Part shown: one piece after another, positions 1 to 64,000 of the stretch
Position numbering within the stretch: position 1 is the first letter of the stretch
Layout of the letters: the number at the start of each line of letters is the position of its first letter
Virus record (IMG/VR): IMGVR_UViG_3300032020_001000
Location: 1-64,000 of that record
Strand: one strand, 5' to 3'
Source of the DNA: a virus
DNA length: 64,000 nt
Made by a program: the position numbers and the translations under genes
The notes under the pieces: generated by a model
What the model saw: only the letters and a program-made list of their open reading frames with translations
What the model was told of the DNA's origin: nothing
Databases searched by the model: none

Positions 1-75
1 ATCCTGGTGCGGGACGCAAGCACCAGCGTGGCCGCGGTGACCCGCGTAGACTGCGTGCGGTTCTGGCTGCCGTGA
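1..75 (+). CDS. 3' end of a gene cut by the window edge
   Basis: Frame 1 is open from the first base to a TGA at 73-75 and gives a 24-residue tail ending in VRFWLP. The start and most of the gene lie outside the window. It precedes small virion-like genes on the same strand, so a late structural protein is plausible, but nothing in the fragment identifies it. Confidence 0.6.
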   Translation: MLVRDASTSVAAVTRVDCVRFWLP

Positions 76-121
76 GATAGGGAGTAGGAAGTAGGGAGCA
101 GGGAGTAGGGAGGAATCATAC
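76..121 (+). repeat. purine-rich tandem repeat leader
   Basis: Short units of the type GGGAGTA/GGAAGTA/GGGAGCA repeat about five times between the upstream stop and the next ATG. The last unit, GGGAGG, is the Shine-Dalgarno of the gene at 122. The tract offers several overlapping SD-like sites. Confidence 0.6.
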
Positions 122-349
122 ATGGCTTTGACTGAGCAGGAAAAGCAGGCGCTCTACAGCCGCTTCAGCCGCCTCAACGGCCTGGACATCGCGCACATTC
201 TCGTCGAGGCCAATGAGGCGGGGCTGATTGACGATGCGCGCGTGCGCGGGTTCGCGCAGCGGGTGTGGGCGGCGTGGACGGCGCAGCGGCGGGCGATCAT
301 AGAGGCGCAGATCGCGGATTTGCAGACCGAGCGCGAGGGGTTGGAATGA
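122..349 (+). CDS. small phage protein, 75 aa, helical
   Basis: ATG at 122 follows GGGAGG at about 8 nt. The protein is charged and predicted helical (starts MALTEQEKQALY, ends LQTEREGLE), without a family I recognise. Its stop overlaps the next start (ATGA at 346-349), so it is translationally coupled to the zinc/SANT-like protein downstream. Function unknown. Confidence 0.75.
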   Translation: MALTEQEKQALYSRFSRLNGLDIAHILVEANEAGLIDDARVRGFAQRVWAAWTAQRRAIIEAQIADLQTEREGLE

Positions 350-936
350 ATTGCCTTCGGTGCCCGAAACTGAAAGTGGGCGGCGAACTCCGCGATGAAG
401 TCTATTGCACACAGGGTGGTGGCCGGGTGAAGATATACCTCGACACGCTCGACCAGGGTTGCCCGCACGGAGTCAGCGATATGCCACGCCCGCGCTGGAG
501 TAAGGCAGAGAAGCTCTGGTTGGCCTTCAACTACCAGCGCAGGGGCCTCTCCGCCTGCGCGCACACGCTGGATCGCGGTCATTGCGCGACAGCGCACATG
601 GCGCAGACCTACCGACTGACGCGACCACGGCGGAAGTTTACAGCGCAGGAAGACGCGGAGATCCGCGACGCGCTTATGACCGCAGCGCCGGGCGAACGAT
701 GGGCGACTGTGCAGGCGGTTGCGCAGCGCCTGGGCCGGCCCTCCGCAGCGGCTGTGCTCAAGCGGGGTTACCGGCTGGGCATCCTGCGTACCCGTTCGGC
801 CTGGAGTCCGCGAGAGCGGGCCTATCTCAGCCGGTACTACCGGTACGGGACTGGCCGGCAGATCGCCGCGGCGCTGGGTCGGTCGTTGCATGCGGTGCAT
901 GCCTGCGCGCAACGCCACTTGAGCGAGCAACACTGA
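346..936 (+). CDS. predicted DNA-binding protein with Cys-rich N-terminus and three Myb/SANT-like repeats
   Basis: The start chosen is ATG 346, overlapping the previous stop. The 196-aa product begins with a Cys-rich segment (CLRCPK, then further Cys near residues 26 and 43) that could bind zinc. Three segments follow, each opening with an aromatic residue and an acidic helix (WSKAEKLW, FTAQEDAEI, WSPRERAYL) and closing with a helix-turn-helix-like 'LGR' element, as in Myb/SANT or GcrA-like folds. DNA binding is inferred from this pattern. A position late in the virion region could mean a late regulator. Confidence 0.6.
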   Translation: MNCLRCPKLKVGGELRDEVYCTQGGGRVKIYLDTLDQGCPHGVSDMPRPRWSKAEKLWLAFNYQRRGLSACAHTLDRGHCATAHMAQTYRLTRPRRKFTAQEDAEIRDALMTAAPGERWATVQAVAQRLGRPSAAAVLKRGYRLGILRTRSAWSPRERAYLSRYYRYGTGRQIAAALGRSLHAVHACAQRHLSEQH

Positions 937-937
937 T

Positions 938-1225
938 ATGTGGGTGGCATGGACGATAGCCATACTCGTGGCGGCGACGCCCCGACCTTATACGGTGCCA
1001 GGATACTGTCTGGAGAATACGGCCAGTTGCGCCTGCTACATCCCGGCGACTGCGGAACACCAGATGGTCTGGAGCAACACGGTCGTGACGCTGGTGAGGC
1101 AGGCGCACGGCAAGAAGAAACTGGCACTCCTGGGCACGACGGCGATGCTGGAAAGTGTTGGCGCAGACGTGCAGGGCGCGGTGATTTGGCCGCGCACCGA
1201 GAGAGAGGAGCATATCGATGGCTAA
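938..1225 (+). CDS. small exported or membrane-anchored protein, 95 aa
   Basis: ATG 938 begins with a hydrophobic stretch (WVAWTIAILVAATP) that looks like a signal peptide or membrane anchor. The short remainder contains three Cys (YCLENTASCACY). No family recognised. It overlaps the next gene by 8 nt. A lysis-related or envelope role is possible from its neighbours only. Confidence 0.55.
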   Translation: MWVAWTIAILVAATPRPYTVPGYCLENTASCACYIPATAEHQMVWSNTVVTLVRQAHGKKKLALLGTTAMLESVGADVQGAVIWPRTEREEHIDG

Positions 1226-1571
1226 ATGGAGGGAGACCGTAACAAAGGCGGCCGTCAGCAAGTCCGCACTGGAGGTCGTCCTGCCGCCGCGCGATGTGGG
1301 CGACATGCCGCGGCGGGTGGTCACCGTGAGCGTGGCCGGCGGGACGGGGAAATTGGGCCTGGCGGATGCGGACATCCAGCTAGGGCCGACCGCAAGCGGC
1401 CCATGGTTCGACGAGGACATCGCGGCATCCGGCATTCCCACCCTGGCCGCCGGCGCCAACGGCGTCTACCGGATGGATCGCGGCGACCGGTGGCTGCGGG
1501 TGCTGGGCAAGGGAATCGACAGCGAAGGGCAGACCGATGTGACGGTCTACCTGGATGCTATTGATGTGTGA
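1218..1571 (+). CDS. small virion-like protein, 117 aa
   Basis: ATG 1218 lies behind GAGAGGAG. The sequence is rich in beta-type and Gly/Ala segments (VTVSVAGGTGKLGLADADIQL, written in parts) and has no signal peptide. It looks like a small beta-rich structural protein of the late region, but no family is recognised. Confidence 0.65.
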   Translation: MAKWRETVTKAAVSKSALEVVLPPRDVGDMPRRVVTVSVAGGTGKLGLADADIQLGPTASGPWFDEDIAASGIPTLAAGANGVYRMDRGDRWLRVLGKGIDSEGQTDVTVYLDAIDV

Positions 1572-1675
1572 GAACCGATAGGCACTTAGGCATGGGGCGC
1601 CGATGCCCCTGGGTCGCCTACTGCGCGGAGCAGGCCCAGCATTGCGTTTGCTCAGCCATGGAGGAGGCATGAACG

Positions 1676-1978
1676 ATGGACGGCATCAAGACGTTTCTCG
1701 AGTATGGGGCGACCGGCATGGTGACCCTGATCATTCTAGTCGTGCTGGTGCCGGTGGTGCGCGCCTTCATCACCGAGATGCGGGCCGCGCGTAGCGACCG
1801 CGTAGCGGAGCGGCAGGAGCGCCAGCAGATGCGTCAGGAGCATAACGAGTTTGTGGTCAACCACGCGGATCATGTGGTTGCGGCACTGGCCGCTCAGACG
1901 ACGGCGCTGAGCAAGGTCAACGACGGCCTAGACCGCGTGTGCGAGCGGCTGAACAGCGATCCACGGAGACCGCAATGA
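1676..1978 (+). CDS. holin-like membrane protein with coiled-coil tail
   Basis: ATG 1676 has GGAGG at 1663-1667. One strong transmembrane helix (residues about 14-33, GMVTLIILVVLVPVVRAF) is followed by a charged coiled coil (RVAERQERQQMRQEHNEF). The 100-aa size, single membrane helix and place just upstream of the amidase fit a class-III-like holin or spanin-type lysis protein. The family is not identified, so the lysis role is inferred from context. Confidence 0.6.
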   Translation: MDGIKTFLEYGATGMVTLIILVVLVPVVRAFITEMRAARSDRVAERQERQQMRQEHNEFVVNHADHVVAALAAQTTALSKVNDGLDRVCERLNSDPRRPQ

Positions 1979-2193
1979 CAAGGAGCATGAGCTTCTGCTG
2001 CGGCCGGGGCCCGTATGTGATCATCGTGAACTGCGAGCCGGGCGGGGACACGATCAGCGTGGCCCGGGCGCATCCGCCATTCTGCGTGCAGCTCGCCGTC
2101 AGCGATGTGTGCATTGGGCTCGACATCCGGCGGGGGGACGAACCGCCCGAGACGCAGATCCTCGACCGCGCCCTCAATTCCGAGCAACCATGA
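1975..2193 (+). CDS. hypothetical protein, 72 aa, between holin-like gene and endolysin
   Basis: ATGA overlap at 1975-1978 couples it to the holin-like gene. The protein (MTRSMSFCCGRG..., ends LNSEQP) is Cys-containing and beta-rich. It has no obvious signal or membrane segment and no known family. Confidence 0.6.
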   Translation: MTRSMSFCCGRGPYVIIVNCEPGGDTISVARAHPPFCVQLAVSDVCIGLDIRRGDEPPETQILDRALNSEQP

Positions 2194-2210
2194 TATGGGA
2201 GGTTGATCAG

Positions 2211-2792
2211 ATGAAGCGCATCATCATCGCAGTTGATGCAGGACATGGCGGCACCGATCCGGGCGCAGTGGGGAACGGCCTGCAGGAGGCTCAGGTAGCG
2301 GCCGAGCTGGCGAATCAGCGTCTCGCAAGCTTCGCACGGCTGGCGGGGCATCGCGTGGAGTTGACTCGCCCCACGGGGACGGGTGTATCCCTGACCGCGC
2401 GGGCACAGAGGGCGGTGGAGCTGCGGGCCAACCTCTTTGTTAGCGTGCACATAAATGCGGCCTCTTCCCTGGCGCGTGGTTTCCAGGTCTGGCACCATGG
2501 CGGCGATGGCCGCAGCAAGCTGGTCGCACACCGCATGCACCGCATGGTGGCCGACGCGCTGCCGCAGTGGGCAGGGAACGCATGGCGCATCAGCGCCGAC
2601 ACGGAGCGTTATCGCAGCGGCTTTGCGGTGCTGCGTGGCACATGGCAGCGGATGCCAGCGCTGCTGCTCGAGGTCGGATTTCTGAGCAATGAGGCCGATG
2701 CCAATCTGCTGCGTGACCCCATACTGAAGCAGGCCACGATGCTCGAGGTGATGGCAGCCATCGCGGCTTCCCTGGCGCAGGACGAAGTGTAG
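2211..2792 (+). CDS. endolysin: N-acetylmuramoyl-L-alanine amidase (Amidase_3)
   Basis: Zinc hydrolase that cleaves the amide bond between MurNAc and L-Ala in peptidoglycan. ATG 2211 has GGGAGG at 2197-2202. The 193-aa protein is a lone Amidase_3 domain: DAGHGG near residue 10 (first zinc His), a Glu in GLQEAQ, SVHINA near residue 83 (second His), and the catalytic Glu in LLLEVGFLSN near residue 157. No signal peptide or cell-wall-binding domain is present, so export probably needs the upstream holin-like protein. Length is normal for a single-domain phage amidase. Confidence 0.93.
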   Translation: MKRIIIAVDAGHGGTDPGAVGNGLQEAQVAAELANQRLASFARLAGHRVELTRPTGTGVSLTARAQRAVELRANLFVSVHINAASSLARGFQVWHHGGDGRSKLVAHRMHRMVADALPQWAGNAWRISADTERYRSGFAVLRGTWQRMPALLLEVGFLSNEADANLLRDPILKQATMLEVMAAIAASLAQDEV

Positions 2793-2816
2793 GACATTTT
2801 CGATAGGCATATATCC

Positions 2817-3299
2817 ATGATGAGGTTGGCACACGAGATGGGAGTGGCACCCGAGTTCGCGCGCGAGCTCGAGGCATGGGTGGACCGGCTACTCGGCGCA
2901 GAGTGGGAGGTGGTGCTTGCCGCTGACGATACCTATGGCGACCGGGCCGGAGTGAACGTGTGTCTCCGCAACCGGGAGGCGACCGTGACTGTATGCCCCA
3001 CAGCGGATGTGCGACCCCACGCGACCGCCTGCCACGAGGTGGTGCATATACTGCTGCGACGCATGCATGAGGTGGCCTGGCGGATCATAGACCAACTACC
3101 CGAGGCGCTGCGGCAGTTCGCGCGGGACACATGGGTGGAGGCGCACGAGGAAGTGACGGAGGATATCGCCCGGGCATTCATCAGGGCCTATGCGGCCGCG
3201 GGCGAGGAAGGAGATGCAGGGAATGAAACGAAATCTGCTAGTCGGTTTGGTGGCCGGAATGGCCATGACACTCCTGATCGCGCTGCCGGTAGCCGCTGA
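2817..3299 (+). CDS. putative zinc metallopeptidase-like protein (HExxH)
   Basis: The 160-aa product contains HEVVHILL (HExxH) near residue 72, the classic zincin zinc site, and a downstream helix EAHEEVTEDIARAF that could supply a third ligand. No signal peptide is visible. The last 77 nt overlap the signal-peptide region of the next gene. A protease near the lysis cassette could act on virion or cell-envelope proteins; the substrate is unknown. Confidence 0.55.
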   Translation: MMRLAHEMGVAPEFARELEAWVDRLLGAEWEVVLAADDTYGDRAGVNVCLRNREATVTVCPTADVRPHATACHEVVHILLRRMHEVAWRIIDQLPEALRQFARDTWVEAHEEVTEDIARAFIRAYAAAGEEGDAGNETKSASRFGGRNGHDTPDRAAGSR

Positions 3300-3630
3300 G
3301 CCATTTGTCGAACAGCTCACCGGCTTCTTGGGGCAACCATCGGGCGCATCGGTGATGTTTCTGCATGGGCGTGACGCGACAGGTACGGGCCCGGCATTCA
3401 ACTTCGGTCTAGATGCGCAGGAGAAGACGCATCTGGACCTGGGCCTGATCACGAGCAACCGCGGCAACCAGCGCATGGTGCCGGGGCTGTCTGTCGACCT
3501 CGGCAGGAACCCATCGGTGCAGCCCTACGTCGGGATCGCGCTGACCCCGAGCGAATATGGCGGGACGCGGCTCGGCCCTCTGCAGGTAGATGGTATCTGC
3601 TTCTATGGGGGTCTGCGGCGGAGCTGGTAA
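3223..3630 (+). CDS. exported protein with signal peptide, possibly beta-barrel
   Basis: ATG 3223 (MKRNLLVGLVAGMAMTLL...) with GGAAGGAGAT upstream gives a clear signal peptide ending near VAAEP. The mature part of about 110 aa is made of short alternating strands with Gly/Asp turns, resembling a small outer-membrane barrel or superinfection-exclusion/conversion protein. A similar exported protein lies at 51646. Function unknown. Confidence 0.65.
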   Translation: MKRNLLVGLVAGMAMTLLIALPVAAEPFVEQLTGFLGQPSGASVMFLHGRDATGTGPAFNFGLDAQEKTHLDLGLITSNRGNQRMVPGLSVDLGRNPSVQPYVGIALTPSEYGGTRLGPLQVDGICFYGGLRRSW

Positions 3631-3668
3631 GGTTCAATTGCCCCAATGCGGGGCAGCAAGGAGGCACC

Positions 3669-3914
3669 ATGGATTTCGGGAAGGTTCTGAAGTGGCTGTC
3701 GGTCGGCCTGCGAATCGGCGCGATCCTCGAGGCGCTCAAGGGGGTGGACGCGAGAGCGCCTGGCACGACCAGCGAGGCGTACGCGGCGGCGGCTCCGGTC
3801 GCGCTTGCCTCGACGAGCGCGGAGTTCATGATGCGACTTGACGCCTGGGAGCAGGAGAACTTCGAGCGCATTATGCGAACCAGTCTGTTCTGGTTGGACT
3901 GGAAAACGCAGTAG
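3669..3914 (+). CDS. small protein, 81 aa, amphipathic helices
   Basis: ATG 3669 follows AAGGAGG at about 6 nt. N-terminal helix (FGKVLKWLSVGLRIGAILEAL) may be membrane associated. It is the last gene before a strong terminator and closes the left-hand late operon. No family recognised. Confidence 0.65.
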   Translation: MDFGKVLKWLSVGLRIGAILEALKGVDARAPGTTSEAYAAAAPVALASTSAEFMMRLDAWEQENFERIMRTSLFWLDWKTQ

Positions 3915-3949
3915 ATTCGGGCTGCCGCACGCCATGCCCCAGCCCGAGT

Positions 3950-3974
3950 GGGCCCCGGCACCGAGCCGGGGCCC
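3950..3974 (+). terminator. strong GC hairpin at end of the late operon
   Basis: A perfect 10-bp stem (GGGCCCCGGC, loop ACCGA, GCCGGGGCCC) is followed by GTAACTTT. It separates the lysis-side operon from the next promoter at 3987. Confidence 0.75.
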
Positions 3975-3986
3975 GTAACTTTCCGC

Positions 3987-4016
3987 TTGACTTCGACGGC
4001 CCGCAGAGTGATAGAT
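3987..4016 (+). promoter_or_regulatory. candidate promoter, TTGACT family
   Basis: TTGACT (3987-3992), an 18-nt spacer ending in GAGTG, then ATAGAT. The same layout (TTGACTt ... GAGTGA) recurs at 4520 and 25512, each time just after a gene end and before a new gene, which supports a common phage promoter class. The -10 match is weak. Confidence 0.5.
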
Positions 4017-4051
4017 GAGGGGCCAGCGTGGCTGGCAGGAGGGAGACTCAC

Positions 4052-4396
4052 ATGCCGAGACGGAGACGAGCGGATGCCGAGGCTACCGCTACCCCAGCGG
4101 CGCAGGAGGAGGCCCCAGCGGCCACCACGCGCGCGCGCAGGGGCGGGCGGCAGGCGGGAGACCAGTCGGGGGACACGAGGGGCACAGCGCGCGCCACAGC
4201 GCGGCGGAGCAGGCGCCTAGCGCCAGATGCAATGGTGACTATCGCGGTCCGCGGGGAGGCAGCCACGGCGATGAGGGCGCTGGCCGCGCAGCACAGCATG
4301 CCGCTGGTACGCCTGCTCCGGGACATGCTGGCCGTCTACCAGGGCCAGGTGGCCGCTGGCTATGTCCCCGGCGCGCTGGGGCAGCAGCAGGGCTGA
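4052..4396 (+). CDS. basic protein with C-terminal ribbon-helix-helix-like segment
   Basis: ATG 4052 has AGGAGGGAGA upstream; the in-frame GTG at 4028 is less likely. The first ~60 residues are Arg/Ala-rich and low-complexity (MPRRRRADAEATATP...). The C-terminal 45 residues (MVTIAVRGEAATAMRALAAQ...) follow the beta-strand plus two-helix pattern of CopG/Arc-like proteins and resemble the end of the gene at 6426. DNA binding is inferred. Confidence 0.6.
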   Translation: MPRRRRADAEATATPAAQEEAPAATTRARRGGRQAGDQSGDTRGTARATARRSRRLAPDAMVTIAVRGEAATAMRALAAQHSMPLVRLLRDMLAVYQGQVAAGYVPGALGQQQG

Positions 4397-4458
4397 GGCA
4401 GTCGGCAGTCGACGACGGGGGCCTGGGGGATGCCGATCACGCACACCCCCGGCCCCTA

Positions 4459-4549
4459 GCGCACGTCCGTTCGCTGTCCCAGGGCTGAAAAGAAAGTTCG
4501 GAAATAGGCCCCGGGGCGGTTGACTTGCATCGCCCCACGAGTGATGAAT
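4459..4549 (+). promoter_or_regulatory. repeated regulatory module, copy 1
   Basis: This intergenic stretch holds GCGCACGTCCGTTCGCTG (4459-4476), GAAAAGAAAGTTCGG, a GGCCCCGGGGC palindrome and TTGACT (4520-4525). The first three parts recur at 10874 and 47934. It precedes the amidoligase gene. The 210-nt gap 4397-4606 holds no credible gene. Confidence 0.6.
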
Positions 4550-4606
4550 GTAGGTGCCAGCGCAGAGTGCCGCGTGGCGAGAGCGGAACGGAACGGAGAG
4601 GACGAG

Positions 4607-5551
4607 ATGGCGCAGACGCAGGCAGCGAGCAGCAGGGCCGACGCCTACACCTTCGGCATCGAGATCGAGTGCCTTGTCCCCACCGCCGCCATCGTCAGGC
4701 TGGGCATCTCCATCGGCTCCTACCACCACGGATACCCGCTGCCAGCGCCCTTCCCGCAGGGATGGACGGCGGAGCATGACGCCACGATCCACACTCAGCG
4801 CAGCGACGAGACCTCGGTCGAAATCGTCAGCCCGGTGCTGAGGGGGGCGGCGGGCATCGAGCAGGTCAAACAGGTCGCGCAGACGCTGAGGGGGCTGGAG
4901 GCGCAGGTCAACTGCAGCTGCGGATTCCACGTGCACGTCGGAGCGGCCTCGGTGGCAGGGCACGACTACGCAGCACAGGCCGAATGGGTGGGCAAGCTGC
5001 TCTACCAGACGGCGATGCATGAGCGGGCGCTCTACGCCAGCACAGGCACCAGCGCCCGCGAGTGCAGCGCATACTGCGGGAGCGTGCACGCCGAGAAGCA
5101 TACGGCTGATGAACTGCGCCGCGCGCCGAAGGCCCGCAAGGCCGAGGCCCTGCGAGATGCCATCTACAACGGGCGCCGCTACCGCAGCCTCAACCTCACC
5201 AACCTGTTCACGCACAAGGCCACGGTCGAGTTCCGCTGGGCGGCCGGCACGGTCGAGTGGGTGAAGATGGTTGCTCACGTGCAGCAATGCCTGGCACTGG
5301 CTGAGCGCGCAACGGAGCAGACCAAGCTGGACTGGGGCGCACTCGCCAGCGAGCGCACCTACAAGCAGGCAGGCGCAGGCGCGCGCGCGCTCGACCGGTT
5401 CTTCTACCTCACCGGCTGGACGAAGGGCCGGCGGGACGTCGGGCAGCCGCAGGTGCAGATGGCCGGCTGGATTGCTGACCTGGCCGACCTCAAGCCGGTC
5501 AAGGTCGAGCTGAAGCGGCTGGCGCAGAAGTACGACCGGGGGGCGAATTGA
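4607..5551 (+). CDS. amidoligase family enzyme (COOH-NH2 ligase)
   Basis: ATG 4607 has GGAGAGG upstream; the longer in-frame start at 4520 overlaps the promoter and was rejected. The 314-aa protein shows the marks of the glutamine-synthetase-like amidoligase family: FGIEIEC (residue ~15), ETSVEIVSPV (~70), GFHVHV (~107) and ATVEFRWAAGT (~206). These enzymes form an amide bond between a carboxylate and an amine using ATP, often on proteins or peptides. The next gene, a class-II glutamine amidotransferase 1 nt away, is the typical partner and may supply or remove ammonia. The substrate is unknown. Confidence 0.85.
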   Translation: MAQTQAASSRADAYTFGIEIECLVPTAAIVRLGISIGSYHHGYPLPAPFPQGWTAEHDATIHTQRSDETSVEIVSPVLRGAAGIEQVKQVAQTLRGLEAQVNCSCGFHVHVGAASVAGHDYAAQAEWVGKLLYQTAMHERALYASTGTSARECSAYCGSVHAEKHTADELRRAPKARKAEALRDAIYNGRRYRSLNLTNLFTHKATVEFRWAAGTVEWVKMVAHVQQCLALAERATEQTKLDWGALASERTYKQAGAGARALDRFFYLTGWTKGRRDVGQPQVQMAGWIADLADLKPVKVELKRLAQKYDRGAN

Positions 5552-5552
5552 T

Positions 5553-6239
5553 ATGTGCGGCATCTTCGGATTCGCAGCAGAGGCGCGGTGGACGCCCGCG
5601 CAGCAACGGCTGGCGATGCGCCTGATGGAGGCGCTCGCCCGGGCCAGCGAGGAGCGCGGCGTAGACGCGGGCGGGTATGCAGCGCTGAGCGCGAACGGCG
5701 ACCTGCTCTGGGCGCGGCAGCCGGGGCCGGCGCACGAGCTGTTCGAGACGGCTTGGCGCCGGCTGGGGGAGCGCCGGCTGGTCGCCGCGATTGGACACAC
5801 GCGCTTTGCGACCCACGGGGCGCCGGCCACCAACGGCAACAACCACCCGCACATGGCGGGCGAGTGGGCGCTCGTCCATAACGGGGTTATCCCGCAGCAC
5901 AAGCGGAAGGCGCGCATACTGGGCATCCAGCTCCACGGCCAATGCGACAGCGAACTGCTGGCGCACATGCTGCGGCGCTACGGCGAAAGGCGCGGGCCGG
6001 CGGAATGCATGGCCCTGTGCGGGAGCCAGTCGGTGCTGGCGCTGCACGGAACCACCCGCGCGCTGCTGGCCTGGAGCAATGGTCGCATGCCGTTGGCGGC
6101 ATTCCGTATCGATGGCATGGATGGCTGGTGGTGGGCGTCGACCGCGGACATTGCAGCACGGGCGGCGGCAGCCGTGGGCATCGCAATAGTACCGGGGCGC
6201 ATCGCCAGCCACAAGGTCTACCGGATGGAGGCCCGCTGA
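5553..6239 (+). CDS. class-II glutamine amidotransferase domain protein
   Basis: The 228-aa product starts MCGIFGF, giving the N-terminal Cys nucleophile after Met removal. Further family motifs are IGHTRFATHG (~76), NHPHMAGEW (~92), VHNGVI (~105) and CDSELL (~127). It is a stand-alone Ntn-hydrolase domain without the synthetase half. Paired with the amidoligase at 4607, it is best read as a glutaminase/amidotransferase of a peptide- or metabolite-modifying pathway. Confidence 0.88.
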   Translation: MCGIFGFAAEARWTPAQQRLAMRLMEALARASEERGVDAGGYAALSANGDLLWARQPGPAHELFETAWRRLGERRLVAAIGHTRFATHGAPATNGNNHPHMAGEWALVHNGVIPQHKRKARILGIQLHGQCDSELLAHMLRRYGERRGPAECMALCGSQSVLALHGTTRALLAWSNGRMPLAAFRIDGMDGWWWASTADIAARAAAAVGIAIVPGRIASHKVYRMEAR

Positions 6240-6457
6240 TGAGCGACGGACTGGGGGGGAGCGAGAGGGTCGGAGCGATGCCAACGCCGCTACTGAATGC
6301 CCCGCGCTGGATAGATAAGACCGAGCACGAGACCTGTTGCGTGTGCGGGCGCCCCATGCGAGTCATGGTTTATGACCGCCCCGAAGGCGGCGTATGCGCG
6401 CGAGAAAGGCAGAAAGGAAAGAGCGATGGCAAAGAAGAGCAAGGCAGAGAAGGTTGA
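6239..6457 (+). CDS. small zinc-binding-like protein, 72 aa
   Basis: ATGA overlap with the preceding stop. It contains CCVCGRPM and a lone downstream Cys (GGVCARER), a half zinc ribbon. The same 'C-x-x-CG ... MVxDR' pattern occurs in the gene at 18433 (VACTECGYVCRVMVWDRG), so the two share a domain. The basic tail overlaps the next gene. Confidence 0.6.
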   Translation: MSDGLGGSERVGAMPTPLLNAPRWIDKTEHETCCVCGRPMRVMVYDRPEGGVCARERQKGKSDGKEEQGREG

Positions 6458-6617
6458 GAAGGAGCCGAAGGAGCCGAAGGCGCCGAAGGCGGCCGGCGAT
6501 GTTGAGCGGGCCGTGGTGGTCGTGACCGGCGAGGATGCCGCGCGGCTCCGGGCGCTCGCAGCAGAGCGCAAGTGCTCGCTGGCCGAGGTCGTGCGCGGCC
6601 TGCTCAAGGCGGGCTAA
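6426..6617 (+). CDS. Lys-rich ribbon-helix-helix-like protein, 63 aa
   Basis: ATG 6426 follows AAAGGAAAG. The N-terminus is a low-complexity KSKAEKVEKEPKEPKAPK tract, and the C-terminus (VVVVTGEDAARLRALAAER) is a CopG/Arc-like strand-helix-helix. It is last in the operon before a strong hairpin. A small DNA-binding regulator is likely. Confidence 0.6.
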   Translation: MAKKSKAEKVEKEPKEPKAPKAAGDVERAVVVVTGEDAARLRALAAERKCSLAEVVRGLLKAG

Positions 6618-6628
6618 GCACTGAGGGC

Positions 6629-6663
6629 GCGGGCCCCGGTTCAGATAGCGGGCCGGGGCCCGC
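6629..6663. terminator. bidirectional GC hairpin between convergent genes
   Basis: An 11-bp perfect stem (GCGGGCCCCGG ... CCGGGGCCCGC) with a 13-nt loop lies between the end of the + strand operon and the end of the - strand repressor. It can stop transcription from both sides. Confidence 0.75.
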
Positions 6664-6671
6664 AGGCAATC

Positions 6672-6944
6672 TTACTGCGGCTGGCGCGCCTTCTGCCACC
6701 TGGTCCACCGAGCCCGCAAGTCGGCAATGCCCGTGATTCTCGCCAGCACTGCCATCGCCGCCTCAGGCACATCGTACTCGCCAGACTCCCAGCGCAGGAT
6801 TGTAATCGGAGTTATGCGGTAGGCAGATTCCGCCATCTGGCGGGCCAGGGCCGCCCGCGACAGCGGAGGCCACTGCTTCTCGCGCCAATGCCGCAGGGGG
6901 TTACGCCGACGCCAGTTTTCGAATGCCTGCGTTGAGGGACTCAT
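6672..6944 (-). CDS. XRE-family helix-turn-helix repressor
   Basis: One of very few real minus-strand genes. The 90-aa protein has a canonical XRE helix-turn-helix (RAALARQMAESAYRI, then TILRWESGEYDVP) near residues 30-60. It sits opposite a + strand gene with a shared 80-nt control region, the usual place of a lysogeny repressor or Cro-like switch protein. Its promoter puts the start of transcription on the ATG, so the mRNA should be leaderless. Confidence 0.85.
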   Translation of the reverse strand: MSPSTQAFENWRRRNPLRHWREKQWPPLSRAALARQMAESAYRITPITILRWESGEYDVPEAAMAVLARITGIADLRARWTRWQKARQPQ

Positions 6945-6950
6945 GCCGTG

Positions 6951-6980
6951 ATGTTAGCACAACAGCACCGCCGCCGTCAA
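6951..6980 (-). promoter_or_regulatory. minus-strand promoter of the XRE gene (leaderless)
   Basis: On the minus strand TTGACG (6980-6975), 18-nt spacer, TAACAT (6956-6951). The ATG begins at 6944, exactly 7 nt past the -10 box, so no 5' UTR is expected. TAACAT is also the -10 of the modules at 10946 and 47994. Confidence 0.7.
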
Positions 6981-6988
6981 CTGGGGGC

Positions 6989-7017
6989 TTGACAGGAGTT
7001 GAGCGCGATGCTATACT
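6989..7017 (+). promoter_or_regulatory. consensus promoter TTGACA-N17-TATACT (leaderless)
   Basis: TTGACA (6989-6994), 17-nt spacer, TATACT (7012-7017). The ATG at 7024 lies 7 nt past the -10 box, which is where transcription should start. It faces the repressor promoter, 9 nt away, forming a compact divergent switch. Confidence 0.85.
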
Positions 7018-7023
7018 ATCATC

Positions 7024-7461
7024 ATGCCGCCCCAGCCAAAGAGCGCTTGGCGACGGGACCAAGACGCCGAGTTGGCGAACATTGTCCGCTGGCTGCGCGA
7101 GCGAGCCGATGCCCTGCAGACACTCGCGGCGCAGCTGGAGGAAGAGACCGAGGTTGAGGCGGCCCAGCACTGGCTAGCGGAGCGTGCCGAAGTAGCGGCC
7201 GCCATACGGATGATCGAGGAAGGGCTTGAGCGCTGCCTACGCATGTCATTCGAGATAGGGGCGCTCTCCATGCGAGACTATCCTGCCTACCGCCGCCAGG
7301 GGCCAGGGAGCCTGCGGCGGCTCAAGCGCCGGCCGCGGTGCCCCAAATGCCGTGCGATTGAGACGGACACGCGGCTCGCTGGCAGCGCTTCGGACGGAGA
7401 TCGGCTCATATCACGCTGCGGCAAGGGACACGTGTGGGGATATGTCGGGCTGGGTCAGTGA
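7024..7461 (+). CDS. hypothetical protein with coiled coil and C-terminal zinc ribbon, 145 aa
   Basis: First gene right of the divergent switch, expected from a leaderless mRNA. Residues 15-70 are a long amphipathic helix; the C-terminus has CPKCRAIETD and SRCGKGHVWGY, a four-ligand ribbon. The 'C-x-G-H-W' ending recurs in 12874. Placement suggests an early or lysogeny-control protein. Confidence 0.7.
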   Translation: MPPQPKSAWRRDQDAELANIVRWLRERADALQTLAAQLEEETEVEAAQHWLAERAEVAAAIRMIEEGLERCLRMSFEIGALSMRDYPAYRRQGPGSLRRLKRRPRCPKCRAIETDTRLAGSASDGDRLISRCGKGHVWGYVGLGQ

Positions 7462-7485
7462 GTGGAGCAATGCGAGGAGGGCGAG

Positions 7486-8217
7486 ATGAGGCCGGGAGAC
7501 ATGGCACGAGTCCGGGCTGCAGAGGCTGCCACCGAGGCGCTGGTGGGCACCACGTGGGCCGTGGCGGGCATGCCAGCCCCGGGACGGCCCACGCCACCAC
7601 CCGTAGGCCGAACAGGGCACACAGGCGCCCGTAGCCCAAAGCGTGGGGCACCAGACGTCGCAGCCAGCGGGCGCATCGTGGAGCGCCTGGCACCCGGCTC
7701 CCCGCTCGAGCGGGAGCTCGCGGACTTCCTCGCGGCACATTGTGCACTCATAGACGGCATGCGGCTGACGCCGCCCGGGGACTACCGCAGCATCTACCAC
7801 TGGCTGGTGGAGCATGGGCGGTGGATGCAGCTGCATCCCCGCCCCGCGCAGGCCGATGCACGGCGGATGATGGCGCGACTCCGGCGGCGCATCCAGCCCG
7901 AGGAGCAGCAGTGCTACCGCAACGCGCAGATGGCAGCCATCGAGGGCGAGCCAAACGTGGTGTACTGCGACGGGATGGCGCTGCCGTCTGGACTGATACC
8001 GGTATGGCATGCGTGGGTGCTGGTCGACGGGCTGGTGTGGGACCCCACGTGGGAACTGCTCGGCGACAGGCGCCCCGATGACGTCGCCTATCTCGGCACC
8101 GACCTGGCGACCACCATCGTGTGCGAGGCCATCGTGGCGCACCAGGAGCACTCGAGCATCGTCGACGATTGGCAGCGGCGCTGGCCGCTGCTGCGCGGGA
8201 ATAAATCATGCAAGTGA
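7486..8217 (+). CDS. putative transglutaminase/papain-like protein
   Basis: ATG 7486 has GAGGAGGG about 8 nt upstream. The 243-aa protein has a flexible Pro-rich N-terminus and a C-terminal core with QQCYRNAQ (Cys), PVWHAWVLVDG (His) and VWDPTW (Asp), in the order and spacing of Cys-His-Asp transglutaminase-like folds. Function would be thiol proteolysis or amide transfer. The assignment rests on these motifs only. Confidence 0.5.
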   Translation: MRPGDMARVRAAEAATEALVGTTWAVAGMPAPGRPTPPPVGRTGHTGARSPKRGAPDVAASGRIVERLAPGSPLERELADFLAAHCALIDGMRLTPPGDYRSIYHWLVEHGRWMQLHPRPAQADARRMMARLRRRIQPEEQQCYRNAQMAAIEGEPNVVYCDGMALPSGLIPVWHAWVLVDGLVWDPTWELLGDRRPDDVAYLGTDLATTIVCEAIVAHQEHSSIVDDWQRRWPLLRGNKSCK

Positions 8218-10178
8218 CGATGAGCGAGGGCATATACATCGCGGAATCCAGGTACCCCGAGCGCGAGATCCCCAAGGCGGCGGGCATGCGGTGGAATGCG
8301 ACCGCGCAGCGGTGGCAAACTACCGACTGGCGCATTGCGCTCAAGCTGGCCGAGTACTGCGATGACGCAGCCCGGGCGGCCATCGAGGCCGGACAGCAGG
8401 CGGAGGCCGATAGCAGAGAGGCAAGCCGCGCGACGGACGCCGAGATCGAAATCCCAGCGCCGGGGGGCCTCGAGTATATGCCCTTCCAGATGGCGGGGAT
8501 CGCATATGCGCTTGCGCGAGAGACCACACTGATCGGGGACGAGATGGGCCTTGGGAAGACGGTCGAGGCGCTCGGCGTGGTCAATGCGCGCGAGGACATC
8601 CGGCGCGTTCTCATCATCTGCCCCGCCTCGCTGCGCATCAACTGGCGTCGGGAGGCGGAGCGATGGCTCACGCGCCGCATGAGCGTGGAGATTGCCGACA
8701 GCGGCGAGCTGCCCGCCGCCGACGTGACCATCATCAACTATGACATCCTGCACCGCCATGAGATCTCGCTGCGCGCCCGCGCCTGGGACTTACTGATCGT
8801 GGACGAGTGTCACTACCTGAAGAACCCGAAGGCGCGACGGACGCAGGAAGTATTCGGGCATTGGGACCGCGATCCTGACAAGCGGATCGCGCCGATCCCG
8901 GCGCGGCGCCGGCTCTACCTCACCGGGACGCCGATCGTGAACCGGCCTATCGAGCTGTGGCCGATACTGAGGAGCGTCGGGTGGCGGAACTGGCGCGATT
9001 TCGTCGTGCGCTACTGCGCGGGCTATCAGGATAAGTATGGTTGGAAAGTTGATGGCGCCTCCCACCTCGAGGAGCTGCAGGATAAGCTCCGCAGCACGAT
9101 CATGGTGCGGCGGCTGAAGCGGGACGTGCTCGCCGAACTCCCGGCGAAGCGGCGCCAGGTGATCGAGCTGCCGGCGAACGGCGCGGAGGCCGTGGTGCAG
9201 GCAGAGGCGGACGCGTGGGCTACGCAGCGCGATCGCCTCGAGGCACTGCAGGCCGCCGTCGAGATGGCTAAGGCGTCGGAATCCGATGAGGACTACCGGG
9301 CCGCGGTCGAGGCGCTGCGCGAGGGCATGCAGGTCGCGTTCACGGAGATGGCGCGACTGCGGCATGAGACGGCGCTGGCCAAGGTGCCATATGTCATCGA
9401 GCATCTGTGCGAGGCCGTAGATAGCAGCGGACGCGTGGTCTGCTACGCCCACCACCACGACGTCATTGCAGCCATCAGGGCCGGGCTAACCGAGGCCGGC
9501 ATCGAGTCGGTGGCGCTGACCGGCGAGATGGGGATGATGCAGCGGCAGGAGAGCGTGGATTGCTTCCAGGCCGAGGACGGGCCGGCCGTGTTCGTTGGCA
9601 GCATCCAGGCCGCGGGCCTCGGGATCACGCTGACCGCGGCGAGCCACGTGGTGTTCGCGGAACTGGACTGGGTCCCCGGCAACATGAGCCAGGCCGAGGA
9701 TCGCCTCCACCGCATCGGGCAGCGCGAATCCGTGCTCGTCCAGCACCTGGTGCTCGAGGGGTCGCTCGACGCCGAGATAGCCCGGCGGCTGGTGGAGAAG
9801 CAGGCGGTGATCGACCGGGCGCTCGACCGGCCGGGCGAGGCGGCGGCGATCGAGCCGGGCTGGGGCACGCTCATCAGCATTGGCGACGCCAGCACGCGGC
9901 GGGACAGCCGGGCCGAGATTGAGGAGCAAGCGGAAAACATTTCCGCACATGAGATCGAGGCCATCCACGCGCAGTTGCGGATGCTGGCCGGGATGTGCGA
10001 TGGCGCGCAGCGCCTCGACGGCGCCGGCTTCAGTCGCTACGATGCGCCGACCGGGCATCGGCTCGCGGCGCTGCCGACGCTGACGCCGAGGCAGGCGGCG
10101 CTGGGCAGACGGATGGTATGCACCTACCGAGCGCAACTGGAGGCGGCTGGATTTCGGGGCGGCGAGAAGGGAGCATGA
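8208..10178 (+). CDS. SNF2-family DNA helicase/translocase
   Basis: 656 aa. Residues ~5-45 (IYIAESRYPEREIPKAAG, then RWNATAQRW) match a DUF5710-like DNA-binding module. The ATPase follows: GDEMGLGKT (Walker A, ~107-115), IVDECHYLKN (DExH, ~197), LYLTGTPIVN (motif III), then AEDRLHRIGQRE (motif VI, ~500). Phage members act in replication, fork remodelling or recombination. It overlaps the previous gene by 10 nt. No nuclease domain is attached. Confidence 0.93.
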   Translation: MQVTMSEGIYIAESRYPEREIPKAAGMRWNATAQRWQTTDWRIALKLAEYCDDAARAAIEAGQQAEADSREASRATDAEIEIPAPGGLEYMPFQMAGIAYALARETTLIGDEMGLGKTVEALGVVNAREDIRRVLIICPASLRINWRREAERWLTRRMSVEIADSGELPAADVTIINYDILHRHEISLRARAWDLLIVDECHYLKNPKARRTQEVFGHWDRDPDKRIAPIPARRRLYLTGTPIVNRPIELWPILRSVGWRNWRDFVVRYCAGYQDKYGWKVDGASHLEELQDKLRSTIMVRRLKRDVLAELPAKRRQVIELPANGAEAVVQAEADAWATQRDRLEALQAAVEMAKASESDEDYRAAVEALREGMQVAFTEMARLRHETALAKVPYVIEHLCEAVDSSGRVVCYAHHHDVIAAIRAGLTEAGIESVALTGEMGMMQRQESVDCFQAEDGPAVFVGSIQAAGLGITLTAASHVVFAELDWVPGNMSQAEDRLHRIGQRESVLVQHLVLEGSLDAEIARRLVEKQAVIDRALDRPGEAAAIEPGWGTLISIGDASTRRDSRAEIEEQAENISAHEIEAIHAQLRMLAGMCDGAQRLDGAGFSRYDAPTGHRLAALPTLTPRQAALGRRMVCTYRAQLEAAGFRGGEKGA

Positions 10179-10744
10179 TGATGCGAGAGACCAGGGACGA
10201 GACGATCCGCAGGCGGTTCTGGGCCAAGGTCAACAAGGGGCCAGATTGCTGGATCTGGCGGGCGGGACGGACTGGTCCCTTCGGTCAGATGAGAGACGAG
10301 AATCAGCGGCGTGTGGTCGCTCACCGCTTGGCCTATCGCATGGAGATCGGCGATATCCCCGCGGGCATGTGCGTGGTTCGGACGTGCAAGAATCCCCTAT
10401 GCGTCAGGCCCGCCCATTTGCGGTTGGCGTCGGAGAGGGATGCCACGCTAGATGGAGCCGTGCGAGCCTCGAGGGAGTACCGCGCACGAATCGCAGCGCT
10501 GATAGGGGTGGCACCCCGGAGTAGGCCTCGCATCCTGCCTCGGCGGGGGCCGCTTGGGAAGCGCACCTATCTGCATCGGGCCGGATTCAGTGACGAGGAC
10601 ATTCTGCGCACCTATGCGGGCAGTCAGGGCCTGCGAGATGCAGCAATTACCTTGGCAAGCAGGTCGGGGGTTACGATCTCCTGGAGCGCGCTGGCTGGGC
10701 TCGTGCGTCAGATCGCGGCCGAGCGCGTCGGGGGCGCGGGATGA
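10175..10744 (+). CDS. HNH-type endonuclease-like protein with altered His
   Basis: ATG 10175, GAGAAGGGAG upstream. Residues ~20-85 match phage free-standing HNH proteins: DCWIWRAG, AHRLAYRMEIGDIP, then CKNPLCVRPAHL. The His that normally precedes the Cys (VxHxC) is Arg here (VVRTC), so catalysis may be weakened. The C-terminal 90 aa look like a DNA-binding helical domain. Likely a homing-type mobile gene. Confidence 0.75.
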   Translation: MMMRETRDETIRRRFWAKVNKGPDCWIWRAGRTGPFGQMRDENQRRVVAHRLAYRMEIGDIPAGMCVVRTCKNPLCVRPAHLRLASERDATLDGAVRASREYRARIAALIGVAPRSRPRILPRRGPLGKRTYLHRAGFSDEDILRTYAGSQGLRDAAITLASRSGVTISWSALAGLVRQIAAERVGGAG

Positions 10745-10873
10745 CGCGCCAAGGCACACACGGCGGGACCCTGTGCGGCTGTGTGCGGTTCCCCGGGGTG
10801 GGGACGGCCGCAGGTAGCACTGGGCAGGGAACGGCGCACACGCAGGCAGACAGGGGGCATTTCGTGCGGCGCT

Positions 10874-10973
10874 GCGCACGGCCGTTCGCTGCCCGGCGGC
10901 CCGAAAAGACAGTTCGGCCCGCGCGAGAACAGGCGCCCACGCCGGTTGACTTTGCCTGTCGTTGTGGTAACAT
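10874..10973 (+). promoter_or_regulatory. repeated regulatory module, copy 2, with promoter
   Basis: GCGCACGGCCGTTCGCTG (10874-10891), GAAAAGACAGTTCGG, then TTGACT (10946-10951), 16-nt spacer, TAACAT (10968-10973), followed by GACTGTCCGAC. It serves the gene at 11019. The gap 10745-11018 otherwise holds no convincing gene; the ORF that runs through it crosses the promoter. Confidence 0.7.
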
Positions 10974-11018
10974 CCGACTGTCCGACAGGGCGGGCGGGAG
11001 CCCAGAGAGGAGCGGACG

Positions 11019-11417
11019 ATGAGGATGCCGAGACTGAGACTGGAGAACCTCGAGGGAGAGGAGCTCGAGGTCGCGCGGTTGATCACCCGCAGCAACGGCA
11101 GCCTGCGCGCGAGCAAGCCGGACCTGCGCAAGGGCGATGAGCACCGGCGCGCAGCCTACGTCTGGAGGATGGTGGCCTTCAGCGTCTCGCCGATCCGCGC
11201 GCATCACTGCATGCCGGTCTGTGCAGAGTTCTACCTGCCGACCCGCTGCGGCGAGGAGGGGCACCGCGAGCTGGTCAAGCACCTCGATGACATCGCCAAC
11301 GCCATCGTCAATACCGTGCCGAAGGCCGAGTGGCATGGGGTCATCCGGTGGGGGCAGGCATTCGGCATGATTGGGAGGCCGCGCTACAACGAGGAGGGCG
11401 CGGTCATCTACCGCTGA
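11019..11417 (+). CDS. hypothetical early protein, 132 aa
   Basis: ATG 11019 behind GAGAGGAG. Soluble alpha/beta protein (ENLEGEELEVARLIT..., AVIYR at the end) with no family recognised. First gene after promoter module 2, so probably early expressed. Confidence 0.7.
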   Translation: MRMPRLRLENLEGEELEVARLITRSNGSLRASKPDLRKGDEHRRAAYVWRMVAFSVSPIRAHHCMPVCAEFYLPTRCGEEGHRELVKHLDDIANAIVNTVPKAEWHGVIRWGQAFGMIGRPRYNEEGAVIYR

Positions 11418-11501
11418 GAACCGCCGGCACCGCGCCGGCCCCACCGCCTGGAGACGGACGGCGGGGCGGGCGCGACGCCCGAGGAGGGGACGGGAACGCA
11501 G

Positions 11502-11810
11502 ATGAGACAGATGAGCCAGATGACGATGCGAGCGGCGGCAGCCGCGCAGGAGAAACGGCGTCGGCAGCGGGCAACCATCAAGTGCGGGGAACACACGGGA
11601 CAGCTCGTGGCGCGCTGGACGTCCAGCGTCTGCGAGATGCGCGTCTACCACTTCCCCACGCACGACCAGCCCTGGTGGGTGACCGATGACCTGCCGCAGG
11701 TCTATCGCAAGTGCGCATCCCGCGAGGAGGCCGAACGCGCCGCCCAGGAACTCCTGCGGTCTGCGACCCTGGACATCCTCCATCAGCCCGAGTGCATTCA
11801 AGGCATCTGA
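11502..11810 (+). CDS. hypothetical protein, 102 aa
   Basis: ATG 11502 after a GC-rich 84-nt gap containing a GGCACCGCGCC hairpin. Basic N-terminal helix (AAAAAQEKRRRQRATIK), then a beta-rich middle. Function unknown. Confidence 0.6.
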   Translation: MRQMSQMTMRAAAAAQEKRRRQRATIKCGEHTGQLVARWTSSVCEMRVYHFPTHDQPWWVTDDLPQVYRKCASREEAERAAQELLRSATLDILHQPECIQGI

Positions 11811-11824
11811 AGATGGGCGAACTA

Positions 11825-11848
11825 GCCCCGCAGCCTGCGGGCAGGGGC
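11825..11848 (+). promoter_or_regulatory. structured leader GCCCC-GCA-GCC/GGC-A-GGGGC, copy 1
   Basis: Two stacked stems (GCCCC/GGGGC and GCC/GGC) flank an asymmetric internal loop, GCA on one side and A on the other. The same shape occurs at 12042 and 13363. It ends about 5 nt before the Shine-Dalgarno of the gene at 11863. Confidence 0.55.
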
Positions 11849-11862
11849 GGGAGGAGACGAGG

Positions 11863-12042
11863 ATGACAGTAGGTGACATGCGGAAGAAGTTCGTAGCCGA
11901 CTGCATGACTAGCGCCCTATTCCGCACGGCGTTAATGCACGTTGGCTTACCCGAAGCGCCGGATGACACGGAACTGAGCGAGCAACAAGCAGCGGCAATC
12001 AAGGAGGCAATACAACGAGAGTATGCGGCGTGGAAGGACTAG
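11863..12042 (+). CDS. small protein, 59 aa
   Basis: ATG 11863 with GGAGGAGACGAGG upstream. Predicted helical (FVADCMTSALFRTALMHVG, QAAAIKEAIQREYAAW). Unknown function. Lies directly after structured leader copy 1. Confidence 0.6.
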   Translation: MTVGDMRKKFVADCMTSALFRTALMHVGLPEAPDDTELSEQQAAAIKEAIQREYAAWKD

Positions 12043-12067
12043 CCCCGCAGCCCGGACGGGCAGGGGC
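12042..12067 (+). promoter_or_regulatory. structured leader, copy 2
   Basis: GCCCC-GCA-GCCC, loop GGAC, GGGC-A-GGGGC. The inner stem differs in length and sequence from copy 1, but the GCA/A internal loop is identical. Precedes the gene at 12083. Confidence 0.55.
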
Positions 12068-12082
12068 GCAGGAGGAAGTGAG

Positions 12083-12259
12083 ATGAAGTCCTGGGTCGTC
12101 ACAGTGTATAACCCGGGCGCATGGCCGAAGCGAGAGGCGATGTATTCCTGCACAGTCCTGGCCAATACCAGAGCCGAGGCACGCCTAGCAGGCATTGTTG
12201 AGCTCAGGCACAAGGCGGGAGGCAGGCCGATCACGGTAAGACCACTGCCCCAGAGCTAG
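12083..12259 (+). CDS. small protein, 58 aa
   Basis: ATG 12083 with CAGGAGGAAG upstream. Beta-alpha-beta pattern (SWVVTVYNPG, YSCTVLANTRAEARLAG, ITVRPL). Unknown; typical small early phage protein. Confidence 0.6.
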   Translation: MKSWVVTVYNPGAWPKREAMYSCTVLANTRAEARLAGIVELRHKAGGRPITVRPLPQS

Positions 12260-12383
12260 TGAATGCCCAGTATATCGGCCAAGGGTGACCGCCGAACTAG
12301 CTGCCCTGGCGCCGACAGAGGCGCCCAGAACTGGCGCCGGGGCAGCAGGTGCGGCAGCCAGCCGCAGGCAGGAGGTGAGCAAC

Positions 12384-12797
12384 GTGAGTGAGCCGGTCAA
12401 AATGGACGACTACGGGCTGATAGATGAGTCCGGGGTGCCCATCTACTGCGTGAACGATCCGTGCGAGTCGCAGGCGCTGTCCTACCGGGGGCGCGTAGGC
12501 GGCGAACCCATCGCGCTGTGTTTGACCTGCGGCCAGGCTTACGACCTGGCCGACGGCAGCCCGAAGCGCGTGTGGGTAGTGGTGGCGGAATACGGCGGCA
12601 TCGTGGATGACGCCCTCGCCTTCGCCACCGAGGACGAGGCGGAGGCACAGGCACAGACCCTGCGCGCCCAGGACCTCTTCAACGAGCAGGAGGACAGCAT
12701 CAGCGTTTGGGACGTGCTGGTGGGCCTGCAGAGCCAGCAGGATGACGAGGTGCTGATCTGCCCGAACGGGGCGAAGGTTCCTCTGGACACCTTGTGA
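12384..12797 (+). CDS. zinc-ribbon-containing hypothetical protein, 137 aa
   Basis: GTG 12384 was chosen because AGGAGG lies 7-12 nt upstream; an ATG at 12402 is the alternative. Contains YCVNDPC and LCLTCGQ (four Cys), then an acidic C-terminal half. Preceded by another GC-rich hairpin leader (CTGGCGCC ... GGCGCCGGGGCAG, 12302-12345). Function unknown. Confidence 0.65.
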   Translation: MSEPVKMDDYGLIDESGVPIYCVNDPCESQALSYRGRVGGEPIALCLTCGQAYDLADGSPKRVWVVVAEYGGIVDDALAFATEDEAEAQAQTLRAQDLFNEQEDSISVWDVLVGLQSQQDDEVLICPNGAKVPLDTL

Positions 12798-12873
12798 GCA
12801 GCCCCGGTGTCTGGCGGTGGGCGACCGCCGCCAGGCGCAGCGAGCTGCTCGCTGAGAAAGGCGGTGGCGAGCC

Positions 12874-13335
12874 ATGACAACGGGAGTCTCTTGGTTCGAT
12901 CAACAGCAGCCCTTTGAGCGCGTAGAGGACAAGGCGTTGAACGCGGTGGCATTGTGGCTCGACAGCGCTGGATACCCGGACGCGGCGGCTGCGGTTGCGG
13001 CGGAGGTACATCACCGCGCACATGAGTGGTTCGAGACTCTGCAGCGCCAACCGCAGCGCACCCGCTATCTGTATTATCGCCGCCCCGGGCGCGGCAGCAA
13101 ATGGGCGAAGCATCGCCCGGCCTGCCCGGAGTGCGGCGGCGGGGCGGCGGAACTGAAGCAGAGCGGCTGGAGCATGGGGCTGCGCGCCGGAATGAAGTGT
13201 GAGCAACTGACGGCGCGCTGTGCGAATGGCCATCTCTACCAGTTCGAGGCGTACAGCAAGCCCGACAAGCAAGCGCGCAGCGAAGACAAGATGGTACGCG
13301 GACTGAATCGCGCTGTTGCCAAGGTGTTCCGATAA
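12874..13335 (+). CDS. hypothetical protein with zinc ribbon, 153 aa
   Basis: ATG 12874. Helical N-terminal half (LNAVALWLDSAGYPDAAAA) and a C-terminal ribbon (CPECGGG ... ARCANGHLYQF). The ribbon resembles that of 7024. Possibly nucleic-acid binding. Confidence 0.65.
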   Translation: MTTGVSWFDQQQPFERVEDKALNAVALWLDSAGYPDAAAAVAAEVHHRAHEWFETLQRQPQRTRYLYYRRPGRGSKWAKHRPACPECGGGAAELKQSGWSMGLRAGMKCEQLTARCANGHLYQFEAYSKPDKQARSEDKMVRGLNRAVAKVFR

Positions 13336-13362
13336 GCAACCAGAACCGGGACGGAGCGATCA

Positions 13363-13391
13363 GCCCCGCAGCCCCCGCCGGGGGCAGGGGC
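13363..13391 (+). promoter_or_regulatory. structured leader, copy 3
   Basis: GCCCC-GCA-GCCCC, loop, GGGGC-A-GGGGC. Third copy with the same asymmetric GCA/A internal loop and different inner stem pairs, before GGAGAGGACGAGC and the ATG at 13410. Confidence 0.55.
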
Positions 13392-13409
13392 GGAACGGAG
13401 AGGACGAGC

Positions 13410-14138
13410 ATGACAGAGACGACGCTGAGGAGAGAGGCGAAAGCGAAGCGCGGTTGCGGCTATCGCAAAGCCGGCGCCCTGTATCTCGTGAGCGATGGGC
13501 CAGCCCACGAGTGCGGGTTGCTGCCGCGCGAGCTGACAGTGTGCCCCTGCTGCAACGCGGGGGTGCACCAGAAAATCGGGTGGTCCTGGGCGCAGGCGCG
13601 CATGGTGCTGCGGGCCGAGGACGTCCACGGCTGCGGCCAGGGATGCGACGCGCTGTGCGGCATGCGCGGCATGGCGCATGACCTCGAGCGGAAGATGGGA
13701 CTGATCTGGGTCGGCGCGAAGTACTACCCGACCCCCGCCGACTTCGTGCGCGAGGGCCTGGAGATGGGCATCTCCCGACGCGTCGCGGCCGTGCCCAAGG
13801 GCTTCCTGCTCGGCGAGACTTGGGTGCTGCTCGCACATCCGCTGGCGATTGAGTGCCTCCTCTGCGTGGGCGGCAAGGTCAACGCGATCGAGCCCGGAGC
13901 CGAGCCGGTAGACTGCGAGGCGTGCCGGGCCAAGGGCAAGCGCGCCGGCGTGTTCGGTCTGTTCCGGCCCACCCGCATCGAGCAGATCATCACCGAGACC
14001 CAGAGCCGGGACCCGGAGCTGCTCGAGCGCCTCGGCAAGCGCGGCATCACGCCGGTCGTGGTGGCCGACGGCGACCCCGACCATATCCCTGGCGAGGCCG
14101 CAGGGGACTCCGAAGATGGCACCGAAAATGAGGCTTGA
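13410..14138 (+). CDS. Cys-rich hypothetical phage protein, 242 aa
   Basis: ATG 13410. Several Cys pairs: VCPCCNAG, HGCGQGCDALCG, ECLLCVGG and DCEACRAKG, enough for two zinc sites. The fold is unknown to me, although proteins of this look (start 'GCGYRKxGxLYLV') recur in large phages. The 3' end overlaps the promoter at 14135. Confidence 0.7.
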   Translation: MTETTLRREAKAKRGCGYRKAGALYLVSDGPAHECGLLPRELTVCPCCNAGVHQKIGWSWAQARMVLRAEDVHGCGQGCDALCGMRGMAHDLERKMGLIWVGAKYYPTPADFVREGLEMGISRRVAAVPKGFLLGETWVLLAHPLAIECLLCVGGKVNAIEPGAEPVDCEACRAKGKRAGVFGLFRPTRIEQIITETQSRDPELLERLGKRGITPVVVADGDPDHIPGEAAGDSEDGTENEA

Positions 14139-14163
14139 CAATCCCGCGGCCAGGGCTTATCAT
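14135..14163 (+). promoter_or_regulatory. promoter TTGACA-N17-TATCAT
   Basis: TTGACA (14135-14140), 17-nt spacer, TATCAT (14158-14163). A TGCCAGGGG ... TTGGCA hairpin follows in the leader before the gene at 14200. Confidence 0.75.
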
Positions 14164-14199
14164 GCCCTTGCCAGGGGCCTCCTTGGCAGAGGAGAGACG

Positions 14200-14577
14200 A
14201 TGGGAATGGACCCTCGCGCCGCCGACAGCACGGTGGACATCCACGACCTCATCGAGTCGTTGACCCGCGCCATCGCCGCCTGCCCCGGGTATGAGGTCGA
14301 CGACAAGACGGGCGGCCCCGCTGCGCTCGAGTTCGCACTCCACCGCGCCATACAGCACTGGGATCGCGGCCAGTCGCCTCGCTCCACCGGAGAGGTGGTA
14401 TGCGGGGTGGCTGCCGATCTAGGAGTGAGCGCTGCGCAGGCGCGCGAGCTCGCGGCCGCCATCGAGCATGGACTGGATGCGGTTGGCGACGATGCCGCGG
14501 CGGGGCGCCAATGGCTGCGCGCGATCAGGGGTTACGCCCGCGCCGCTGCCCGGGAGGTGGCGAGTGAACAGCGTTAG
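14200..14577 (+). CDS. hypothetical protein, 125 aa
   Basis: ATG 14200 with GGAGAG upstream. Mostly helical acidic protein. It is expressed from its own consensus promoter and overlaps the next gene by 14 nt. No family recognised. Confidence 0.65.
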   Translation: MGMDPRAADSTVDIHDLIESLTRAIAACPGYEVDDKTGGPAALEFALHRAIQHWDRGQSPRSTGEVVCGVAADLGVSAAQARELAAAIEHGLDAVGDDAAAGRQWLRAIRGYARAAAREVASEQR

Positions 14578-15112
14578 CCGGTTGGCGATCGCGATAGTGG
14601 CCATAACCATCGTTGTCGCCGTGGTGCTGCCGAACAGGCGGCCGCCGCCAGAGGACCGGACGCCATCGCTGGCCCCAGGCGAAGATGGTGTGCGCCGCGC
14701 TGCCGAACTCCGCGATGCAGAAGCCGAGCTGATCCAAGCGCGGCGGGCCGCGGCGGATACAGAGGGCCGGCCGCCCCACTTACAACCCTCGCCGGCCGTT
14801 ACCACATCGCCGACGGGGGGGGATGATGGCGTGGCGGCATATCTGGATCGCCTCATGGCCGTCCCAGCCACGAGGAAGTACATCATGCGGATTCACCGGC
14901 CCGATCCCGGACTGCCACTGGTCTATGTGGACTGCAAGGAGGGCGTGCCCGATTGGCAGATCGAGGAGATCGTGCGCGTCATCACCAAGGGGGTGCACGA
15001 GAATTCGGAGACGGGCACCGCCACCGTGATAGCCCAGGTGGACGGGATCACCATGGTGCAGGGTGAGTACAAGATCTTCAGCGGGGCCATCGAGGTGAAG
15101 AGCCTGCGGTAG
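14564..15112 (+). CDS. membrane-anchored protein, 182 aa
   Basis: GTG 14564 (VNSVSRLAIAIVAITIV...) with GGGAGGTGG upstream. One N-terminal transmembrane helix is followed by a Pro/Glu-rich linker and a C-terminal alpha/beta domain of about 90 aa facing the periplasm or outside. Located next to integrase, so a lysogenic conversion or superinfection-exclusion role is possible but unproven. Confidence 0.65.
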   Translation: MNSVSRLAIAIVAITIVVAVVLPNRRPPPEDRTPSLAPGEDGVRRAAELRDAEAELIQARRAAADTEGRPPHLQPSPAVTTSPTGGDDGVAAYLDRLMAVPATRKYIMRIHRPDPGLPLVYVDCKEGVPDWQIEEIVRVITKGVHENSETGTATVIAQVDGITMVQGEYKIFSGAIEVKSLR

Positions 15113-15128
15113 GGCGCCAAAATAGAGC

Positions 15129-15158
15129 TTGACAGCCCCCGGGGCATTGTGGTAACGT
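15129..15158 (+). promoter_or_regulatory. promoter upstream of attP/integrase
   Basis: TTGACA (15129-15134), 18-nt spacer, TAACGT (15153-15158), inside GTGGTAAC as in the modules at 10946 and 47994. It would drive a ~390-nt leader that includes the tRNA fragment before the integrase start. Confidence 0.55.
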
Positions 15159-15333
15159 ACCAATCAGACTGCTAGAGGCAAGCCGAGTGACCGCTTACTC
15201 ACCAACCAGGGAGGCATTCACACCGAGCGCCGCGAGTTCGTCGGGGCCGGCCCCCCCCGCAGGCTTGTCTCTAGCAGGATTCGCCTTCGCAGGATCGGGC
15301 CGGCCCTGGCGGCCCAAGGAGCAAACCGCACAG

Positions 15334-15378
15334 CTCGGGAGCAGGAGGTCGGCGGTTCAAATCCGCCCGCCCCGACCA
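15334..15378 (+). other. attP candidate: 3' half of tRNA-Pro(CGG)
   Basis: The stretch begins with an anticodon loop CTCGGGA (anticodon CGG), then a variable loop AGGTC, a T-arm (GGCGG, TTCAAAT, CCGCC) and an acceptor strand CGCCCCG followed by ACCA. The 5' half of a tRNA is absent upstream, so it is not a complete gene. Such 3' tRNA halves are the classic att core beside tyrosine integrases. The region 15159-15546 has no other convincing feature. Confidence 0.7.
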
Positions 15379-15546
15379 GCCTCATCTAACCCCTTCATGG
15401 CGGGATATCACCCGCATCCCAGTTTTCGGCCTCGCATCGGGCACAGAACCGCCCCGTACCTCGCAGTCCTGATACTCAATCTCCATCTTGCCGCCGGGCG
15501 CGGAATGACCCTATTGGGAGCAAACTGCCGACCTTGCGGAGGAGAC

Positions 15547-16476
15547 ATGGAGAACCTTGACCACGTAGTCCAGTTCTTGCGATGCGAGCAGGCGGCGAAG
15601 GCGCCGGCCACGGTGCGGAACCGCCTGCGGGCCCTCGAGCGGTATGACCGCTGGTTGTCAGGCCGCGACGGCACCACCGGAGCAACCGCCACCAAACTGG
15701 ACCTGGCCGAATATGTGGCTGACTTGCGCGAGCATTATCCGCCCGCCCACGTCAACATCCACGTCTCGGCCCTGCGCGTCTATTACCGCTGGCTGGCCGA
15801 CATCGAAGCGCGCCGAGACAATCCTGCCCACGGCCTGCGGTACCTGGCCGCCCAATCCCGGCCCACGGCCAGCCTCGCGTCGGATGAGGTACATGCGCTG
15901 CTGCGATTTGCCTCGCGGGCGCGGGCAGCGCGTTTCGGAACCCACCGCGCGGCCGTGCTCGTCTTGGTGCTCGTCGATAGCGGCATGCGCATCGGAGAGG
16001 CGCTCCGGCTGCGCATGATGGATGTGAATCTCCTCGAGAACCACATTCTCATCACCGCAACGAAGACGCGGTCAGTTCGCCTCGCCCCGATCTCGCCCAC
16101 GCTGCGGCCGCACCTTCTGGCGTACCTCAAGCGGCGCAGCGAGCACCTGCGCGCCCGACATCTGGGGGATTGCGGCGCCCTATTTGTGAGCGAGCAGGGA
16201 TGCCCCTGGCCGGTCAACGGAGCCGAGCGCGGCTGCCGCACGGTGGCGAGCCTGGCGGGACTGACGAGGCGGCTACATCCACACTTGCTGCGCCACACCT
16301 GGGCGACCCTGAGCCTCATCAATGGCGCGCCGATGCCGGCGGTGATGATGCTCGGCGGGTGGCGCAAACTGGCGACGGTGCAGCGCTACACGCAGATGAG
16401 CGCGCGCCAATTGGCCGACGTGCAAGCATCCAGTTCGCCGCTGGGACGCGCGAGCCAACTGCGGCTGATCGCGTAG
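15547..16476 (+). CDS. int: tyrosine recombinase / phage integrase
   Basis: The start chosen is ATG 15547 (MENLDHVVQFL) with CGGAGGAG just upstream; the open frame extends back to 15187 but crosses the tRNA fragment. The 309-aa protein has a SAM-like N-terminal core-binding domain and a catalytic domain with DSGMRIGEALRL (Arg), TKTRSVRLAPI (Lys), HLLRHTWATL (HxxR), GGWRKLATVQRYTQ (Trp and nucleophilic Tyr). It catalyses integration and excision at attP/attB. Confidence 0.92.
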   Translation: MENLDHVVQFLRCEQAAKAPATVRNRLRALERYDRWLSGRDGTTGATATKLDLAEYVADLREHYPPAHVNIHVSALRVYYRWLADIEARRDNPAHGLRYLAAQSRPTASLASDEVHALLRFASRARAARFGTHRAAVLVLVLVDSGMRIGEALRLRMMDVNLLENHILITATKTRSVRLAPISPTLRPHLLAYLKRRSEHLRARHLGDCGALFVSEQGCPWPVNGAERGCRTVASLAGLTRRLHPHLLRHTWATLSLINGAPMPAVMMLGGWRKLATVQRYTQMSARQLADVQASSSPLGRASQLRLIA

Positions 16477-16488
16477 AGGGAGAGATCG

Positions 16489-16647
16489 ATGAACCTGTGG
16501 ATGAGCCGTGACGAGTATGAGGCGACGATGGTCGCCAGCCAGCGTGAGGCGCGCCTCTTCCGGTGCCTGTTGCTGGCATTTGCGGGGCTGCTGATGGTGG
16601 ATGTGTTGGCGCGCGGGCTGGCGCGCGCGGTGGGTTGGCTCCCCTGA
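16489..16647 (+). CDS. small membrane protein, 52 aa
   Basis: ATG 16489 lies 12 nt after the integrase stop, behind GAGGGAGAG. Translation gives MNLWMSRDEYEATM..., a hydrophobic helix (CLLLAFAGLLMVDVLA) and a short tail. Probably co-transcribed with integrase. Function unknown. Confidence 0.55.
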   Translation: MNLWMSRDEYEATMVASQREARLFRCLLLAFAGLLMVDVLARGLARAVGWLP

Positions 16648-16807
16648 TCAAACACCGCGGCGCAGAGCGCCGGAAAGGGGGTCGGAATCGATGTCGCAGA
16701 GGGGTGCGACAATGATGACGGACGCGCAGCGCGCGTTCCGGGCGGGGCGCGGGGCCCCCCTCGCCGGTCATCTGGAACTGGCCGGTGGCCCGCGCCCCCC
16801 AAAATCA

Positions 16808-16838
16808 ATGGCCCCGGGGGCGCTATCCTCGGGGCCAT
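16808..16838 (+). terminator. hairpin terminator before the orphan array
   Basis: ATGGCCCCG (16808-16816) pairs perfectly with CGGGGCCAT (16830-16838). No T-run follows. It separates the integrase operon from the array locus. The gap 16648-16898 has only weak ORFs. Confidence 0.5.
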
Positions 16839-16898
16839 CAGTACCGGAGCCTCTCGTGCTCGGTGGTTTGGCTCAAGTATAACCCGCGAGAGGTCTCC

Positions 16899-17074
16899 TG
16901 ATAGCTCAACGAGGTCGCGAAGAGGTGATGGCACAGATGGATCAAGCAAGGCCGGCAGTTCCGACTGCCGGGCCCCGGGCGCCTGTACGCCCGCACGCCG
17001 ACGGAGCGCAGGAGAGGCGGGAATCCTGTGCCGGTCTCGGCAATTGGCCGGAGAAAAATGAGGCTACGGTCTAG
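16899..17074 (+). pseudogene. orphan 3' end of a TnpB/Cas12-like gene (array leader/scaffold)
   Basis: This stretch is ~95% identical to the last 176 nt of the nuclease gene ending at 32266 (8 substitutions, all transitions). Homology starts abruptly at TGATAGCTCA; upstream sequence is unrelated. The reading frame stays open to the same TAG, which is the start of repeat 1. Six of eight differences are synonymous, suggesting descent from a once-coding second copy. Four differences fall in one 20-nt hairpin (stem CCGGCAGT/ACTGCCGG, loop TCCG) and all keep its pairing. A second hairpin, CGGGCG/CGCCCG, is invariant. It may act as a stand-alone guide-RNA scaffold. Confidence 0.75.
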
Positions 17075-17247
17075 TGGGGCGCGCATTCACGGCCAACTAC
17101 AGGCAGGCGGCCCCTGTGCGCTCGTGCCCCTGGGGTGTAGTGGGGCGCGCATTCACGGCCAACTACAGGCGCTCGCTCGCATAGGACGCGTTCTCAACCG
17201 CTGTAGTGGGGCGCGCATTCACGGCCAACTACAGGGCCAACTACAGG
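17072..17247 (+). CRISPR. orphan CRISPR-like mini-array A (3 repeats, 2 spacers)
   Basis: Three identical 32-nt repeats start at 17072, 17138 and 17204 (exact 66-nt period) and begin TAGTGGGGCGCGCATTCACG, ending GGCCAACTACAGG. Two 34-nt spacers lie between, starting CAGGCGGCCC and CGCTCGCTCG. A partial extra repeat end (GGCCAACTACAGG) follows at 17234-17247. Both spacers are identical to those of array B at 32264. With a preceding G the repeat is a 30-nt imperfect palindrome (GTAGT ... ACTAC). No nuclease gene is adjacent. Confidence 0.85.
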
Positions 17248-17263
17248 GAGAGGAGACGATGAG

Positions 17264-18436
17264 ATGGAGCAGCAAGCAAAAGCGAACGGCGGGCTGGTAG
17301 ATTTCCACGACCTTGAGCCCGGCTTGTACCACGTGGCAACGCCGCGCGATATTGAGGTCGTCATGGAGGAGGTGAACCTGCGCGAGGCCGACCACTTCTG
17401 GATCGACAAAAAACGCCAACAGGTCCGCGGCGAGTGGCAGGATGTGATCCTGGGCCTGCGCACCTCGACCGATGGTCTGCGCATCCAGGCCGAGGCGCTC
17501 GGGGTGCATGTCGTGAGCCGGATCGTCGAGATGAACCAGAAGTACTGCCGCGCCGAGGCCACCGGCTATCGGCTGCGGCCCGATGGATTCCTCGAGATCT
17601 TTCGGTCGACCAAGGAATATGACCTGACGGCCGAGCTGGCCAAGGCGGCCCTGAAAAAAGTGCCGCGCAACAAAGACGAACGGCCGGCGGCGGCGACCTC
17701 GCAAGCGCTCGCGAAAATCGAGACCGAGGCCGGCGCATTGGCGCTGGTCAGCACGCTGCCGCAGACTGCGCAAGTGGAGGTGCTGCAGGCGCGGCTCGAG
17801 GTGCAGGCGCACCGGCTCGGCCTGTGCGAGACCAAGGCCGCCAACCGTGTCCTGCGCTACTACATTGGCAAGGCCGGCGGCATCCTCAAGGCGCAGCCGG
17901 GATTCAAGCAGATGAAGATCGAGCTGCGGCATGCCGTGCTGATGCGCCGGCTCGACCCGGCAGCACTGCGCGCCGTTACCGACTCGCTGTTCGCGGCACA
18001 GGCGCCCGCACCCCAACCCGCCCCACCCACGCCCCGCGCGACCGAAGCCCAACCCGGACCCGAGGTGGAGCGCACCGCCACGAGCGATGGGGGGGAGGCC
18101 ACAGAGGATGCGGAGGTCCTGCGCGAGGAGGCCGCGGGCGAAGCGCAGGCGATGGATGATGAGCAGGAGGATGATGGGGGCGCCAATGATGAGACCGCGG
18201 ATGAGCCCGGGCCATACGAGCAGCCCGAGCGAGTCGATCCGCATACCGGCGAAATGCAGGCCGGCGAAGGCCAGCCAACCCTCGGGGACATCATACCCTG
18301 TGGCGACTGCCAGAGGCCCCTGACGGCCAAGGAGATCGCTTTCTGTCAGAGCGAGCGCGGCCGCGCGGTCTTCGGCGGCGCCAATTGGTGCTATTCCTGC
18401 CAGCCGAAGCACAAGCAGCAAGGAGGAGCGGCATGA
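17264..18436 (+). CDS. hypothetical protein with C-terminal zinc ribbon, 390 aa
   Basis: ATG 17264 has GAGAGGAG upstream, directly after array A. Residues 1-130 are an alpha/beta domain (VDFHDLEPGLYHVATPRD, GFLEIFRSTKEYDL), 140-250 are helical, 250-345 are an acidic low-complexity linker, and the end carries CGDCQRPL ... WCYSCQ. The layout (core, acidic linker, C-terminal finger) and the nearby SbcCD genes are compatible with a recombination or replication accessory factor, but I do not recognise the family. Confidence 0.7.
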   Translation: MEQQAKANGGLVDFHDLEPGLYHVATPRDIEVVMEEVNLREADHFWIDKKRQQVRGEWQDVILGLRTSTDGLRIQAEALGVHVVSRIVEMNQKYCRAEATGYRLRPDGFLEIFRSTKEYDLTAELAKAALKKVPRNKDERPAAATSQALAKIETEAGALALVSTLPQTAQVEVLQARLEVQAHRLGLCETKAANRVLRYYIGKAGGILKAQPGFKQMKIELRHAVLMRRLDPAALRAVTDSLFAAQAPAPQPAPPTPRATEAQPGPEVERTATSDGGEATEDAEVLREEAAGEAQAMDDEQEDDGGANDETADEPGPYEQPERVDPHTGEMQAGEGQPTLGDIIPCGDCQRPLTAKEIAFCQSERGRAVFGGANWCYSCQPKHKQQGGAA

Positions 18437-18795
18437 GCGGCGGCCGCGCACTCGAGCAGAACGAGTCCGTAGCCTGCACGGAGTGCGGGTATGTCTGTCG
18501 CGTCATGGTGTGGGATCGGGGCCACGACAGGCTCTGCTATAACTGCATCGAGGCTTACGACCGGCGCGCCAACACTCGCATAGCGAGGCCCAACCCTGAG
18601 CAAACATCACACAAGGGGCTGCCGCCTGTGGGGACTGCGCTCCAGGCGCACTACAAGGGTCAGAGCTACGCAGCTCAGGTGACGGAGCGCGGTGTCGAGT
18701 ATGGCGGTCAGGCATATCGGTCGCTGACCGCCGCAGCGCAGACTATCACGCATGGACCGGTGAGTGGCCCGCGATTCTGGGAGGTACGAGGATGA
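18433..18795 (+). CDS. zinc ribbon plus DUF2924-like protein, 120 aa
   Basis: ATGA overlap with the previous gene. N-terminal ribbon VACTECGYVCRVMV and LCYNC; C-terminal half (LQAHYKGQSYAAQV, GGQAYRSLTAAAQTIT, SGPRFWEV) follows the DUF2924 pattern. The same segment occurs inside the MuF-like head protein at 58757 (YRSLTELAKNIT, SGPRFFGV). The shared module hints at a common partner or nucleic-acid target. Confidence 0.7.
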   Translation: MSGGRALEQNESVACTECGYVCRVMVWDRGHDRLCYNCIEAYDRRANTRIARPNPEQTSHKGLPPVGTALQAHYKGQSYAAQVTERGVEYGGQAYRSLTAAAQTITHGPVSGPRFWEVRG

Positions 18796-18992
18796 GTCGG
18801 GTCGCGTGGCGGCAGAACTGCCGACGCTGCCTATTCTGCGATGATGAGATCATGCGGCGGGGGCTCATCCCCGGCGGCTGCCCGCTGGATCACCTCGGCC
18901 GGCCGATCCATCCGAAGCGCGTGAAGCGGTCAATGCCGGTCAACTGGCGATGCTCGAACTTCAGGCCGCGGCAGCCGGAGGCTGCGGTATGA
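18792..18992 (+). CDS. small Cys-rich protein, 66 aa
   Basis: ATGA overlap. Contains CRRCLFCDDE, GGCPLDH and RCSNFRPR, a possible zinc knuckle similar to small phage proteins of the 'C-R-x-C-x-x-C ... RCS-x-F' type. Basic overall. Unknown function. Confidence 0.6.
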   Translation: MSRVAWRQNCRRCLFCDDEIMRRGLIPGGCPLDHLGRPIHPKRVKRSMPVNWRCSNFRPRQPEAAV

Positions 18993-19333
18993 AGTATACG
19001 CACAAGCAGCGCATCCTGGACCTGCTTGCCGACCGCCAATGGCATTCCACGCCAGAGCTTAATGCCATCTGCTGGAGCTTCGGCCAGCGGTTGTGGGATC
19101 TGCGGCGGGAGGGATATGCATTTGAGAAGCGAGTGAAGCAAACGAGGCCGCGCATCGAGGAGTGGAGACTCATTGCAATGCCCTCAGCGATGGCAGAGGA
19201 GTTGGCGCCAGCGCCTATCCCGCAGAGGCGCCGCGCAGTCGTCGCGGCCAGCGGGAGCATGCGCCCGGCCTTGACTATGTGGCCACCGCGAGCGATGAAT
19301 GACGAGGGGCAAGGGGAGCTGCCATGGCCATAG
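18989..19333 (+). CDS. winged-helix-like DNA-binding protein, 114 aa
   Basis: ATG 18989 overlaps the previous stop. Residues 1-55 (THKQRILDLLADRQWHSTPE, LWDLRREGYAFEKR) have the look of a small winged helix used by phage regulators. The tail is Ala/Pro-rich. Likely DNA binding. Confidence 0.6.
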   Translation: MKYTHKQRILDLLADRQWHSTPELNAICWSFGQRLWDLRREGYAFEKRVKQTRPRIEEWRLIAMPSAMAEELAPAPIPQRRRAVVAASGSMRPALTMWPPRAMNDEGQGELPWP

Positions 19334-19566
19334 ACTCTGCAACACCGACGCCGCCCGCCGAGGGCAGCTTCAATAAGTACCTGTTCCACAGCGGCAGCTT
19401 TGTGACCGGAATGGCGCGGGCGATTCAGTGTGCCGATCCAGTGAATCGCGCTAGGTTGCGGCTTGCATTCCCGCAGATGATTGCGGCCATCGAGCACCAT
19501 GATTGGGATGAGGCGCCGCCGGGGTTCGCGCCACGCTACAACGCGGACAAGGATGGTGCAGCATGA
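19324..19566 (+). CDS. small conserved phage protein, 80 aa
   Basis: ATG 19324. Core FNKYLFHSGSFVTGMARAIQ and FPQMIAAIEHHDWDEAP, a motif I associate with many small phage proteins of unknown role. Overlaps both neighbours. Confidence 0.65.
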   Translation: MAIDSATPTPPAEGSFNKYLFHSGSFVTGMARAIQCADPVNRARLRLAFPQMIAAIEHHDWDEAPPGFAPRYNADKDGAA

Positions 19567-19967
19567 AGGATTATATCGGCATCCGCAGCCAGGATGCCTG
19601 CCGCGTCTATGTCGAGGAAGACGGCGTGCGGTGGCCGCTCGAACACCTCGTCTGTCATTCGCCGACCGGTCTCGAATGGGGCTATGGCGGGTGCGGTCCG
19701 GCCGACCTGGCGATCTCGCTGATCGCCGACGCCGATCCTGCGCTGGCCTGCCCCGGTCGGGTGCCTCCGGTCGAGCCATCGCTCTATGAATCCTTCAAGC
19801 GCGATGTCGTCTGCTCTCTGCCGCACGACGGCTGGCGCATTAGCGCGGTGGACGTCCGGCGGTGGATCGAATGTGACACGATGCTGGATGCGGATGATGC
19901 CCGGCGGCTGACGATTGTGCAGATCCACCCACTGGTAGCCGAGGGCGGGATGGAGGGTAAGGTATGA
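19563..19967 (+). CDS. DUF6166-like protein, 134 aa
   Basis: ATGA overlap. GLEWGYGGCGPADLAISLI is the typical core ('YGGSGPADLALSIL') of DUF6166-type phage proteins of unknown function. Runs into the nuclease gene at 19964 with a 4-nt overlap. Confidence 0.65.
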   Translation: MKDYIGIRSQDACRVYVEEDGVRWPLEHLVCHSPTGLEWGYGGCGPADLAISLIADADPALACPGRVPPVEPSLYESFKRDVVCSLPHDGWRISAVDVRRWIECDTMLDADDARRLTIVQIHPLVAEGGMEGKV

Positions 19968-21220
19968 AGGTCATCTGTACGGGAGATTGGCATATCGGGG
20001 ACGCCCGAACCTTGCGCGATGCCCAAGGACGCAACCAGCGCCTCATGGACTTTGCGCGATGTGCCCGCTTCGTGATTGAGGACGGGATCGCGCGGGGCGC
20101 CGAACTGATCCTGCACGCTGGCGACATTTGGAATGGCCCACGCCCGACACCGCTAGAGACGCGACTAGCCAAGGACGCATTCGATGTGGCGCTGGCGGCG
20201 GGCGTGCCTGTGCTCGCGATTGTGGGCAACCATGACATGCCGCGCTCGCCGGCGGAATATCATGCGCTCGACCATCTGCGCGACACCCCCGGGCTGACCA
20301 TTGTTGACCGGCCCTGCCTATTAGGGTTTGCGCTTGGTGATGCTGAACCCATGCTGAGCCAAGTGGCGGCCATCGAGGCATGGGAGGGCCCTGCCTTTGG
20401 CGCATTGTCGCTCCAGATCGCTTGCCTGCCTTGGCCCAACAAGTCGCTGCTGCTACAGGATGCCGACGTCCGCAAGCTCGGGCCGGGCGAGGTCAACCTG
20501 CTCGTGCGCGAGCGCATGATGGATGTCGCGCGCGCACTGGCCGGGCAGTTGCGGCCCGACGTGCCCAGCATCCTGCTGGCCCACTGCAGCCTCGATGTGG
20601 CAGCGGCCGGGACGCAGGATCGGCTGATGATGCTCGGTGGCGACTGGACGCTGAATGCCGCGGAGATCGCCGCGCTCGGTTTCACCTACGTCGCCCTCGG
20701 CCACATCCACAAGCCGCAGCAGATCGCAGGCAGTCTCTGGTACAGCGGCAGCCCCGAGGCCTGCACATTCGGCGAGGAGGGCGAGGCCAAGCAGTACCTT
20801 CTCGTGGACATCGCGCCGGACGACCCCGAGGGCATCGAGATCGAGCAAGTCCCCACGCCGTACCGCAACTTCATAACCATCGACGCGGCTGCGGGTTTCA
20901 CGACATGCACTGAGGAGGTCGGCGGCGCCATCGTGCGGCTGCGCCTACCCGAGGCACAAATGAATAACGCGAACACACTGCGCACGGCGCTACTTGGTGC
21001 AGGCGCGCTCGAGGTCAGCATCGAGATCGAGCGTGCCGAGTCGCAGCGGCGGGCAGGCGCGCTGGAGGTCTCGCACGGTATGGAGGTCGAGCCCGCGCTG
21101 CGGGCCTGGATCGCGCAGCGGCCCGACCTGGAGCCGCTTGCCGATGGCCTGGTGGCGGAGGGCCTTGCTATTGATCGCGGTCTGAGCGATCATCCTGAGC
21201 CGCGAGGAGCCGAGGCATGA
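19964..21220 (+). CDS. sbcD: SbcD/Mre11-like DNA exonuclease subunit
   Basis: Metallophosphoesterase of 418 aa that with SbcC processes DNA ends and hairpins. All five motifs are present: GDWHIGD (~7), GDIWNGP (~47), GNHDMP (~86), AHCSLD (~206) and LGHIHKPQ (~244). The C-terminal half supplies the capping domain. SbcC follows after four small genes in the same operon, giving a complete Mre11-Rad50-type pair (phage T4 gp47/gp46 role: recombination-dependent replication and host DNA breakdown). Confidence 0.93.
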   Translation: MKVICTGDWHIGDARTLRDAQGRNQRLMDFARCARFVIEDGIARGAELILHAGDIWNGPRPTPLETRLAKDAFDVALAAGVPVLAIVGNHDMPRSPAEYHALDHLRDTPGLTIVDRPCLLGFALGDAEPMLSQVAAIEAWEGPAFGALSLQIACLPWPNKSLLLQDADVRKLGPGEVNLLVRERMMDVARALAGQLRPDVPSILLAHCSLDVAAAGTQDRLMMLGGDWTLNAAEIAALGFTYVALGHIHKPQQIAGSLWYSGSPEACTFGEEGEAKQYLLVDIAPDDPEGIEIEQVPTPYRNFITIDAAAGFTTCTEEVGGAIVRLRLPEAQMNNANTLRTALLGAGALEVSIEIERAESQRRAGALEVSHGMEVEPALRAWIAQRPDLEPLADGLVAEGLAIDRGLSDHPEPRGAEA

Positions 21221-21513
21221 CCGATCTCGAGTTCTTTATGCACCGCGTGCGAGACACCGGCCGTGGTCATAATATCGGCGAGCTACGGAAGGCCATCTAT
21301 CGCATTGCCAGCACCGATGATGCACAGCAGTTTTTCCGTGGTGAGGAGATTGCGAGATCAAACATCGGCTACCTATTGGGATACCTCAACGGCGAAGAGC
21401 GGCGGCGCAAGGCGGCTTTCTGGGTATCGGCCTGTGGTGTAAGGCATCCCATCTTTGGCTCACAAGCTCACCGCCGGAGCGATGATTCCGGCCCGCCCGA
21501 GGTGGGCGGATGA
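21217..21513 (+). CDS. hypothetical protein, 98 aa
   Basis: ATGA overlap with sbcD. Helical N-terminus (LEFFMHRVRDTGRGHNIGEL, AIYRIASTDD), disordered C-terminus. Unknown, lies within the sbcD-sbcC operon. Confidence 0.6.
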   Translation: MTDLEFFMHRVRDTGRGHNIGELRKAIYRIASTDDAQQFFRGEEIARSNIGYLLGYLNGEERRRKAAFWVSACGVRHPIFGSQAHRRSDDSGPPEVGG

Positions 21514-21815
21514 GTTCCTTCCTCGATGATGTGGGTTTGTTGATTGCAGAGACGACACAGTGTGCCGAGTGCGGCACAGACAGGCCGCCGCAGGCGTGGA
21601 CATCAGGCGGCGCGATCCACATCAACTATGGCGGCGGTCGCGGGAAGTGGCTGCGGTTCTGGAATGGGAGCCTGGGATGGGAGGCGCTGCCCGACCCCGA
21701 GGGTCCGCGCGCCTGGTGCCCAGAGTGCAGGCGCAAGCGCGCAGCGCAACTGGACCGGACGCGCCAACGAGCGGTCGCGGAACGAATGCGAAGGGAGAGC
21801 GAGCCACATGGCTGA
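21510..21815 (+). CDS. zinc-finger hypothetical protein, 101 aa
   Basis: ATGA overlap. CAECGTDR and WCPECRRK are separated by a beta-rich insert (INYGGGRGKWLRFW). Basic C-terminal helix. Possible nucleic-acid binding. Confidence 0.6.
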   Translation: MSSFLDDVGLLIAETTQCAECGTDRPPQAWTSGGAIHINYGGGRGKWLRFWNGSLGWEALPDPEGPRAWCPECRRKRAAQLDRTRQRAVAERMRRESEPHG

Positions 21816-22053
21816 GCGCACGATTCAGTGTTACATCCAGAGCATCGAGAATACTCTCCTCGAGGTTGGGGGCGCCCTGAACCTTGAGGACTGGAGTGGG
21901 GTCTGCCAGCTTCTGGAGGGCATCGAGGAGGACCTCGAGGCCGCTAGGCTCATCGCCGAGGGCCACGAGGAGGCGGGACAGCGAAAGGAGGGGGAAGGGC
22001 TTGATATTGAGCTGCCTTTGCGCGATGAATCATCACCAGGAGGCGCGGCATGA
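21808..22053 (+). CDS. small acidic helical protein, 81 aa
   Basis: ATG 21808 with AAGGGAGAG upstream. MAERTIQCYIQSIENTLLEV opens a coiled-coil-like acidic protein. Overlaps its neighbours by 8 and 4 nt. Function unknown. Confidence 0.6.
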   Translation: MAERTIQCYIQSIENTLLEVGGALNLEDWSGVCQLLEGIEEDLEAARLIAEGHEEAGQRKEGEGLDIELPLRDESSPGGAA

Positions 22054-22382
22054 GCGAACACACGCCCGGGCCGTGGCGCGTCGAACCGGGGCGGGAAACC
22101 CGCGTTGGGGCCGACATTGTGATTGTCTCTCGGAACGGATTGGTCGCAATCGCATGTACCATCCATGAGGGGGCCGTCAACGCCGAGGCCAACGCTCGCC
22201 TGATCGCCGCCGCGCCGGAGATGCTGGCGGCGCTGGAGGCAGCCGAGGCACTGCTCAATGAGCACGAACATTGCCTGCGAGAGGACTGCACAAATCCAGG
22301 ATGCGTAGTTTATCGTCAAGCGAGAGCCGCCATCGCCAAGGCGAGAGGCGGTGCAGAGGACCCAGGAAAGGCAACGGGATGA
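22050..22382 (+). CDS. common phage protein with EANARLIAAAPEML motif, 110 aa
   Basis: ATGA overlap. Begins SEHTPGPWRVE and contains AEANARLIAAAPEMLAALE, a signature seen in many small phage and prophage proteins of unknown function. C-terminal Cys cluster (HCLREDCTNPGC) may bind metal. Confidence 0.75.
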   Translation: MSEHTPGPWRVEPGRETRVGADIVIVSRNGLVAIACTIHEGAVNAEANARLIAAAPEMLAALEAAEALLNEHEHCLREDCTNPGCVVYRQARAAIAKARGGAEDPGKATG

Positions 22383-24808
22383 GACCGCTTAGTCTGAGGC
22401 TCGACAACTTCCAGAGCTATAGGGGCCCGCACGAGCTTGACCTGCACGGGATCAACCTCGCCATACTGAGCGGCCCCAACGGCGCGGGCAAGTCCTCGAT
22501 CATCGATGCCATACGCTATGCCCTGTGGGGATATGCTCGCGCTGGCGCCGATAGCGTCGTCACCGAGGGCGAGAACGTCGGGCGGGTGGAATTCGAGTTC
22601 GCGCTGGGGGCTGACCACTATCTGGTCAGCCGTCAGCGGAATCGCAAAGGGGGTGGCGGGACAGCGCTGAGTTTCCAGAGCGTCATCGGCGACATCCTCC
22701 CACACGGGCGGCTCAACAACATAGTGCTCGATGGCAAAACGGTCGGGGAGACGCAGGCCAGCATCGAGCATGTCCTGCGCATGACCGATGATCTCTTCAC
22801 CCAGACTGCCTGTGCCAACCAGGGGAATGCTGCCGCCTTCTCCCAGGCCCGGCCCGCCGACCGCAAGCGCGTGCTTGGCGATATCCTCGACCTGGCGGCA
22901 TGGGAGCGCCGGGCCGAGGCCGCGCGGCAGGCATCGCGGGAGGCGCAGGGTCGGATTGATCGGGCGAGCGCCGATATCCAGGCTGCCCAGACTGAGGCCG
23001 CAAAGCAGCCGGACATCGAGGCTCAGATCGCAACCAACGCCGAGCGCATCGCCTATGCCGAGCGCGACCAGCAAGGCATCCAGGCCGACCTAGCCACAGT
23101 GCAGGAGCAGCGGGTCGCCGCGATCGCACTGCGGGATGGCGCAGTGCGCAAGAGCGAGGAACTGCAGGAGGCTCAGGGCCGGTGGCGGCTGATCGAGAGC
23201 CAGGTCAATGACCGTGCTGCGCGGCTGCGGAATCTCCAGCAGGTCACTGCTGACCGCGTCAATGTCGAGCAGGCGCTGGCGCAGGCTATCGCAGCGGCGG
23301 AGCGCGCCGAGGAATTGGCGGACGCGCAGCGCCAGGCCCAAGAGATCGCGCATGAGGAAAAGCTAATTGTCGAACGAGCGGCCACCGCCAAGCGCGAGCA
23401 TGAGGCAGAGATCGCCCGGGTCACCGAGGCACTCAGAGGTATCAAGCGGGACTATTCGCACCAGGTGCAGGCGCTCGATACCGAGGTCGCGCACATCCGG
23501 GAGGTTCATCTCCATCGGGTCGCGCAACTCGACGACCAGCACGAGCGGCTCGCCAGGCAGGCGGAAGTGCTGGACGAGGTGCCGTGCGCCAACCCGGTTG
23601 ACGAGGCCACGCGCCCTTCGTTCTTCGCCATCCGAGACAAATGCCCGCTGATCGCCCAGGCACGCGAAGCCGTGGCGCAGATCGGCGCCGTGTACGCAGA
23701 CCTTACGGCCGCCCGGGCAGCGGCTCCCTGGGCGGAGCGGCAGGCGGAGCTGGACGCCCTCCGCGGCCAGGCGAGCCAGATTGGGGCACCAGAGGCCGCC
23801 AGGCTCGCGCTGCTCGAGCGGGACGACCCACTGGCGCAGATCAGGGCCGACAGCGCCGCCCTGGCCGCCCGGCGCGCAGCGCTGGGCTACGTGGCGGGCA
23901 CTTGGGAAGAGGCTCGTCGCGAGGCGGATAAGCGCCCGGCGCTTGAGATCCGCATGCGCGAGATCGAGGTCGCCGCGGCGCAGGCAGCGGAGCTGCAGGC
24001 TGCGCTGGATGAGGCGCGTCGGGCGGCAGCCGACCTGGGCGAGCGCGTCGCCCAAATCCAGTCGGAGATGCTCGACCCCGCCGCGATCCAGCGCAAGCTG
24101 AGCGATGTTGACGCGGAAATCCATCGCTGCGAGACAGCGCTGGTTGATCTGCGCACGACGATCTCCCGCGCGCAAGCGCAGGCGGGTGCGCTGCACGAAC
24201 GCCTCGAGGCGGCTCGCCGAGATGCCCGGCATGCAGACGAACTGCTGGAACTGCTGGAGACGCTCGAGCGCCGGCGCCAACTGCTCGACCTGCTCGGCAA
24301 CCCCCGTAGCGGCGCATTCTCACGGTCAGGCATCCCCGCACTCCTCATTGACCAGGCCGTGCCCGAGCTCGAGGCCGCGGCCAACGAGGTGCTGCGCGAG
24401 CTGAGCGATGGCCGGATGTCGGTGGCGCTGCACACGCAGCGCGAGACGCAGGCAAAGACTCTCAGCGAAACCCTCGAGATCATCGTCGCCGACGAGCGGG
24501 GAGAGCGGCCGTACGAGACGTTCTCCGGCGGCGAGGCAATGAGGGTTGACCTGGGCCTCCGCATTGGACTCTCGCGGCTGCTGGCAGCACGCGCGGGCGC
24601 GCGCTGCGAGATGCTGGTGATGGATGAGACCGCGGCCCCTCTCGATGCAGATGGCCGGCGCCTGTTCGTGCAGTGCCTGGGCCGGGTGGCGGAGCGCTTC
24701 GCATGCGTGCTGTGTATCAGCCACGTCGAGGAACTGAAGGACTTGTTCCCGGCGCAGATCGCTGTGAGCAAAGGCGATGGCGGCAGCCGCCTGGAGGTGT
24801 TGCGGTGA
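22379..24808 (+). CDS. sbcC: SbcC/Rad50-like ATPase
   Basis: SMC-type ATPase of 809 aa that partners SbcD. N-terminal FQSYRG and GPNGAGKSSIIDAI (Walker A, ~33-40); long heptad coiled coils at ~170-400 and ~480-650; C-terminal FSGGEAMRVDLGLRI (signature, ~715) and MLVMDETAAPLDADG (Walker B, ~747). The hook region (VPCANPVDEATRPSF ... KCPLI) has the two Cys far apart instead of a compact CxxC, so zinc-hook dimerisation may be altered. Start ATG 22379 overlaps the previous stop. Confidence 0.93.
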   Translation: MRPLSLRLDNFQSYRGPHELDLHGINLAILSGPNGAGKSSIIDAIRYALWGYARAGADSVVTEGENVGRVEFEFALGADHYLVSRQRNRKGGGGTALSFQSVIGDILPHGRLNNIVLDGKTVGETQASIEHVLRMTDDLFTQTACANQGNAAAFSQARPADRKRVLGDILDLAAWERRAEAARQASREAQGRIDRASADIQAAQTEAAKQPDIEAQIATNAERIAYAERDQQGIQADLATVQEQRVAAIALRDGAVRKSEELQEAQGRWRLIESQVNDRAARLRNLQQVTADRVNVEQALAQAIAAAERAEELADAQRQAQEIAHEEKLIVERAATAKREHEAEIARVTEALRGIKRDYSHQVQALDTEVAHIREVHLHRVAQLDDQHERLARQAEVLDEVPCANPVDEATRPSFFAIRDKCPLIAQAREAVAQIGAVYADLTAARAAAPWAERQAELDALRGQASQIGAPEAARLALLERDDPLAQIRADSAALAARRAALGYVAGTWEEARREADKRPALEIRMREIEVAAAQAAELQAALDEARRAAADLGERVAQIQSEMLDPAAIQRKLSDVDAEIHRCETALVDLRTTISRAQAQAGALHERLEAARRDARHADELLELLETLERRRQLLDLLGNPRSGAFSRSGIPALLIDQAVPELEAAANEVLRELSDGRMSVALHTQRETQAKTLSETLEIIVADERGERPYETFSGGEAMRVDLGLRIGLSRLLAARAGARCEMLVMDETAAPLDADGRRLFVQCLGRVAERFACVLCISHVEELKDLFPAQIAVSKGDGGSRLEVLR

Positions 24809-25032
24809 GGACGATCATTGGCATCGGCGGATGGTGGTTGGCGGGGTGGTGGGTGCTGGACGGCCCACTGATGTGGCGGGTCGTGTGGATGGCGGTGGGA
24901 TTCGCCATCATCCTGTGCATCGGCGGCTGGGAGGAGAATGCGAGCGTGCGCAGACGAGCCGCGCGATCCCTGCGCCGGAATGCGCACAAGGTCCTGGGCC
25001 AGGACATCAGCGTCAAGTTGGGCGGCGGGTAG
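24805..25032 (+). CDS. small membrane protein, 75 aa
   Basis: GTG 24805 overlaps the sbcC stop. Two Trp-rich transmembrane helices (IGGWWLAGWWVLDGPLMW, VVWMAVGFAIILCIGGW) and a basic tail. Unknown. Confidence 0.6.
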   Translation: MRTIIGIGGWWLAGWWVLDGPLMWRVVWMAVGFAIILCIGGWEENASVRRRAARSLRRNAHKVLGQDISVKLGGG

Positions 25033-25163
25033 TGTATGCGTTAGCGATTGGCGCATGCCTCCATCGGCGCCGGAAGACGCCGCCGGGCGAATACGGTGCC
25101 GATTGCTGCCCGCCGCCCGCAATGAAAATCGAGAGGAGCCGACAGCATGAAGATCGACATTAA
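25032..25163 (+). CDS. small basic protein, paralog of 32960 (VYALAIGACLHRRRK family)
   Basis: GTG 25032 opens a 43-aa frame with YALAIGACLHRRRK and PPGEYGA. The same peptide occurs at 32960-33094. Between the copies several changes are synonymous (TTA/TTG, GAA/GAG), arguing that it is translated. Inverted ends GGGCGGCGGG ... CCCGCCGCCC flank the conserved block. Function unknown. Confidence 0.5.
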   Translation: MYALAIGACLHRRRKTPPGEYGADCCPPPAMKIERSRQHEDRH

Positions 25164-25485
25164 CAAACTGAGTCCCACCGAATTGAGCGACGTGGCCGAG
25201 GCCGCGCGTGAGCGGCTGGGCGCGGTGACCGAGGCGCAGAAGAACCTCGTCATAGCGAGGGAGGGTCTGCGGCGATCCATTGTGGAGAGGGATGGAGCCC
25301 GGGGCGATGTCCGCATCTACCGGGCGGAGATTGCGGAACTGGAGCAGATCATCAGCCCGAAGCGGCGACGCAAGGCGAAGGGGGCGCCGGATGAGGAGTG
25401 CGCCACGACGGTTGAGAGCGATGGCGCTGGCGCGGTTCCTGCGACAGTCGCGCCCAGATCGCGGAAGCAGCGGAGCCAGCCTTAA
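25147..25485 (+). CDS. coiled-coil protein, paralog of 32465
   Basis: ATG 25147 with GAGAGGAG upstream. Shares 'L-x-P-x-E-L', a coiled coil and AEIAELEQIISPKRRRKA with the 93-aa protein at 32465 (AEIEGLQNTIKPKRRRKA). 112 aa with an extended Ala-rich tail. Together with 25032 it forms a cassette duplicated near 32.5-33.1 kb in different order. Confidence 0.65.
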   Translation: MKIDINKLSPTELSDVAEAARERLGAVTEAQKNLVIAREGLRRSIVERDGARGDVRIYRAEIAELEQIISPKRRRKAKGAPDEECATTVESDGAGAVPATVAPRSRKQRSQP

Positions 25486-25511
25486 CAGGGCGGCGGGCGT
25501 GATCTCGCCGC

Positions 25512-25541
25512 TTGACTTTTCTGCCGACCGGAGTGACAGAT
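25512..25541 (+). promoter_or_regulatory. candidate promoter, TTGACT family
   Basis: TTGACT (25512-25517), 18-nt spacer ending GGAGTG, then ACAGAT. Same layout as 3987 and 4520. Starts the replication operon at 25577. Confidence 0.5.
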
Positions 25542-25576
25542 AACAGCCCGCGCTGCGGATGAAAGGAGTCGATGGG

Positions 25577-25873
25577 ATGCCAGCATTTATGGGCACGGTC
25601 AAGGGCACGAAGCTTGTCTACGTGGACGAGAAAGAGGAGGGGCAGATCATCAGTACCCATCCCGAGTGTATCGTCGGGCTGATCGCGCAGGACGAGAATC
25701 CACATGAGCTCGCGGACGCTCTCGGCGCGCTGCATGGCCGGCGCGTGCGCGTGCAGATCACGCTGGAGCAGCCGGAGCTCTTCCCGGAGCGCGCCGCCGA
25801 GCAGACGGGAGCGCGGACCGCCGCGGAGATGGCAGAGCATGCAGCAGATCTGGAGCCGATGCAGGAGGAGTAG
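25577..25873 (+). CDS. hypothetical protein, 98 aa, first in replication operon
   Basis: ATG 25577 has AAAGGAG about 9 nt upstream; ATG 25559 overlaps that site and is less likely. Beta-rich N-terminus (MGTVKGTKLVYVDEKEEG) and an acidic helical C-terminus. Unknown. Confidence 0.6.
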   Translation: MPAFMGTVKGTKLVYVDEKEEGQIISTHPECIVGLIAQDENPHELADALGALHGRRVRVQITLEQPELFPERAAEQTGARTAAEMAEHAADLEPMQEE

Positions 25874-25884
25874 CAGCAACGGCA

Positions 25885-26838
25885 ATGGAGGGCAGCGTGG
25901 CCGGTCGCACGATTTACAGCAGCATCTGGGATGAGCCCTGGTTTCACACATTCACTCCCGACGCCAAGTTGCTGTTCCTCTATTTCGTCACCTCTCCGTT
26001 GGCGAACCCATCGGGAATCTACAGCATATTGCCGGGCCTCATCGCCGCGCACACGGGCTTGCGTGGCGTCCGCCTGGATCGCGCCCTAGATGGCATCACG
26101 GAGCGTTGCTGCTACGACCCCGACGATGGGGTGGTCTGGGTCAAGAACTTCCTGCGCGTCCAGGCCGGCGAAGTCAAGGCCGGATCGAAGTTCCTTATCT
26201 CGGCACTCAACCATGCCCTGCGCGGGCCGAAGCGGTTTTTGCGCGACTTTCTGGAGCACAATCGGGACCTCCTCGGGGGGCTGCCAGCATACCCTACGGA
26301 TACCCTATCGGTAGGGTATCGAGAGGGTATCGATACCCCCAAGAGAGAGGGACTAGTCCCTCCCCCTCTCTCAGGCTCAGGCTCAGTCCCTCCCTCAGGC
26401 TTAGTCACAGACCCAGGCTCAGAGGGAGGGAGGGGAGGCGCGAAACCGCTCCGCGTTTCCGCGCGGTCGCCCGAGCAAATCGCCGCCGACATCGAGGCCA
26501 TCCTCGCAGCCACCGGATTCCGGGATAGTTACCAGGCCCTGGCAGATATACTGGCGGCCGAAAACAAGCGCGGGAAAGTGGCCGCTTCGCGGTTGCTCAC
26601 AACCCTGCTGCAGCCGCTATGGCACGAGGAGCAGCAACGAGCCGGGGATGAGGCTGGTCGCATCGCCTTCGAGTACGGGCTGCAGGCGGCGATACAAGCC
26701 GGCGCCCCAAACGTCAACTACGTCAAGCGCGCGACGGAAGGCGCGCTGAAGCGAGGAACCCGTGCAGAGACTCGGGCGGGTGTTGGAATCCGGCGCAGTG
26801 ATGCCGGCCCCAGGGAGAAGGATTGGCATGAGGTCTGA
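25885..26838 (+). CDS. phage replication initiator (O-like) carrying the origin
   Basis: The 317-aa frame starts at ATG 25885; GTG 25897 (MAGRTIYSSIW) with GGAGGG 6 nt upstream may be the true start. The N-terminal ~130 aa (WFHTFTPDAKLLFLYFVT, PSGIYSILPGLIAAHTGL) match the winged-helix domain of phage replisome organisers. A Pro/Ser/Gly-rich linker is encoded by iteron-like repeats (26290-26438). The C-terminal helical domain could contact the helicase loader encoded next. Repeats inside the initiator gene are the arrangement of lambda-type origins. Confidence 0.75.
   Translation: MEGSVAGRTIYSSIWDEPWFHTFTPDAKLLFLYFVTSPLANPSGIYSILPGLIAAHTGLRGVRLDRALDGITERCCYDPDDGVVWVKNFLRVQAGEVKAGSKFLISALNHALRGPKRFLRDFLEHNRDLLGGLPAYPTDTLSVGYREGIDTPKREGLVPPPLSGSGSVPPSGLVTDPGSEGGRGGAKPLRVSARSPEQIAADIEAILAATGFRDSYQALADILAAENKRGKVAASRLLTTLLQPLWHEEQQRAGDEAGRIAFEYGLQAAIQAGAPNVNYVKRATEGALKRGTRAETRAGVGIRRSDAGPREKDWHEV
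26290..26438. other. candidate replication origin (iterons and palindromes inside the initiator gene)
   Basis: GGGTATCGA occurs twice in tandem and in inverted form (TACCCTATCGG, TCGATACCC). A perfect 14-bp palindrome GGGTATCGATACCC, a hairpin TACCCTA/TAGGGTA and a perfect 16-bp palindrome GAGGGACTAGTCCCTC follow. Then comes a pyrimidine-rich tract of CTCAGG/TCCCTC repeats mirrored by GAGGGAGGGAGGGG. Repeats lie in the low-complexity linker of the initiator. Confidence 0.65.
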
Positions 26839-27775
26839 CTTCGTTGCCGCCGATCCGAAATGCCCGGCGTGTGGCGCGTCGGCGAAGCTGGTGCAGGACC
26901 CGGTGCTCGATGAGATCGCGGCATTCCTGGCTTGCGACTGCTATGGGCCAGGCGACTATCCATTGGCCGAGGCGACGCCGCCCCCGCGGCCAGCCAGCGG
27001 GCCTTGCACTGACTGTGGCGCTGCGGAGACGCGGACCTGGGTTGCGGCTATCCGGCGTTGGCGCTATATGCGTGATTGCACGACCGAATGCGCCTGCGCC
27101 GCTTGCGAAGAGCGCAGGGACCGGGAGACACATGCTGCCGCCCAGGCCGAGATGGCCCAGCGACTGGTGGCCATATTGGACTGCGAGCGGCGCCTGCGGG
27201 CGGCCGGCATCCCCCGCGCCTACGGGCGCTGCGAGATCGCCACGTACCAGGCGCTCCCCGAGGTTGCGACAGCGAAGCAGCGGGTGATTGAGTTTGCGGG
27301 GCGTCTGAGTGATCACCTGAACGCCGGCCGCGGCCTCTGGTTCATCGGGCCGACCGGGACCGGCAAAACCCACTTGGCGGTGGCGGTGCTCAAGCTGGCG
27401 ATTGATGCGGGCTGGGGTGGCCTCTACTGCTGGACGCGGGATTACCTGCGTGACTTGCGCGCGTCCTACGACGACCGCCAACTCGACCCGCTGCCCCGCC
27501 TCTTGGGGGCATCTGTTCTGCTGCTCGACGACGTGGGAGAGGCGCGCCTGGACCGCAACCCCGAGTGGGTGCGCGAGGCCCTGATTGATGTACTGGGTCA
27601 CCGCCACATGGACCTGCGGCCAACATTGGTGACCAGCAACCGCAGTCGCCGAGAGCTGCGCGAGGACCTCGACGAGCGGATCACCAGTCGGCTGGCAGAG
27701 ATGTGCGAAGTGGTGGTCCTGGAGGGTCCGGATTATCGGCTGCGCGAGGGCGCGGGAGACAGGAGTGCCGGGTGA
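26828..27775 (+). CDS. DnaC-like helicase loader (AAA+ ATPase)
   Basis: ATG 26828 overlaps the initiator end. The 315-aa protein has an N-terminal region with two Cys-pairs (CPACGASAK; CTDCGAAE ... CACAACEER) and a C-terminal AAA+ domain: GPTGTGKTH (Walker A, ~181), VLLLDDVGEA (Walker B, ~237), LVTSNRS (sensor 1). It should load the replicative helicase (not in this window) at the origin recognised by the preceding protein. Confidence 0.88.
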   Translation: MRSDFVAADPKCPACGASAKLVQDPVLDEIAAFLACDCYGPGDYPLAEATPPPRPASGPCTDCGAAETRTWVAAIRRWRYMRDCTTECACAACEERRDRETHAAAQAEMAQRLVAILDCERRLRAAGIPRAYGRCEIATYQALPEVATAKQRVIEFAGRLSDHLNAGRGLWFIGPTGTGKTHLAVAVLKLAIDAGWGGLYCWTRDYLRDLRASYDDRQLDPLPRLLGASVLLLDDVGEARLDRNPEWVREALIDVLGHRHMDLRPTLVTSNRSRRELREDLDERITSRLAEMCEVVVLEGPDYRLREGAGDRSAG

Positions 27776-28104
27776 CTGAGGCAATGCCGACCCTGAGCCA
27801 GAAATGCGGGCTGTGTGGTCGGGCATTCGAGCAGGGCGAGGAGCGGCAGGGCGCCGGCGACATCGGGGCGCAGGCTATCAATGTCCGCTGCTCAGTGCCG
27901 GCGGCAATCTGCATCGTCGGCTGCGTGCTTCTCGCATTGCGCCATCCCGACAACGAGGGCCCATGCTCGATGCCAGCGCGCGTCTTTGCGCGAGGCCTAG
28001 CCGAGGCGATTATCCGGAGCGGTCTCATTCCGGTGCCACAGGCAGTGTACCAAGAATGGGCGCGGGAGCTGGGGATCGCTGGGCCGCAGCGAGGCAATGC
28101 ATGA
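27772..28104 (+). CDS. hypothetical protein with Cys-rich N-terminus, 110 aa
   Basis: GTG 27772, GTGA overlap with the loader. CGLCGRAFEQGEE suggests a partial zinc ribbon; a hydrophobic stretch (SVPAAICIVGCVLLAL) may be buried or membrane associated. Unknown. Confidence 0.6.
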   Translation: MTEAMPTLSQKCGLCGRAFEQGEERQGAGDIGAQAINVRCSVPAAICIVGCVLLALRHPDNEGPCSMPARVFARGLAEAIIRSGLIPVPQAVYQEWARELGIAGPQRGNA

Positions 28105-28415
28105 GCGACGGCGAGGAGATCATCGTCATCTGCCTGCCAACATCCTGCGGCGCGCCGCGCGCGCCCTCCGAGCGGCGCGAGTGCGCGAACTGCGGGCGGG
28201 CAATCTGGCTGCACACCGAGATGGTTCCTGTGGCCACGCGTTGTATCTGCATGGCCTGCGCCGCGCGGCTGCCCGTCCCGCCTGCCGTAGTGCATTCGGT
28301 AACGCGGAGTTACCTGCATTCGCGCCGATACTCCGATGCACTCATCGACCGCATCCTGGGCGCATTCAACCGAGCCATCGCGGAAGCGGGGCAACCGCCA
28401 GAAGGAAAGCCCTGA
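28101..28415 (+). CDS. zinc-ribbon hypothetical protein, 104 aa
   Basis: ATGA overlap. ECANCGRAIWLH and TRCICMACAAR form a four-Cys ribbon; helical C-terminus. Unknown. Confidence 0.6.
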   Translation: MSDGEEIIVICLPTSCGAPRAPSERRECANCGRAIWLHTEMVPVATRCICMACAARLPVPPAVVHSVTRSYLHSRRYSDALIDRILGAFNRAIAEAGQPPEGKP

Positions 28416-28624
28416 TGCCCTGGAAGCGCCTGCGATGCAAAGGCTGCGGGGCGGTGCAGCGCATCTATCGCCGTCCCAGCCGGAACAAACCGGCCGGTCA
28501 CATCAAGCACCTGTGGTACTACCAGTGCAAGGCGCGTATCCATCATGTCGAGCTGAGCCCGCACGAGGCAAATGACGGGCGCGTGGGGCCGCGACCTATC
28601 GGCGCAAAGATCGGAGGGAAGTGA
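28415..28624 (+). CDS. small basic zinc-finger protein, 69 aa
   Basis: TGATG overlap with the previous stop. LRCKGCGAVQRIYRRPSR with a later YQCKAR; strongly basic, so RNA or DNA binding is plausible. Confidence 0.55.
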   Translation: MPWKRLRCKGCGAVQRIYRRPSRNKPAGHIKHLWYYQCKARIHHVELSPHEANDGRVGPRPIGAKIGGK

Positions 28625-28866
28625 TGGGAGCATTCGACGGATTCAAGGTCGGCAGCCGGTTGATCCTGACGCATGATGCGCGGGATTTTGCCGCCGCGGG
28701 CGATGAGGTCGAGGTGGTGGCCATGCTGCAGCCGGGCGATTGCGACGGCGCGATCCGGGTGCCCGACGATGGCATCCGGGTCAAGCGAGTGGGCGGCCGG
28801 ATTAGCGAGCTCCACCCCGAGGAAATGGAGTTCGTCTGGGCCTGCGGCCGGCGGTATTTTGAGTGA
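28624..28866 (+). CDS. hypothetical protein, 80 aa, beta-rich
   Basis: ATG 28624 overlaps the previous stop. SRLILTHDARDFAAAGDEVE and IRVPDDGIRVKRVGG suggest an SH3-like small barrel. Unknown. Confidence 0.6.
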   Translation: MGAFDGFKVGSRLILTHDARDFAAAGDEVEVVAMLQPGDCDGAIRVPDDGIRVKRVGGRISELHPEEMEFVWACGRRYFE

Positions 28867-28879
28867 ATGGGGTGATGCC

Positions 28880-29086
28880 ATGAGCCGACGGATTCCGCCA
28901 TGCAAGTTCTGCGGCCGCGATCTGCGCCGTCTCAAACCGCGTATGCTGGTGAGCGAGGGCGGCCGGGGCAAACAGAAGCACTGGGCACTGTGCGCCGATC
29001 CGGACTGCATGAGAAAGTTCCGCGAGGAGACCAGGCAGGGCTTGCACGCATTGAGCCGAGGCGAAGAGCCAGGAGCGAGCACATGA
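28880..29086 (+). CDS. small zinc-finger protein, 68 aa
   Basis: ATG 28880, GGGGTG upstream. PPCKFCGRDLRRL and LCADPDCMRKF make a possible four-Cys zinc site. Unknown. Confidence 0.6.
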   Translation: MSRRIPPCKFCGRDLRRLKPRMLVSEGGRGKQKHWALCADPDCMRKFREETRQGLHALSRGEEPGAST

Positions 29087-29382
29087 CCACCTACCCCGAG
29101 CACGAAAAGATGCAGGCGGTGCAGGAGAAGAGCCAGGCGTGCGGCGAGTTCGTCGAGTGGTTTCAGCAGCGTGGGATTCATCTCGCCGAATACACAACTT
29201 TCACCCACACGTACAAGGCGCTCAACGGTCAGACACGTGAGATCAAGCGCGTGGAGCTGGCGCTCAGCCGGCGCTTGTTGCAAGACCTGCTTGCCGAGTT
29301 CTTCGGCATTGACCTCCAGCGCCTTGAAGCGGAAAAGCGCGCGATGCTGGCGGCGGCGCGGCTCGAGAGAGGAGGCGCTTGA
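29083..29382 (+). CDS. hypothetical protein, 99 aa
   Basis: ATGA overlap. SQACGEFVEWFQQRG and LLQDLLAEFFGIDLQRLE AEKR-type tail are features of a widespread small phage protein family of unknown role. Helical. Confidence 0.65.
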   Translation: MTTYPEHEKMQAVQEKSQACGEFVEWFQQRGIHLAEYTTFTHTYKALNGQTREIKRVELALSRRLLQDLLAEFFGIDLQRLEAEKRAMLAAARLERGGA

Positions 29383-29651
29383 TGGCTCAGGAGATCCTGC
29401 GCGCAGCGATCATCCTCGCCATGTGCGACCTGGAATATCCGCTGCCTGCTGAGCGACCGTGGCAGAGTGAACATGCCCGTCAGGCATTGGCGACGGACCG
29501 CGAGCAGATCGACCTGGAGCGCCAGCAGTTCGGCATGAGCTTCGCCGACAGCACGGTCGGCGAGCTGATCGAATGGCTGCTCGCGGCGATCGGCGATGGG
29601 CGGGTGCGGCTTGTGGCGCGGGGGCAGAGTGATGGCGGCTACGGTCTATGA
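29382..29651 (+). CDS. hypothetical protein, 89 aa
   Basis: TGATG overlap, GAGAGGAGG upstream. Helical; no family. A 16-codon micro-frame (29632-29682, MAATVYDLEIFLEGPN) overlaps its end and the next start and may couple translation. Confidence 0.55.
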   Translation: MAQEILRAAIILAMCDLEYPLPAERPWQSEHARQALATDREQIDLERQQFGMSFADSTVGELIEWLLAAIGDGRVRLVARGQSDGGYGL

Positions 29652-29681
29652 CCTCGAGATCTTCTTGGAGGGACCGAACTG

Positions 29682-30059
29682 ATGAGCAGCAATCCGACAC
29701 TAGCGCAAGTAACACACCAACTGCGCCAAGCGCACGCCAGCTATGATGCCGTCGTGCTGCGCGAACGCATCATCTGGGAGCAAGCCCTCCGCCATGCCGA
29801 GACCGCCTATAACGCTGAACTCACCGCCCATGATGCCTTATACGCGCGCGCCATAGAGGCGGCCGCCGAACGAATGAGAGTCATTGTCAAGCCCACCTGG
29901 GAGCAATACCGCACCGCGATGCACGACGCGGATATGGATCTCCAGGCAGCCATTCGGAAGTTCGAAGAGACGGCAGCGAGCTTACGCGGCGAAAGAGAAC
30001 GGAAGCCGAGCAAAGCCAAGGGCCAGATGGTTAGTAAAGACACAGAGGCAAAGTCATGA
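29682..30059 (+). CDS. coiled-coil protein, 125 aa
   Basis: ATG 29682 with TTGGAGGGA upstream. Almost entirely helical with heptads (TLAQVTHQLRQAHASYDAVV, IEAAAERMRVIV) and a basic tail (GERERKPSKAKGQ). Unknown. Confidence 0.6.
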   Translation: MSSNPTLAQVTHQLRQAHASYDAVVLRERIIWEQALRHAETAYNAELTAHDALYARAIEAAAERMRVIVKPTWEQYRTAMHDADMDLQAAIRKFEETAASLRGERERKPSKAKGQMVSKDTEAKS

Positions 30060-30078
30060 CGGCTAGCGTGCGCACGCG

Positions 30079-30327
30079 ATGACGACAAAGCAGCGGCTTG
30101 AGGAAGTCCTGCGGGCAGCCGGCCTGCATGAGATGGCCGCGAATGCGCTGCTCGGTGGCTACGATGATTTCGAGACCACGAGTCCGACACCAATCCATGA
30201 CCTGGTGCGGGATCTCAATGCTGCGGGCCGGCCCGATCTGGCGCAGCGGGCTATCAATGGGGAATGGGATGCAAGCCCCGATGAGGCGCGCGAATGGTTT
30301 AAACGCGAAGGCAGATATCTCCGATGA
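30079..30327 (+). CDS. small acidic protein, 82 aa
   Basis: ATG 30079, weak ribosome binding site. Short helices (RLEEVLRAAGLHEMAANALL, DLVRDLNAAGRPDLAQRAI). Ends WFKREGRYLR. Unknown. Confidence 0.55.
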   Translation: MTTKQRLEEVLRAAGLHEMAANALLGGYDDFETTSPTPIHDLVRDLNAAGRPDLAQRAINGEWDASPDEAREWFKREGRYLR

Positions 30328-30406
30328 TGTGGGCGGCGGGAGGCACAGGGCGTGGCGCGGCCGAGAACCGCCTGCGCCAGAGTCAGGAGGATTGGGGGTG
30401 CGAGGA

Positions 30407-30892
30407 ATGAGTAGGAGGGACCAGGGACTGACGCCGGAGGAGTTGGAGCAGGCAGTTCATCATGCGTTGCTGGCATTCAGCAACGAGCAGTTGGTGAGGG
30501 AACTGGAGCGGCGTTATGAGCACAATCACCCTCGCTACGCTCGATGGAAGCTACGACCTTCAGAGCTTGCGTTGGCGGCGCTGGACATGACTGGCGTGAT
30601 CCGTAGCAAGACCCATGAATTGCTAAAGGCGGAGATGAAGCTGCTTAAGCTGACCAAAAAGGACATGCTCCAGCAAGCGGCGATAGCGGAAGCCCAGGCA
30701 GAGGTGGGGGGAGACATTATCGAACTGGTCAAGCAACGCGACAACGAGATGCCAGCGTGGGACGGTTTACTCGCCGCCCTGAAGGAAAGACAAACGACGA
30801 TCAGTCGGATAGTAGAGCGCTACAGATTGCCCGCGCGCGCGAGGACGGATGAGCTGGCAAGCACCGAAGAGGCAGAGGGCAGCGTCCATTAA
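30407..30892 (+). CDS. helical protein upstream of the TnpB/Cas12-like gene, 161 aa
   Basis: ATG 30407 is preceded by GCGAGGA. All-helical and charged (LLKAEMKLLKLTKKDMLQQA). The N-terminal ALLAFSNEQLVRELERR resembles LLAFTDEQLMAEMERR at the end of the 48645 protein, a small phage motif of unknown use. It ends 18 nt before the nuclease gene and is probably co-transcribed with it; a role as accessory or inhibitor is possible but untested. Confidence 0.6.
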   Translation: MSRRDQGLTPEELEQAVHHALLAFSNEQLVRELERRYEHNHPRYARWKLRPSELALAALDMTGVIRSKTHELLKAEMKLLKLTKKDMLQQAAIAEAQAEVGGDIIELVKQRDNEMPAWDGLLAALKERQTTISRIVERYRLPARARTDELASTEEAEGSVH

Positions 30893-30910
30893 GACTAGAG
30901 GGAAGTACCA

Positions 30911-32266
30911 ATGGCATTCCGGCGGGGAAAAGCGAAGGCCGAAGGACGGATAATTGGGATTCGCTTCAAGGTGAGCGACCCGAAGCCGGCCGACCTGGCG
31001 ATGCTGAAGACGCTGGCAGCGCGCTGCCGCGAGTTGCGTTATCACCTCTTTGATTGGGCAGTCGCAAACGATGGTTCCGGGCCAGAGCACCTGCGCGCCA
31101 TGTATTACGAGGCCGCCCGCTTGGCGCCCGATCTGTCGGCAGACATGAGAGGCACGATTGCCGGGGAAATACGCACGGCGATCAAGCAGTATCGCAAAGT
31201 GCAGCGCCAGGACCCGCTGGCGCGCCCCTTCGAGTTCAAGCGCGTCATCATTCCGGTCAAGGTCTCAAGCATCTATGAGTTGGCGCCAGAAGGGGCGAAT
31301 GGTTATTGGCGGCTGCGTGTCGGACTATGGGCGAGGGGCGGCACTGAAGAAACCACGGCCAGTCTCCGTCTAGCCGCGGACACTAATCGCAACGGGGATG
31401 GCTATCAATTGGCGCACTACAATGCTGCGGTGGCCTGGGGACTGGAGGCAGGCTCCTCGCCGATAGGGGACGGTAAGATTGTGCTCCAACGCGGGAAGTG
31501 GCTCTACATTCAGGCCTTATCCTTGGCTCCGGTTATGGCGGTCGAGGGCCTGCGGGTTGCGGGGGTTGATGTGGGGCGCCATCATCTGGCAGTGGTGGCG
31601 ATGCCCGAGAACGGAAAGACGGAGTTCGTGGGGCGTTACAATTGGGTGCGCGACTTGATCGCCGACCGCTGGCGGAAGACTCGTCTCTATCGTGCGGGCC
31701 TGCGGAAGCGCGCCAATGCCGAAAGCGATAGGGCGGCTGACAAGACAAAGACAATCTGTCAGCAGGTGGCGGCTCGCGTCGCGGATGTGCTCGTGCAGTG
31801 GGAGGCCACGCACGTGGCGATGGAAGACCTGACCGGCATGAGGGAGAGACTCGCGGAAAAGTTCGGCGAGGGCACCGAGGGAGCCGTCGTCAATGCGCGC
31901 TTCCCCTACTATAGATTGCAGGCGGCGATTGAGTATGCTTGCGGGAAGGTTGGGATTGCCACCGTCAAGGTGGAGGCCAAATACAGTTCGCAGACGTGTT
32001 GGCGCTGCGGAGAAAGGGGCAAGCGGGATGGGCTAGAGTTTAGATGCGACGAGTGCGGCAAGGAGCATGCTGATGCAAATGCGGCCCGCGTGATAGCTCA
32101 GCGAGGTCGCGAAGAGGTGATGGCACAGATGGATCAAGCAAGGCCAGCGGTTCCGGCTGCTGGACCCCGGGCGCCTGTACGCCCGCACGCCGACGAAGCA
32201 CAGGAGAGGCGGGAATCCTGTGCCGGTCTCGGCAATTGGCCGGAGAAAAATGAGGCTACGGTCTAG
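30911..32266 (+). CDS. TnpB/Cas12-like RuvC nuclease associated with a CRISPR-like array
   Basis: 451 aa, start ATG 30911 with AGAGGGAAG upstream. The N-terminal ~210 aa form the WED/REC-like half (RIIGIRFKV, FKRVIIPVKVSS). The C-terminal half has the full RuvC/zinc-finger set: GVDVGRHHLAVV (D220), VAMEDLTG (E305), CWRCGERG and CDECGKEH (C363, C366, C379, C382), and HADANAARV (D388). This is the TnpB/Cas12 catalytic core, apparently intact. No TnpA transposase or IS605 left end is nearby. The TAG stop is the first three bases of repeat 1 of the array, and residues 394-451 are encoded by a segment repeated at 16899. Size fits TnpB and the smallest type V-U effectors. RNA-guided DNA cleavage or binding is inferred. 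Confidence 0.92.
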   Translation: MAFRRGKAKAEGRIIGIRFKVSDPKPADLAMLKTLAARCRELRYHLFDWAVANDGSGPEHLRAMYYEAARLAPDLSADMRGTIAGEIRTAIKQYRKVQRQDPLARPFEFKRVIIPVKVSSIYELAPEGANGYWRLRVGLWARGGTEETTASLRLAADTNRNGDGYQLAHYNAAVAWGLEAGSSPIGDGKIVLQRGKWLYIQALSLAPVMAVEGLRVAGVDVGRHHLAVVAMPENGKTEFVGRYNWVRDLIADRWRKTRLYRAGLRKRANAESDRAADKTKTICQQVAARVADVLVQWEATHVAMEDLTGMRERLAEKFGEGTEGAVVNARFPYYRLQAAIEYACGKVGIATVKVEAKYSSQTCWRCGERGKRDGLEFRCDECGKEHADANAARVIAQRGREEVMAQMDQARPAVPAAGPRAPVRPHADEAQERRESCAGLGNWPEKNEATV

Positions 32267-32295
32267 TGGGGCGCGCATTCACGGCCAACTACAGG
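32091..32295 (+). ncRNA. putative guide-RNA scaffold overlapping the 3' end of the nuclease gene and repeat 1
   Basis: This segment is coding (codons 394-451) yet is the part kept at the orphan locus 16899. It can form a hairpin CCAGCGGT/GCTGCTGG with loop TCCG, in which the orphan copy has pair-preserving changes, then CGGGCG/CGCCCG with loop CCTGTA, then short GC stems, and finally the palindromic repeat 1. TnpB omegaRNAs also overlap the gene end with the guide directly 3'; here spacer 1 would occupy the guide position. Expression is not shown. Confidence 0.6.
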
Positions 32296-32427
32296 CAGGC
32301 GGCCCCTGTGCGCTCGTGCCCCTGGGGTGTAGTGGGGCGCGCATTCACGGCCAACTACAGGCGCTCGCTCGCATAGGACGCGTTCTCAACCGCTGTAGTG
32401 GGGCGCGCATTCACGGCCAACTACAGG
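32264..32427 (+). CRISPR. CRISPR-like mini-array B (3 repeats, 2 spacers)
   Basis: Three identical 32-nt repeats start at 32264, 32330 and 32396 with an exact 66-nt period; spacers are 32296-32329 and 32362-32395, 34 nt each. Including one upstream base, repeats 2 and 3 form an imperfect palindrome: GTAGT, G.A mismatch, GG/CC, G.G mismatch, CG/CG, loop CGCATTCA. Repeat 1 has C in place of the first G. No cas1/cas2 is nearby. The array is identical in sequence to array A up to the last repeat. Confidence 0.88.
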
Positions 32428-32464
32428 ACAGGGGAATAGGCAGACAGGAGAGGAGGATACGGTG

Positions 32465-32746
32465 ATGCGAGTTAACGTTGGCAGGCTTAACCCGGACGAG
32501 TTGGCGGCACTGGTGACGGCGGGCGAGCAGCGCCTCGAGGACATGCGGAGGGCGGCGTCGCGTCTGCCGGAAGCGCAGCGGAACCTCGAGGAGGCCCTCG
32601 GGGAGCGCGATCGTATCAGCGCGGAGATCCGCGCACTGCGCGCAGAGATCGAGGGGCTGCAGAATACGATCAAGCCGAAGCGGCGGCGCAAGGCGACGCC
32701 CGAGGCCGCCGCAGAGGCCCCGGATGATGCCATTGCCGCCGAATGA
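32465..32746 (+). CDS. coiled-coil protein, paralog of 25147, 93 aa
   Basis: ATG 32465 with GAGAGGAGG upstream; first gene after array B. Coiled coil (LVTAGEQRLEDMRRAASRL) then PKRRRKATPEA. Paralogous to 25147. Unknown function. Confidence 0.65.
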   Translation: MRVNVGRLNPDELAALVTAGEQRLEDMRRAASRLPEAQRNLEEALGERDRISAEIRALRAEIEGLQNTIKPKRRRKATPEAAAEAPDDAIAAE

Positions 32747-32768
32747 GCCCGTTCGGGGAGGGCAGAGC

Positions 32769-32963
32769 ATGGCATCGAGCGAGAAGGAGTGGCCGTCCGG
32801 CTACTGCGTGAGCGTGCCGCTGTACACGGCGGTGACGCGCGCGCTGATCCGCGACCGCGGAGATCGGCTCATAGACCAGGCGGGTCACAATGAGCTGATT
32901 CGCCTGCTGGCCGAGGTGCAAGAGTTCTTCGATGGACTGCCTCGCGCCGGGAGGGCAAGATGA
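32769..32963 (+). CDS. small protein, 64 aa
   Basis: ATG 32769 with GGGGAGGG upstream. Helical; ends GLPRAGRAR. Overlaps the small conserved frame at 32960 (ATGA). Unknown. Confidence 0.55.
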   Translation: MASSEKEWPSGYCVSVPLYTAVTRALIRDRGDRLIDQAGHNELIRLLAEVQEFFDGLPRAGRAR

Positions 32964-33094
32964 ATGTTGGGCGGCGGGTAGTGTATGCGTTGGCGATTGG
33001 CGCATGCCTCCATCGGCGCCGGAAGAAGCCGCCGGGCGAGTACGGTGCCGCTTCCTGCCCGCCGCCCCATGTCCGGGAAAGGAGTCAATCGTGA
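32960..33094 (+). CDS. small basic protein, paralog of 25032, 44 aa
   Basis: ATG 32960 overlaps the previous stop. MNVGRRVVYALAIGACLHRR with PPGEYGA and CPPP. Related to 25032 and, at its ends (MNVGRR ... CPPPP), to 44477. The block is bounded by inverted GGGCGGCGGG/CCCGCCGCCC. Unknown function; conserved reading frame supports translation. Confidence 0.5.
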   Translation: MNVGRRVVYALAIGACLHRRRKKPPGEYGAASCPPPHVRERSQS

Positions 33095-33291
33095 GTGAGC
33101 GCCACACGGAGTCTGAACTGCGGGGGATGATCACCGCCCGCCAGAACGAGATCGAGGAGATCATGTACCGGTGCGAGCGGTCGGGGTTTCCCCAGGCCGC
33201 AGAAGAACTGCAGGATGCCATGGTTGACCTGACGGCGGCGAAGCATGCCCTGGTGCGCGAGGCGAAGGCGCGGGAGGTCCAGGGGGAATGA
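33091..33291 (+). CDS. small helical protein, 66 aa
   Basis: GTG 33091 (GTGA overlap) with GGAAAGGAG upstream. SELRGMITARQNEIEEIMYR and TAAKHALVREAKAREV form two helices. Coupled to the radical-SAM gene that follows. Unknown. Confidence 0.6.
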   Translation: MSERHTESELRGMITARQNEIEEIMYRCERSGFPQAAEELQDAMVDLTAAKHALVREAKAREVQGE

Positions 33292-34286
33292 CCCGTCGCA
33301 TCGGGCGCTTTCAGTCCAAGCCGGGCATAGTCTGCGCTGGGTTCTGGCGCTTGCCCTACATTGCTGCATGCCCGCATCAGTGCGCCTACTGCTACCTCGC
33401 GGGGACATACTGGCGCGGCCTCCCGCGGGATTTGACCGAGGCCGATCTGCCGGAGATGCAGCATGAAGTAGAGCGCTGGATGGAACGCACACGCTGCGAG
33501 GTCTGCGATGGCAGCGGCGAGTGGTGTCGGGCCTGTGATGCGCCCAGTCATGGCCCGGTGCAGGATGATGCAACGGGGGGACCCTGTCCAGTCTGCAAGG
33601 GCACCGGCGGAGCGATCCTCAACGCCGGCGAGCTGTCTGATTCCTTCGCCCCGGCGATCTCGGCGGAGCTGAGCCTGCGTCTCATCGAGATGTTCCGGGC
33701 TCAGGATAGGCACACGCTGCTGCTGCTCACCAAGGCCCTGCCGCATAGAGTGCTTCGCAAGACCGAGCCGACGCCGCAGGTAATCCTGAGCTTCTCGCTG
33801 GGCCAGCAGCGGTTCTGCGGCCAACCGCTTGCGGGGCGCGGCCCCACCGGCGAGGCTCTGATTGCGGCGGCGGGGGAGCTGCGCGCGATGGGATGGCGGG
33901 TTCGGCTGCGGATCGATCCCATCATCGACCGCCAAGGCCCGGAGCAGATCGAGCGGCTGCTGGAGAAGACACCTGGGCCGTGGGAGCGGATCACGCTCGG
34001 CTCGTTGAGATTCACCGAGGCGACCCACCGCCTGATGGTTCTCGGCACGCCCCTGCAGCATGCCTTGGCCGGGCACCTAGTAGCCCGGATGGAGCCGGAC
34101 TTTGGCCACCATCCGTGGCGGCTGGGCACGCATGAGCGGGTGCGGCTCTACCGCGACATCCGGGAGCGCCTGGCCGGCTGCACGGATTCCTGGGCGCTGT
34201 GCAAGGAGACGCCTGACATCTGGCGCCTGACCTTTGGCGCGGACTGGCCCGGGCATGAGTCGGTGCGGTGTAACTGTACGCCGTAG
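33288..34286 (+). CDS. radical SAM protein related to spore photoproduct lyase, with zinc-finger insert
   Basis: 332 aa, ATGA overlap. CPHQCAYCYLAG (C28, C32, C35) is the CxxxCxxC iron-sulfur motif with the following Tyr typical of the SplB group. At ~79-125 an insert has CEVCDGSGEWCRACD and CPVCKGTGG, a DnaJ-like zinc-finger pattern. The rest fits a TIM-barrel (LLLLTKALPHRVL, VILSFSLGQQRF, RIDPIID). SplB-like enzymes reverse thymine photoproducts in DNA or do related chemistry on nucleic acids. The phage substrate is unknown; DNA repair or tRNA/DNA modification are the main options. Confidence 0.8.
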   Translation: MTRRIGRFQSKPGIVCAGFWRLPYIAACPHQCAYCYLAGTYWRGLPRDLTEADLPEMQHEVERWMERTRCEVCDGSGEWCRACDAPSHGPVQDDATGGPCPVCKGTGGAILNAGELSDSFAPAISAELSLRLIEMFRAQDRHTLLLLTKALPHRVLRKTEPTPQVILSFSLGQQRFCGQPLAGRGPTGEALIAAAGELRAMGWRVRLRIDPIIDRQGPEQIERLLEKTPGPWERITLGSLRFTEATHRLMVLGTPLQHALAGHLVARMEPDFGHHPWRLGTHERVRLYRDIRERLAGCTDSWALCKETPDIWRLTFGADWPGHESVRCNCTP

Positions 34287-34335
34287 GAAGCGGCCGACAT
34301 CACCGCCATCCATGACAACACGAGGAGGCGACCGA

Positions 34336-35976
34336 GTGACCGACCAGACGGCTATTACCTACGTCGAGGCGCGGAGCCTGCATGAGTCCGCGACCAACCC
34401 GCGCCGGCACTTCGACGAGCGCGGGCTCGAGGAGCTCGCGGCCAGCATCCGCGAGCAGGGCATCATCAACGCGCTGCTGGTGCGCCCCATTCGTGACGAC
34501 CGCGGCGAGCAGGTGATGGAGCGCGGGCCCAAGGATGATCGCAAGCCTCGGCCATCATACGAGGTGATCTGCGGCGCCCGCCGGCTGCGGGCCGCCCGGG
34601 CGGCGGGGCTGGAGTCCATCCCGATCGTGATCCGCGACCTCAACGACGCCCAGGCGCTGGAAACACAGGTCGTGGAGAACCTGCAGCGCGAGGACGTGCA
34701 TCCCCTGGACGAGGCCCATGGTTTCCGCGCGCTCATGGAGAGCTGCCGCTACGACGTCACGGCGGTGGCAGCCAAGGTTGGGCGCTCGCAGTCCTACATC
34801 TACCAGCGCCTCAAACTGTGCGAACTCATCGAGCCGGTGCAGACCGCGCTGTGGGAGGAAAAGATCACCGCCGCCCATGCCATCCTGATCGCCCGCCTCC
34901 AGCCCCACGATCAGGCCGAGGCGCTGAAGCAGGCCACGCCCCGTTATCTCCAGGGCGACCATGTCAGCGCCGCTCATCTCGACGACTGGATTAGAAGCAA
35001 CATCCTGCTCGACCTGCACGCCGCGCCATTCGCCAAGGCGGATGCGCCGGACCTGGTGCCATCCGCGAGCGTTTGCAAAGATTGCAAAAAGCGGACGGGG
35101 TACACGCCGGCGCTGTGGAGTGACCTGGCGAAGCGGGACCTGTGCGCCGACCGTGCCTGCTACCACGCGAAGACCACCGCCCACGTCGAGCGCGCACTCG
35201 CGGCGGCGAAGACGAAGGGCGAGCGGCTGCTGCGGCTCAGCAGGCATTATGGGGCGACGGATAAGGGCATCCTCTCGCGCAATGACTACTCCCAGCTAAA
35301 ATCCGGCCTCAAGCATTGTGAAGCGGCGGGCAAGGGCATCATCGTCGGCGGCGAGGACGACCTGGGGCAGATCATCACCGTGTGCCCGCGCTCCTCGAAG
35401 TGCAAAGAGCACTGGGGATCGAGTTCGTCGGCGCGCGCGCCGTCTGAGATCGCGGCGGAGAAGAAGCGCAAGGAGGCGAAGCGCGCCGCCCAGCGCGCGG
35501 GCCAACTGGTGCTCGAGCGGATCATGGAACGCGCGCGGGCGGAACCATTCGGCGCGCCGGCGATGCGGCTGCTTTATGCCGCCCAGACGCGGCACCTGGA
35601 TCATAACGCGGCGAAACGCATGAGCGAGCAGCTCGGGCTGGAGCCGTCGAAGAACAACTGGGGCGGTACCGATTATCGAGGGGCAATCGTCAGCGTTTTC
35701 GATAATGAAGGGTCGCCCGAAAAGATCGCAACCGCGACCATCGAGTTGGCGCTGCAGGCGGAACTGGCAAGCGATCTCAACAACCACCAATTCGACGGCA
35801 AGTACGAGCACCTGCGGCAGCGCGGAAAAGACTGGGGCGTCAATGTCGCCGGCGCCGAGCGCCAGGTGGCGGCCGAGGAAAAGCAGCGCGCGGACGCGGC
35901 GGCCGCCCGGGCCAAGAAGCCGGCGCCCACCGGGAAGAAGCAAGCCAAGGCTAAGGGCAAGGCCGAGGGCAAATGA
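34336..35976 (+). CDS. ParB-like protein, large (546 aa)
   Basis: GTG 34336 with GAGGAGGCG upstream; the ATG at 34234 lies inside the previous gene. ParB/Srx domain at ~20-110 (NPRRHFDERGLEELAASIRE, CGARRLRAARAAGLESIP, VVENLQREDVHPLDEA) carries the GxRRxxA and ENxQRE nucleotide-binding motifs. A helix-turn-helix follows (VTAVAAKVGRSQSYIYQRL). A Cys cluster (CKDCKKRT) and a Lys-rich tail end the protein. No ParA is adjacent; a HerA-like ATPase is. It could serve plasmid-like partition or transcription control. Confidence 0.88.
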   Translation: MTDQTAITYVEARSLHESATNPRRHFDERGLEELAASIREQGIINALLVRPIRDDRGEQVMERGPKDDRKPRPSYEVICGARRLRAARAAGLESIPIVIRDLNDAQALETQVVENLQREDVHPLDEAHGFRALMESCRYDVTAVAAKVGRSQSYIYQRLKLCELIEPVQTALWEEKITAAHAILIARLQPHDQAEALKQATPRYLQGDHVSAAHLDDWIRSNILLDLHAAPFAKADAPDLVPSASVCKDCKKRTGYTPALWSDLAKRDLCADRACYHAKTTAHVERALAAAKTKGERLLRLSRHYGATDKGILSRNDYSQLKSGLKHCEAAGKGIIVGGEDDLGQIITVCPRSSKCKEHWGSSSSARAPSEIAAEKKRKEAKRAAQRAGQLVLERIMERARAEPFGAPAMRLLYAAQTRHLDHNAAKRMSEQLGLEPSKNNWGGTDYRGAIVSVFDNEGSPEKIATATIELALQAELASDLNNHQFDGKYEHLRQRGKDWGVNVAGAERQVAAEEKQRADAAAARAKKPAPTGKKQAKAKGKAEGK

Positions 35977-37772
35977 GAAGCAGCCCGCGAATCGAGTTGG
36001 GCCGCACAGTCGAGGATGCCCGGCCATTCTATCTCGACATGGAGACCCTCCTTCCGACGCGCCTGCTGCTGCAGGCGACGAGCGGCGGGGGCAAGTCATG
36101 GGCACTCCGCCGCATCCTGGAACAATCCCACGGGAGCATTCAGCAGATCGTGATTGACCCCGAGGGCGAGTTCCCCAGCCTGCGCGAGAAGTATGACTAT
36201 GTCCTGGTGGGCAAGGGCGGCGACATTGCGGCCGAGCCGCGGTTGGCAGAGATGCTGGCGCATCGGCTGCTCGAGTTGGGCGTCAGCGCCGTCTGCGATC
36301 TCTACGAGATGCGCGCCCGCGAGCGGCCGCACTTTGTGAAGGTTTTCCTCGAGGGCTTGATCAACGCACCGCGCAAACTTTGGCATCCGGTTCTGATCGT
36401 TGTCGATGAGGCACATGCGTACTGCCCTGAAAAGGCCGACTCCGAATCAACCGATGCAGTATGCGACCTCTGCACGCGCGGACGCAAGCGCGGCTTCTGC
36501 GCGATCCTGGCAACGCAGCGACTGAGCAACCTGAACAAGCAGGCGGCCGCGCAATGCTTTAACGTCATGGTCGGCCCGACCAGCCTGGACATTGATCGCA
36601 AGCGCGCGGTCGAGGCCCTGGGTCTGAGCGGCGCCGAGCAGAAGCGCGTCCAGAACCTGCTGATGACGCGCGAGCCGGGCGAGTTCTACTGCATCGGTCG
36701 GGCGATGTCCAAGTCGCTCGCGTTGGTGAAGGTCGGCGGCGTGCAGACACATCACCCGGAGATCGCGCGGGGTGCTCGAGCGGTGCAAGGGCCTCCCCCA
36801 CCCCCGGAACGGGTCAAGGCTATGCTGGCGAAGCTGGCCGACCTGCCGCGGGCCGCAGAAGAAGACATTCAAGAGCGCGCCGGTTTACAGCGCCGGGTGC
36901 GCGAGTTGACCGGCGAGTTGGCGGCGGCGAAGCGGGTGGCACCGGGGCGGATAGATGACAAGCAAGAATTGGAGCTGCGCGCCGAGGTGCGCGCGGCCAA
37001 GGGGGCGCTGGCCGGCGCGGAGGTTCTGCACCGGCAGCGGATTGCGGAGGCGCGCAAGGCCGGCGACGAACTCAAGGGCATACTGAGCCGCGTGGCAGAT
37101 CTGGCGGCGAAAGCGGCTGCGATCACGTTGCCAGACCCCGCGGTGAGCCTGATCGAATGGGACAAAGCCGCAGGCGGGGCAGGTGGGCCGCCGATCGTCG
37201 GGACGCAACCTCCAGAACCTAGCATGCGAAGGCTGGATGGACGCCGGCGAGTTCCCGGCCCCCCGCCCGCAGGCCTTGATACCGCAGAGCCGTTGCTGCG
37301 CGCCGGTGCGCTGCGGATGCTGCGCACCCTTGCGCAGCACCACCCGATGGTTATGACGCGCAGCCAGCTCGGCACGCTCAGCGGCTTCACCCCGAGCGGC
37401 GAGACATTCGGTACCTACCTCGGCGACCTGCGTCGTGGCGGGTACATCGCTCTGGAAGGCCGCGAAGTAGAGATTACCGAGGCCGGCCTTGAACGCGCGG
37501 GCCGCGTACCGCCCACGCCGACCACGCTCGATGAACGGCTCGATGTCTGGCGGGGGGCCCTCCGCGCCGGCGAGCGGAAGATGCTCGATATCCTGGTCGA
37601 AGTTTACCCCGATACCCTCAGTCGCCAGGACCTCGCGGAGCGCACGGGTTTCGAGGCCAGCGGCGGCACATTCGGCACCTACCTCGGCGTGCTGCGGCGC
37701 AACGGACTGATCGAGGTGCGCGGCCCGGAAGTGCGCGCATCAGACACGCTGTTCATGGGGGACGGAGCATGA
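35973..37772 (+). CDS. HerA/FtsK-type DNA-translocating ATPase with winged-helix tail
   Basis: 599 aa, ATGA overlap with parB. ATSGGGKSW (Walker A, ~36-44), VIDPEGEF, IVVDEAHAYCPE (Walker B, ~139-150), and ILATQRLSNLNK (sensor-type) match HerA/VirB4-like ATPases. Residues ~300-345 are a coiled coil. The C-terminus has two tandem winged-helix repeats, each with 'SGFTPSGETFGTYLGDLRR' or 'TGFEASGGTFGTYLGVLRR'. The next gene encodes a predicted nuclease, resembling HerA-nuclease pairs of DNA end resection or defence. Confidence 0.85.
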   Translation: MRSSPRIELGRTVEDARPFYLDMETLLPTRLLLQATSGGGKSWALRRILEQSHGSIQQIVIDPEGEFPSLREKYDYVLVGKGGDIAAEPRLAEMLAHRLLELGVSAVCDLYEMRARERPHFVKVFLEGLINAPRKLWHPVLIVVDEAHAYCPEKADSESTDAVCDLCTRGRKRGFCAILATQRLSNLNKQAAAQCFNVMVGPTSLDIDRKRAVEALGLSGAEQKRVQNLLMTREPGEFYCIGRAMSKSLALVKVGGVQTHHPEIARGARAVQGPPPPPERVKAMLAKLADLPRAAEEDIQERAGLQRRVRELTGELAAAKRVAPGRIDDKQELELRAEVRAAKGALAGAEVLHRQRIAEARKAGDELKGILSRVADLAAKAAAITLPDPAVSLIEWDKAAGGAGGPPIVGTQPPEPSMRRLDGRRRVPGPPPAGLDTAEPLLRAGALRMLRTLAQHHPMVMTRSQLGTLSGFTPSGETFGTYLGDLRRGGYIALEGREVEITEAGLERAGRVPPTPTTLDERLDVWRGALRAGERKMLDILVEVYPDTLSRQDLAERTGFEASGGTFGTYLGVLRRNGLIEVRGPEVRASDTLFMGDGA

Positions 37773-38452
37773 GGTGCTGGCCGGAAAATGAAGAACAACT
37801 CGCCGCCCCTATCCTGCCGTGGCTGGAGCAGCAGCACTGGGACGTGTACCAGGAAGTTCAGATCCTAGCCTACGAGAGTGTTGCCGACATCGTGGCAATC
37901 CAGGGGCCCCTCATCTGGGTCATCGAGGTAAAGCGCAGCCTCGGGTTCCGGGTATGCGAGCAGGCGATTCGATGGCAGCAGATAGCCCACCTCGTCTCGG
38001 TGGCGGTGCCGGCCACCGAGCGGGGCGGCCGCGGGCCATTCGTCACCCACATGCTCCATCATATCGGCCTCGGAGTTATCACGGCGCGAGAGCATGGCAG
38101 TCCACACGAGTTGCTGTCGGCGCGTCTGTGTCGGCGCACCGTGCCGGTGCTGACCGCCCGCCTGCGCAAAGCCTGCACCGAGGAGCGCAAGCACTTCGCG
38201 CGGGCCGGCAATGCGGAAGGCTTGCGCTACACGCCTTTTAGCGCCACCTGTCGAGCCGTGCTGGACTATGCGACGAAGCATCCCGGTGCCACCCTCAAGG
38301 AGGTGGTGGAGGGGATTGACCATCACTACCGCAGCGACACGACGGCGCGATCCTGCCTGGCCCAGTGGATTCGGGCTGGCAAGGTGCGCGGAGTAGTGGC
38401 GCGGCACGAGGGCCGGCTAATGCGGGTCTATGTGGCCCAGGAGAACACGTGA
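37769..38452 (+). CDS. predicted PD-(D/E)XK nuclease coupled to the HerA-like ATPase
   Basis: 227 aa, ATGA overlap. ADIVAIQGPLIWVIEVKRS gives the D ... ExK signature of restriction-like nucleases (~40-58). The C-terminal ~80 aa form a winged-helix-like domain (GATLKEVVEGIDHHYRS, AQWIRAGKVRGVV). Tight coupling suggests a complex with the ATPase. It could be a recombination nuclease alongside SbcCD. Confidence 0.75.
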   Translation: MRCWPENEEQLAAPILPWLEQQHWDVYQEVQILAYESVADIVAIQGPLIWVIEVKRSLGFRVCEQAIRWQQIAHLVSVAVPATERGGRGPFVTHMLHHIGLGVITAREHGSPHELLSARLCRRTVPVLTARLRKACTEERKHFARAGNAEGLRYTPFSATCRAVLDYATKHPGATLKEVVEGIDHHYRSDTTARSCLAQWIRAGKVRGVVARHEGRLMRVYVAQENT

Positions 38453-38655
38453 TCGCTAATGACCAGAGAGTGATGCGTTGCGGCAGCGGCTGGCCAACGG
38501 AAACCGGTAGATGCCTTCTGCGGGAGGGAGACATGTGTCGCAAGTGGCTGAGGATTGGTCGCCGCAGCAGCGATGGCGCGGTCTGCCTGCTGTCTCCAGG
38601 GGAGGTACGGGCGGTGCTGGCCTTCGCCGATGCCTACCGGAAAGGAGCGGACTAA
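38449..38655 (+). CDS. small protein, 68 aa
   Basis: GTG 38449 overlaps the previous stop; an internal ATG 38533 behind GGGAGGGAG could give a shorter product. Contains LLSPGEVRAVLAFADAYRKG. Unknown. Confidence 0.5.
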   Translation: MIANDQRVMRCGSGWPTETGRCLLREGDMCRKWLRIGRRSSDGAVCLLSPGEVRAVLAFADAYRKGAD

Positions 38656-39137
38656 TGCTGACCCTGACGCCCCGACAGATGGAGGCGCTGCGTGCTATCC
38701 GCGATCTGACGCGGCGGCGCGGCCCCACCATCCGAGAGCTGGGGAGAGCGCTCGGATTGTTGTCCACATGCACCACCTGGCGGCATGTGGATCGGCTCGT
38801 GGATAAGGGGATGGTGTGCAAAGGGGAGAGGGAGAACCGCGGCATCGAGCTGACGGCAGCAGGGATGGCTGAGCTGAATCCGGCCCCAGCCCCGGCAGTA
38901 GACGGCAACTTGTCGGTAGCAAGTTGCGGCGAGATGACGGCGGTCATGCGGATGCAGCGCTGGGATGGTTGGCGGATCGACCGCCTGGGAGACGTTGCCG
39001 TCAACGGCCCCGGCATCGGGTTTATCCCCGTGTATGCGACCGAGGAAGAGGCGCTGCGCGATTTCCCGGACGGGCCGTTTGCGCGGATGCGCCTGTGCGA
39101 GAGTGATGGCGCGGCAGCAGAGGACTGTGCGGACTGA
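38655..39137 (+). CDS. LexA-like winged-helix protein, 160 aa
   Basis: ATG 38655 with AAAGGAG upstream and TAATG overlap. Residues 1-72 (LTPRQMEALRAIRDLTRRRG, TIRELGRALGLLSTCTTWRH, LVDKGMVCK) match the LexA DNA-binding domain. There is no Ser-Lys peptidase domain; the C-terminal part is different. Likely a transcription regulator, possibly responding in SOS-like fashion by competition. Confidence 0.7.
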   Translation: MLTLTPRQMEALRAIRDLTRRRGPTIRELGRALGLLSTCTTWRHVDRLVDKGMVCKGERENRGIELTAAGMAELNPAPAPAVDGNLSVASCGEMTAVMRMQRWDGWRIDRLGDVAVNGPGIGFIPVYATEEEALRDFPDGPFARMRLCESDGAAAEDCAD

Positions 39138-39184
39138 GGGGCGGGGCATTCTCGCCCTAGAAAGTGTTCCTGAGGGAGGGAGAC

Positions 39185-39862
39185 ATGCCGAAAAGAAAGG
39201 CAGCAAAAGGCGAGGTGGATGCGCGGGCATGGGCCTTACCGCAGAACTTCGTGCTCCACCGCAACCCGCGCAAGACATTGCGGGTGCGGATTATCGGCAA
39301 AGGGCCGCTCCTGGAGCAGAACCCGGCGCGAATGCGGGATGCGCATATCAAAACGAAAGAGCAGACGGGGCAGACCAAGAAGCGCCAGGCTTGGGATGCT
39401 GAGGCCGAATGCAAGGCCCATGTCCACCGACTGATGGATGGACGGCCGGGCGTACCCTGCATTGCGCTCAAGAAGGCGATGGCCGCGACTGTTAGCGGGA
39501 AGGGCCAAGAGTGGTATGGGCGCCGAAAGGAACTCTACAGCGCCTTCTGGATTCGGGGCGAAGCCAATCAGGAGCAGGGCGGCATGGAATTGTTGCCCAT
39601 TATCTCGCCCAACGGTGACTACGTGGTGGATCGTTCCTGGGTGCGCAACAGTGGCATCGGCCGCCCCATTGACGTGCGAGCCAGGCCGCGATGGGACAAG
39701 TGGGCGCTCGACGTAGAGATCGAGTTCAAGACTAGCGCCGGACTGACGGAGCAGACCCTGCTCGATATGCTCGATGAGGCTGGAGACCGGGGGATCGTCT
39801 CCCGCCGGCAGGAGAACAGCGGAGAGAACTATGGCACCTTCGAGGTGGCGGTGGAGGCATAA
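39185..39862 (+). CDS. conserved phage protein of unknown function, 225 aa
   Basis: ATG 39185 with GAGGGAGGGAG upstream. The C-terminal half (VRARPRWDKWALDVEIEF, QTLLDMLDEAGDRGIVSRR, YGTFEVAV) has the 'RPRxxxW ... aG ... GIxxxRp ... GxF' pattern of a protein often found near phage replication and recombination genes. Function unknown. Confidence 0.65.
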   Translation: MPKRKAAKGEVDARAWALPQNFVLHRNPRKTLRVRIIGKGPLLEQNPARMRDAHIKTKEQTGQTKKRQAWDAEAECKAHVHRLMDGRPGVPCIALKKAMAATVSGKGQEWYGRRKELYSAFWIRGEANQEQGGMELLPIISPNGDYVVDRSWVRNSGIGRPIDVRARPRWDKWALDVEIEFKTSAGLTEQTLLDMLDEAGDRGIVSRRQENSGENYGTFEVAVEA

Positions 39863-39867
39863 ACAGC

Positions 39868-40392
39868 ATGGTCAGGGAGAGCGGGGCGCAACTCGAAATC
39901 GGGGTTCGGCCAGGCTTCCATCTCAGCCAGGAGCAGGCCGAGCGATATGGGGCGCGGCTCTACGAACTGATCCGGACGAAGCGCGGCATTCCCATCTCCG
40001 CCCGTGAGATCGTCGAAGCTGCCCGTTCATCGAGATCGGCGCTCCATGACTGGTTCACTTGGGACGACGGCGAGGCCGCCGAGCGTTGGCGCGAGGAGCA
40101 GGCCCGCAACTTGGCGCGGGCCATCCAGATCAACATCGTGGTCGAAGGCGGTGGCCCGCCTGTACCCGTGCGCGCCTTTGTCTATGTTGAGGACCGCGAT
40201 GCCGAGGGCGAGCAGGCAGGCTATGTGCCACTGGCGGAGGCGCTCGGCGATGAGGCCCGGTATGCCTATATCCTGGAGCGCGCATACCGGGAATATCGGG
40301 CACTTGCAATGAAACATCGGCACCTCAAGGAACTCAGCCGACTCTTCCCGGCGCGGGAGATGGCGCGTTGGGATAAGCGGTTTCGAGGATAA
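39868..40392 (+). CDS. conserved phage protein of unknown function, 174 aa
   Basis: ATG 39868. Contains SAREIVEAARSSRSALHDWF and WDDGEAAERWREEQARNLAR, a motif set I associate with a common phage family lying beside the preceding protein. Its 3' end runs into the first unit of the 70-nt repeat array. Confidence 0.65.
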   Translation: MVRESGAQLEIGVRPGFHLSQEQAERYGARLYELIRTKRGIPISAREIVEAARSSRSALHDWFTWDDGEAAERWREEQARNLARAIQINIVVEGGGPPVPVRAFVYVEDRDAEGEQAGYVPLAEALGDEARYAYILERAYREYRALAMKHRHLKELSRLFPAREMARWDKRFRG

Positions 40393-40395
40393 GAT

Positions 40396-40623
40396 GCAGG
40401 AGAGCATGAGGCCAGGTGGAGCTGGGCCGGGCGCAGTCCGGCATGGCACGGTAGGGTTCCAAATTGCACGAGAGTATGCAGTTAGGCTGGGCGAGGCCAG
40501 GACTGGCACAGCCCAGTGCGGCAAGGTTCTGAATTGCAGGAGAGCATAGGGAGCGGCGTGGCCGGGCGGGGACTGATACGGCATGGATCAGTGAGCTAAG
40601 GTTTCCGAATTCCAGGAGAGCAT
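40396..40623 (+). repeat. four tandem ~70-nt units each carrying an SD-like box
   Basis: A box GCAGGAGAGCAT (variants GCACGAGAGTAT, CCAGGAGAGCAT) begins at 40396, 40466, 40536 and 40612, spacing 70, 70 and 76 nt. Units share a preceding AAGGTTYYGAATT and GGC-rich filler (GGCACGGCGAGGCAAGGC). Each box is a Shine-Dalgarno followed by ATG or a near-ATG. The last one serves the RuvC-like gene. A 47-codon frame starting at 40406 crosses the array but looks accidental. Confidence 0.7.
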
Positions 40624-41167
40624 GAGGCTTGGCTTGGCACGGCGAGGCAAGGCGAGGTCGAGTAAGGATTGCCGCATGAGAATCATGGGTATTGACCTCG
40701 GCAATCCGGGCGCGCTGGCCATCCTGAGCGATGATCAGCCCGGCAAGCCGCGGGTCGTGGCAACCGCCTCCTGGGGGCACACGACCGGCCTGCACCTCCA
40801 GGAGATGATCCTTGCCCTGGGACGCGAGCACGGCGTGGAGCTGGTGGCGACCGAGCGACCAGGGAGCTGGGGCAGGCGATCGGTGGGAATGTCGCAGCGG
40901 GGCAAGCAGGAGGTGGTGCGGGCGGCCTGCCAGGCGCTGCGAGTACACCTTGTGGATTACCAACCACGGACGATCCGGGCGGCGCTCGGAGTCAGGGCTC
41001 AGGCCGCGGAGGGGAAACGGCAGGTCGGGCGCTGTGTTAAACTGCTGGTCAAGATTGACAGCGACAATGAGCATGTGCTCGACGCCTGCGCTCTGGCCCT
41101 GGTAGCGCTGAACCGGGAGGGGTCGCGGCGGAGGATGCTCGCCGCAAAGGTACGGAGCCAATTATGA
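40622..41167 (+). CDS. RuvC-like Holliday-junction resolvase/endonuclease
   Basis: ATG 40622 has the strong box CCAGGAGAGC and adds an 18-aa basic extension encoded by repeat DNA; ATG 40676 is the conservative start. RNase H fold with MGIDLGNPGALAIL (first Asp), VELVATERPGSW (Glu), and DNEHVLDACALALVA (two C-terminal Asp), the four acidic residues of RuvC. ~163 aa from the inner start. It likely resolves branched DNA before packaging, together with SbcCD. Confidence 0.85.
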   Translation: MRLGLARRGKARSSKDCRMRIMGIDLGNPGALAILSDDQPGKPRVVATASWGHTTGLHLQEMILALGREHGVELVATERPGSWGRRSVGMSQRGKQEVVRAACQALRVHLVDYQPRTIRAALGVRAQAAEGKRQVGRCVKLLVKIDSDNEHVLDACALALVALNREGSRRRMLAAKVRSQL

Positions 41168-42054
41168 TCGATCCATCCTCGATGCGACTGTGGCTGCCGC
41201 ACGTTGAGCGGCTGGGGATTCCAAGTCCGCGCACGATTCTCGTGGTGGAGCCGGAGCCCGGATTCCTGGATCGCCTTCTCTTGGCGGCAATCGATGCAGT
41301 GGAGGGCGGCGGCGAACCTCTGGATGCCCGGGCCGCAGAGTTCGTGGGCGACGTTACGAAGGCTGTGGATGGCGTGGGCTATCCAGCATTCCTACGCACG
41401 GACCTCTGCAGCGGGAAGCATCAGTGGAGGGACACCTGCTTCGTCGCGGCGCCAGGGCACGTCTACTCGCATGTGCTGGCCCTGATTGAGTTCGGGATGA
41501 ACGCTGATATGCTGGGGCTGCAGCATACAGCGATCGCCGCGCGCCAGTACCTCTACCTTGACGCCCCATTCGCCGCCTACCGCGGGTTACCGATTGCGGC
41601 GGAGCGCCGATATTTCGTGCGCGAGGGCCGGGTGCTGTGTCACCATCCATACTGGGAACGCGAGGCAGTGGCGGCAGGCTATCCGTGGTGCGCCGAATGG
41701 GAACGGCACCTGGAGCGTCTCAACCGGGAGGAGGACGACGAGGTTGCCACGCTCACCGGATTCGCGGCGGCAGTAGGGGGAGCGCTTGGCGGCTTCTGGA
41801 GCATCGACTTCGCGCGCGATGCGGGGGGCAAGTGGTGGTTGATCGATATGGCGGTGGGCGGAGAGTCCTGGCATCCCAGAGGCCCATGTCCAGAGGTTAC
41901 AGTATGCGCCATATGCAGCGGCGTCATCGACGAGGAATATCCATCGAGGCACGCAGGATGCGCGGCCGCTGGCCGACGACCGAAGGCCGCTGCTGCTGAT
42001 GATGCTGATGATGATGCTGATGATGATGCTGATGATACGGAGCCGCGCAAGTGA
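41164..42054 (+). CDS. ATP-grasp enzyme of the phage R2K type
   Basis: 296 aa, ATGA overlap. PAFLRTDLCSGKHQWRDTCF (~75-95), QYLYLDAPFAAYRGLPIAAE, RRYFVREGRVLCHHPYW and GGKWWLIDMAVGGESWHP match R2K-clade ATP-grasp ligases, predicted to modify peptides or proteins. A Cys/His cluster (VCAICSGVIDEEYPSRHAGC) follows. The tail is an Asp/Ala repeat encoded by GATGATGCTGAT units prone to slippage. It may work with the amidoligase/glutaminase pair at 4.6-6.2 kb. Confidence 0.8.
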   Translation: MIDPSSMRLWLPHVERLGIPSPRTILVVEPEPGFLDRLLLAAIDAVEGGGEPLDARAAEFVGDVTKAVDGVGYPAFLRTDLCSGKHQWRDTCFVAAPGHVYSHVLALIEFGMNADMLGLQHTAIAARQYLYLDAPFAAYRGLPIAAERRYFVREGRVLCHHPYWEREAVAAGYPWCAEWERHLERLNREEDDEVATLTGFAAAVGGALGGFWSIDFARDAGGKWWLIDMAVGGESWHPRGPCPEVTVCAICSGVIDEEYPSRHAGCAAAGRRPKAAAADDADDDADDDADDTEPRK

Positions 42055-42287
42055 CGGTGGCCACGGACGGAGTGCACCTGGTGGCAGACGACCTGGACGA
42101 GCTGCACGCTTTCGCCCGGCGCGTGGGATTGCGGCGCGAATGGTTCCAGGATGGGCCGCGCCCGCACTACGATCTGACAACGCATCGGGCGCTCGAGCGG
42201 GCGCTGCATGCGGGCGCGAAGCGCGTGTCGCGGCGAGCCGCTGTGAGGCTCGCGAGGGAGGCGGCTGATGCCCTGGCGCGGATTTGA
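42051..42287 (+). CDS. DUF4031-like protein, 78 aa
   Basis: GTGA overlap. ELHAFARRVGLRREWFQDGP and HYDLTTHRALERALHAGA match the C-terminal half of DUF4031; the usual N-terminal 'VYVD...' strand is replaced by a shorter one. Unknown function, common in phages. Confidence 0.75.
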   Translation: MTVATDGVHLVADDLDELHAFARRVGLRREWFQDGPRPHYDLTTHRALERALHAGAKRVSRRAAVRLAREAADALARI

Positions 42288-43329
42288 GGCCCTGCCCCCA
42301 TACTTTGGCGGGAAGCGAAAGCTCTGCCCGCGCATCTTCCGTGAGATCTCGCGGGCGCTGCCGCAAGGGCGGTGGGGTTCGGCGCGCCTGGTGGACCCTT
42401 TCCTGGGCGGCGGCGCCGTGGGACTGTATGCGAAGGCGAGGGGCTTCGCCGTGCAGTGCTCGGATATCGCCGAGCGCAGCGCGCTGATCGGGCGCGCGCT
42501 CATCGCCAACGATTCGGTGAGGATCGAGCACGAGGATATTGCGCGTCTGTTCGTGCCGCAGGATGATGCTGGCGACCATATGCAGACGCATGCCGCGCCC
42601 GACAACATGACGCCCGAGGCGGCGCGGTTCCTCGACAACGCATGGACGGCGGCGGCGCGATTCGCGGACGATACAAAGCGCGCCTTGGCCCGCCTGCTGC
42701 TGGTGAAGTATCTATTCTCGCTGCGGCCGATGGCGCAGTTCTCCAGCCCGAATGCTTTCAACCGGCCGTTCGTCGAGGGCCGGTTCGATGATATCAAGGC
42801 GATCTACAAGGATGCAATAGCGGCGAATGCCGCGCACCCATCCGTAGCGCTCGAGCGCCTGCGCGGCAGGATCAACGCTGCGGTGTTCCGGGGAGCACAG
42901 GCATGCTCGGTGTGGCAGGGCGATGCACGCGAGGCCGTGGCGATGGCGCCGGGCGCTGTCGCAGGACAGCGCGGCGCGGACGCGCTCTACCTCGATCCGC
43001 CATACGCCGGCACGCTCTCCTACGAGAAGGAGTACTCCTTGCTGGATCACTGGCTCGGAGACACGCTGGAGCCGAGTCCCTACTCGACCGATCGTGGCCT
43101 GGCGGAGTTCGGGCAGTTCCTGGGCGCCTGCGAGAGCCACCGGCTGTGGGTGATTTCCTATGGCAATGCCGTGGCATCGCTCGAGCAGGTGCGGGCAGTG
43201 ATCGAGCGGTACCGGCCCACGCGCGCCGTCGAACTGGCGTATGCGCATCTGGGTGCCGTGGCCACGGCGGAGAAAAGCGCACGCAATCGAGAGTTCATAA
43301 TCCTGGCGGGAGAAGGAGTGGAGGCATGA
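42268..43329 (+). CDS. D12-class DNA adenine N6-methyltransferase
   Basis: 353 aa. YFGGKRKLCPRIF (~12-24), VDPFLGGGAVGLYA (motif I, ~47), then LYLDPPYAGTLSY (motif IV DPPY, ~242) mark the Dam/D12 class. An extra helical insert separates the motifs. Methylates adenine in host or phage DNA, probably to evade restriction. No cognate endonuclease is adjacent. Confidence 0.9.
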   Translation: MPWRGFEALPPYFGGKRKLCPRIFREISRALPQGRWGSARLVDPFLGGGAVGLYAKARGFAVQCSDIAERSALIGRALIANDSVRIEHEDIARLFVPQDDAGDHMQTHAAPDNMTPEAARFLDNAWTAAARFADDTKRALARLLLVKYLFSLRPMAQFSSPNAFNRPFVEGRFDDIKAIYKDAIAANAAHPSVALERLRGRINAAVFRGAQACSVWQGDAREAVAMAPGAVAGQRGADALYLDPPYAGTLSYEKEYSLLDHWLGDTLEPSPYSTDRGLAEFGQFLGACESHRLWVISYGNAVASLEQVRAVIERYRPTRAVELAYAHLGAVATAEKSARNREFIILAGEGVEA

Positions 43330-43913
43330 TCAGTGGAGGCATGATCAATTGGCATGCGGTGCTGGCGCTGGGACCGCAGGACCGGCCCGAACTGCTGACG
43401 TTTCAGGGGCGGCCCATTGTGTATAATCCGGCGAGCGCGGAGGACAGCGAGATCATGGGTCCCTTGCTCGACCGCGGCCTGGTGTGGGTGGGAGAAAGTA
43501 TCATCGGCATCCGGGCGAGCGAATGGGCGCGACGCGACCGGCATGCAGGGGATGCCGCGCCCGAGCCGATCGATAGGCGCGGTGAATACCTGGCGGAGGC
43601 GGAGGTTCGCGCAGAGGCAGCCGTGAAGCGGGCGATAGACCAGCGGTATGATCAGCGGCCGCTCTCATGGTACGCGGCAGCGCGGCCGCTTCCCGCCGAT
43701 CCGTTCCGGGCGCTATCGCTCTTCCAGTTCGAGGGCCGCCCCATATTGTTTGCCGACAGTCATGTGCGCGAGCAGGAGATGCTCGCGCAGCTGCAGGGAG
43801 GATGGACGCCCATCCGCTGGGGCTATTTCCCCCTGGCTCTGCCCGGGACCCAGTGGGATACGCTGGTGCGGGGCGGCGGCGTATCCTGGTCACGGAGGCG
43901 CGAGGATGGATGA
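43326..43913 (+). CDS. hypothetical protein, 195 aa
   Basis: Start at ATG 43326 or 43341: a 15-nt tandem duplication (GTGGAGGCATGATCA twice) repeats the ribosome site and start. Two similar segments (LTFQGRPIVYNPASAEDSEI and FQFEGRPILFADSHVREQEM) show an internal duplication of a beta-rich unit. Unknown function. Confidence 0.65.
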   Translation: MISGGMINWHAVLALGPQDRPELLTFQGRPIVYNPASAEDSEIMGPLLDRGLVWVGESIIGIRASEWARRDRHAGDAAPEPIDRRGEYLAEAEVRAEAAVKRAIDQRYDQRPLSWYAAARPLPADPFRALSLFQFEGRPILFADSHVREQEMLAQLQGGWTPIRWGYFPLALPGTQWDTLVRGGGVSWSRRREDG

Positions 43914-44235
43914 GATCGAGCAGATCGCACAGCTGGTGGGGGAACTGGAGGCTGCGCTGGCGATCGAGCAGGAGGCGGGCTGCGACCTGGCGCGATGGGG
44001 CGAATGGTCGCACCACTGGAATCGCCGGCGCCAGGCGCTGCTCAATGCCGTATTGGAGTGCCGCGACACGAGCCTGCCGCATCGCCGGGCGCTCCTGGCC
44101 TGTGTGCACCTATTTGACGCCTGGCAGCGCATTCACTACAGGATCACCCAGCACAAGCCCCCAGATGTGCTTGGCCTCGAGGAGGTCAAGCGGCGGCTGC
44201 GGGAAGCGGCGGAGGCAAAAGCGAGGAGTATATGA
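43906..44235 (+). CDS. helical protein, 109 aa
   Basis: ATG 43906, GGAGGCGCGAGG upstream, 8-nt overlap. All-helical (IEQIAQLVGELEAALAIEQE, LLACVHLFDAWQRIHYRI). Unknown. Confidence 0.6.
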   Translation: MDEIEQIAQLVGELEAALAIEQEAGCDLARWGEWSHHWNRRRQALLNAVLECRDTSLPHRRALLACVHLFDAWQRIHYRITQHKPPDVLGLEEVKRRLREAAEAKARSI

Positions 44236-44480
44236 GGATGACCAATTTCTTTTGCCCAAAGTGCAAGGAGGCATTTTCGGACGAGAACAAGGCGAAATCG
44301 CATCGGTGTGATATTGCGAGGTTATGTACCCTCGACCTAGCGCCCTTTACCGAAAGACAAATGCAGATGGATGGACGTCAGCGGCGCGGAGCAGTCGAGC
44401 TTGCATTTTGGCGAGGGCATCAAGCGGGCCAGGAAGATGAGGCGCGGCGCCATCGGAAATCGGCCCGCAAGCCGCGGTGA
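44232..44480 (+). CDS. small C2H2-like zinc-finger protein, 82 aa
   Basis: ATGA overlap. FFCPKCKEAF followed by KAKSHRCD gives C-x2-C ... H-x-C. Basic C-terminus. Possible nucleic-acid binding. Confidence 0.6.
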   Translation: MRMTNFFCPKCKEAFSDENKAKSHRCDIARLCTLDLAPFTERQMQMDGRQRRGAVELAFWRGHQAGQEDEARRHRKSARKPR

Positions 44481-44686
44481 ATGTGGGGCGGCGGTACGCT
44501 GACGAGCTTACGCGAGGGAGGCCACCCGAACGGGCGACATCCCTACTGGGGACGCCAGACTCTGAGGCGTGGAGTGGAGTGGCCGCACGGCATACTGGCA
44601 CCGAACCTTGCCCGCCGCCCCCGCGGATGACTGATCCCGCCAGGCAGACCGGGCTTGACTGCGGTCGAGATATGAGCAATGAATGA
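44477..44686 (+). CDS. small protein, distant relative of 32960, 69 aa
   Basis: GTG 44477 (GTGA overlap). Starts NVGRRYADE and contains PCPPPP, as in the small proteins at 32960 and 25032; GGGGCGGCGG and CCCGCCGCCCC again bound the block. Middle part differs. Unknown. Confidence 0.45.
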   Translation: MNVGRRYADELTRGRPPERATSLLGTPDSEAWSGVAARHTGTEPCPPPPRMTDPARQTGLDCGRDMSNE

Positions 44687-44718
44687 CAACCGGGAACAGG
44701 ACGACTAGAGGAGGAGCG

Positions 44719-45660
44719 ATGTTCATGAAGTGGAGAGCAATCTATTCGCATGCCGCCGATCTCGACGGCCTGGTGGCCGGGCTGCACCTCGAGTTCCTGA
44801 CCGGGGCGCCGCTGCACTTCCTCGATTATGGGCAGGAGGACCGGATTGCCGCGGCCCCCTGCATCATCGCCGACCTCAACCTGGCGAACGACCACCCGGC
44901 CCTCGCCGATGAACGCAACCTCATCATCGACCACCACGCCGACCGGCGCGGCCCGGTCAAGGCGGAAGTTATTTACCGCGAGGGCGAGTGTGCGGCATTG
45001 ATGGTCGTCAATGCCGGCGGGAAACTTGGGCGGCGCGACCGCGGCGCGCTACACCCCTACTCGGCGCGCGCTATGTTGGCCTGGGCGAAGCTGGCGCAGG
45101 CCGCGGACTACATGCTCACCGACGCGAAGGATTATCGCTATGCGCGTGACCTAACCAGTTTCATGCGCATCGTGGGCGTCGAGACGGCGCGCACCTATCT
45201 GCAGGGCGGCAGTAATGGACTGACGATGTGGCCGTACAATCCGACGCTGGCACATGTGCGTTGCGCTGCGGCGATTGCCGGTGCGGTTAATGCGCGCGAG
45301 CGCGAGCGGGGCAGGGCGGCAGCGCAGCAGAGCCTGAGCGTCTATAGAGTCGGCAGCCTGGGCGAAATGGGCGAGCCGGATGTGGTAGTCGAGTGCATGA
45401 TGGGTGTGCTTCCCTGCGGCAGCGTCTCGGAGATCGCGGGCGACTTGAGCGAGCGCCTCGGCAAGCCGGTGGCGCTTGTGCTGTTGGGGACAGCGGGCAA
45501 CGAGGCGGGCACAATTCAGGTGGGCATCCGGGGAGAGGGAGCGCGAGAGATCGCACAGCGCTTCGGTGGCGGCGGGCATCCGACAGCGGCGGGCTGGACG
45601 GTGAAGTGGCGGGACGTGGGGAGCGCGATCACAGCGGCAGCGACAGAGCGGGAGGCATGA
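44719..45660 (+). CDS. DHH-family phosphoesterase (NrnB-like)
   Basis: ATG 44719 with GAGGAGGAG upstream. 313 aa with SHAADLDGLVAG, IIADLNLAND, NLIIDHHADRRG (DHH) and RFGGGGHPTAAG (DHHA1 motif). Hydrolyses short RNAs or cyclic/linear dinucleotides in known relatives. In a phage it could recycle nanoRNA or destroy signalling nucleotides of host defence; this is inference. Confidence 0.85.
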   Translation: MFMKWRAIYSHAADLDGLVAGLHLEFLTGAPLHFLDYGQEDRIAAAPCIIADLNLANDHPALADERNLIIDHHADRRGPVKAEVIYREGECAALMVVNAGGKLGRRDRGALHPYSARAMLAWAKLAQAADYMLTDAKDYRYARDLTSFMRIVGVETARTYLQGGSNGLTMWPYNPTLAHVRCAAAIAGAVNARERERGRAAAQQSLSVYRVGSLGEMGEPDVVVECMMGVLPCGSVSEIAGDLSERLGKPVALVLLGTAGNEAGTIQVGIRGEGAREIAQRFGGGGHPTAAGWTVKWRDVGSAITAAATEREA

Positions 45661-45702
45661 GGAAAAGGCGAAGGGGGAGCAACCAGGCCCGGGAGGCCAA
45701 CG

Positions 45703-45987
45703 ATGGGGACATTGATCGTCAAGCAGCCTAACGGCAAACTCGCGCTGTTCTCGACCGTCGTGGATCAGTTCGTGCTGATGGATGCCAGCCGTGAGGATGT
45801 GGTCGCAAAGTTCAGCCGGGATGCCATCACGCGAGTCCAGAAGCGAGTGGCGCAAGCGATGCTGGACCCGCTTGGCGAAGTGAGTTGGGAGCAGGCATTG
45901 GGTGACATCGAGGTCCGGCATGGCAGGCGCGCGGCGGAAAAGGAGCGGCGCCACGGCATGATGCCGGTTTCCGAGGGCAGCCGATGA
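45703..45987 (+). CDS. hypothetical protein, 94 aa
   Basis: ATG 45703 with GGGAGGCC upstream. GTLIVKQPNGKLALFSTVVD is a small beta sheet, followed by helices. A 24-codon basic frame (45657-45731) couples the DHH gene to it and may be translated. Unknown. Confidence 0.6.
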   Translation: MGTLIVKQPNGKLALFSTVVDQFVLMDASREDVVAKFSRDAITRVQKRVAQAMLDPLGEVSWEQALGDIEVRHGRRAAEKERRHGMMPVSEGSR

Positions 45988-46475
45988 CCAAGCATCTACG
46001 CTATGCCTGGTATGTGCTGCGGCACAAGTGGTTCGTGCTCATCGAGTGCTGCCGGCGGGGGATGTGGTGGCGGGCCTTCACGCATGATCTCTCCAAGTTC
46101 TCTGCCGCCGAGTGGTTCCCCTATGCCGAGCACTTCTACGGCCAGCCGCGCGCCGAGCAGCGGGATGCCACCGGGTACTACAAGCCGTACGACACCGGCG
46201 ATCTCGCGTTCGACCGCGCGTGGCTGCACCATCAACATGCGAATGACCATCACTGGCAGTGGTGGATATTGCCCTGCGACGAGGAGGGGACGCGGGTGTT
46301 GGAGATGAGTGAGGGCGCCCGTCTGGAGATGCTATGCGACTGGATCGGCGCCGGCCGCGCGCAGGGCACCCTGGATATCTGCGCCTGGTATGAGAAGAAC
46401 CGGCAGAAGATGCAACTGCACCCACAGACTCGACTGTGGTTGGAGCAACAAATGCGCCAGAACGGGGGAAGATGA
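45984..46475 (+). CDS. DUF5662-like protein, 163 aa
   Basis: ATGA overlap. KHLRYAWYVLRHKWFVLIEC, FTHDLSKFSAAEWFPYAEHF and HHQHANDHHWQWW match DUF5662, a His-rich phage family perhaps of metal-dependent hydrolase (HD-like) type. Function unknown. Confidence 0.8.
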   Translation: MTKHLRYAWYVLRHKWFVLIECCRRGMWWRAFTHDLSKFSAAEWFPYAEHFYGQPRAEQRDATGYYKPYDTGDLAFDRAWLHHQHANDHHWQWWILPCDEEGTRVLEMSEGARLEMLCDWIGAGRAQGTLDICAWYEKNRQKMQLHPQTRLWLEQQMRQNGGR

Positions 46476-46582
46476 GAGCGAGGAAAAGGAGAGGGGGCCC
46501 CTACCCATTCATCGAGCGCGGTACGCCGCCGGCATCGCCGCGGCTGCTGGTTCTCCCGCAAGATGCCCTGACGATACCGTGA
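46472..46582 (+). CDS. small basic protein, 36 aa
   Basis: ATGA overlap gives MRARKRRGGPYPFIERGTPP and a short Pro/Leu tail. Too short to assign; overlap suggests coupled translation. Confidence 0.35.
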   Translation: MRARKRRGGPYPFIERGTPPASPRLLVLPQDALTIP

Positions 46583-46616
46583 CGAAATAGCGTGACGCAC
46601 TCAGCGAGGCTAAGCC

Positions 46617-47339
46617 ATGCAGATGATCCCGCGCAACCGCATCCGTGAGAACCCCTGGAACCCCAATGCCTTCGACCCCGAGAACTATGCGAAGCTGGTC
46701 GAAAGCATCCGGGAGAAGGGCTTCCTCGAGCCGCTGAAGGTGATGATCGATCCCGCCTCCGCAATGGCGCGGGGCGGCGATGGCAATCTGGACGACGTCG
46801 AGTACCTGCTCATCGATGGTTACCATCGCTGGATGGCGGCCGGAGACCTCGGCATCGATGGAGTGCCCTGCGATGTGTGGGACATCACCATCGAGGAGGC
46901 CAAGATCCGCGGCCTGCAGTTGAACTATCTGCGCGGGCAGCCGGTGCCGCAGCGCCTGGCGGGGCTCGTGCACGAGCTCAATGCGGCATACTCGATGGAG
47001 GACCTCGCTGGCATGCTGCCGTGGTCGGTGTCGGAGCTCGAGGACTCGATGGAGCTGCTGCGGTTGCCGGCGGACCTCGAGAGGCAGATGCGCGCCGCCG
47101 CCGCGGCGCAAGAAGCAGTGGCGCCGGTGCCGGTGACCGTGGTGCTGCTGGGCGCGGAGCACGAGACATTCCAACGGGCGATGGCGGCGGCGAAGGCGGC
47201 GCTGGGCCGGAGCGCCCGGCGCGGGCAATGCCTGGCCGAGATCTGCGGGCGCTACCTAGAGGCGGCGGGACTGAGCGACTTTGAGGGGCCGCCTGCGCAG
47301 GCCGAGGCAGAGGAGGACGCGGCACATGCGCCAGGATGA
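46617..47339 (+). CDS. ParB-domain protein, 240 aa
   Basis: ATG 46617. ParB/Srx fold: NPWNPNAFDPENYAKLVESI, IREKGFLEPLKVMID, EYLLIDGYHRWMAAGDLGID and LRGQPVPQRLAGL. A helical C-terminal domain follows. Distinct from the large ParB at 34336. May bind DNA or act as a small nuclease/ATPase like other phage ParB proteins. Confidence 0.8.
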   Translation: MQMIPRNRIRENPWNPNAFDPENYAKLVESIREKGFLEPLKVMIDPASAMARGGDGNLDDVEYLLIDGYHRWMAAGDLGIDGVPCDVWDITIEEAKIRGLQLNYLRGQPVPQRLAGLVHELNAAYSMEDLAGMLPWSVSELEDSMELLRLPADLERQMRAAAAAQEAVAPVPVTVVLLGAEHETFQRAMAAAKAALGRSARRGQCLAEICGRYLEAAGLSDFEGPPAQAEAEEDAAHAPG

Positions 47340-47715
47340 TATCGAGAAACGGCGCGAGAGGGCCGAGCATGCGCGGCAGCAGATTGCCCGCTTCCTGGCT
47401 GACCTGCGGGGAGCCATCGAGCGGCGCATAGCCGATTTGCATCGGTATGTCCGCCTCGCCGAGATAGTGGCGCTGATCGCGGAGCAGGCATGCCGGCATC
47501 CCGGGCAGCCCATTGATCTGACTGCGGAATTGGCGCCGCAGATCAGAACGTTTGCCATGTGGGCTCGGCAGAAAGCGGTGCAGGAACTCCATGAGTGGGA
47601 GACGGAGGCTAGGCGGCAAGGCCTATCATCTGCAGATATCAATCCCATGGCGGCATGGGATAAGCCGCCCGCTGCGGCTGAGGCGGAAGCGGAGACCGGC
47701 GAGGGCGCGGGCTGA
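47326..47715 (+). CDS. helical protein, 129 aa
   Basis: ATG 47326, 14-nt overlap with the ParB gene. Basic helical N-terminus (EKRRERAEHARQQIARFLAD), acidic Ala/Glu tail. Possibly a partner of the ParB-domain protein. Confidence 0.6.
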   Translation: MRQDDIEKRRERAEHARQQIARFLADLRGAIERRIADLHRYVRLAEIVALIAEQACRHPGQPIDLTAELAPQIRTFAMWARQKAVQELHEWETEARRQGLSSADINPMAAWDKPPAAAEAEAETGEGAG

Positions 47716-47933
47716 CGCGGCGAGCCGGGAGAGTGAGTGGCAGGGCATGGGGACGGCAGCGCGCGCTGCCGTTTCGCATTGATGGGTCGGGGTCCGGGTC
47801 CGGTGGCCCAGAGGCCAGCAGCGCGCACCAGGGCAGCCGTGTGGGGCACTGGGGATGGGAATGGTGGGCAGCCAGGGGCAGGGCGGCGGGCGGGACACAC
47901 GGGGGCATGTGGGGGCAGTTTCTGGGGCATGGA

Positions 47934-48021
47934 GCGCACGTCCGTTCGCTGTTTGAGGTCGAAAAGAAATCTGGCCCCAGGGCCCCGGGGCGGTTGACTT
48001 TGGCCGCCGGTGTGGTAACAT
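47934..48021 (+). promoter_or_regulatory. repeated regulatory module, copy 3, with promoter
   Basis: GCGCACGTCCGTTCGCTG (47934-47951), GAAAAGAAATCTGG, GGCCCCGGGGC, TTGACT (47994-47999), 16-nt spacer, TAACAT (48016-48021), then GACTGTCAGAC. The whole gap 47716-48072 has no convincing gene; its left part is a GC-rich tract with GGCA and GGGACACACGGG repeats. Confidence 0.7.
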
Positions 48022-48072
48022 CGGACTGTCAGACGCAGGCAAGCAGGGGCACAGCCCCGGAAGGGAACGGAG

Positions 48073-48375
48073 ATGACGGAGAAGACACGGATCGAGAAGC
48101 TGGAGAACCCGCAGGACCTGCTGACGCTGCTGAAGCTGCCGCGCACCTTCGAGTGGGACGGGAGCACCTGGGAGCATGGCAGCTCGAGCGCCGAGAGCAT
48201 GGCGGCGATGCTCGGTCTGCACGGACCCGAGAGAGTATACGCGCCGACCATCGAGTGGATGGCGCACGACAAGGATGCGCACGGGAACTTCACTCGCCAT
48301 CAGCGGATTCAGATGGTGTTCGAGGTTGACGGCACGACCATCAGCGCCGACCGCGTGGAGGTGATGAAGTACTGA
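48073..48375 (+). CDS. hypothetical early protein, 100 aa
   Basis: ATG 48073 with GGAAGGGAACGGAG upstream, 50 nt after promoter module 3. Soluble alpha/beta protein (RIEKLENPQDLLTLLKL, IQMVFEVDGTTISADRVEV). Unknown. Confidence 0.65.
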   Translation: MTEKTRIEKLENPQDLLTLLKLPRTFEWDGSTWEHGSSSAESMAAMLGLHGPERVYAPTIEWMAHDKDAHGNFTRHQRIQMVFEVDGTTISADRVEVMKY

Positions 48376-48450
48376 GCGAAACGGGGCTGCGGCCCCGTCC
48401 GCCGGGGATGGCCGCCCGGCGCTGAAGAGCCAGGCCAGAGAGGAATGGAG

Positions 48451-48645
48451 ATGAGAAGCGGATGCACCTGCGAGGGCAGAGCGAGGATAGACTGCCCGGA
48501 GCATGGGCCAGCTGAGAATCAGCGGCGGCTGGAGTGCGCCAAGCGCGAGCTGGAACTGCTGATGGAGAAGCGGCGGCAGGGCAAGCGCCTGACCCTGGCC
48601 GCGCGGCGGCAGACGCACGCCGAGGCTTGGAGCAAGAGGGTCTGA
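48451..48645 (+). CDS. small Cys/His protein, 64 aa
   Basis: ATG 48451 fits AGAGAGGA spacing; ATG 48445 is too close. CTCEGRARIDCPEHGP is a likely zinc site, followed by a basic helix. A GGGGCTGCGGCCCC hairpin precedes it. Unknown. Confidence 0.55.
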   Translation: MRSGCTCEGRARIDCPEHGPAENQRRLECAKRELELLMEKRRQGKRLTLAARRQTHAEAWSKRV

Positions 48646-49037
48646 TGATGAGAGTCGCGATTAAGTACTCGCCCTACAATGGGCGGCGCTACGGGAAGCC
48701 CTGGATTGGCATCATCAGCGGCTGGCCAGTGGGAGGCAAGCCGGAGCTGGAGTGGGGGGGATACGTCGGCGACGCCGGCGGGGGAGAGGCGGAGGTGGAT
48801 GCTGCGGTGGGGGACGTCAGCCGCAGCGGACAGAAAGACCAGCGAGGGACTCGCTCCCTCAGCAGCTGGCATATCGTGGGCAGCGATGGGGAGCTGGTAC
48901 AGGTCGGCCCCGTCGAGGCGCGAGAGGCCTGGGACAAGCGCCAGGCGGAGATGGCGCAGGGAGCGGACAACCCGTTACTGGCATTCACCGACGAGCAGTT
49001 GATGGCGGAGATGGAGCGGCGGGAACTGAGCGCGTAG
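48645..49037 (+). CDS. hypothetical protein, 130 aa
   Basis: ATG 48645/48648. Ends NPLLAFTDEQLMAEMERREL, a motif shared with the protein upstream of the TnpB/Cas12-like gene (30407). Beta-rich N-terminus. Unknown. Confidence 0.6.
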   Translation: MMRVAIKYSPYNGRRYGKPWIGIISGWPVGGKPELEWGGYVGDAGGGEAEVDAAVGDVSRSGQKDQRGTRSLSSWHIVGSDGELVQVGPVEAREAWDKRQAEMAQGADNPLLAFTDEQLMAEMERRELSA

Positions 49038-49068
49038 GGCCCGGCAAGGGCAGAAAGGAACAGAGCAG

Positions 49069-49281
49069 ATGAGGGACATTCTGCGAGTGATGAAGCTGGG
49101 CGATGGTGATGATGAAATTGGCATCACCATCGGGACGGGCGCGGTCTACCGCGTCGAGATGGACTGGTCAGGCAGCGAGGTCAACGTGACGGCCTACGAT
49201 GAGCGCGACCAGAAACTGCCGCACGGGCACCTGGCCGCGCGACTGACACTGGCGCTCATAGACCTGGGAATCGTGCCGTGA
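49069..49281 (+). CDS. small protein, 70 aa
   Basis: ATG 49069 with GAAAGGAAC upstream. Beta-rich (EIGITIGTGAVYRVEMDW) with a final helix. Unknown; overlaps the next gene (GTGA). Confidence 0.6.
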   Translation: MRDILRVMKLGDGDDEIGITIGTGAVYRVEMDWSGSEVNVTAYDERDQKLPHGHLAARLTLALIDLGIVP

Positions 49282-49532
49282 ACATCGTGGCGCACTATAC
49301 CCGCAAGCTCGGCGCCCCCGGGGCCGGCATCTACCGCTGCGGATACTGGGATACCAATTCGGGGACGACCCACGCGGCGAAGGACGGATACACGCTGTGC
49401 GGCCACCCCGTCCGCGGCGCCGAGCGGGGCTGGGAGGACCTGGGGCTGAGGCATACCGGACTGCCGCTCGACGACGGCCGCAACGGGGTAGGATGCAAAG
49501 GCTGTCTGCGCGCGGCGCGGAGGGCGCGATGA
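49278..49532 (+). CDS. Cys/His-containing protein, 84 aa
   Basis: GTGA overlap. YRCGYWD, TLCGHPV and GCKGCLRAARR suggest a zinc fold like small phage proteins that read 'T.CG... GVGCKGCLR'. Unknown. Confidence 0.6.
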   Translation: MNIVAHYTRKLGAPGAGIYRCGYWDTNSGTTHAAKDGYTLCGHPVRGAERGWEDLGLRHTGLPLDDGRNGVGCKGCLRAARRAR

Positions 49533-49732
49533 GAGTGACCATCTACGTGAACCCATTGGGATACTTCACCGCCGGGCCTGTGCTGCGTCGGCCAGTGACG
49601 CCGGGGACCTGGCGCCCACTGCTAACGTGGAAGCACCGGCGCCACCGCGGGGAGCCTGCCGCAGCCATCCGCCGGATGTACGGGGAGTTGCTCATGCGGA
49701 TGAAGCAGAGCAGAGAGGAGAGAGGGTCATGA
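49529..49732 (+). CDS. small basic protein, 67 aa
   Basis: ATGA overlap. MRVTIYVNPLGYFTAG then a basic helix (AAAIRRMYGELLMRMKQS). Unknown. Confidence 0.55.
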   Translation: MRVTIYVNPLGYFTAGPVLRRPVTPGTWRPLLTWKHRRHRGEPAAAIRRMYGELLMRMKQSREERGS

Positions 49733-50007
49733 GCGAAGCCAAGGTGAGTCTGCTGGAGGGGATGCAGTGTCCGGGCTGCGGGTTTGAGGCTGGCGATGAG
49801 GGGGAGCACCTGCATATCGAGGTCACACTGGTCGCGGACGTGTTTCCGAGCGGCGTGAGCTTCGAGGGCAGCGAGGAGGGTGCGCGCTGGGAGGATCAGG
49901 ACTACTGCCAGTGCTGCGAGTGCGGGCATGAGGGGACGGTAGGGGAGTTCCTCGCGGCCGGAGCAGCGGGGGAAGGAGCTAAGGACGGCAGCGGGACACC
50001 TGCCTGA
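49729..50007 (+). CDS. zinc-ribbon protein, 92 aa
   Basis: ATGA overlap, GAGAGAGGG upstream. GMQCPGCGFEA and DYCQCCECGHEG form a ribbon around a beta insert. Unknown. Confidence 0.6.
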   Translation: MSEAKVSLLEGMQCPGCGFEAGDEGEHLHIEVTLVADVFPSGVSFEGSEEGARWEDQDYCQCCECGHEGTVGEFLAAGAAGEGAKDGSGTPA

Positions 50008-50195
50008 GCCAGGCAGATCGACAGAGCGCGGTCGACGCGCTCGTGGCCGAGGGACTGGCCTACCGCGACGCCTCGGCGTTCGTCGACTTCATGTTCGGCA
50101 CAGTCGCCGTGATCCGCGACTGCGAGCCGGACGAGCACCTGGACGAGGAGCTGCGGCGGAGACTGACCATGATGGCCGAGGAGGCGTGGCGATGA
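50004..50195 (+). CDS. small acidic protein with non-ATG start
   Basis: A coding-like frame fills the gap between 50007 and 50192 but has no ATG at its head. CTG 50004 (overlapping the previous TGA) or GTG 50043 could start it. The product contains LAYRDASAFVDFMFGTVAVI and ends LTMMAEEAWR, overlapping the next ATG. Codon use matches neighbours. Confidence 0.45.
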   Translation: MSQADRQSAVDALVAEGLAYRDASAFVDFMFGTVAVIRDCEPDEHLDEELRRRLTMMAEEAWR

Positions 50196-50608
50196 CCAAT
50201 GAGTCGGATCGAATCAGTGCGTGGGTGCCGCAGGAGATCATTGCGGCGCTGACGGCGCGCGGCATTCTGAGCGAGGCGCTGCGCGAGGTGCTGGCGCGAT
50301 ACTTCGCGCTGCTCGAGGCAGCGCGGGCGGACCTGCGGGAGCGATTCGCGGCGGCCGAACTCGGCCTGCTCGTGGACATCTGCCAGGGCACGCTGTGGGA
50401 GGCGCACACCCTGTGCATGGTGGGGCAGCAGGCGGCAGACGCCGAGGATGCGCACTACGAGAGATGGGGACTGGAGCGCAGGGACCTGCTGAAAAAGATG
50501 CGGGGGCTCAATCTCCTGCAGCGCGCAGCCCTGGTCGATGCCATCGAGCGCTACTGGCGGGCGTCCGCAACTGGCATGCGGATCAGCCATGAGGGGATAT
50601 TGGGCTGA
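50192..50608 (+). CDS. helical protein, 138 aa
   Basis: ATGA overlap. ISAWVPQEIIAALTARGILS EAL-type start resembles CopG/Arc-like beta-strand regulators, followed by long helices and a Cys pair. Unknown; possibly DNA binding. Confidence 0.6.
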   Translation: MTNESDRISAWVPQEIIAALTARGILSEALREVLARYFALLEAARADLRERFAAAELGLLVDICQGTLWEAHTLCMVGQQAADAEDAHYERWGLERRDLLKKMRGLNLLQRAALVDAIERYWRASATGMRISHEGILG

Positions 50609-50731
50609 CGAGACAGCATGTGCGGCGCCGGCGATGTGGGCGGCGAGAAGGGCACGGGCCTCTGGCGCGCGCCATAGATTCGCCGGCGCTGGCGCTGCGG
50701 CCGGCGAAGCGAGAGCGGCAAGGCAGCGAGG

Positions 50732-50753
50732 GCTGCTCAAATAGATTGCAGGA
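50732..50753 (+). repeat. 22-nt leader repeat, copy 1
   Basis: GCTGCTCAAATA-G-ATTGCAGGA. The same string (C in place of the middle G) occurs at 51614, each time upstream of a gene for an exported protein. Only weak small frames occupy 50609-50850. Confidence 0.6.
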
Positions 50754-50850
50754 AGGAGAAAGCGCGCCAAGCATCGGCGTGAGAAAGGGCGAGGAGGGCA
50801 GGAAGATGGTCAAGGCAAAGTGGCTGGTTAAGGACAGGAGGTTTGTTCCG

Positions 50851-51612
50851 ATGAAGTGGCTGCGCGTCCTAGGCATCATCGCATTAGTCATGTACCTCAC
50901 GCCGCCAGCGGCGGCCGTGGACTGGGTGGGAACACTGCCCGAGGCGGTGGCGGCCCTGAAGCCACCTCCGCCGGCAGAACTGCCGGTGGCCGTGCTGCCT
51001 GTCTGGGCGCCAAGCCCGCGCGTCGCCGCCCTGGCCCGGGCCTGCATCCTGCTCAATCTTGAACGCAGGGGCTTCGCCCTGGCTCCATCCGGCAAACTCC
51101 GGCCTTCTGCCGAGACGCGCGATCGCGCCCCCCAGGCGCCCAGCCCCGAGTCCGTGGCGATCCATGCCGCGAAGGTGGACATCCTGGTCAAGGTGGCCCG
51201 CGCCCGCGACCCGACCGCGCGCCTGGAGCGCGAGGATGCGCTGGGCCTTGGGGAGAGAGCGAAGGCGCGATGGGTCATATTCGGCGAAGTGGAAAACCTC
51301 AATACCGCGATTCACAAGCGGATATTGTTCACTCGCAAGGTCGGCTCTATTGACATGCGCCTATCGCTGCTGGACGTTCCGACCGGGGAGGTTGTCTACT
51401 GGGCGTATATCCGCGACACGGGCACTGGCGGAGTCGGGTTCTGGATGGCGCCAGCCCAGGAGATCGAGCGACACCTGCTGACCCGCACCATCAACCGCAT
51501 CATGGACGACATAGCGAAGGCGCTTCCGCCCCACAAAGTGGGCAGCGAGGTCACCGAGGCCCAAGTGCAGCGCCTGGCTGAAACCATAGGGTTCGAGTTG
51601 GTGATGGAGTAG
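50851..51612 (+). CDS. exported CsgG/LpoB-like protein, 253 aa
   Basis: ATG 50851 has AGGAGG 9 nt upstream; ATG 50806 is a longer alternative. Signal peptide MKWLRVLGIIALVMYL. The mature part (VAVLPVWAPSPRVAALA, ARWVIFGEVENLNTA, KVGSIDMRLSLLDVPTGEVV, LTRTINRIMDDIAKAL) follows the CsgG/curli-assembly-like fold seen in lipoproteins of diderm bacteria. No lipobox Cys is visible. Probably a lysogenic-conversion envelope protein. Confidence 0.6.
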   Translation: MKWLRVLGIIALVMYLTPPAAAVDWVGTLPEAVAALKPPPPAELPVAVLPVWAPSPRVAALARACILLNLERRGFALAPSGKLRPSAETRDRAPQAPSPESVAIHAAKVDILVKVARARDPTARLEREDALGLGERAKARWVIFGEVENLNTAIHKRILFTRKVGSIDMRLSLLDVPTGEVVYWAYIRDTGTGGVGFWMAPAQEIERHLLTRTINRIMDDIAKALPPHKVGSEVTEAQVQRLAETIGFELVME

Positions 51613-51613
51613 C

Positions 51614-51635
51614 GCTGCTCAAATACATTGCAGGA
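51614..51635 (+). repeat. 22-nt leader repeat, copy 2
   Basis: GCTGCTCAAATA-C-ATTGCAGGA, 21 of 22 identical to 50732. Its 3' end supplies the Shine-Dalgarno (CAGGAGGGA) of the gene at 51646. Confidence 0.6.
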
Positions 51636-51645
51636 GGGATTGACC

Positions 51646-52179
51646 ATGAGATGGGTAGTCGTTGTGGCGGTGCTGTTGCTGATAGCAGGAATTGGCTGGA
51701 GCGCAGGCGATGAAGCAGGACGCGACCTTTCGGTGGCAGTCCTTTACGGTCAGGGCTCCAGCGGCGGTGATGCAGCGTTTGGTATGGAACTGATCGGGGG
51801 TCGCGGCGCAGATTGGGATGGAGTGGCGCTGTGGCTTTCGGGCAAGCCCTTCCAGGGAGAGGATGTGATTGACACATCCATTCCGCATGGCGACTATCGC
51901 GTCCGCGAGGAGCACGGATCGATTGGGCTGCAGTACCTGCATGGATCGGGAACTCCGCGCGCGCTGGCCATCGTCGGTGTCGGCTTCATCATGGATGAGA
52001 CCCGCTACATTCAAGTTTCCAACGTCACGGGCTGGGAGTGGGCCGGCGGATCTGATACGCATTACGAGGTGACCGCACAGGTCGGCGGCCGCCTGCAGCT
52101 TGCGCCCGGGCTCAGCTTGCGCGCGGGCTATGATAGCCATTACCGCGCCTTTGGCGGCCTGGCCTTTCAATCGCGGTAG
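51646..52179 (+). CDS. exported beta-barrel-like protein, 177 aa
   Basis: ATG 51646 with CAGGAGGGA. Signal peptide (RWVVVVAVLLLIAGIGWSAG). Mature region is a series of amphipathic strands (VAVLYGQGSSGGDAAFGMEL, GVALWLSGKPF, VTAQVGGRLQLAPGLSLRAG), fitting a small outer-membrane barrel. Compare 3223. Probably envelope-directed. Confidence 0.6.
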   Translation: MRWVVVVAVLLLIAGIGWSAGDEAGRDLSVAVLYGQGSSGGDAAFGMELIGGRGADWDGVALWLSGKPFQGEDVIDTSIPHGDYRVREEHGSIGLQYLHGSGTPRALAIVGVGFIMDETRYIQVSNVTGWEWAGGSDTHYEVTAQVGGRLQLAPGLSLRAGYDSHYRAFGGLAFQSR

Positions 52180-52272
52180 GGGCTATAACGACACCAGGCA
52201 GGGGAGACCGGGGCACACGCGGGCAGCTGCGGGGCAACCGCAAGGGCTGTGTGTGGACCCGCCCTCGTGTGG

Positions 52273-52316
52273 TATAATCGAGACGGGCCGCCTGCGGGAA
52301 AACTGTGGGCGGCCCG
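52273..52316 (+). promoter_or_regulatory. extended -10 promoter followed by a 9-bp hairpin
   Basis: TGGTATAAT (TATAAT 52273-52278) without a clear -35, then CGGGCCGCC (52284-52292) pairing perfectly with GGCGGCCCG (52308-52316). The hairpin sits at the very 5' end of the transcript for the methyltransferase gene. Confidence 0.6.
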
Positions 52317-52342
52317 GCTTGTGGCCCTGCCTGGAGAGTGCA

Positions 52343-53809
52343 TTGACTGAACCGACCGACTGGTTGCGCCTGCCGCTCGAGCGGCTGCTGGCGAATCCGC
52401 GCAACTACCGCAGGCATCCCGAGGCGCAGATCGCGGCGCTCCGCGCCAACCTCAGTCGTCATGGGCAGCAGAAGCCCGTGGTGATCCGCTCGGACGACAC
52501 GATCCTGGCCGGCCACGCGCTGGTGGAGGCGGCGCGGCAGTCGGGCTGGAGCGAGATCGGCATACGCGTCTACGACGGCACCGCCCCCGACGCATTCCTG
52601 GTCGACGATAACGAGTCGGTGCGCCTGGCAGAGGATGATGACCAGGCACTCGCCGGGCTGCTGCGAGAGCGCATGGAGGCGGGGACGCTGGACTCCACGG
52701 GCTGGGGAGAGGATGAGGTGCGGGCGCTGCTCGAGCGCATCGAGGCGGAGCAGCACCAGGTGCAGGGCGAAGATCCGGGGCCGGGGGAGGCGCCGGCGGA
52801 GCCGGTAACGCGCCCGGGCGACTTATGGCTGCTGGGCGAGCACCGGCTGCTGTGCGGTGACTGCATGGTCGAGGGCGACATCGACCGCCTCATGGCCGGC
52901 GAGAAGGCCGGGTGCTGCGTGACGTCGCCGCCCTACGCCATGCAGCGAGAATCGACGTACGGCGGCACCCCCGCCTCCGATTATCCCGCCTGGTTCCGGC
53001 GCGTGGCAGCCCAGGTGTGGAGCGCGCTCGATGAGGCCGGCAGTTTCTTTCTGAACCTCAAAGAACACGTCGAGGATGGCCAGCGCAGCCTCTACGTCAT
53101 GCGTACGGTGATCGCTCTCGTCGAGGCGGGTTGGCGCTACGTGGATCAGCTGATCTGGGTGAAGCCCGGGCTGCCGGGCGAGCACTACCCGCGCTTGAAG
53201 AATGACTTCGAGCCGATTCATTTCTTCGCGCGGCAGGACGCCGTCAACTGGCAAGTGCGGGTTGTGGACATGAACCGCGACTGGCTGGCGGAGACCGACT
53301 TCAACCTGGCGGAGATGTATGAGGACATCTTCCAGTTCTCCAAGCAGTTCCGGATCAGGTTCCGACCGCGCGCAGTGGGGCACCGAAGCACGGGCGTTCC
53401 TGAGTATCAAGGGCCCGGCGGCTCCTACGGCCCCAGCGGGAACATCAGCCTGAACGATGATGTGCGAGTCTCAGGCATCGCGCGCCCGGGCAACGTGCAG
53501 CATTTTGGACTAAATCGTGAATCCTTCGATCATCCGGCGGTGTTCCCGGTGGCGCTGCCGGCCTTCTTCATGCGCTTGACCACCGAGGAAGGCGGGCTGA
53601 CCTTCGAACCCTTCTCCGGCGCGGGCACGACCATCATCGCCGCGGAGCAGAACCAGCGCCGATGCGTCGCCGTGGAACTGGTGCCGGCCTACTGCGACGT
53701 CGCTATCGAGCGCTGGCAGCGCATGACCGGACGCCCAGTGTCCCATGCGGAGACAGGCAGAACCTTCGCCGAGTACACTCAGGAGCGTGCTCAGGGCGGC
53801 GCAGAGTGA
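52343..53809 (+). CDS. ParB-domain / DNA methyltransferase fusion
   Basis: TTG 52343 (LTEPTDWLRLPL) with GGAGAG upstream is the likely start; no ATG lies nearby in frame. Residues 1-90 are a ParB/Srx domain (NPRNYRRHPEAQIAALRANL, GHALVEAARQSGWSEI). The methyltransferase follows: LLCGDC, VTSPPYAMQ (motif IV SPPY), LIWVKPG, FEPFSGAGTTIIAAE (motif I) and RRCVAVEL. SPPY order points to an N4-cytosine or N6-adenine beta-type enzyme. Such fusions are common in phages and may protect DNA. Confidence 0.88.
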   Translation: MTEPTDWLRLPLERLLANPRNYRRHPEAQIAALRANLSRHGQQKPVVIRSDDTILAGHALVEAARQSGWSEIGIRVYDGTAPDAFLVDDNESVRLAEDDDQALAGLLRERMEAGTLDSTGWGEDEVRALLERIEAEQHQVQGEDPGPGEAPAEPVTRPGDLWLLGEHRLLCGDCMVEGDIDRLMAGEKAGCCVTSPPYAMQRESTYGGTPASDYPAWFRRVAAQVWSALDEAGSFFLNLKEHVEDGQRSLYVMRTVIALVEAGWRYVDQLIWVKPGLPGEHYPRLKNDFEPIHFFARQDAVNWQVRVVDMNRDWLAETDFNLAEMYEDIFQFSKQFRIRFRPRAVGHRSTGVPEYQGPGGSYGPSGNISLNDDVRVSGIARPGNVQHFGLNRESFDHPAVFPVALPAFFMRLTTEEGGLTFEPFSGAGTTIIAAEQNQRRCVAVELVPAYCDVAIERWQRMTGRPVSHAETGRTFAEYTQERAQGGAE

Positions 53810-53855
53810 CACAGATCGGGACAGTCATCGCGCGCGCGCGCGAGGCGGCAGACGC

Positions 53856-54629
53856 ATGAGCGCCGATCGGCAACCGCTGCAGCCGGCCGGGAATGGGGCA
53901 GACGGGAGCCCCGGCGGGGAGCAACGTGGAGGGACGGGACCAGATCACCAGCCGCCGGGCAATGTAGGCACACAGGGGCACACAGGGGCAACTCCGGGGC
54001 AACCTGGGCGGCGACGGCGCGGCGGTGGGGCCCGGGCGGAGCGGATCGCTATCCTCGAGGAGCGGCGTACGCGGGTGTGGATGCTGGCACTCGTCCGCAA
54101 GCTCAGCGTCCGCGAGATCGCCCAGGTCGTGGGCGTTGGGAAGAGCACGGTCGACCGGGATCTGCTGACGGTCCGCAGGCGCACACATGCAGTGATACGC
54201 GCGACCGGCCGCATGGAGCAAGCCGTCCTGCAGATGGCGGCGCAGATTATCGAGACCTGCGACGCGGTGGCGCGGCAGGCCTGGGCCGACCTGATGGAGG
54301 CGCCAAAGGGCTCGTCGACGCGGGCGCGGTTCCTGCGGATCATCCTGGGAGCCGTCGCAGAGCAGGTCAAGTTGCTGCAATCCCTCGGGGTAATGAAGCG
54401 GGTACCGGAGGAGGTGGTGATCGGTGGATTCGAGCTTGAGCAGCGTCTCCAGCGACTCAGCGACGAGGATGCGGCCGCAGCTATCGCGCTCCTCGATCAA
54501 ATCTGTCCCCCTATTGAGGGAGCCACTGGCGGCAATGGTGGCCGCGCGCAGCGACCCGCGAGCGTGGATCGAGAGCCACCTTTGGATACGCGACAAGCGC
54601 CGCCGCCTGATACCACTGCACCTGAATGA
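53856..54629 (+). CDS. terS: terminase small subunit-like protein
   Basis: ATG 53856; a 17-codon frame (GTG 53807) and a GCGCGCGCGCGC tract precede it. 257 aa with a Gly/Pro-rich N-terminus, a helix-turn-helix (LSVREIAQVVGVGKSTVDRD, ~95-115) and long helices. Position directly before the large subunit and the HTH support packaging-site recognition. The last 95 nt overlap the large subunit gene. Confidence 0.7.
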   Translation: MSADRQPLQPAGNGADGSPGGEQRGGTGPDHQPPGNVGTQGHTGATPGQPGRRRRGGGARAERIAILEERRTRVWMLALVRKLSVREIAQVVGVGKSTVDRDLLTVRRRTHAVIRATGRMEQAVLQMAAQIIETCDAVARQAWADLMEAPKGSSTRARFLRIILGAVAEQVKLLQSLGVMKRVPEEVVIGGFELEQRLQRLSDEDAAAAIALLDQICPPIEGATGGNGGRAQRPASVDREPPLDTRQAPPPDTTAPE

Positions 54630-56124
54630 GTGCCAGGCCGATTACCATGCCCACGCGACGCAGTGGGACGTGATCCTCAAGGCGCGGCAGATCGGGTTCA
54701 CCACGCTCATCTGCGCCCGCTACTTCGCTGACTGCCTGCTGCGGCGCAATACCGTGTCGGTCATCGTGGCGCATGATGCCGACTCGGCGGAGAAGATCTT
54801 CCGCATCGTGCAGCTCTACTGGGAGCGGCTACCGGCGTGGCTGCACGTGATGGCGGGCAAGCCGCGCTTCTCCAACCGCCGCGAGTTCTTCTGGCCGCAG
54901 ATCAACAGCCAGTTCTATGTCGGCACCGCCGGCGCCCTGACCTTTGGACGCGGCCAGACCATCAACAACCTGCACTGCAGCGAGTTCGCGTTCTGGCCCA
55001 AGCCCGAGGAGGCGCTGGTTGCCCTCAGCGAGGCAGTGCCTGCGGATGGGCGGATGGTGATCGAGAGCACGGCCAACGGCATGGGCAATTACTTCCACCG
55101 CCTGTGGCGGGCGGCGATGGATCAGGAGAACCGCTTTACGCCGCACTGGTATCGGTGGTTTGACTCCAGCGAGTATGCAGCGGCGCCGACCGCCGCCGAG
55201 GAAGCGGCATGGGCCGCACAACTGGTTTCGGCGGACGCTGGCCAGCTCGGGGCGAGGGATGGGGTAGCTGGCCTCAGCCAGGATGAACTGCGCCTCATTC
55301 GCGGCCACGGGCTGTCCTTTGCACAGATCAAGTGGCGGCGGGAGAAGGTGCGCGACCTCGGCCAGCGCTTCAGGCAGGAATACCCCGAGAATGACCTGGA
55401 CTGCTTCCTGGCGAGCACGCGCGGGGTGTTCGAGCCGGATGCGCTGGAGCGAGCGGTGGCGCGGATCGCCGCCGAGCCGCGGGCGCAGCGCCTTGATATC
55501 CTGCGCGGCAAGGACAGCCAGATCGCGGTCGCGCCGGCAACGCTGCTGGTATGGGAGGAGCCGGTCGCGGAGCGCATCTACGTGATCGGCGCCGACGTTG
55601 GCGAGGGGCTTGCTGGCGGCGATGCATCCGCGGCCTGCGTGCTGGACCGCAACAGCGGGGCGCAGGCGGCAGAGCTGCACGGACGGGTGGCGCCCGACCG
55701 CTTCGCGCAGCAACTGAACCTCCTGGGCCGCTGGTATAACCGGGCGCTGCTGGCGGTGGAGCGCAACAACCACGGGCACTCGACGCTCAACACGCTACGC
55801 AATGTCCTGCGCTACCCGCGCCTCTACTACCACGTGCGCTACGATGCGATGAGGCAGGCTACTCCTATGCTGGGCTGGCCGACCGACCAGGCGACGAAGC
55901 CGATCCTGGTGGACGATATGGCGGCAGCGATATCGCAGGATGCGTTAATCATGCGCTCATCCGGGCTGGCGGACGAATGCCGGACGTTCGTGGTTCACAA
56001 TGATGGATCGCAGGGGGCGGAGGTCGGCCAGTTTGATGATCGGGTGATTGCTGCGGGTATTGCATGGCAGGCGCGCAAGCGGATGGTGCCGCGGCCCATT
56101 GCCAAGCGGCCAGAGGGATGGTGA
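54535..56124 (+). CDS. terL: terminase large subunit
   Basis: ATG 54535 is chosen (MVAARSDPRAWIESHLW); ATG 54424 in frame is the alternative. 529 aa. The ATPase has VILKARQIGFTTLICARY as adenine/Walker A region, in the 'RQxGFT' form without GKT used by some terminases, VSVIVAHDADSAEKIF, and VIESTANGMGNYF. The nuclease has IGADVGEGLAGGD (RNase H Asp) and DDRVIAAGIAW. Drives DNA packaging into the head. Confidence 0.9.
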   Translation: MVAARSDPRAWIESHLWIRDKRRRLIPLHLNECQADYHAHATQWDVILKARQIGFTTLICARYFADCLLRRNTVSVIVAHDADSAEKIFRIVQLYWERLPAWLHVMAGKPRFSNRREFFWPQINSQFYVGTAGALTFGRGQTINNLHCSEFAFWPKPEEALVALSEAVPADGRMVIESTANGMGNYFHRLWRAAMDQENRFTPHWYRWFDSSEYAAAPTAAEEAAWAAQLVSADAGQLGARDGVAGLSQDELRLIRGHGLSFAQIKWRREKVRDLGQRFRQEYPENDLDCFLASTRGVFEPDALERAVARIAAEPRAQRLDILRGKDSQIAVAPATLLVWEEPVAERIYVIGADVGEGLAGGDASAACVLDRNSGAQAAELHGRVAPDRFAQQLNLLGRWYNRALLAVERNNHGHSTLNTLRNVLRYPRLYYHVRYDAMRQATPMLGWPTDQATKPILVDDMAAAISQDALIMRSSGLADECRTFVVHNDGSQGAEVGQFDDRVIAAGIAWQARKRMVPRPIAKRPEGW

Positions 56125-56345
56125 TGGGGGCTCAGCGCCACTGGGATAATCTGGTGGCGGCCGTCTATGCCTATGGCCAGCAGGTAGGCGGCTTCGGATC
56201 GGTGACCGTGCGCATCGGTTTTCACGAGGGCCTGCCCGTGCAACTGGATGTCCTGAATCGCGAGGAGCGGTGCCGGCTGGATGGCGGCGGCATCGTGTTG
56301 ACACCGAAGCCCGGCCCGGTTACACTGCCTACAGATAACCAGTAG
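56124..56345 (+). CDS. small protein, 73 aa
   Basis: TGATG overlap with terL. Beta-rich (GGFGSVTVRIGFHEGLPVQL). The late promoter at 56298 lies within its 3' end. Unknown, perhaps a head-region accessory. Confidence 0.6.
   Translation: MGAQRHWDNLVAAVYAYGQQVGGFGSVTVRIGFHEGLPVQLDVLNREERCRLDGGGIVLTPKPGPVTLPTDNQ
56298..56326 (+). promoter_or_regulatory. late promoter TTGACA-N17-TACACT
   Basis: TTGACA (56298-56303), 17-nt spacer, TACACT (56321-56326). It drives the portal operon through the leader GATAACC (56334-56340) ... CGCAGATTAGGCGG and a terminator. The same promoter-leader-terminator order occurs at 62932. Confidence 0.75.
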
Positions 56346-56368
56346 CACCCGCCGACATCTCGCAGATT

Positions 56369-56412
56369 AGGCGGCCTCGATTCCCGATGGTCATCGGGCG
56401 AGGCCGCCTTTT
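56369..56412 (+). terminator. intrinsic terminator in the portal leader
   Basis: An 11-bp perfect stem (AGGCGGCCTCG/CGAGGCCGCCT) with a 19-nt loop that contains an inner hairpin (CCCGATG/CATCGGG), then TTTTG. It lies between promoter and portal gene, 17 nt before the start codon, so it would act as an attenuator. Confidence 0.8.
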
Positions 56413-56428
56413 GCATTAGGAGGAGAGC

Positions 56429-57793
56429 ATGGCCATTGATTTCCGCGTCTACCCGCCCGAGCGAGAGAAAACGCGCATCGAAGGGTACGTCCGCTACGAG
56501 AAGCTGTTTCTGGGGCAGCACCGGGAATTGTATGCGGCGCGGCCGGGCCGATACCAGCTAGCTCGCTACATCGCGGTCAACATGCCGGGCATGATCTCGC
56601 GGCTATGTGCCGACCTGCTGTTTGGCGAGCAGCCCGACTTCACAGCCACTGAGGATGCGACGCAGGAGGCGCTGGATGATCTGGTACAGCGCAACAACCT
56701 GCACACCCTCAACTATGAGTCCGCCTTGGCGAACTCCTTCCGCGGCGACGCGGTGTACAAGGTGCGCTGGGGCAAGCGCACCCCGCAGGCGGAGCTACCG
56801 GAGGCCATCATCGAGGAGGTGCCGCCCGCCATCTACTTCCCTGAGATCGATGAGGACGATGTGAGGAGAGTGAGGAGGGTGACCCTGGCTTGGCTCAAGA
56901 TCGATCCGGCCAACCCTCAGTTGCGCTACCTGCGGATGGAGGAGCATGAACCCGGCGTGGTCCGGAATCGGCTGCTGCGCTTCGCCGACAGAGGGGCGAC
57001 GCAGGAGGAGATGCCGCTCACGATCTTCTCGGCCTATGAGGGACTCGAGCCTGAGGTGGCAACGGGGCTGAGTGTGATCCCAATCTTCCACATCCCGAAC
57101 TTCGTGTATGGGAGCCGCTTCTGGGGGATCAGCGACTACGAGGGGTTGGAGACCCTGTTCGAGGCGCTCAATGACCGGGTGACGCAGTGCGACGATGTGC
57201 TCAGCAAGCACGTGGCGCCGAAGCTGGTGGTGCCGCCGCGCTTCGTCGACGAGGAGGGGAAGGTCAAACTGGGCGAGCTGGAGGTCGTGCAGCTCGACCC
57301 CGGAGAGCCGGCGCCGACCTACGTCACGTGGGATGCGCACCTGACCGCAGCGATGGCACACTTGGACCGCTTGATGGACTTCATCTTCATCATCTCCGAG
57401 ACAGCGCCTGCCGCGTTCGGGCTGGACAAATATGGCGTGGCCGAGTCGGGCAGGGCATTGCGGCTGCGCCTGCTGCGTACGCTCGCCAAGGTCAATCGCA
57501 AGCGGTTGTACTATGATCGCGCCCTGAAAGCGGCCCTGCTATGCGCGCAGCAGCTCGAGGTGGTGCACGGCGGCGCGTCCTATGAACCCCAGGAGCCCGT
57601 CATTGGCTGGGCGGACGGCCTGCCGGAGGACATGTTCGAGCTGGTGCAGATGGAGGCCCAGCGGCTGACGGCCGGCAACACGAGCCTCGAGTCCAGCATC
57701 CGCCGCCTGGATGGCCCCGATGCGGTCGAGGCTGAGATGGAGAGGATCGCCGAGGACCTGGGGCAGGCGACGACGCTGACGGGGCAGGGATAA
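56429..57793 (+). CDS. portal protein (SPP1 gp6-like)
   Basis: ATG 56429 with AGGAGGAGAG. 454 aa; KTRIEGYVRYEKLFLGQHRE, NMPGMISRLCADLLFGEQPD, DYEGLETLFEALNDRVTQCD and ESGRALRLRLLRTLAKVNRK match the SPP1-type portal, which forms the dodecameric DNA gate of the head. Follows the terminase as expected. Confidence 0.88.
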   Translation: MAIDFRVYPPEREKTRIEGYVRYEKLFLGQHRELYAARPGRYQLARYIAVNMPGMISRLCADLLFGEQPDFTATEDATQEALDDLVQRNNLHTLNYESALANSFRGDAVYKVRWGKRTPQAELPEAIIEEVPPAIYFPEIDEDDVRRVRRVTLAWLKIDPANPQLRYLRMEEHEPGVVRNRLLRFADRGATQEEMPLTIFSAYEGLEPEVATGLSVIPIFHIPNFVYGSRFWGISDYEGLETLFEALNDRVTQCDDVLSKHVAPKLVVPPRFVDEEGKVKLGELEVVQLDPGEPAPTYVTWDAHLTAAMAHLDRLMDFIFIISETAPAAFGLDKYGVAESGRALRLRLLRTLAKVNRKRLYYDRALKAALLCAQQLEVVHGGASYEPQEPVIGWADGLPEDMFELVQMEAQRLTAGNTSLESSIRRLDGPDAVEAEMERIAEDLGQATTLTGQG

Positions 57794-57811
57794 CATCCCA
57801 GGGGTGCGACG

Positions 57812-58354
57812 GTGTCGCGCTGTGGGTGGATACGGGCGGTCGGCTACGAGGAGTATGAGTGCGGGATCACCGGCGTGTCTGTGGTTGCCGAGTGCGCGAA
57901 CGCGGCGCGATGCATTCCGCGCATGGCGCGCATGTACGTGCGGGGAATGCTGCCCGCTTTCGACCGACTAGATGAGGAGACGAGGGAAGCGATCATGCAG
58001 GTGGCCAAGGAGTTCGGTGGGCTTGGCGGAGCATCGGTCAAGGGGATGAGCGAGGGCGAGCTGACGGCACTCATGGAACAGGTGCGCTCCGAGCGTCAGG
58101 CGCGGGCGAGGGGCAAACGGCAACTGCCTGCCTACAACAAACGCCTCCGGCGCCTGGTCGAGCGGCGCCACCAGATCGATGAGCAGATCAAGGCGGTGCA
58201 GGCCGCGATCGTGGCTATTGAGGAGGGGAGGGGAGAGCCGGAGGCCCCGCGCCGGCGGAACCTCAGCGAGCAGGGTAGGCGCCGCATCGCCGAGGCGGCT
58301 CGCCAGCGGGCCGTTCGTCAGCGGGCTGCTCGCGAGGAGAGCAAGCCCAAGTGA
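57812..58354 (+). CDS. hypothetical protein with basic coiled-coil tail, 180 aa
   Basis: GTG 57812. N-terminal Cys-containing region, middle helices (LTALMEQVRSERQARARGKR, RRLVERRHQIDEQIKAVQAA), then RRNLSEQGRRRIAEAARQRA, a motif common in basic DNA-associated proteins. Could be a minor head or scaffold-associated protein. Unknown. Confidence 0.6.
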   Translation: MSRCGWIRAVGYEEYECGITGVSVVAECANAARCIPRMARMYVRGMLPAFDRLDEETREAIMQVAKEFGGLGGASVKGMSEGELTALMEQVRSERQARARGKRQLPAYNKRLRRLVERRHQIDEQIKAVQAAIVAIEEGRGEPEAPRRRNLSEQGRRRIAEAARQRAVRQRAAREESKPK

Positions 58355-58629
58355 CGCTGTTCCACTCCCGCATCTATGGCGCGATGAACAAGCGCCGGCG
58401 CAAGCAGCTCGGACTGGCCAGGCATCGCCGCGAGGCGGTGTGGCGACTCATGGCCGCAGAGGAGGCTGGGCTGGCCGCAACTGCGCGCTTCCGTCTGGCA
58501 CCGTGGTGGCGTCGGGTTCTGCACCGGCTGCTGTGGCTGGCTGGGAGGCTATGGTCAGGCCGGCGATCAGCAGATCGAGCCAGGCTATCGAGAACCGCCA
58601 GAGCAGCGCCACGGCGTTCTGGGCGGTGA
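58351..58629 (+). CDS. small very basic protein, 92 aa
   Basis: GTGA overlap. Starts TLFHSRIYGAMNKRRRKQLG and stays Arg-rich. An opposing frame (58448-58735, minus) is also open and has a plausible sequence, so strand choice is uncertain beyond the overlap argument. The gap 58630-58756 holds nothing else convincing. Confidence 0.45.
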   Translation: MTLFHSRIYGAMNKRRRKQLGLARHRREAVWRLMAAEEAGLAATARFRLAPWWRRVLHRLLWLAGRLWSGRRSADRARLSRTARAAPRRSGR

Positions 58630-58756
58630 GGGCGGCAGTGCCGTGCCCACTGTCGATAGTTGCGGCGGCGCTTCGAAACGCCGCCATACCCTGTTGGCGC
58701 AGCGCAGCCACATCGGCATCACTGATCATGGCCAACCTCCGTGCCGATAAGATTCG

Positions 58757-61700
58757 ATGCAGGCGGGCGCGATGCCTGCACTGATCGGGCGTCGCAAGGT
58801 TGATGATTTCCGCCGCGCGTTCGGCGGGCCGCTGGATTCCCTGGCTGCCGTCTATCGCCGGGGAATGGCGGATGCGATGGAAGTCCTCAGCAATGCCGCC
58901 TCTACCCTCGCGCAGCGCCGCTATGCCCTATCCCACCTGCGTCAATACAACGTTGTGCTGAGCAATCTCCGGGATGAGACCGCGGCCTGGGCGCAACTCC
59001 ACATGCCGGCCTCATACCGCCTCGGCATGGAGTTCGCGGATGATGGCATCCGCAGCGTGCGTCGCGCCGGCATCAACCTCGGAAAGCCGCAGTATGAAGT
59101 CTTCAGCCAGGTGCATCGGCAGGCAGCCGAAAGTGCCACTACGGAGTTGCTGCGGACGACCGATTTCGCAATCGCGCAGATCGGCCGGCGGGTGGATGAT
59201 GTGTTCCGCCGGGTCGGCATGGAGGAGGTCACGAAGGGCATCGTCGAGGGGGCGACGCGGCTGGATGTCAGCAAGGCGATCAAGGAGCGATTGATTGATG
59301 AGGGCCGGCCATTCTTCCTGGACCGCGCCGGCCGCAAGTGGGACCTCGACCGCTACAGCGAGATGGTCGCCCGCACCACGACGCGCGAGGCGGCGACGAC
59401 GGGGACGATCAACCGGCTGAGCGAACACAATATCTGGCTGGCGCAGGTGTCGGCGCACAACGCGGGAGATTTCTGTCTTTACTATGAGAATGTCATCGTC
59501 TTCATCGGCGACGATCCGAATCCTACACCCTACCCACCGATCAGCGCCATCGAGGGCGGCCCGCCTTTCCACCCGCAGTGCCTCATTCGCGGCAGCCGGG
59601 TCCTGACATCGAGCGGGTGGCGGGCAATCGAGTGCATTCGGCGCGGCGACCTGGTGATGACACACCGCGGCCGTTGGCGACGAGTGACGGCGATGATGCA
59701 GCGTGAGTACGAAGGGGAACTCGTGCAACTCGGCGCGCTCCGTGTGACACCTGAGCACCCAGTATTGACTCAACACGGATGGGTGACTGCGGGCAGTTTA
59801 TCCGGTGCCGAGAAGGTGGCGATCCTGCAAGCAAGCGACGACCGCATCGGCGGTCAATTCGGGCCGCTTGCGGTAGCGAATCCGAACGACCTCATAGCCC
59901 AAGGCGCGAACAGCGGCATCGCGGGATTCACGCTTGGCAACGCGTTTCGGCTCGCGCCAGTGGTCGATCTCGATGGTCATATTGCTGCCGTGGCCAGGGA
60001 AGAAGAAGTCTGCGATGTAGCGCCCGATGGGATGCTGGAAAGAATATTCGATGCCGGCTGCGGTGAGCGCGGCACAGACCGCGGATTCGTGGGGATGCGG
60101 TTTGCGGCGATAGGAGCCAGCTCGCGTGATCGACATTTTGCGCGCGAGAGTTTCGTCGCGGCTGGGGTTACCGGGCCCGCGCATGCGACTCCGATTGCGA
60201 GTGAACGCGGGACCGTTAGGGTCAGTGATGCTGTCTCGCTTCGCCCCGCCCCTGGGGCGGGTCTGGATGCCGTAGCGGGGGAACCAGATACGCAGCAACT
60301 GTGTGGCATCGCGGCCGATCTCTACTCCCAGCTGCTTCAGCGTGGTGCCTTCGGCATATCGGCGGCGAAGAAACTGCTTCAGCGGTTCGCCCACTGCTTG
60401 TCCGAGGCGCTTTTCAGTGATGCGGCGCCGAAGCTCCTCCCGGCAACCGAAGGAGCAAGTCGGGCTGCCCAAAACCCGGTCGCGGCGGGAGACGCTCAGA
60501 GTGAAGGGCTGGTGACAAACAGGACAGCTAGTCATCGCGACCCCATTATACCATTGCCCAGACGTGCTTGCAACTACAGCGGCGTTGTCTACAACCTCTC
60601 GGTCGCGGAGGACGAGAGTTATATCGCCGAAAGGATCGTCGTCCACAACTGTGTCCATGTCCTCACCCCCTTCGTCGAGCGCCTGGCAACTGAGGCGGAG
60701 AAGCAGGCGGGCAAGATCGATGCCGACCTGCTCAACAAGTCGCCGGCGGAACTGCAGCGCCGGTTCCGCGCAGAGTTCCCCGAGCGCGCCCGGGCGGAGG
60801 GGAAACGGCTGCGGGAGCAGGCGGCGCGGGGGCGTGGGGCGATCATGCGGCGCGCAGAGAGAAGGGCACTAGCGGGGCCACCACCGATGAAGGTGCCGGC
60901 CCTCCGCGAGATGCCGGTTGGCACCGTGCTGCGGCGCACCTACAAAGGCCGCGAGTATGTCGCCGAGGTACTGCACGACGGCAGGATCATGTGTAATGGC
61001 CAAGTTTATCGGTCGCTCACCGAACTCGCGAAGAATATCACGGGCCAAACCGCGATCAGCGGACCGCGGTTCTTCGGAGTGGCCGAGCGCGGGAAGCGGG
61101 GAGTGGCCATCGCCCCCACCCCCACCCGAGCAGCCCCCGGCGAGGTTGCCGCACCACGTCCGCCGCGCCTGCCGCCGCGCGACGAGTTGCAGATGGCGAG
61201 GTACATCGCCGATGACCTTGCAACGTTGATGGACACGAAGGTAGGATGGAATGGCAAGCTCACGATAGAAAAGATACCCGACGCTGTCGGGCTGAAGCAG
61301 TGGAATTGTTCTATTGTCCTGGATCAGGCGACCCGCGAGCGTCTAACGGAACTTATGCAGTTGAATGCAGAGTCCTGGGCGCATAAGTATGAATGGCACC
61401 GGCGGCAGATAGCGGACGCATTCCAAACGCTCGTGCACGAAATGACGCATGCTGCTGGGCCACAGGGATCATGCACCCAATTCGATTTTGTAACGGCCGC
61501 GCAGCGGTGGATCGAGGAGGCGGTGACAAGCGCAGCGTCTGAGCGCATGGCGCCAGTGCTGTTCAAGCAGATCATGGGGTTTGAAGCCGGGCTAGCGCCA
61601 GAGGCTTTTGGACCCGCCTCATATGCATCCTATCAGCAGGCATTGGCGAAGGCGCTGGGCGGACCGCAATATGGCCGCACGCTGAAAGAGCCAATGCGGG

Positions 61701-62578
61701 GCATCGCCACCGACCTGCAACTCGACCTAGCTTACAAGACGCCCCGCAAGGATCGACTGTTCCGAGTGGCCACGGAAATGAGCAAGGCCGTCAAGGGACA
61801 GATGACCGCTGTGGAGATTGAGGCGGCGCTGGAGGCCGGCGCCGACCAGGCAGTGAGGGCGACGTATGCGAGCGCTCGGGCAGCCGGCGCCCGCGCCCGG
61901 GCGGCAGGCAAGGCGGCTGGCGCTCGCGCGCCGGCGATAACGAGGGCTCCAGCGGCGGCGCGGGCCCTGGAAATCGGGGTAGAACCTGGTGCCGCACGTG
62001 CTGCCCCACGAGGCGCGGCCATTATCGAGAAGCCAATCAAAGCGAAGGTGGGTGCAGTGCGGATAACTGCCAGCGCGGGGATCAGAACCGAGGGGTGGGA
62101 TGGTGTAGTCGCCATCGCCCGCGGGATACCGTCTGGCCACATGAAGGGCGTCAAGGGAATTGACCTGCTGGCAGAGGTCGGGCCATTGGCGAGGGCCGGT
62201 AAGGCGTCGGGTAACGTGGTCGGCACCTGGTACATGCAGCGGATCACGATGTATGACCTCGGTACGCGCGGCGTGGCGAAGAAAACGGGCGCGCACTTCG
62301 CGCACGAAGTGGGGCATAACTTGGCGATGCGCGCCGAACTGAAGGGATTGTTGGGGCGGGACAAAGTGGCCAGGGCATGGAACGAGCTGCATGATATCTG
62401 GAAGAAAGAGGATGGCGTGAGTCCATATGCGCGGGCCTGGTGGAAGCGGGGTAAGGGCAAAGTGTCGGAGACGATAGCCGAGATGTACCGCCTGCGCATG
62501 ACGCAGCCCGCAGCCTATAGGCGGCTGCCGGAGGCCCTGCGGAAGCCCTTTGAGGTGATCTACAATGGCCTCGCCTGA
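58757..62578 (+). CDS. MuF-like head protein with intein, DUF2924-like segment and two zincin domains
   Basis: 1273-aa precursor; ATG 58757 (ATG 58772 is an alternative). Residues 1-274 are the MuF/SPP1 gp7-like head domain (RTTTREAATTGTINRLSEHN, then GDFCLYYENV and PPFHPQ). An intein (275-631) interrupts the conserved 'HPxC' motif; splicing restores HPQ-CVHVLTPF and gives a 916-aa protein. After it come a DUF2924-like segment (~720-775), a first zincin-like domain with LVHEMTHAAG (H894, E895, H898; WIEEAV downstream), an Ala/Arg-rich linker, and a second zincin-like domain with FAHEVGHNLA (H1183, E1184, H1187; SETIAEMYRL). Toxin-type C-termini are known on MuF proteins, so ejection of protease effectors with DNA is possible. 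Confidence 0.88.
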   Translation: MQAGAMPALIGRRKVDDFRRAFGGPLDSLAAVYRRGMADAMEVLSNAASTLAQRRYALSHLRQYNVVLSNLRDETAAWAQLHMPASYRLGMEFADDGIRSVRRAGINLGKPQYEVFSQVHRQAAESATTELLRTTDFAIAQIGRRVDDVFRRVGMEEVTKGIVEGATRLDVSKAIKERLIDEGRPFFLDRAGRKWDLDRYSEMVARTTTREAATTGTINRLSEHNIWLAQVSAHNAGDFCLYYENVIVFIGDDPNPTPYPPISAIEGGPPFHPQCLIRGSRVLTSSGWRAIECIRRGDLVMTHRGRWRRVTAMMQREYEGELVQLGALRVTPEHPVLTQHGWVTAGSLSGAEKVAILQASDDRIGGQFGPLAVANPNDLIAQGANSGIAGFTLGNAFRLAPVVDLDGHIAAVAREEEVCDVAPDGMLERIFDAGCGERGTDRGFVGMRFAAIGASSRDRHFARESFVAAGVTGPAHATPIASERGTVRVSDAVSLRPAPGAGLDAVAGEPDTQQLCGIAADLYSQLLQRGAFGISAAKKLLQRFAHCLSEALFSDAAPKLLPATEGASRAAQNPVAAGDAQSEGLVTNRTASHRDPIIPLPRRACNYSGVVYNLSVAEDESYIAERIVVHNCVHVLTPFVERLATEAEKQAGKIDADLLNKSPAELQRRFRAEFPERARAEGKRLREQAARGRGAIMRRAERRALAGPPPMKVPALREMPVGTVLRRTYKGREYVAEVLHDGRIMCNGQVYRSLTELAKNITGQTAISGPRFFGVAERGKRGVAIAPTPTRAAPGEVAAPRPPRLPPRDELQMARYIADDLATLMDTKVGWNGKLTIEKIPDAVGLKQWNCSIVLDQATRERLTELMQLNAESWAHKYEWHRRQIADAFQTLVHEMTHAAGPQGSCTQFDFVTAAQRWIEEAVTSAASERMAPVLFKQIMGFEAGLAPEAFGPASYASYQQALAKALGGPQYGRTLKEPMRGIATDLQLDLAYKTPRKDRLFRVATEMSKAVKGQMTAVEIEAALEAGADQAVRATYASARAAGARARAAGKAAGARAPAITRAPAAARALEIGVEPGAARAAPRGAAIIEKPIKAKVGAVRITASAGIRTEGWDGVVAIARGIPSGHMKGVKGIDLLAEVGPLARAGKASGNVVGTWYMQRITMYDLGTRGVAKKTGAHFAHEVGHNLAMRAELKGLLGRDKVARAWNELHDIWKKEDGVSPYARAWWKRGKGKVSETIAEMYRLRMTQPAAYRRLPEALRKPFEVIYNGLA
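59798..60535 (-). CDS. antisense homing-endonuclease-like gene nested in the intein
   Basis: 245 aa on the minus strand, ATG 60535. N-terminus has CPVCHQPF and TCSFGC (zinc finger), then a helix-turn-helix (TLKQLGVEIGRDATQLLRIW). The C-terminal nuclease core reads HPHESAVCAALTAAG, IGRYIADFFFPG, TIEIDHWREPKRVAKRES and RALGYEVVRIRYRK, matching the Vsr/DUF559-like fold used by EDxHD-type homing endonucleases. It fills the intein exactly between splicing blocks and has its own promoter. It probably mobilises the intein by cutting intein-less alleles. Confidence 0.8.
   Translation of the reverse strand: MTSCPVCHQPFTLSVSRRDRVLGSPTCSFGCREELRRRITEKRLGQAVGEPLKQFLRRRYAEGTTLKQLGVEIGRDATQLLRIWFPRYGIQTRPRGGAKRDSITDPNGPAFTRNRSRMRGPGNPSRDETLARKMSITRAGSYRRKPHPHESAVCAALTAAGIEYSFQHPIGRYIADFFFPGHGSNMTIEIDHWREPKRVAKRESRDAAVRALGYEVVRIRYRKRPELTADAVVACLQDRHLLGTG
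60545..60573 (-). promoter_or_regulatory. internal minus-strand promoter of the nested endonuclease gene
   Basis: On the minus strand TTGCAA (60573-60568), 17-nt spacer ending TGG, TATAAT (60550-60545): an extended -10 promoter. Transcription should begin about 3 nt before the ATG at 60535, so the message is almost leaderless, like the repressor switch at 6.9 kb. Confidence 0.8.
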
Positions 62579-62750
62579 GACAGAGGAGATTATCGTCTAC
62601 GCGGATGATGAGGGCAACGAGGTGCCGCCGGAGAAAGCGACACTGGCGGAGCGCCGACTGTACCGGGATGGGCGGTTGGTGGAGCGCGCGCAGATCCGGA
62701 TCACCCATGTCGAGGGCAAGCCGACAAGCCGCGCGGGGACAGCGGCATGA
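62565..62750 (+). CDS. small protein, 61 aa
   Basis: ATG 62565 overlaps the end of the MuF-like gene by 14 nt. TEEIIVYADDEGNEVPPEKA then a basic tail. Could be an immunity-like or assembly partner of the MuF-like protein by position only. Unknown. Confidence 0.55.
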   Translation: MASPETEEIIVYADDEGNEVPPEKATLAERRLYRDGRLVERAQIRITHVEGKPTSRAGTAA

Positions 62751-62935
62751 GAGAGGAGTTCATCCACGCAGCGCACGATGCCATCACCACGGCCCTTACC
62801 CCCCAAGCCGCCCGCCGCCAACTGAAACACTACCTACGGCTGGCCAGAGACGAGGACGAGCGCACCCAGATCGAGCGGTACGAGGAGATGCTCCACATGT
62901 GGGAGACTATTCCCCGGAGGGTTCGGGGGGATTGA
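62747..62935 (+). CDS. small helical protein, 62 aa
   Basis: ATGA overlap. All helical (EFIHAAHDAITTALTPQAAR, RTQIERYEEMLHMWETI). The late promoter at 62932 begins in its stop region. Unknown. Confidence 0.6.
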   Translation: MREEFIHAAHDAITTALTPQAARRQLKHYLRLARDEDERTQIERYEEMLHMWETIPRRVRGD

Positions 62936-62960
62936 CAGCACGCCCCGCGCGGGCTATACT
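62932..62960 (+). promoter_or_regulatory. late promoter TTGACA-N17-TATACT
   Basis: TTGACA (62932-62937), 17-nt spacer, TATACT (62955-62960), a near-perfect consensus. The transcript leader of about 155 nt contains GATAACC (63001-63007), CGCAGATTAGGCGG and a strong terminator before the gene at 63123. Confidence 0.88.
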
Positions 62961-63041
62961 CGATGCAGAGTAGGAGCCGGGCCAGGACCGGCCCTGCGCC
63001 GATAACCGAATAGAGTAACCTGCCGTCATCACGCAGATTAG

Positions 63042-63093
63042 GCGGGCTTCCCTGAGTGCCGAGAGATCGGGATTCGGGGGAGCCCGCTTTTTT
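63042..63093 (+). terminator. intrinsic terminator in the late leader
   Basis: GCGGGCTTCCC pairs with GGGGAGCCCGC (11 bp, one wobble) around a large loop, followed by six T. It lies between the consensus promoter and the next gene, as in the portal leader. Confidence 0.85.
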
Positions 63094-63122
63094 CGTGCCC
63101 GGGAGGAGAGCGGGCGCGCCCG

Positions 63123-63386
63123 ATGCCATCCGAACTGGGCGAGGTAGTGCTCCACGTGAGGGTCAGCGACCCGCATGGGTTGCTCGACGAGATCAAGCGG
63201 TTCGGGAATGCGATGGGCGCGCTGAGCAAGGCGCTCAACGCCGGCTGCCGCCAGCAACAGGCGGTTGCCCGGGTGGAGCGCGCGCTCGAATCACTGGCCG
63301 CCAAAGTGCAGACGGCCCTCGGCGCCGAGCAGCGCGCCGCCGACTCCGGGTGCCCCGGAAGGTGTGCCGGCATCGCTGCGAACTGA
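63123..63386 (+). CDS. small protein, 87 aa, first gene of next late operon
   Basis: ATG 63123, GGGAGGAGAG upstream at a long 12-17 nt spacing. Helical (LLDEIKRFGNAMGALSKALN, ARVERALESLAAKVQTALG). Unknown; possibly scaffold or head-completion related by position. Confidence 0.6.
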   Translation: MPSELGEVVLHVRVSDPHGLLDEIKRFGNAMGALSKALNAGCRQQQAVARVERALESLAAKVQTALGAEQRAADSGCPGRCAGIAAN

Positions 63387-63395
63387 GGCAGAGAC

Positions 63396-63653
63396 ATGGC
63401 AGTCGTAGTGACCAAGTTGGATGGCCTGATGATCGCCAAGGATGCGCGGACCCGCAGGTTTGGGGTGGTGGCCCCACCGCCCAGTTGCTTCACCAAGGGA
63501 TTCAGCATCCTCGAGTTCGATGCCAACGGCGAGGTCGGAGTGATTGGCTGGGCGAGCACGCAGGTAGAGGCGCGGGCATTCGTGCAGGGTTTTGACCACG
63601 GAGTGCGGCGCGCCGATGAGACGAGGGACGCCGATGCTCCTGATCGACAATGA
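63396..63653 (+). CDS. hypothetical protein, 85 aa
   Basis: ATG 63396 with GAGGCAGAGAC upstream. Beta-rich (VVVTKLDGLMIAKDARTRRF, FSILEFDANGEVGVIGW). Unknown. Confidence 0.55.
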   Translation: MAVVVTKLDGLMIAKDARTRRFGVVAPPPSCFTKGFSILEFDANGEVGVIGWASTQVEARAFVQGFDHGVRRADETRDADAPDRQ

Positions 63654-63975
63654 GCGGGTCAGTGATCTCCCCTGGCATGATGATCGCGCGGCGGATATGA
63701 GCGAGGCGCTGGACGGCGCCGATGCGGGCGTGATGGCCGAGGCATATGCCTACGTAGGGGCAGATGGGAATCCCGTGGGCCTCCACCACGAGGTGCGCGA
63801 CGATGTGCTGATTATCAACCGCCAGGGCGTGTGGCGAGCGGTGGGGGGCATAGATTTCCCCTCCGCCCCCGATGGGACGCCAGCACCGGAGATCCCGCTT
63901 GCGCTGAGATGCGAAGCACGAGACCACCTGCGGCAGCATATGCGGACAATGGACAACGTGCCAATCGGCGAGTGA
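63634..63975 (+). CDS. hypothetical acidic protein, 113 aa
   Basis: ATG 63634 (ATG 63616 also possible), GAGGGACG upstream, 20-nt overlap with the previous gene. Soluble; YAYVGADGNPVGLHHEVRDD and VLIINRQGVWRAVGG suggest a beta-rich fold. Unknown. Confidence 0.55.
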   Translation: MLLIDNERVSDLPWHDDRAADMSEALDGADAGVMAEAYAYVGADGNPVGLHHEVRDDVLIINRQGVWRAVGGIDFPSAPDGTPAPEIPLALRCEARDHLRQHMRTMDNVPIGE

Positions 63976-63979
63976 TCCC

Positions 63980-64000
63980 ATGCCTGTGCGCAAAGTGGCT
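63980..64000 (+). CDS. 5' end of next gene, cut by the window edge
   Basis: ATG 63980 opens MPVRKVA and runs off the window. Only 4 nt separate it from the previous stop. No assignment possible. Confidence 0.5.

What the first reader, a model, noticed from the sequence alone, without database searches (positions are those of the whole stretch)
16899..17247. Second, effector-less copy of scaffold plus array with identical spacers
The last 176 nt of the nuclease gene and the complete array recur 15,192 bp upstream. The array is identical, while the coding-derived leader differs at 8 sites. Homology starts sharply at TGATAGCTCA just after the codons of the last catalytic motif (D388). Retaining only the part that could be a guide RNA suggests a stand-alone guide locus working in trans. 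Identical spacers against a diverged leader suggest gene conversion or strong constraint on the array.
Basis: partly seen in the sequence, partly recalled or inferred. Interest (0 to 1): 0.87.

Follow-up and report, generated by a model that had tools for sequence, protein, structure and literature searches.

The report
Phage guide-RNA module copied without nuclease
A virus of bacteria carries a small CRISPR-like cutting enzyme followed by its guide-RNA cassette, and also a second copy of the cassette alone 15 kb away; this looks like a way to make guides without destroying the enzyme's own messenger, though neither copy has been shown to be active.

Summary
In an 83.9-kb tailed-phage record, 16899-17235 repeats 32091-32427 (337 nt, offset 15,192, 8 differences). 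The repeat holds the last 176 nt of a Cas12f/TnpB-like nuclease gene plus a mini-array of three 34-nt repeats and two 32-nt spacers. The nuclease keeps its RuvC triad (D220, E305, D388) and zinc finger. All 8 differences are transitions in the first 110 nt; the last 227 nt are identical. Five differences fall in predicted stems, none breaks a pair, and one is a two-sided compensation. Six of eight are third codon positions. The segments' flanks differ, so an assembly duplicate is unlikely. Related phages lack the nuclease and both cassettes. No protospacer was found.

Best reading: a compact type V mini-CRISPR whose tracr-like scaffold overlaps the 3' end of its effector gene, with the scaffold-array module also present as an effector-less second locus. 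The separate copy may supply guides without consuming nuclease mRNA. Action in trans is inferred; a non-functional recombination relic is the main rival. An Alicyclobacillus phage with a Cas12f-like nuclease carries two tandem scaffold-array modules, so module duplication is not unique. I rate it a new variant of a known kind.

The parts
16878..16883 (+). TATAAC, -10-like hexamer 15 nt upstream of the start of homology (possible promoter of the stand-alone cassette)
   Evidence: Direct reading; hexamers within 1 mismatch of TATAAT are rare in this GC-rich window, 0.017 expected per 30 positions. The strict sigma-70 scan found no promoter.
16899..17069 (+). Locus A scaffold (tracr/omegaRNA-like), effector-less copy of the nuclease gene's 3' end
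   Evidence: 8 transitions relative to locus B
16952..16971 (+). Hairpin CCGGCAGU-UCCG-ACUGCCGG (locus B: CCAGCGGU-UCCG-GCUGCUGG); four differences, all pairs kept, G-C to A-U compensation at 16954/16969
17043..17069 (+). Candidate anti-repeat: UUGGCCG and GCUACG can pair with the two ends of the repeat
   Evidence: RNAduplex -19.5 kcal/mol, P = 0.02 against shuffles, but not special among GC-rich ORF windows: weak
17070..17103 (+). Locus A repeat 1 (TCTAGT variant, overlaps the stop codon TAG)
17104..17135 (+). Locus A spacer 1 CAGGCGGCCCCTGTGCGCTCGTGCCCCTGGGG
   Evidence: no significant protospacer
17136..17169 (+). Locus A repeat 2 TGTAGTGGGGCGCGCATTCACGGCCAACTACAGG, hairpin-forming
   Evidence: fold z -2.55
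17170..17201 (+). Locus A spacer 2 CGCTCGCTCGCATAGGACGCGTTCTCAACCGC
   Evidence: no significant protospacer
17202..17235 (+). Locus A repeat 3; homology to locus B ends at 17235
17236..17247 (+). Extra 12-nt copy of the repeat's 3' end, only in locus A
30911..32266 (+). Cas12f/TnpB-like RNA-guided nuclease gene, 451 aa, RuvC D220/E305/D388, zinc Cys 363/366/379/382
   Evidence: PF07282 3.4e-16; alignment; PDB best Cas12f 9.5e-11; Foldseek best AsCas12f 4.5e-15
32091..32261 (+). Locus B scaffold, inside the nuclease gene's 3' end
32262..32427 (+). Locus B mini-array, three repeats and two spacers, identical to locus A

Best explanation
The phage encodes a compact type V mini-CRISPR system: a Cas12f/TnpB-like nuclease whose guide scaffold is read from the last 176 nt of its own gene, followed by a two-spacer array. 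Locus A is an effector-less copy of the whole guide module. Proposed working: (1) locus B mRNA is either translated or cut into scaffold plus crRNA, and cutting removes the last 58 codons, so one transcript cannot do both; (2) locus A, read from its own or an upstream promoter, gives the same two guides in trans without consuming nuclease mRNA; (3) the complex cuts DNA carrying the two protospacers, most likely rival phages or plasmids. Shown: anatomy, intact active site, near-identity of the modules, pairing-preserving differences. Inferred: transcription, processing, trans loading, target.
For: Sharp retention of only scaffold plus array. Intact RuvC triad and zinc finger. Array adjacent to the effector, with palindromic repeats. 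5 of 8 differences in stems, 0 pairs broken, 1 double compensation; P of all three about 0.004-0.01 for random transitions. 227-nt identical 3' block, P about 1e-4. -10-like hexamer just upstream. Parallel: Alicyclobacillus phage MMB025 has two tandem scaffold-array modules beside a Cas12f-like gene. [quoted passage not shown]
Against: No RNA data. The scaffold is not more stable than shuffled sequence. The candidate anti-repeat is weak. 6 of 8 differences are third codon positions (P = 0.02), which a purely non-coding history of locus A would not give. No relative carries either module, so conservation cannot be tested. No protospacer found. The strict promoter scan found none.
Confidence: 0.48

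Rival explanations
1. Recombination relic: locus A is the 3' tail of a second nuclease-array allele (from duplication or another phage) whose 5' part was lost, with no present function. The identical 3' block reflects recent gene conversion or recent exchange.
For: 6 of 8 differences at third codon positions fit divergence while coding. The record has other segmental duplicates, e.g. 25017-25118/32966-33067 at 95%. Both sites are accessory: the colinear relative G001 lacks them.
Against: The break falls at the start of the part that could be a guide. Stem pairs are kept, with one compensation. No fragment of a second nuclease gene was found.
Confidence: 0.33
2. Locus A is a non-autonomous mobile element, PATE/MITE-like, moved through the right-end-like part of an IS605-type element.
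For: Both copies sit in sites without the module in the nearest colinear relative. Other TnpB genes occur in IS elements.
Against: No TnpA (Y1_Tnp) in the record, no left end, only two copies, no target-site duplication seen.
Confidence: 0.06
3. The repeat-bearing RNA of locus A is a decoy that blocks a host type V effector (RNA anti-CRISPR), rather than a guide for the phage nuclease.
For: Phage-borne repeat units acting as Racr are known (PMC11656645).
Against: The phage has its own intact nuclease. The 32-nt repeat core was not found in 84,980 species genomes (exact match only). Complete spacers are kept.
Confidence: 0.07
4. Assembly artefact: one of the loci is a false duplicate.
For: Single metagenomic record; no reads available.
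Against: Different flanks on both sides, 8 real differences that respect codons and pairs, and a 12-nt indel at the end of locus A.
Confidence: 0.04

Closest known systems
Type V-F CRISPR-Cas12f (AsCas12f group)
   Same: Compact nuclease, RuvC plus TNB zinc finger, short array with tracr-like scaffold; best PDB sequence and fold match.
   Different: Scaffold overlaps the effector gene's 3' end, only two spacers, no cas1, phage-borne, and a second scaffold-array module lies 15 kb away.
TnpB-CRISPR associations (subtype V-U, about 50 inferred events, PMC12669027) and TranC (Jin et al. 2025, doi 10.1016/j.cell.2025.09.004; paper not held, content recalled)
   Same: TnpB-like nuclease next to a CRISPR array, scaffold in TnpB-like position.
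   Different: I found no described case with an effector-less duplicate of scaffold plus array, but the key papers could not be read.
TnpB/omegaRNA (IS200/IS605, PMC8612924)
   Same: Guide scaffold encoded at the 3' end of the nuclease gene.
   Different: Guides come from array spacers, not flanking DNA; no TnpA or transposon ends.
Stand-alone omegaRNA loci of IscB (recalled, Altae-Tran 2021)
   Same: Effector-less guide locus acting in trans.
   Different: Different nuclease family; no arrays.
Virus-borne mini-CRISPR arrays (PMC6858448, PMC11656645)
   Same: 1-2 spacers, no cas1/cas2, in a virus.
   Different: Those use host effectors; this phage has its own effector, and the repeat is in no held host genome.
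Alicyclobacillus phage MMB025 locus (L008)
   Same: Phage Cas12f-like gene with two diverged scaffold-array modules.
   Different: Modules are tandem, upstream of the gene, with different repeats and spacers.

Membership tests
Type V-F CRISPR-Cas12f | Compact RuvC nuclease with Cas12f1-like TNB domain | tested here: met
   PF07282 59.6 bits, cut-off 26.3; active site intact
Type V-F CRISPR-Cas12f | Effector groups with Cas12f rather than TnpB | tested here: inconclusive
   Cas12f ranks above TnpB in phmmer and Foldseek, but the model is low-confidence in the N-terminal half, the tree branch is long and unplaced, and NCBIfam Cas12f2 scores 63.8 against cut-off 450
Type V-F CRISPR-Cas12f | Adjacent CRISPR array | tested here: met
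   Three 34-nt repeats, two 32-nt spacers directly after the gene
Type V-F CRISPR-Cas12f | tracrRNA with anti-repeat | tested here: inconclusive
   Candidate at 17043-17069, P = 0.02, not specific
TnpB (IS200/IS605 OMEGA) | Over the curated TnpB family cut-off | tested here: not met
   NF040570 85.3 bits, cut-off 100
TnpB (IS200/IS605 OMEGA) | Transposon context: TnpA, left and right ends | tested here: not met
   No Y1_Tnp in the record; ends not seen. Isolated tnpB genes exist, so this is not decisive
[quoted passage not shown]
   Duplication boundaries and kept pairs fit; no RNA data
Virus-borne mini-CRISPR array | Repeat identical to host CRISPR repeat | tested here: not met
   Exact 32-nt repeat core absent from genome contigs; host unknown, inexact repeats not tested
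Virus-borne mini-CRISPR array | Spacers match related viruses | tested here: not met
Adaptive CRISPR-Cas | Adaptation genes (cas1) | tested here: not met
   with 9 of 14 controls positive

The most novel reading that the evidence does not exclude
A phage has separated guide production from effector production in a TnpB-to-Cas12 intermediate: a stand-alone scaffold-array locus supplies guides in trans, easing the conflict between translating the nuclease mRNA and cutting it into guide RNA.
Probability: 0.33. Interest if true: 0.75.

Novelty: new variant of a known kind. Interest (0 to 1): 0.52.

Why it matters
In TnpB-like loci the guide is carved from the nuclease's own mRNA. How such a locus turned into a CRISPR system with separate tracrRNA and arrays is an open question, and an effector-less module beside an intact overlapping locus would be a natural example of that step. 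It makes the question testable: does the separate module load the nuclease, and does it allow more nuclease to be made?

Tried and rejected
Relatives of the nuclease by single-protein scan of IMG/VR: none confirmed. By the two-sequence alignment A2: ten distant TnpB-like loci, none with an array, and none in genome contigs. A1 was too diverse to scan with. Exact repeat and spacer seeds in IMG/VR, and the exact repeat in genome contigs: nothing. Spacers against phages and plasmids: only chance-level hits, E about 1 or worse. Self-targets: none. Spacers against 707 kb of fetched loci: only a copy of the locus itself and one chance 16/18 match. Rfam: no family for the scaffold or array. Global fold stability of the scaffold: not unusual, so I do not use it. 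Tree: window branch length 2.39, unplaced. AlphaFold: confident for the RuvC half only, mean pLDDT 56.7.

Full report
OBSERVATION. The window is bases 1-64000 of an 83,861-base IMG/VR virus record. The record encodes terminase, portal, minor head and major head proteins, so it is a tailed phage; its host is unknown. Segment 16899-17235 repeats at 32091-32427 without gaps, 97.6% identical, and nothing else in the record repeats so strongly. The eight differences are all transitions, at 16909, 16954, 16957, 16964, 16969, 16972, 17004 and 17008; 17009-17235 is identical. The downstream locus is the last 176 nt of the nuclease gene 30911-32266 and a mini-array. The array has three 34-nt repeats (TGTAGTGGGGCGCGCATTCACGGCCAACTACAGG; the first copy begins TCTAG and contains the stop codon) and two 32-nt spacers. 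Flanks differ on both sides, and locus A carries an extra 12-nt repeat end (17236-17247).

THE NUCLEASE. The 451-aa protein has a Cas12f1-like TNB domain, the RuvC residues D220, E305 and D388, and four zinc cysteines. The best PDB sequence match is a Cas12f (9.5e-11). The predicted RuvC half is confident, the rest is not. Foldseek ranks AsCas12f first (4.5e-15) and TnpB lower (1.3e-8). The NCBIfam TnpB and Cas12f2 models match below their cut-offs. The tree does not place it. I therefore call it Cas12f/TnpB-like. There is no TnpA, no Cas1 and no second TNB-domain gene in the record.

WHAT THE EIGHT DIFFERENCES SAY. Five lie in stems of the common predicted structure, none breaks a pair, and 16954/16969 is a G-C to A-U double change. 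Random transitions do as well with P about 0.004-0.01. Six of eight are third codon positions (P = 0.02), so coding constraint acted on the divergence. All eight fall in the first 110 of 337 nt (P about 1e-4 if spread evenly), so the 3' part was homogenised, is more constrained, or was exchanged recently. These P values are post hoc and not corrected for the number of things examined. The scaffold as a whole folds no better than shuffles. The candidate anti-repeat at 17043-17069 is weak. A TATAAC hexamer ends 15 nt before the homology start (0.017 such sites expected per 30 positions), but the strict promoter scan finds nothing.

RELATIVES. Forty-two IMG/VR loci encode a relative of the portal protein. 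Of 29 records searched, none has the nuclease or the module, while five have the gene downstream of locus A. In the nearest colinear relative (G001, L079) site A has neither the integrase nor the cassette, and site B is several kilobases shorter and lacks the nuclease. Many of these records are fragments, so absence is weak evidence except in the colinear one. Distant TnpB-like viral loci have no arrays. Alicyclobacillus phage MMB025, however, has a Cas12f-like gene with two diverged tandem scaffold-array modules upstream (alignment score 111, best of 200 shuffles 63). Module duplication has thus occurred beside compact type V nucleases in at least one other phage.

TARGETS. No protospacer was found in the record, the fetched relatives, phages, plasmids, or IMG/VR by 20-nt exact seeds.

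MECHANISM. [quoted passage not shown] If locus B works like that, making a guide destroys an mRNA. Locus A would give the same guides without that cost. This is an inference; a recombination relic explains the third-codon bias at least as well. Identical spacers mean locus A adds no new target.

KNOWN OR NEW. TnpB-array associations (about 50 inferred, PMC12669027), viral mini-arrays (PMC6858448, PMC11656645) and stand-alone omegaRNAs (recalled) are known. The combination found here, an effector-less scaffold-array copy beside an intact locus whose scaffold overlaps the gene, I did not find described, but two key papers (Altae-Tran 2023; Jin 2025) were not held.

Noticed in passing
window 25017-25120 and 32966-33069: A second duplicated non-coding element, 95% identical over 102 nt, folding as a three-way junction closed by a long terminal inverted repeat (z -5.8 and -3.2), each copy just before a small ORF. 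No Rfam match; not found in relatives.
   Followed up: partly
window 48374-48439 +: Type II hammerhead ribozyme (RF02276, 53.3 bits, gathering 37).
   Followed up: no
L008 about 184-461 and 485-839 (Alicyclobacillus phage MMB025): Two tandem, diverged scaffold-plus-array modules upstream of a Cas12f-like gene annotated as transposase; only the second is annotated as CRISPR.
   Followed up: partly
window 17236-17247: 12-nt tail of the repeat duplicated after the last repeat of locus A: a tandem slip or the remnant of a lost repeat-spacer unit.
   Followed up: no
window 4610-6236: Neighbouring amidoligase and glutamine amidotransferase genes in a phage.
   Followed up: no
window 52124-53806: ParB-like domain fused to a DNA methyltransferase.
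   Followed up: no
window 4458-4526, 10853-10986, 47911-48034: Diffuse dispersed repeats of about 70-80% identity, unexplained.
   Followed up: no
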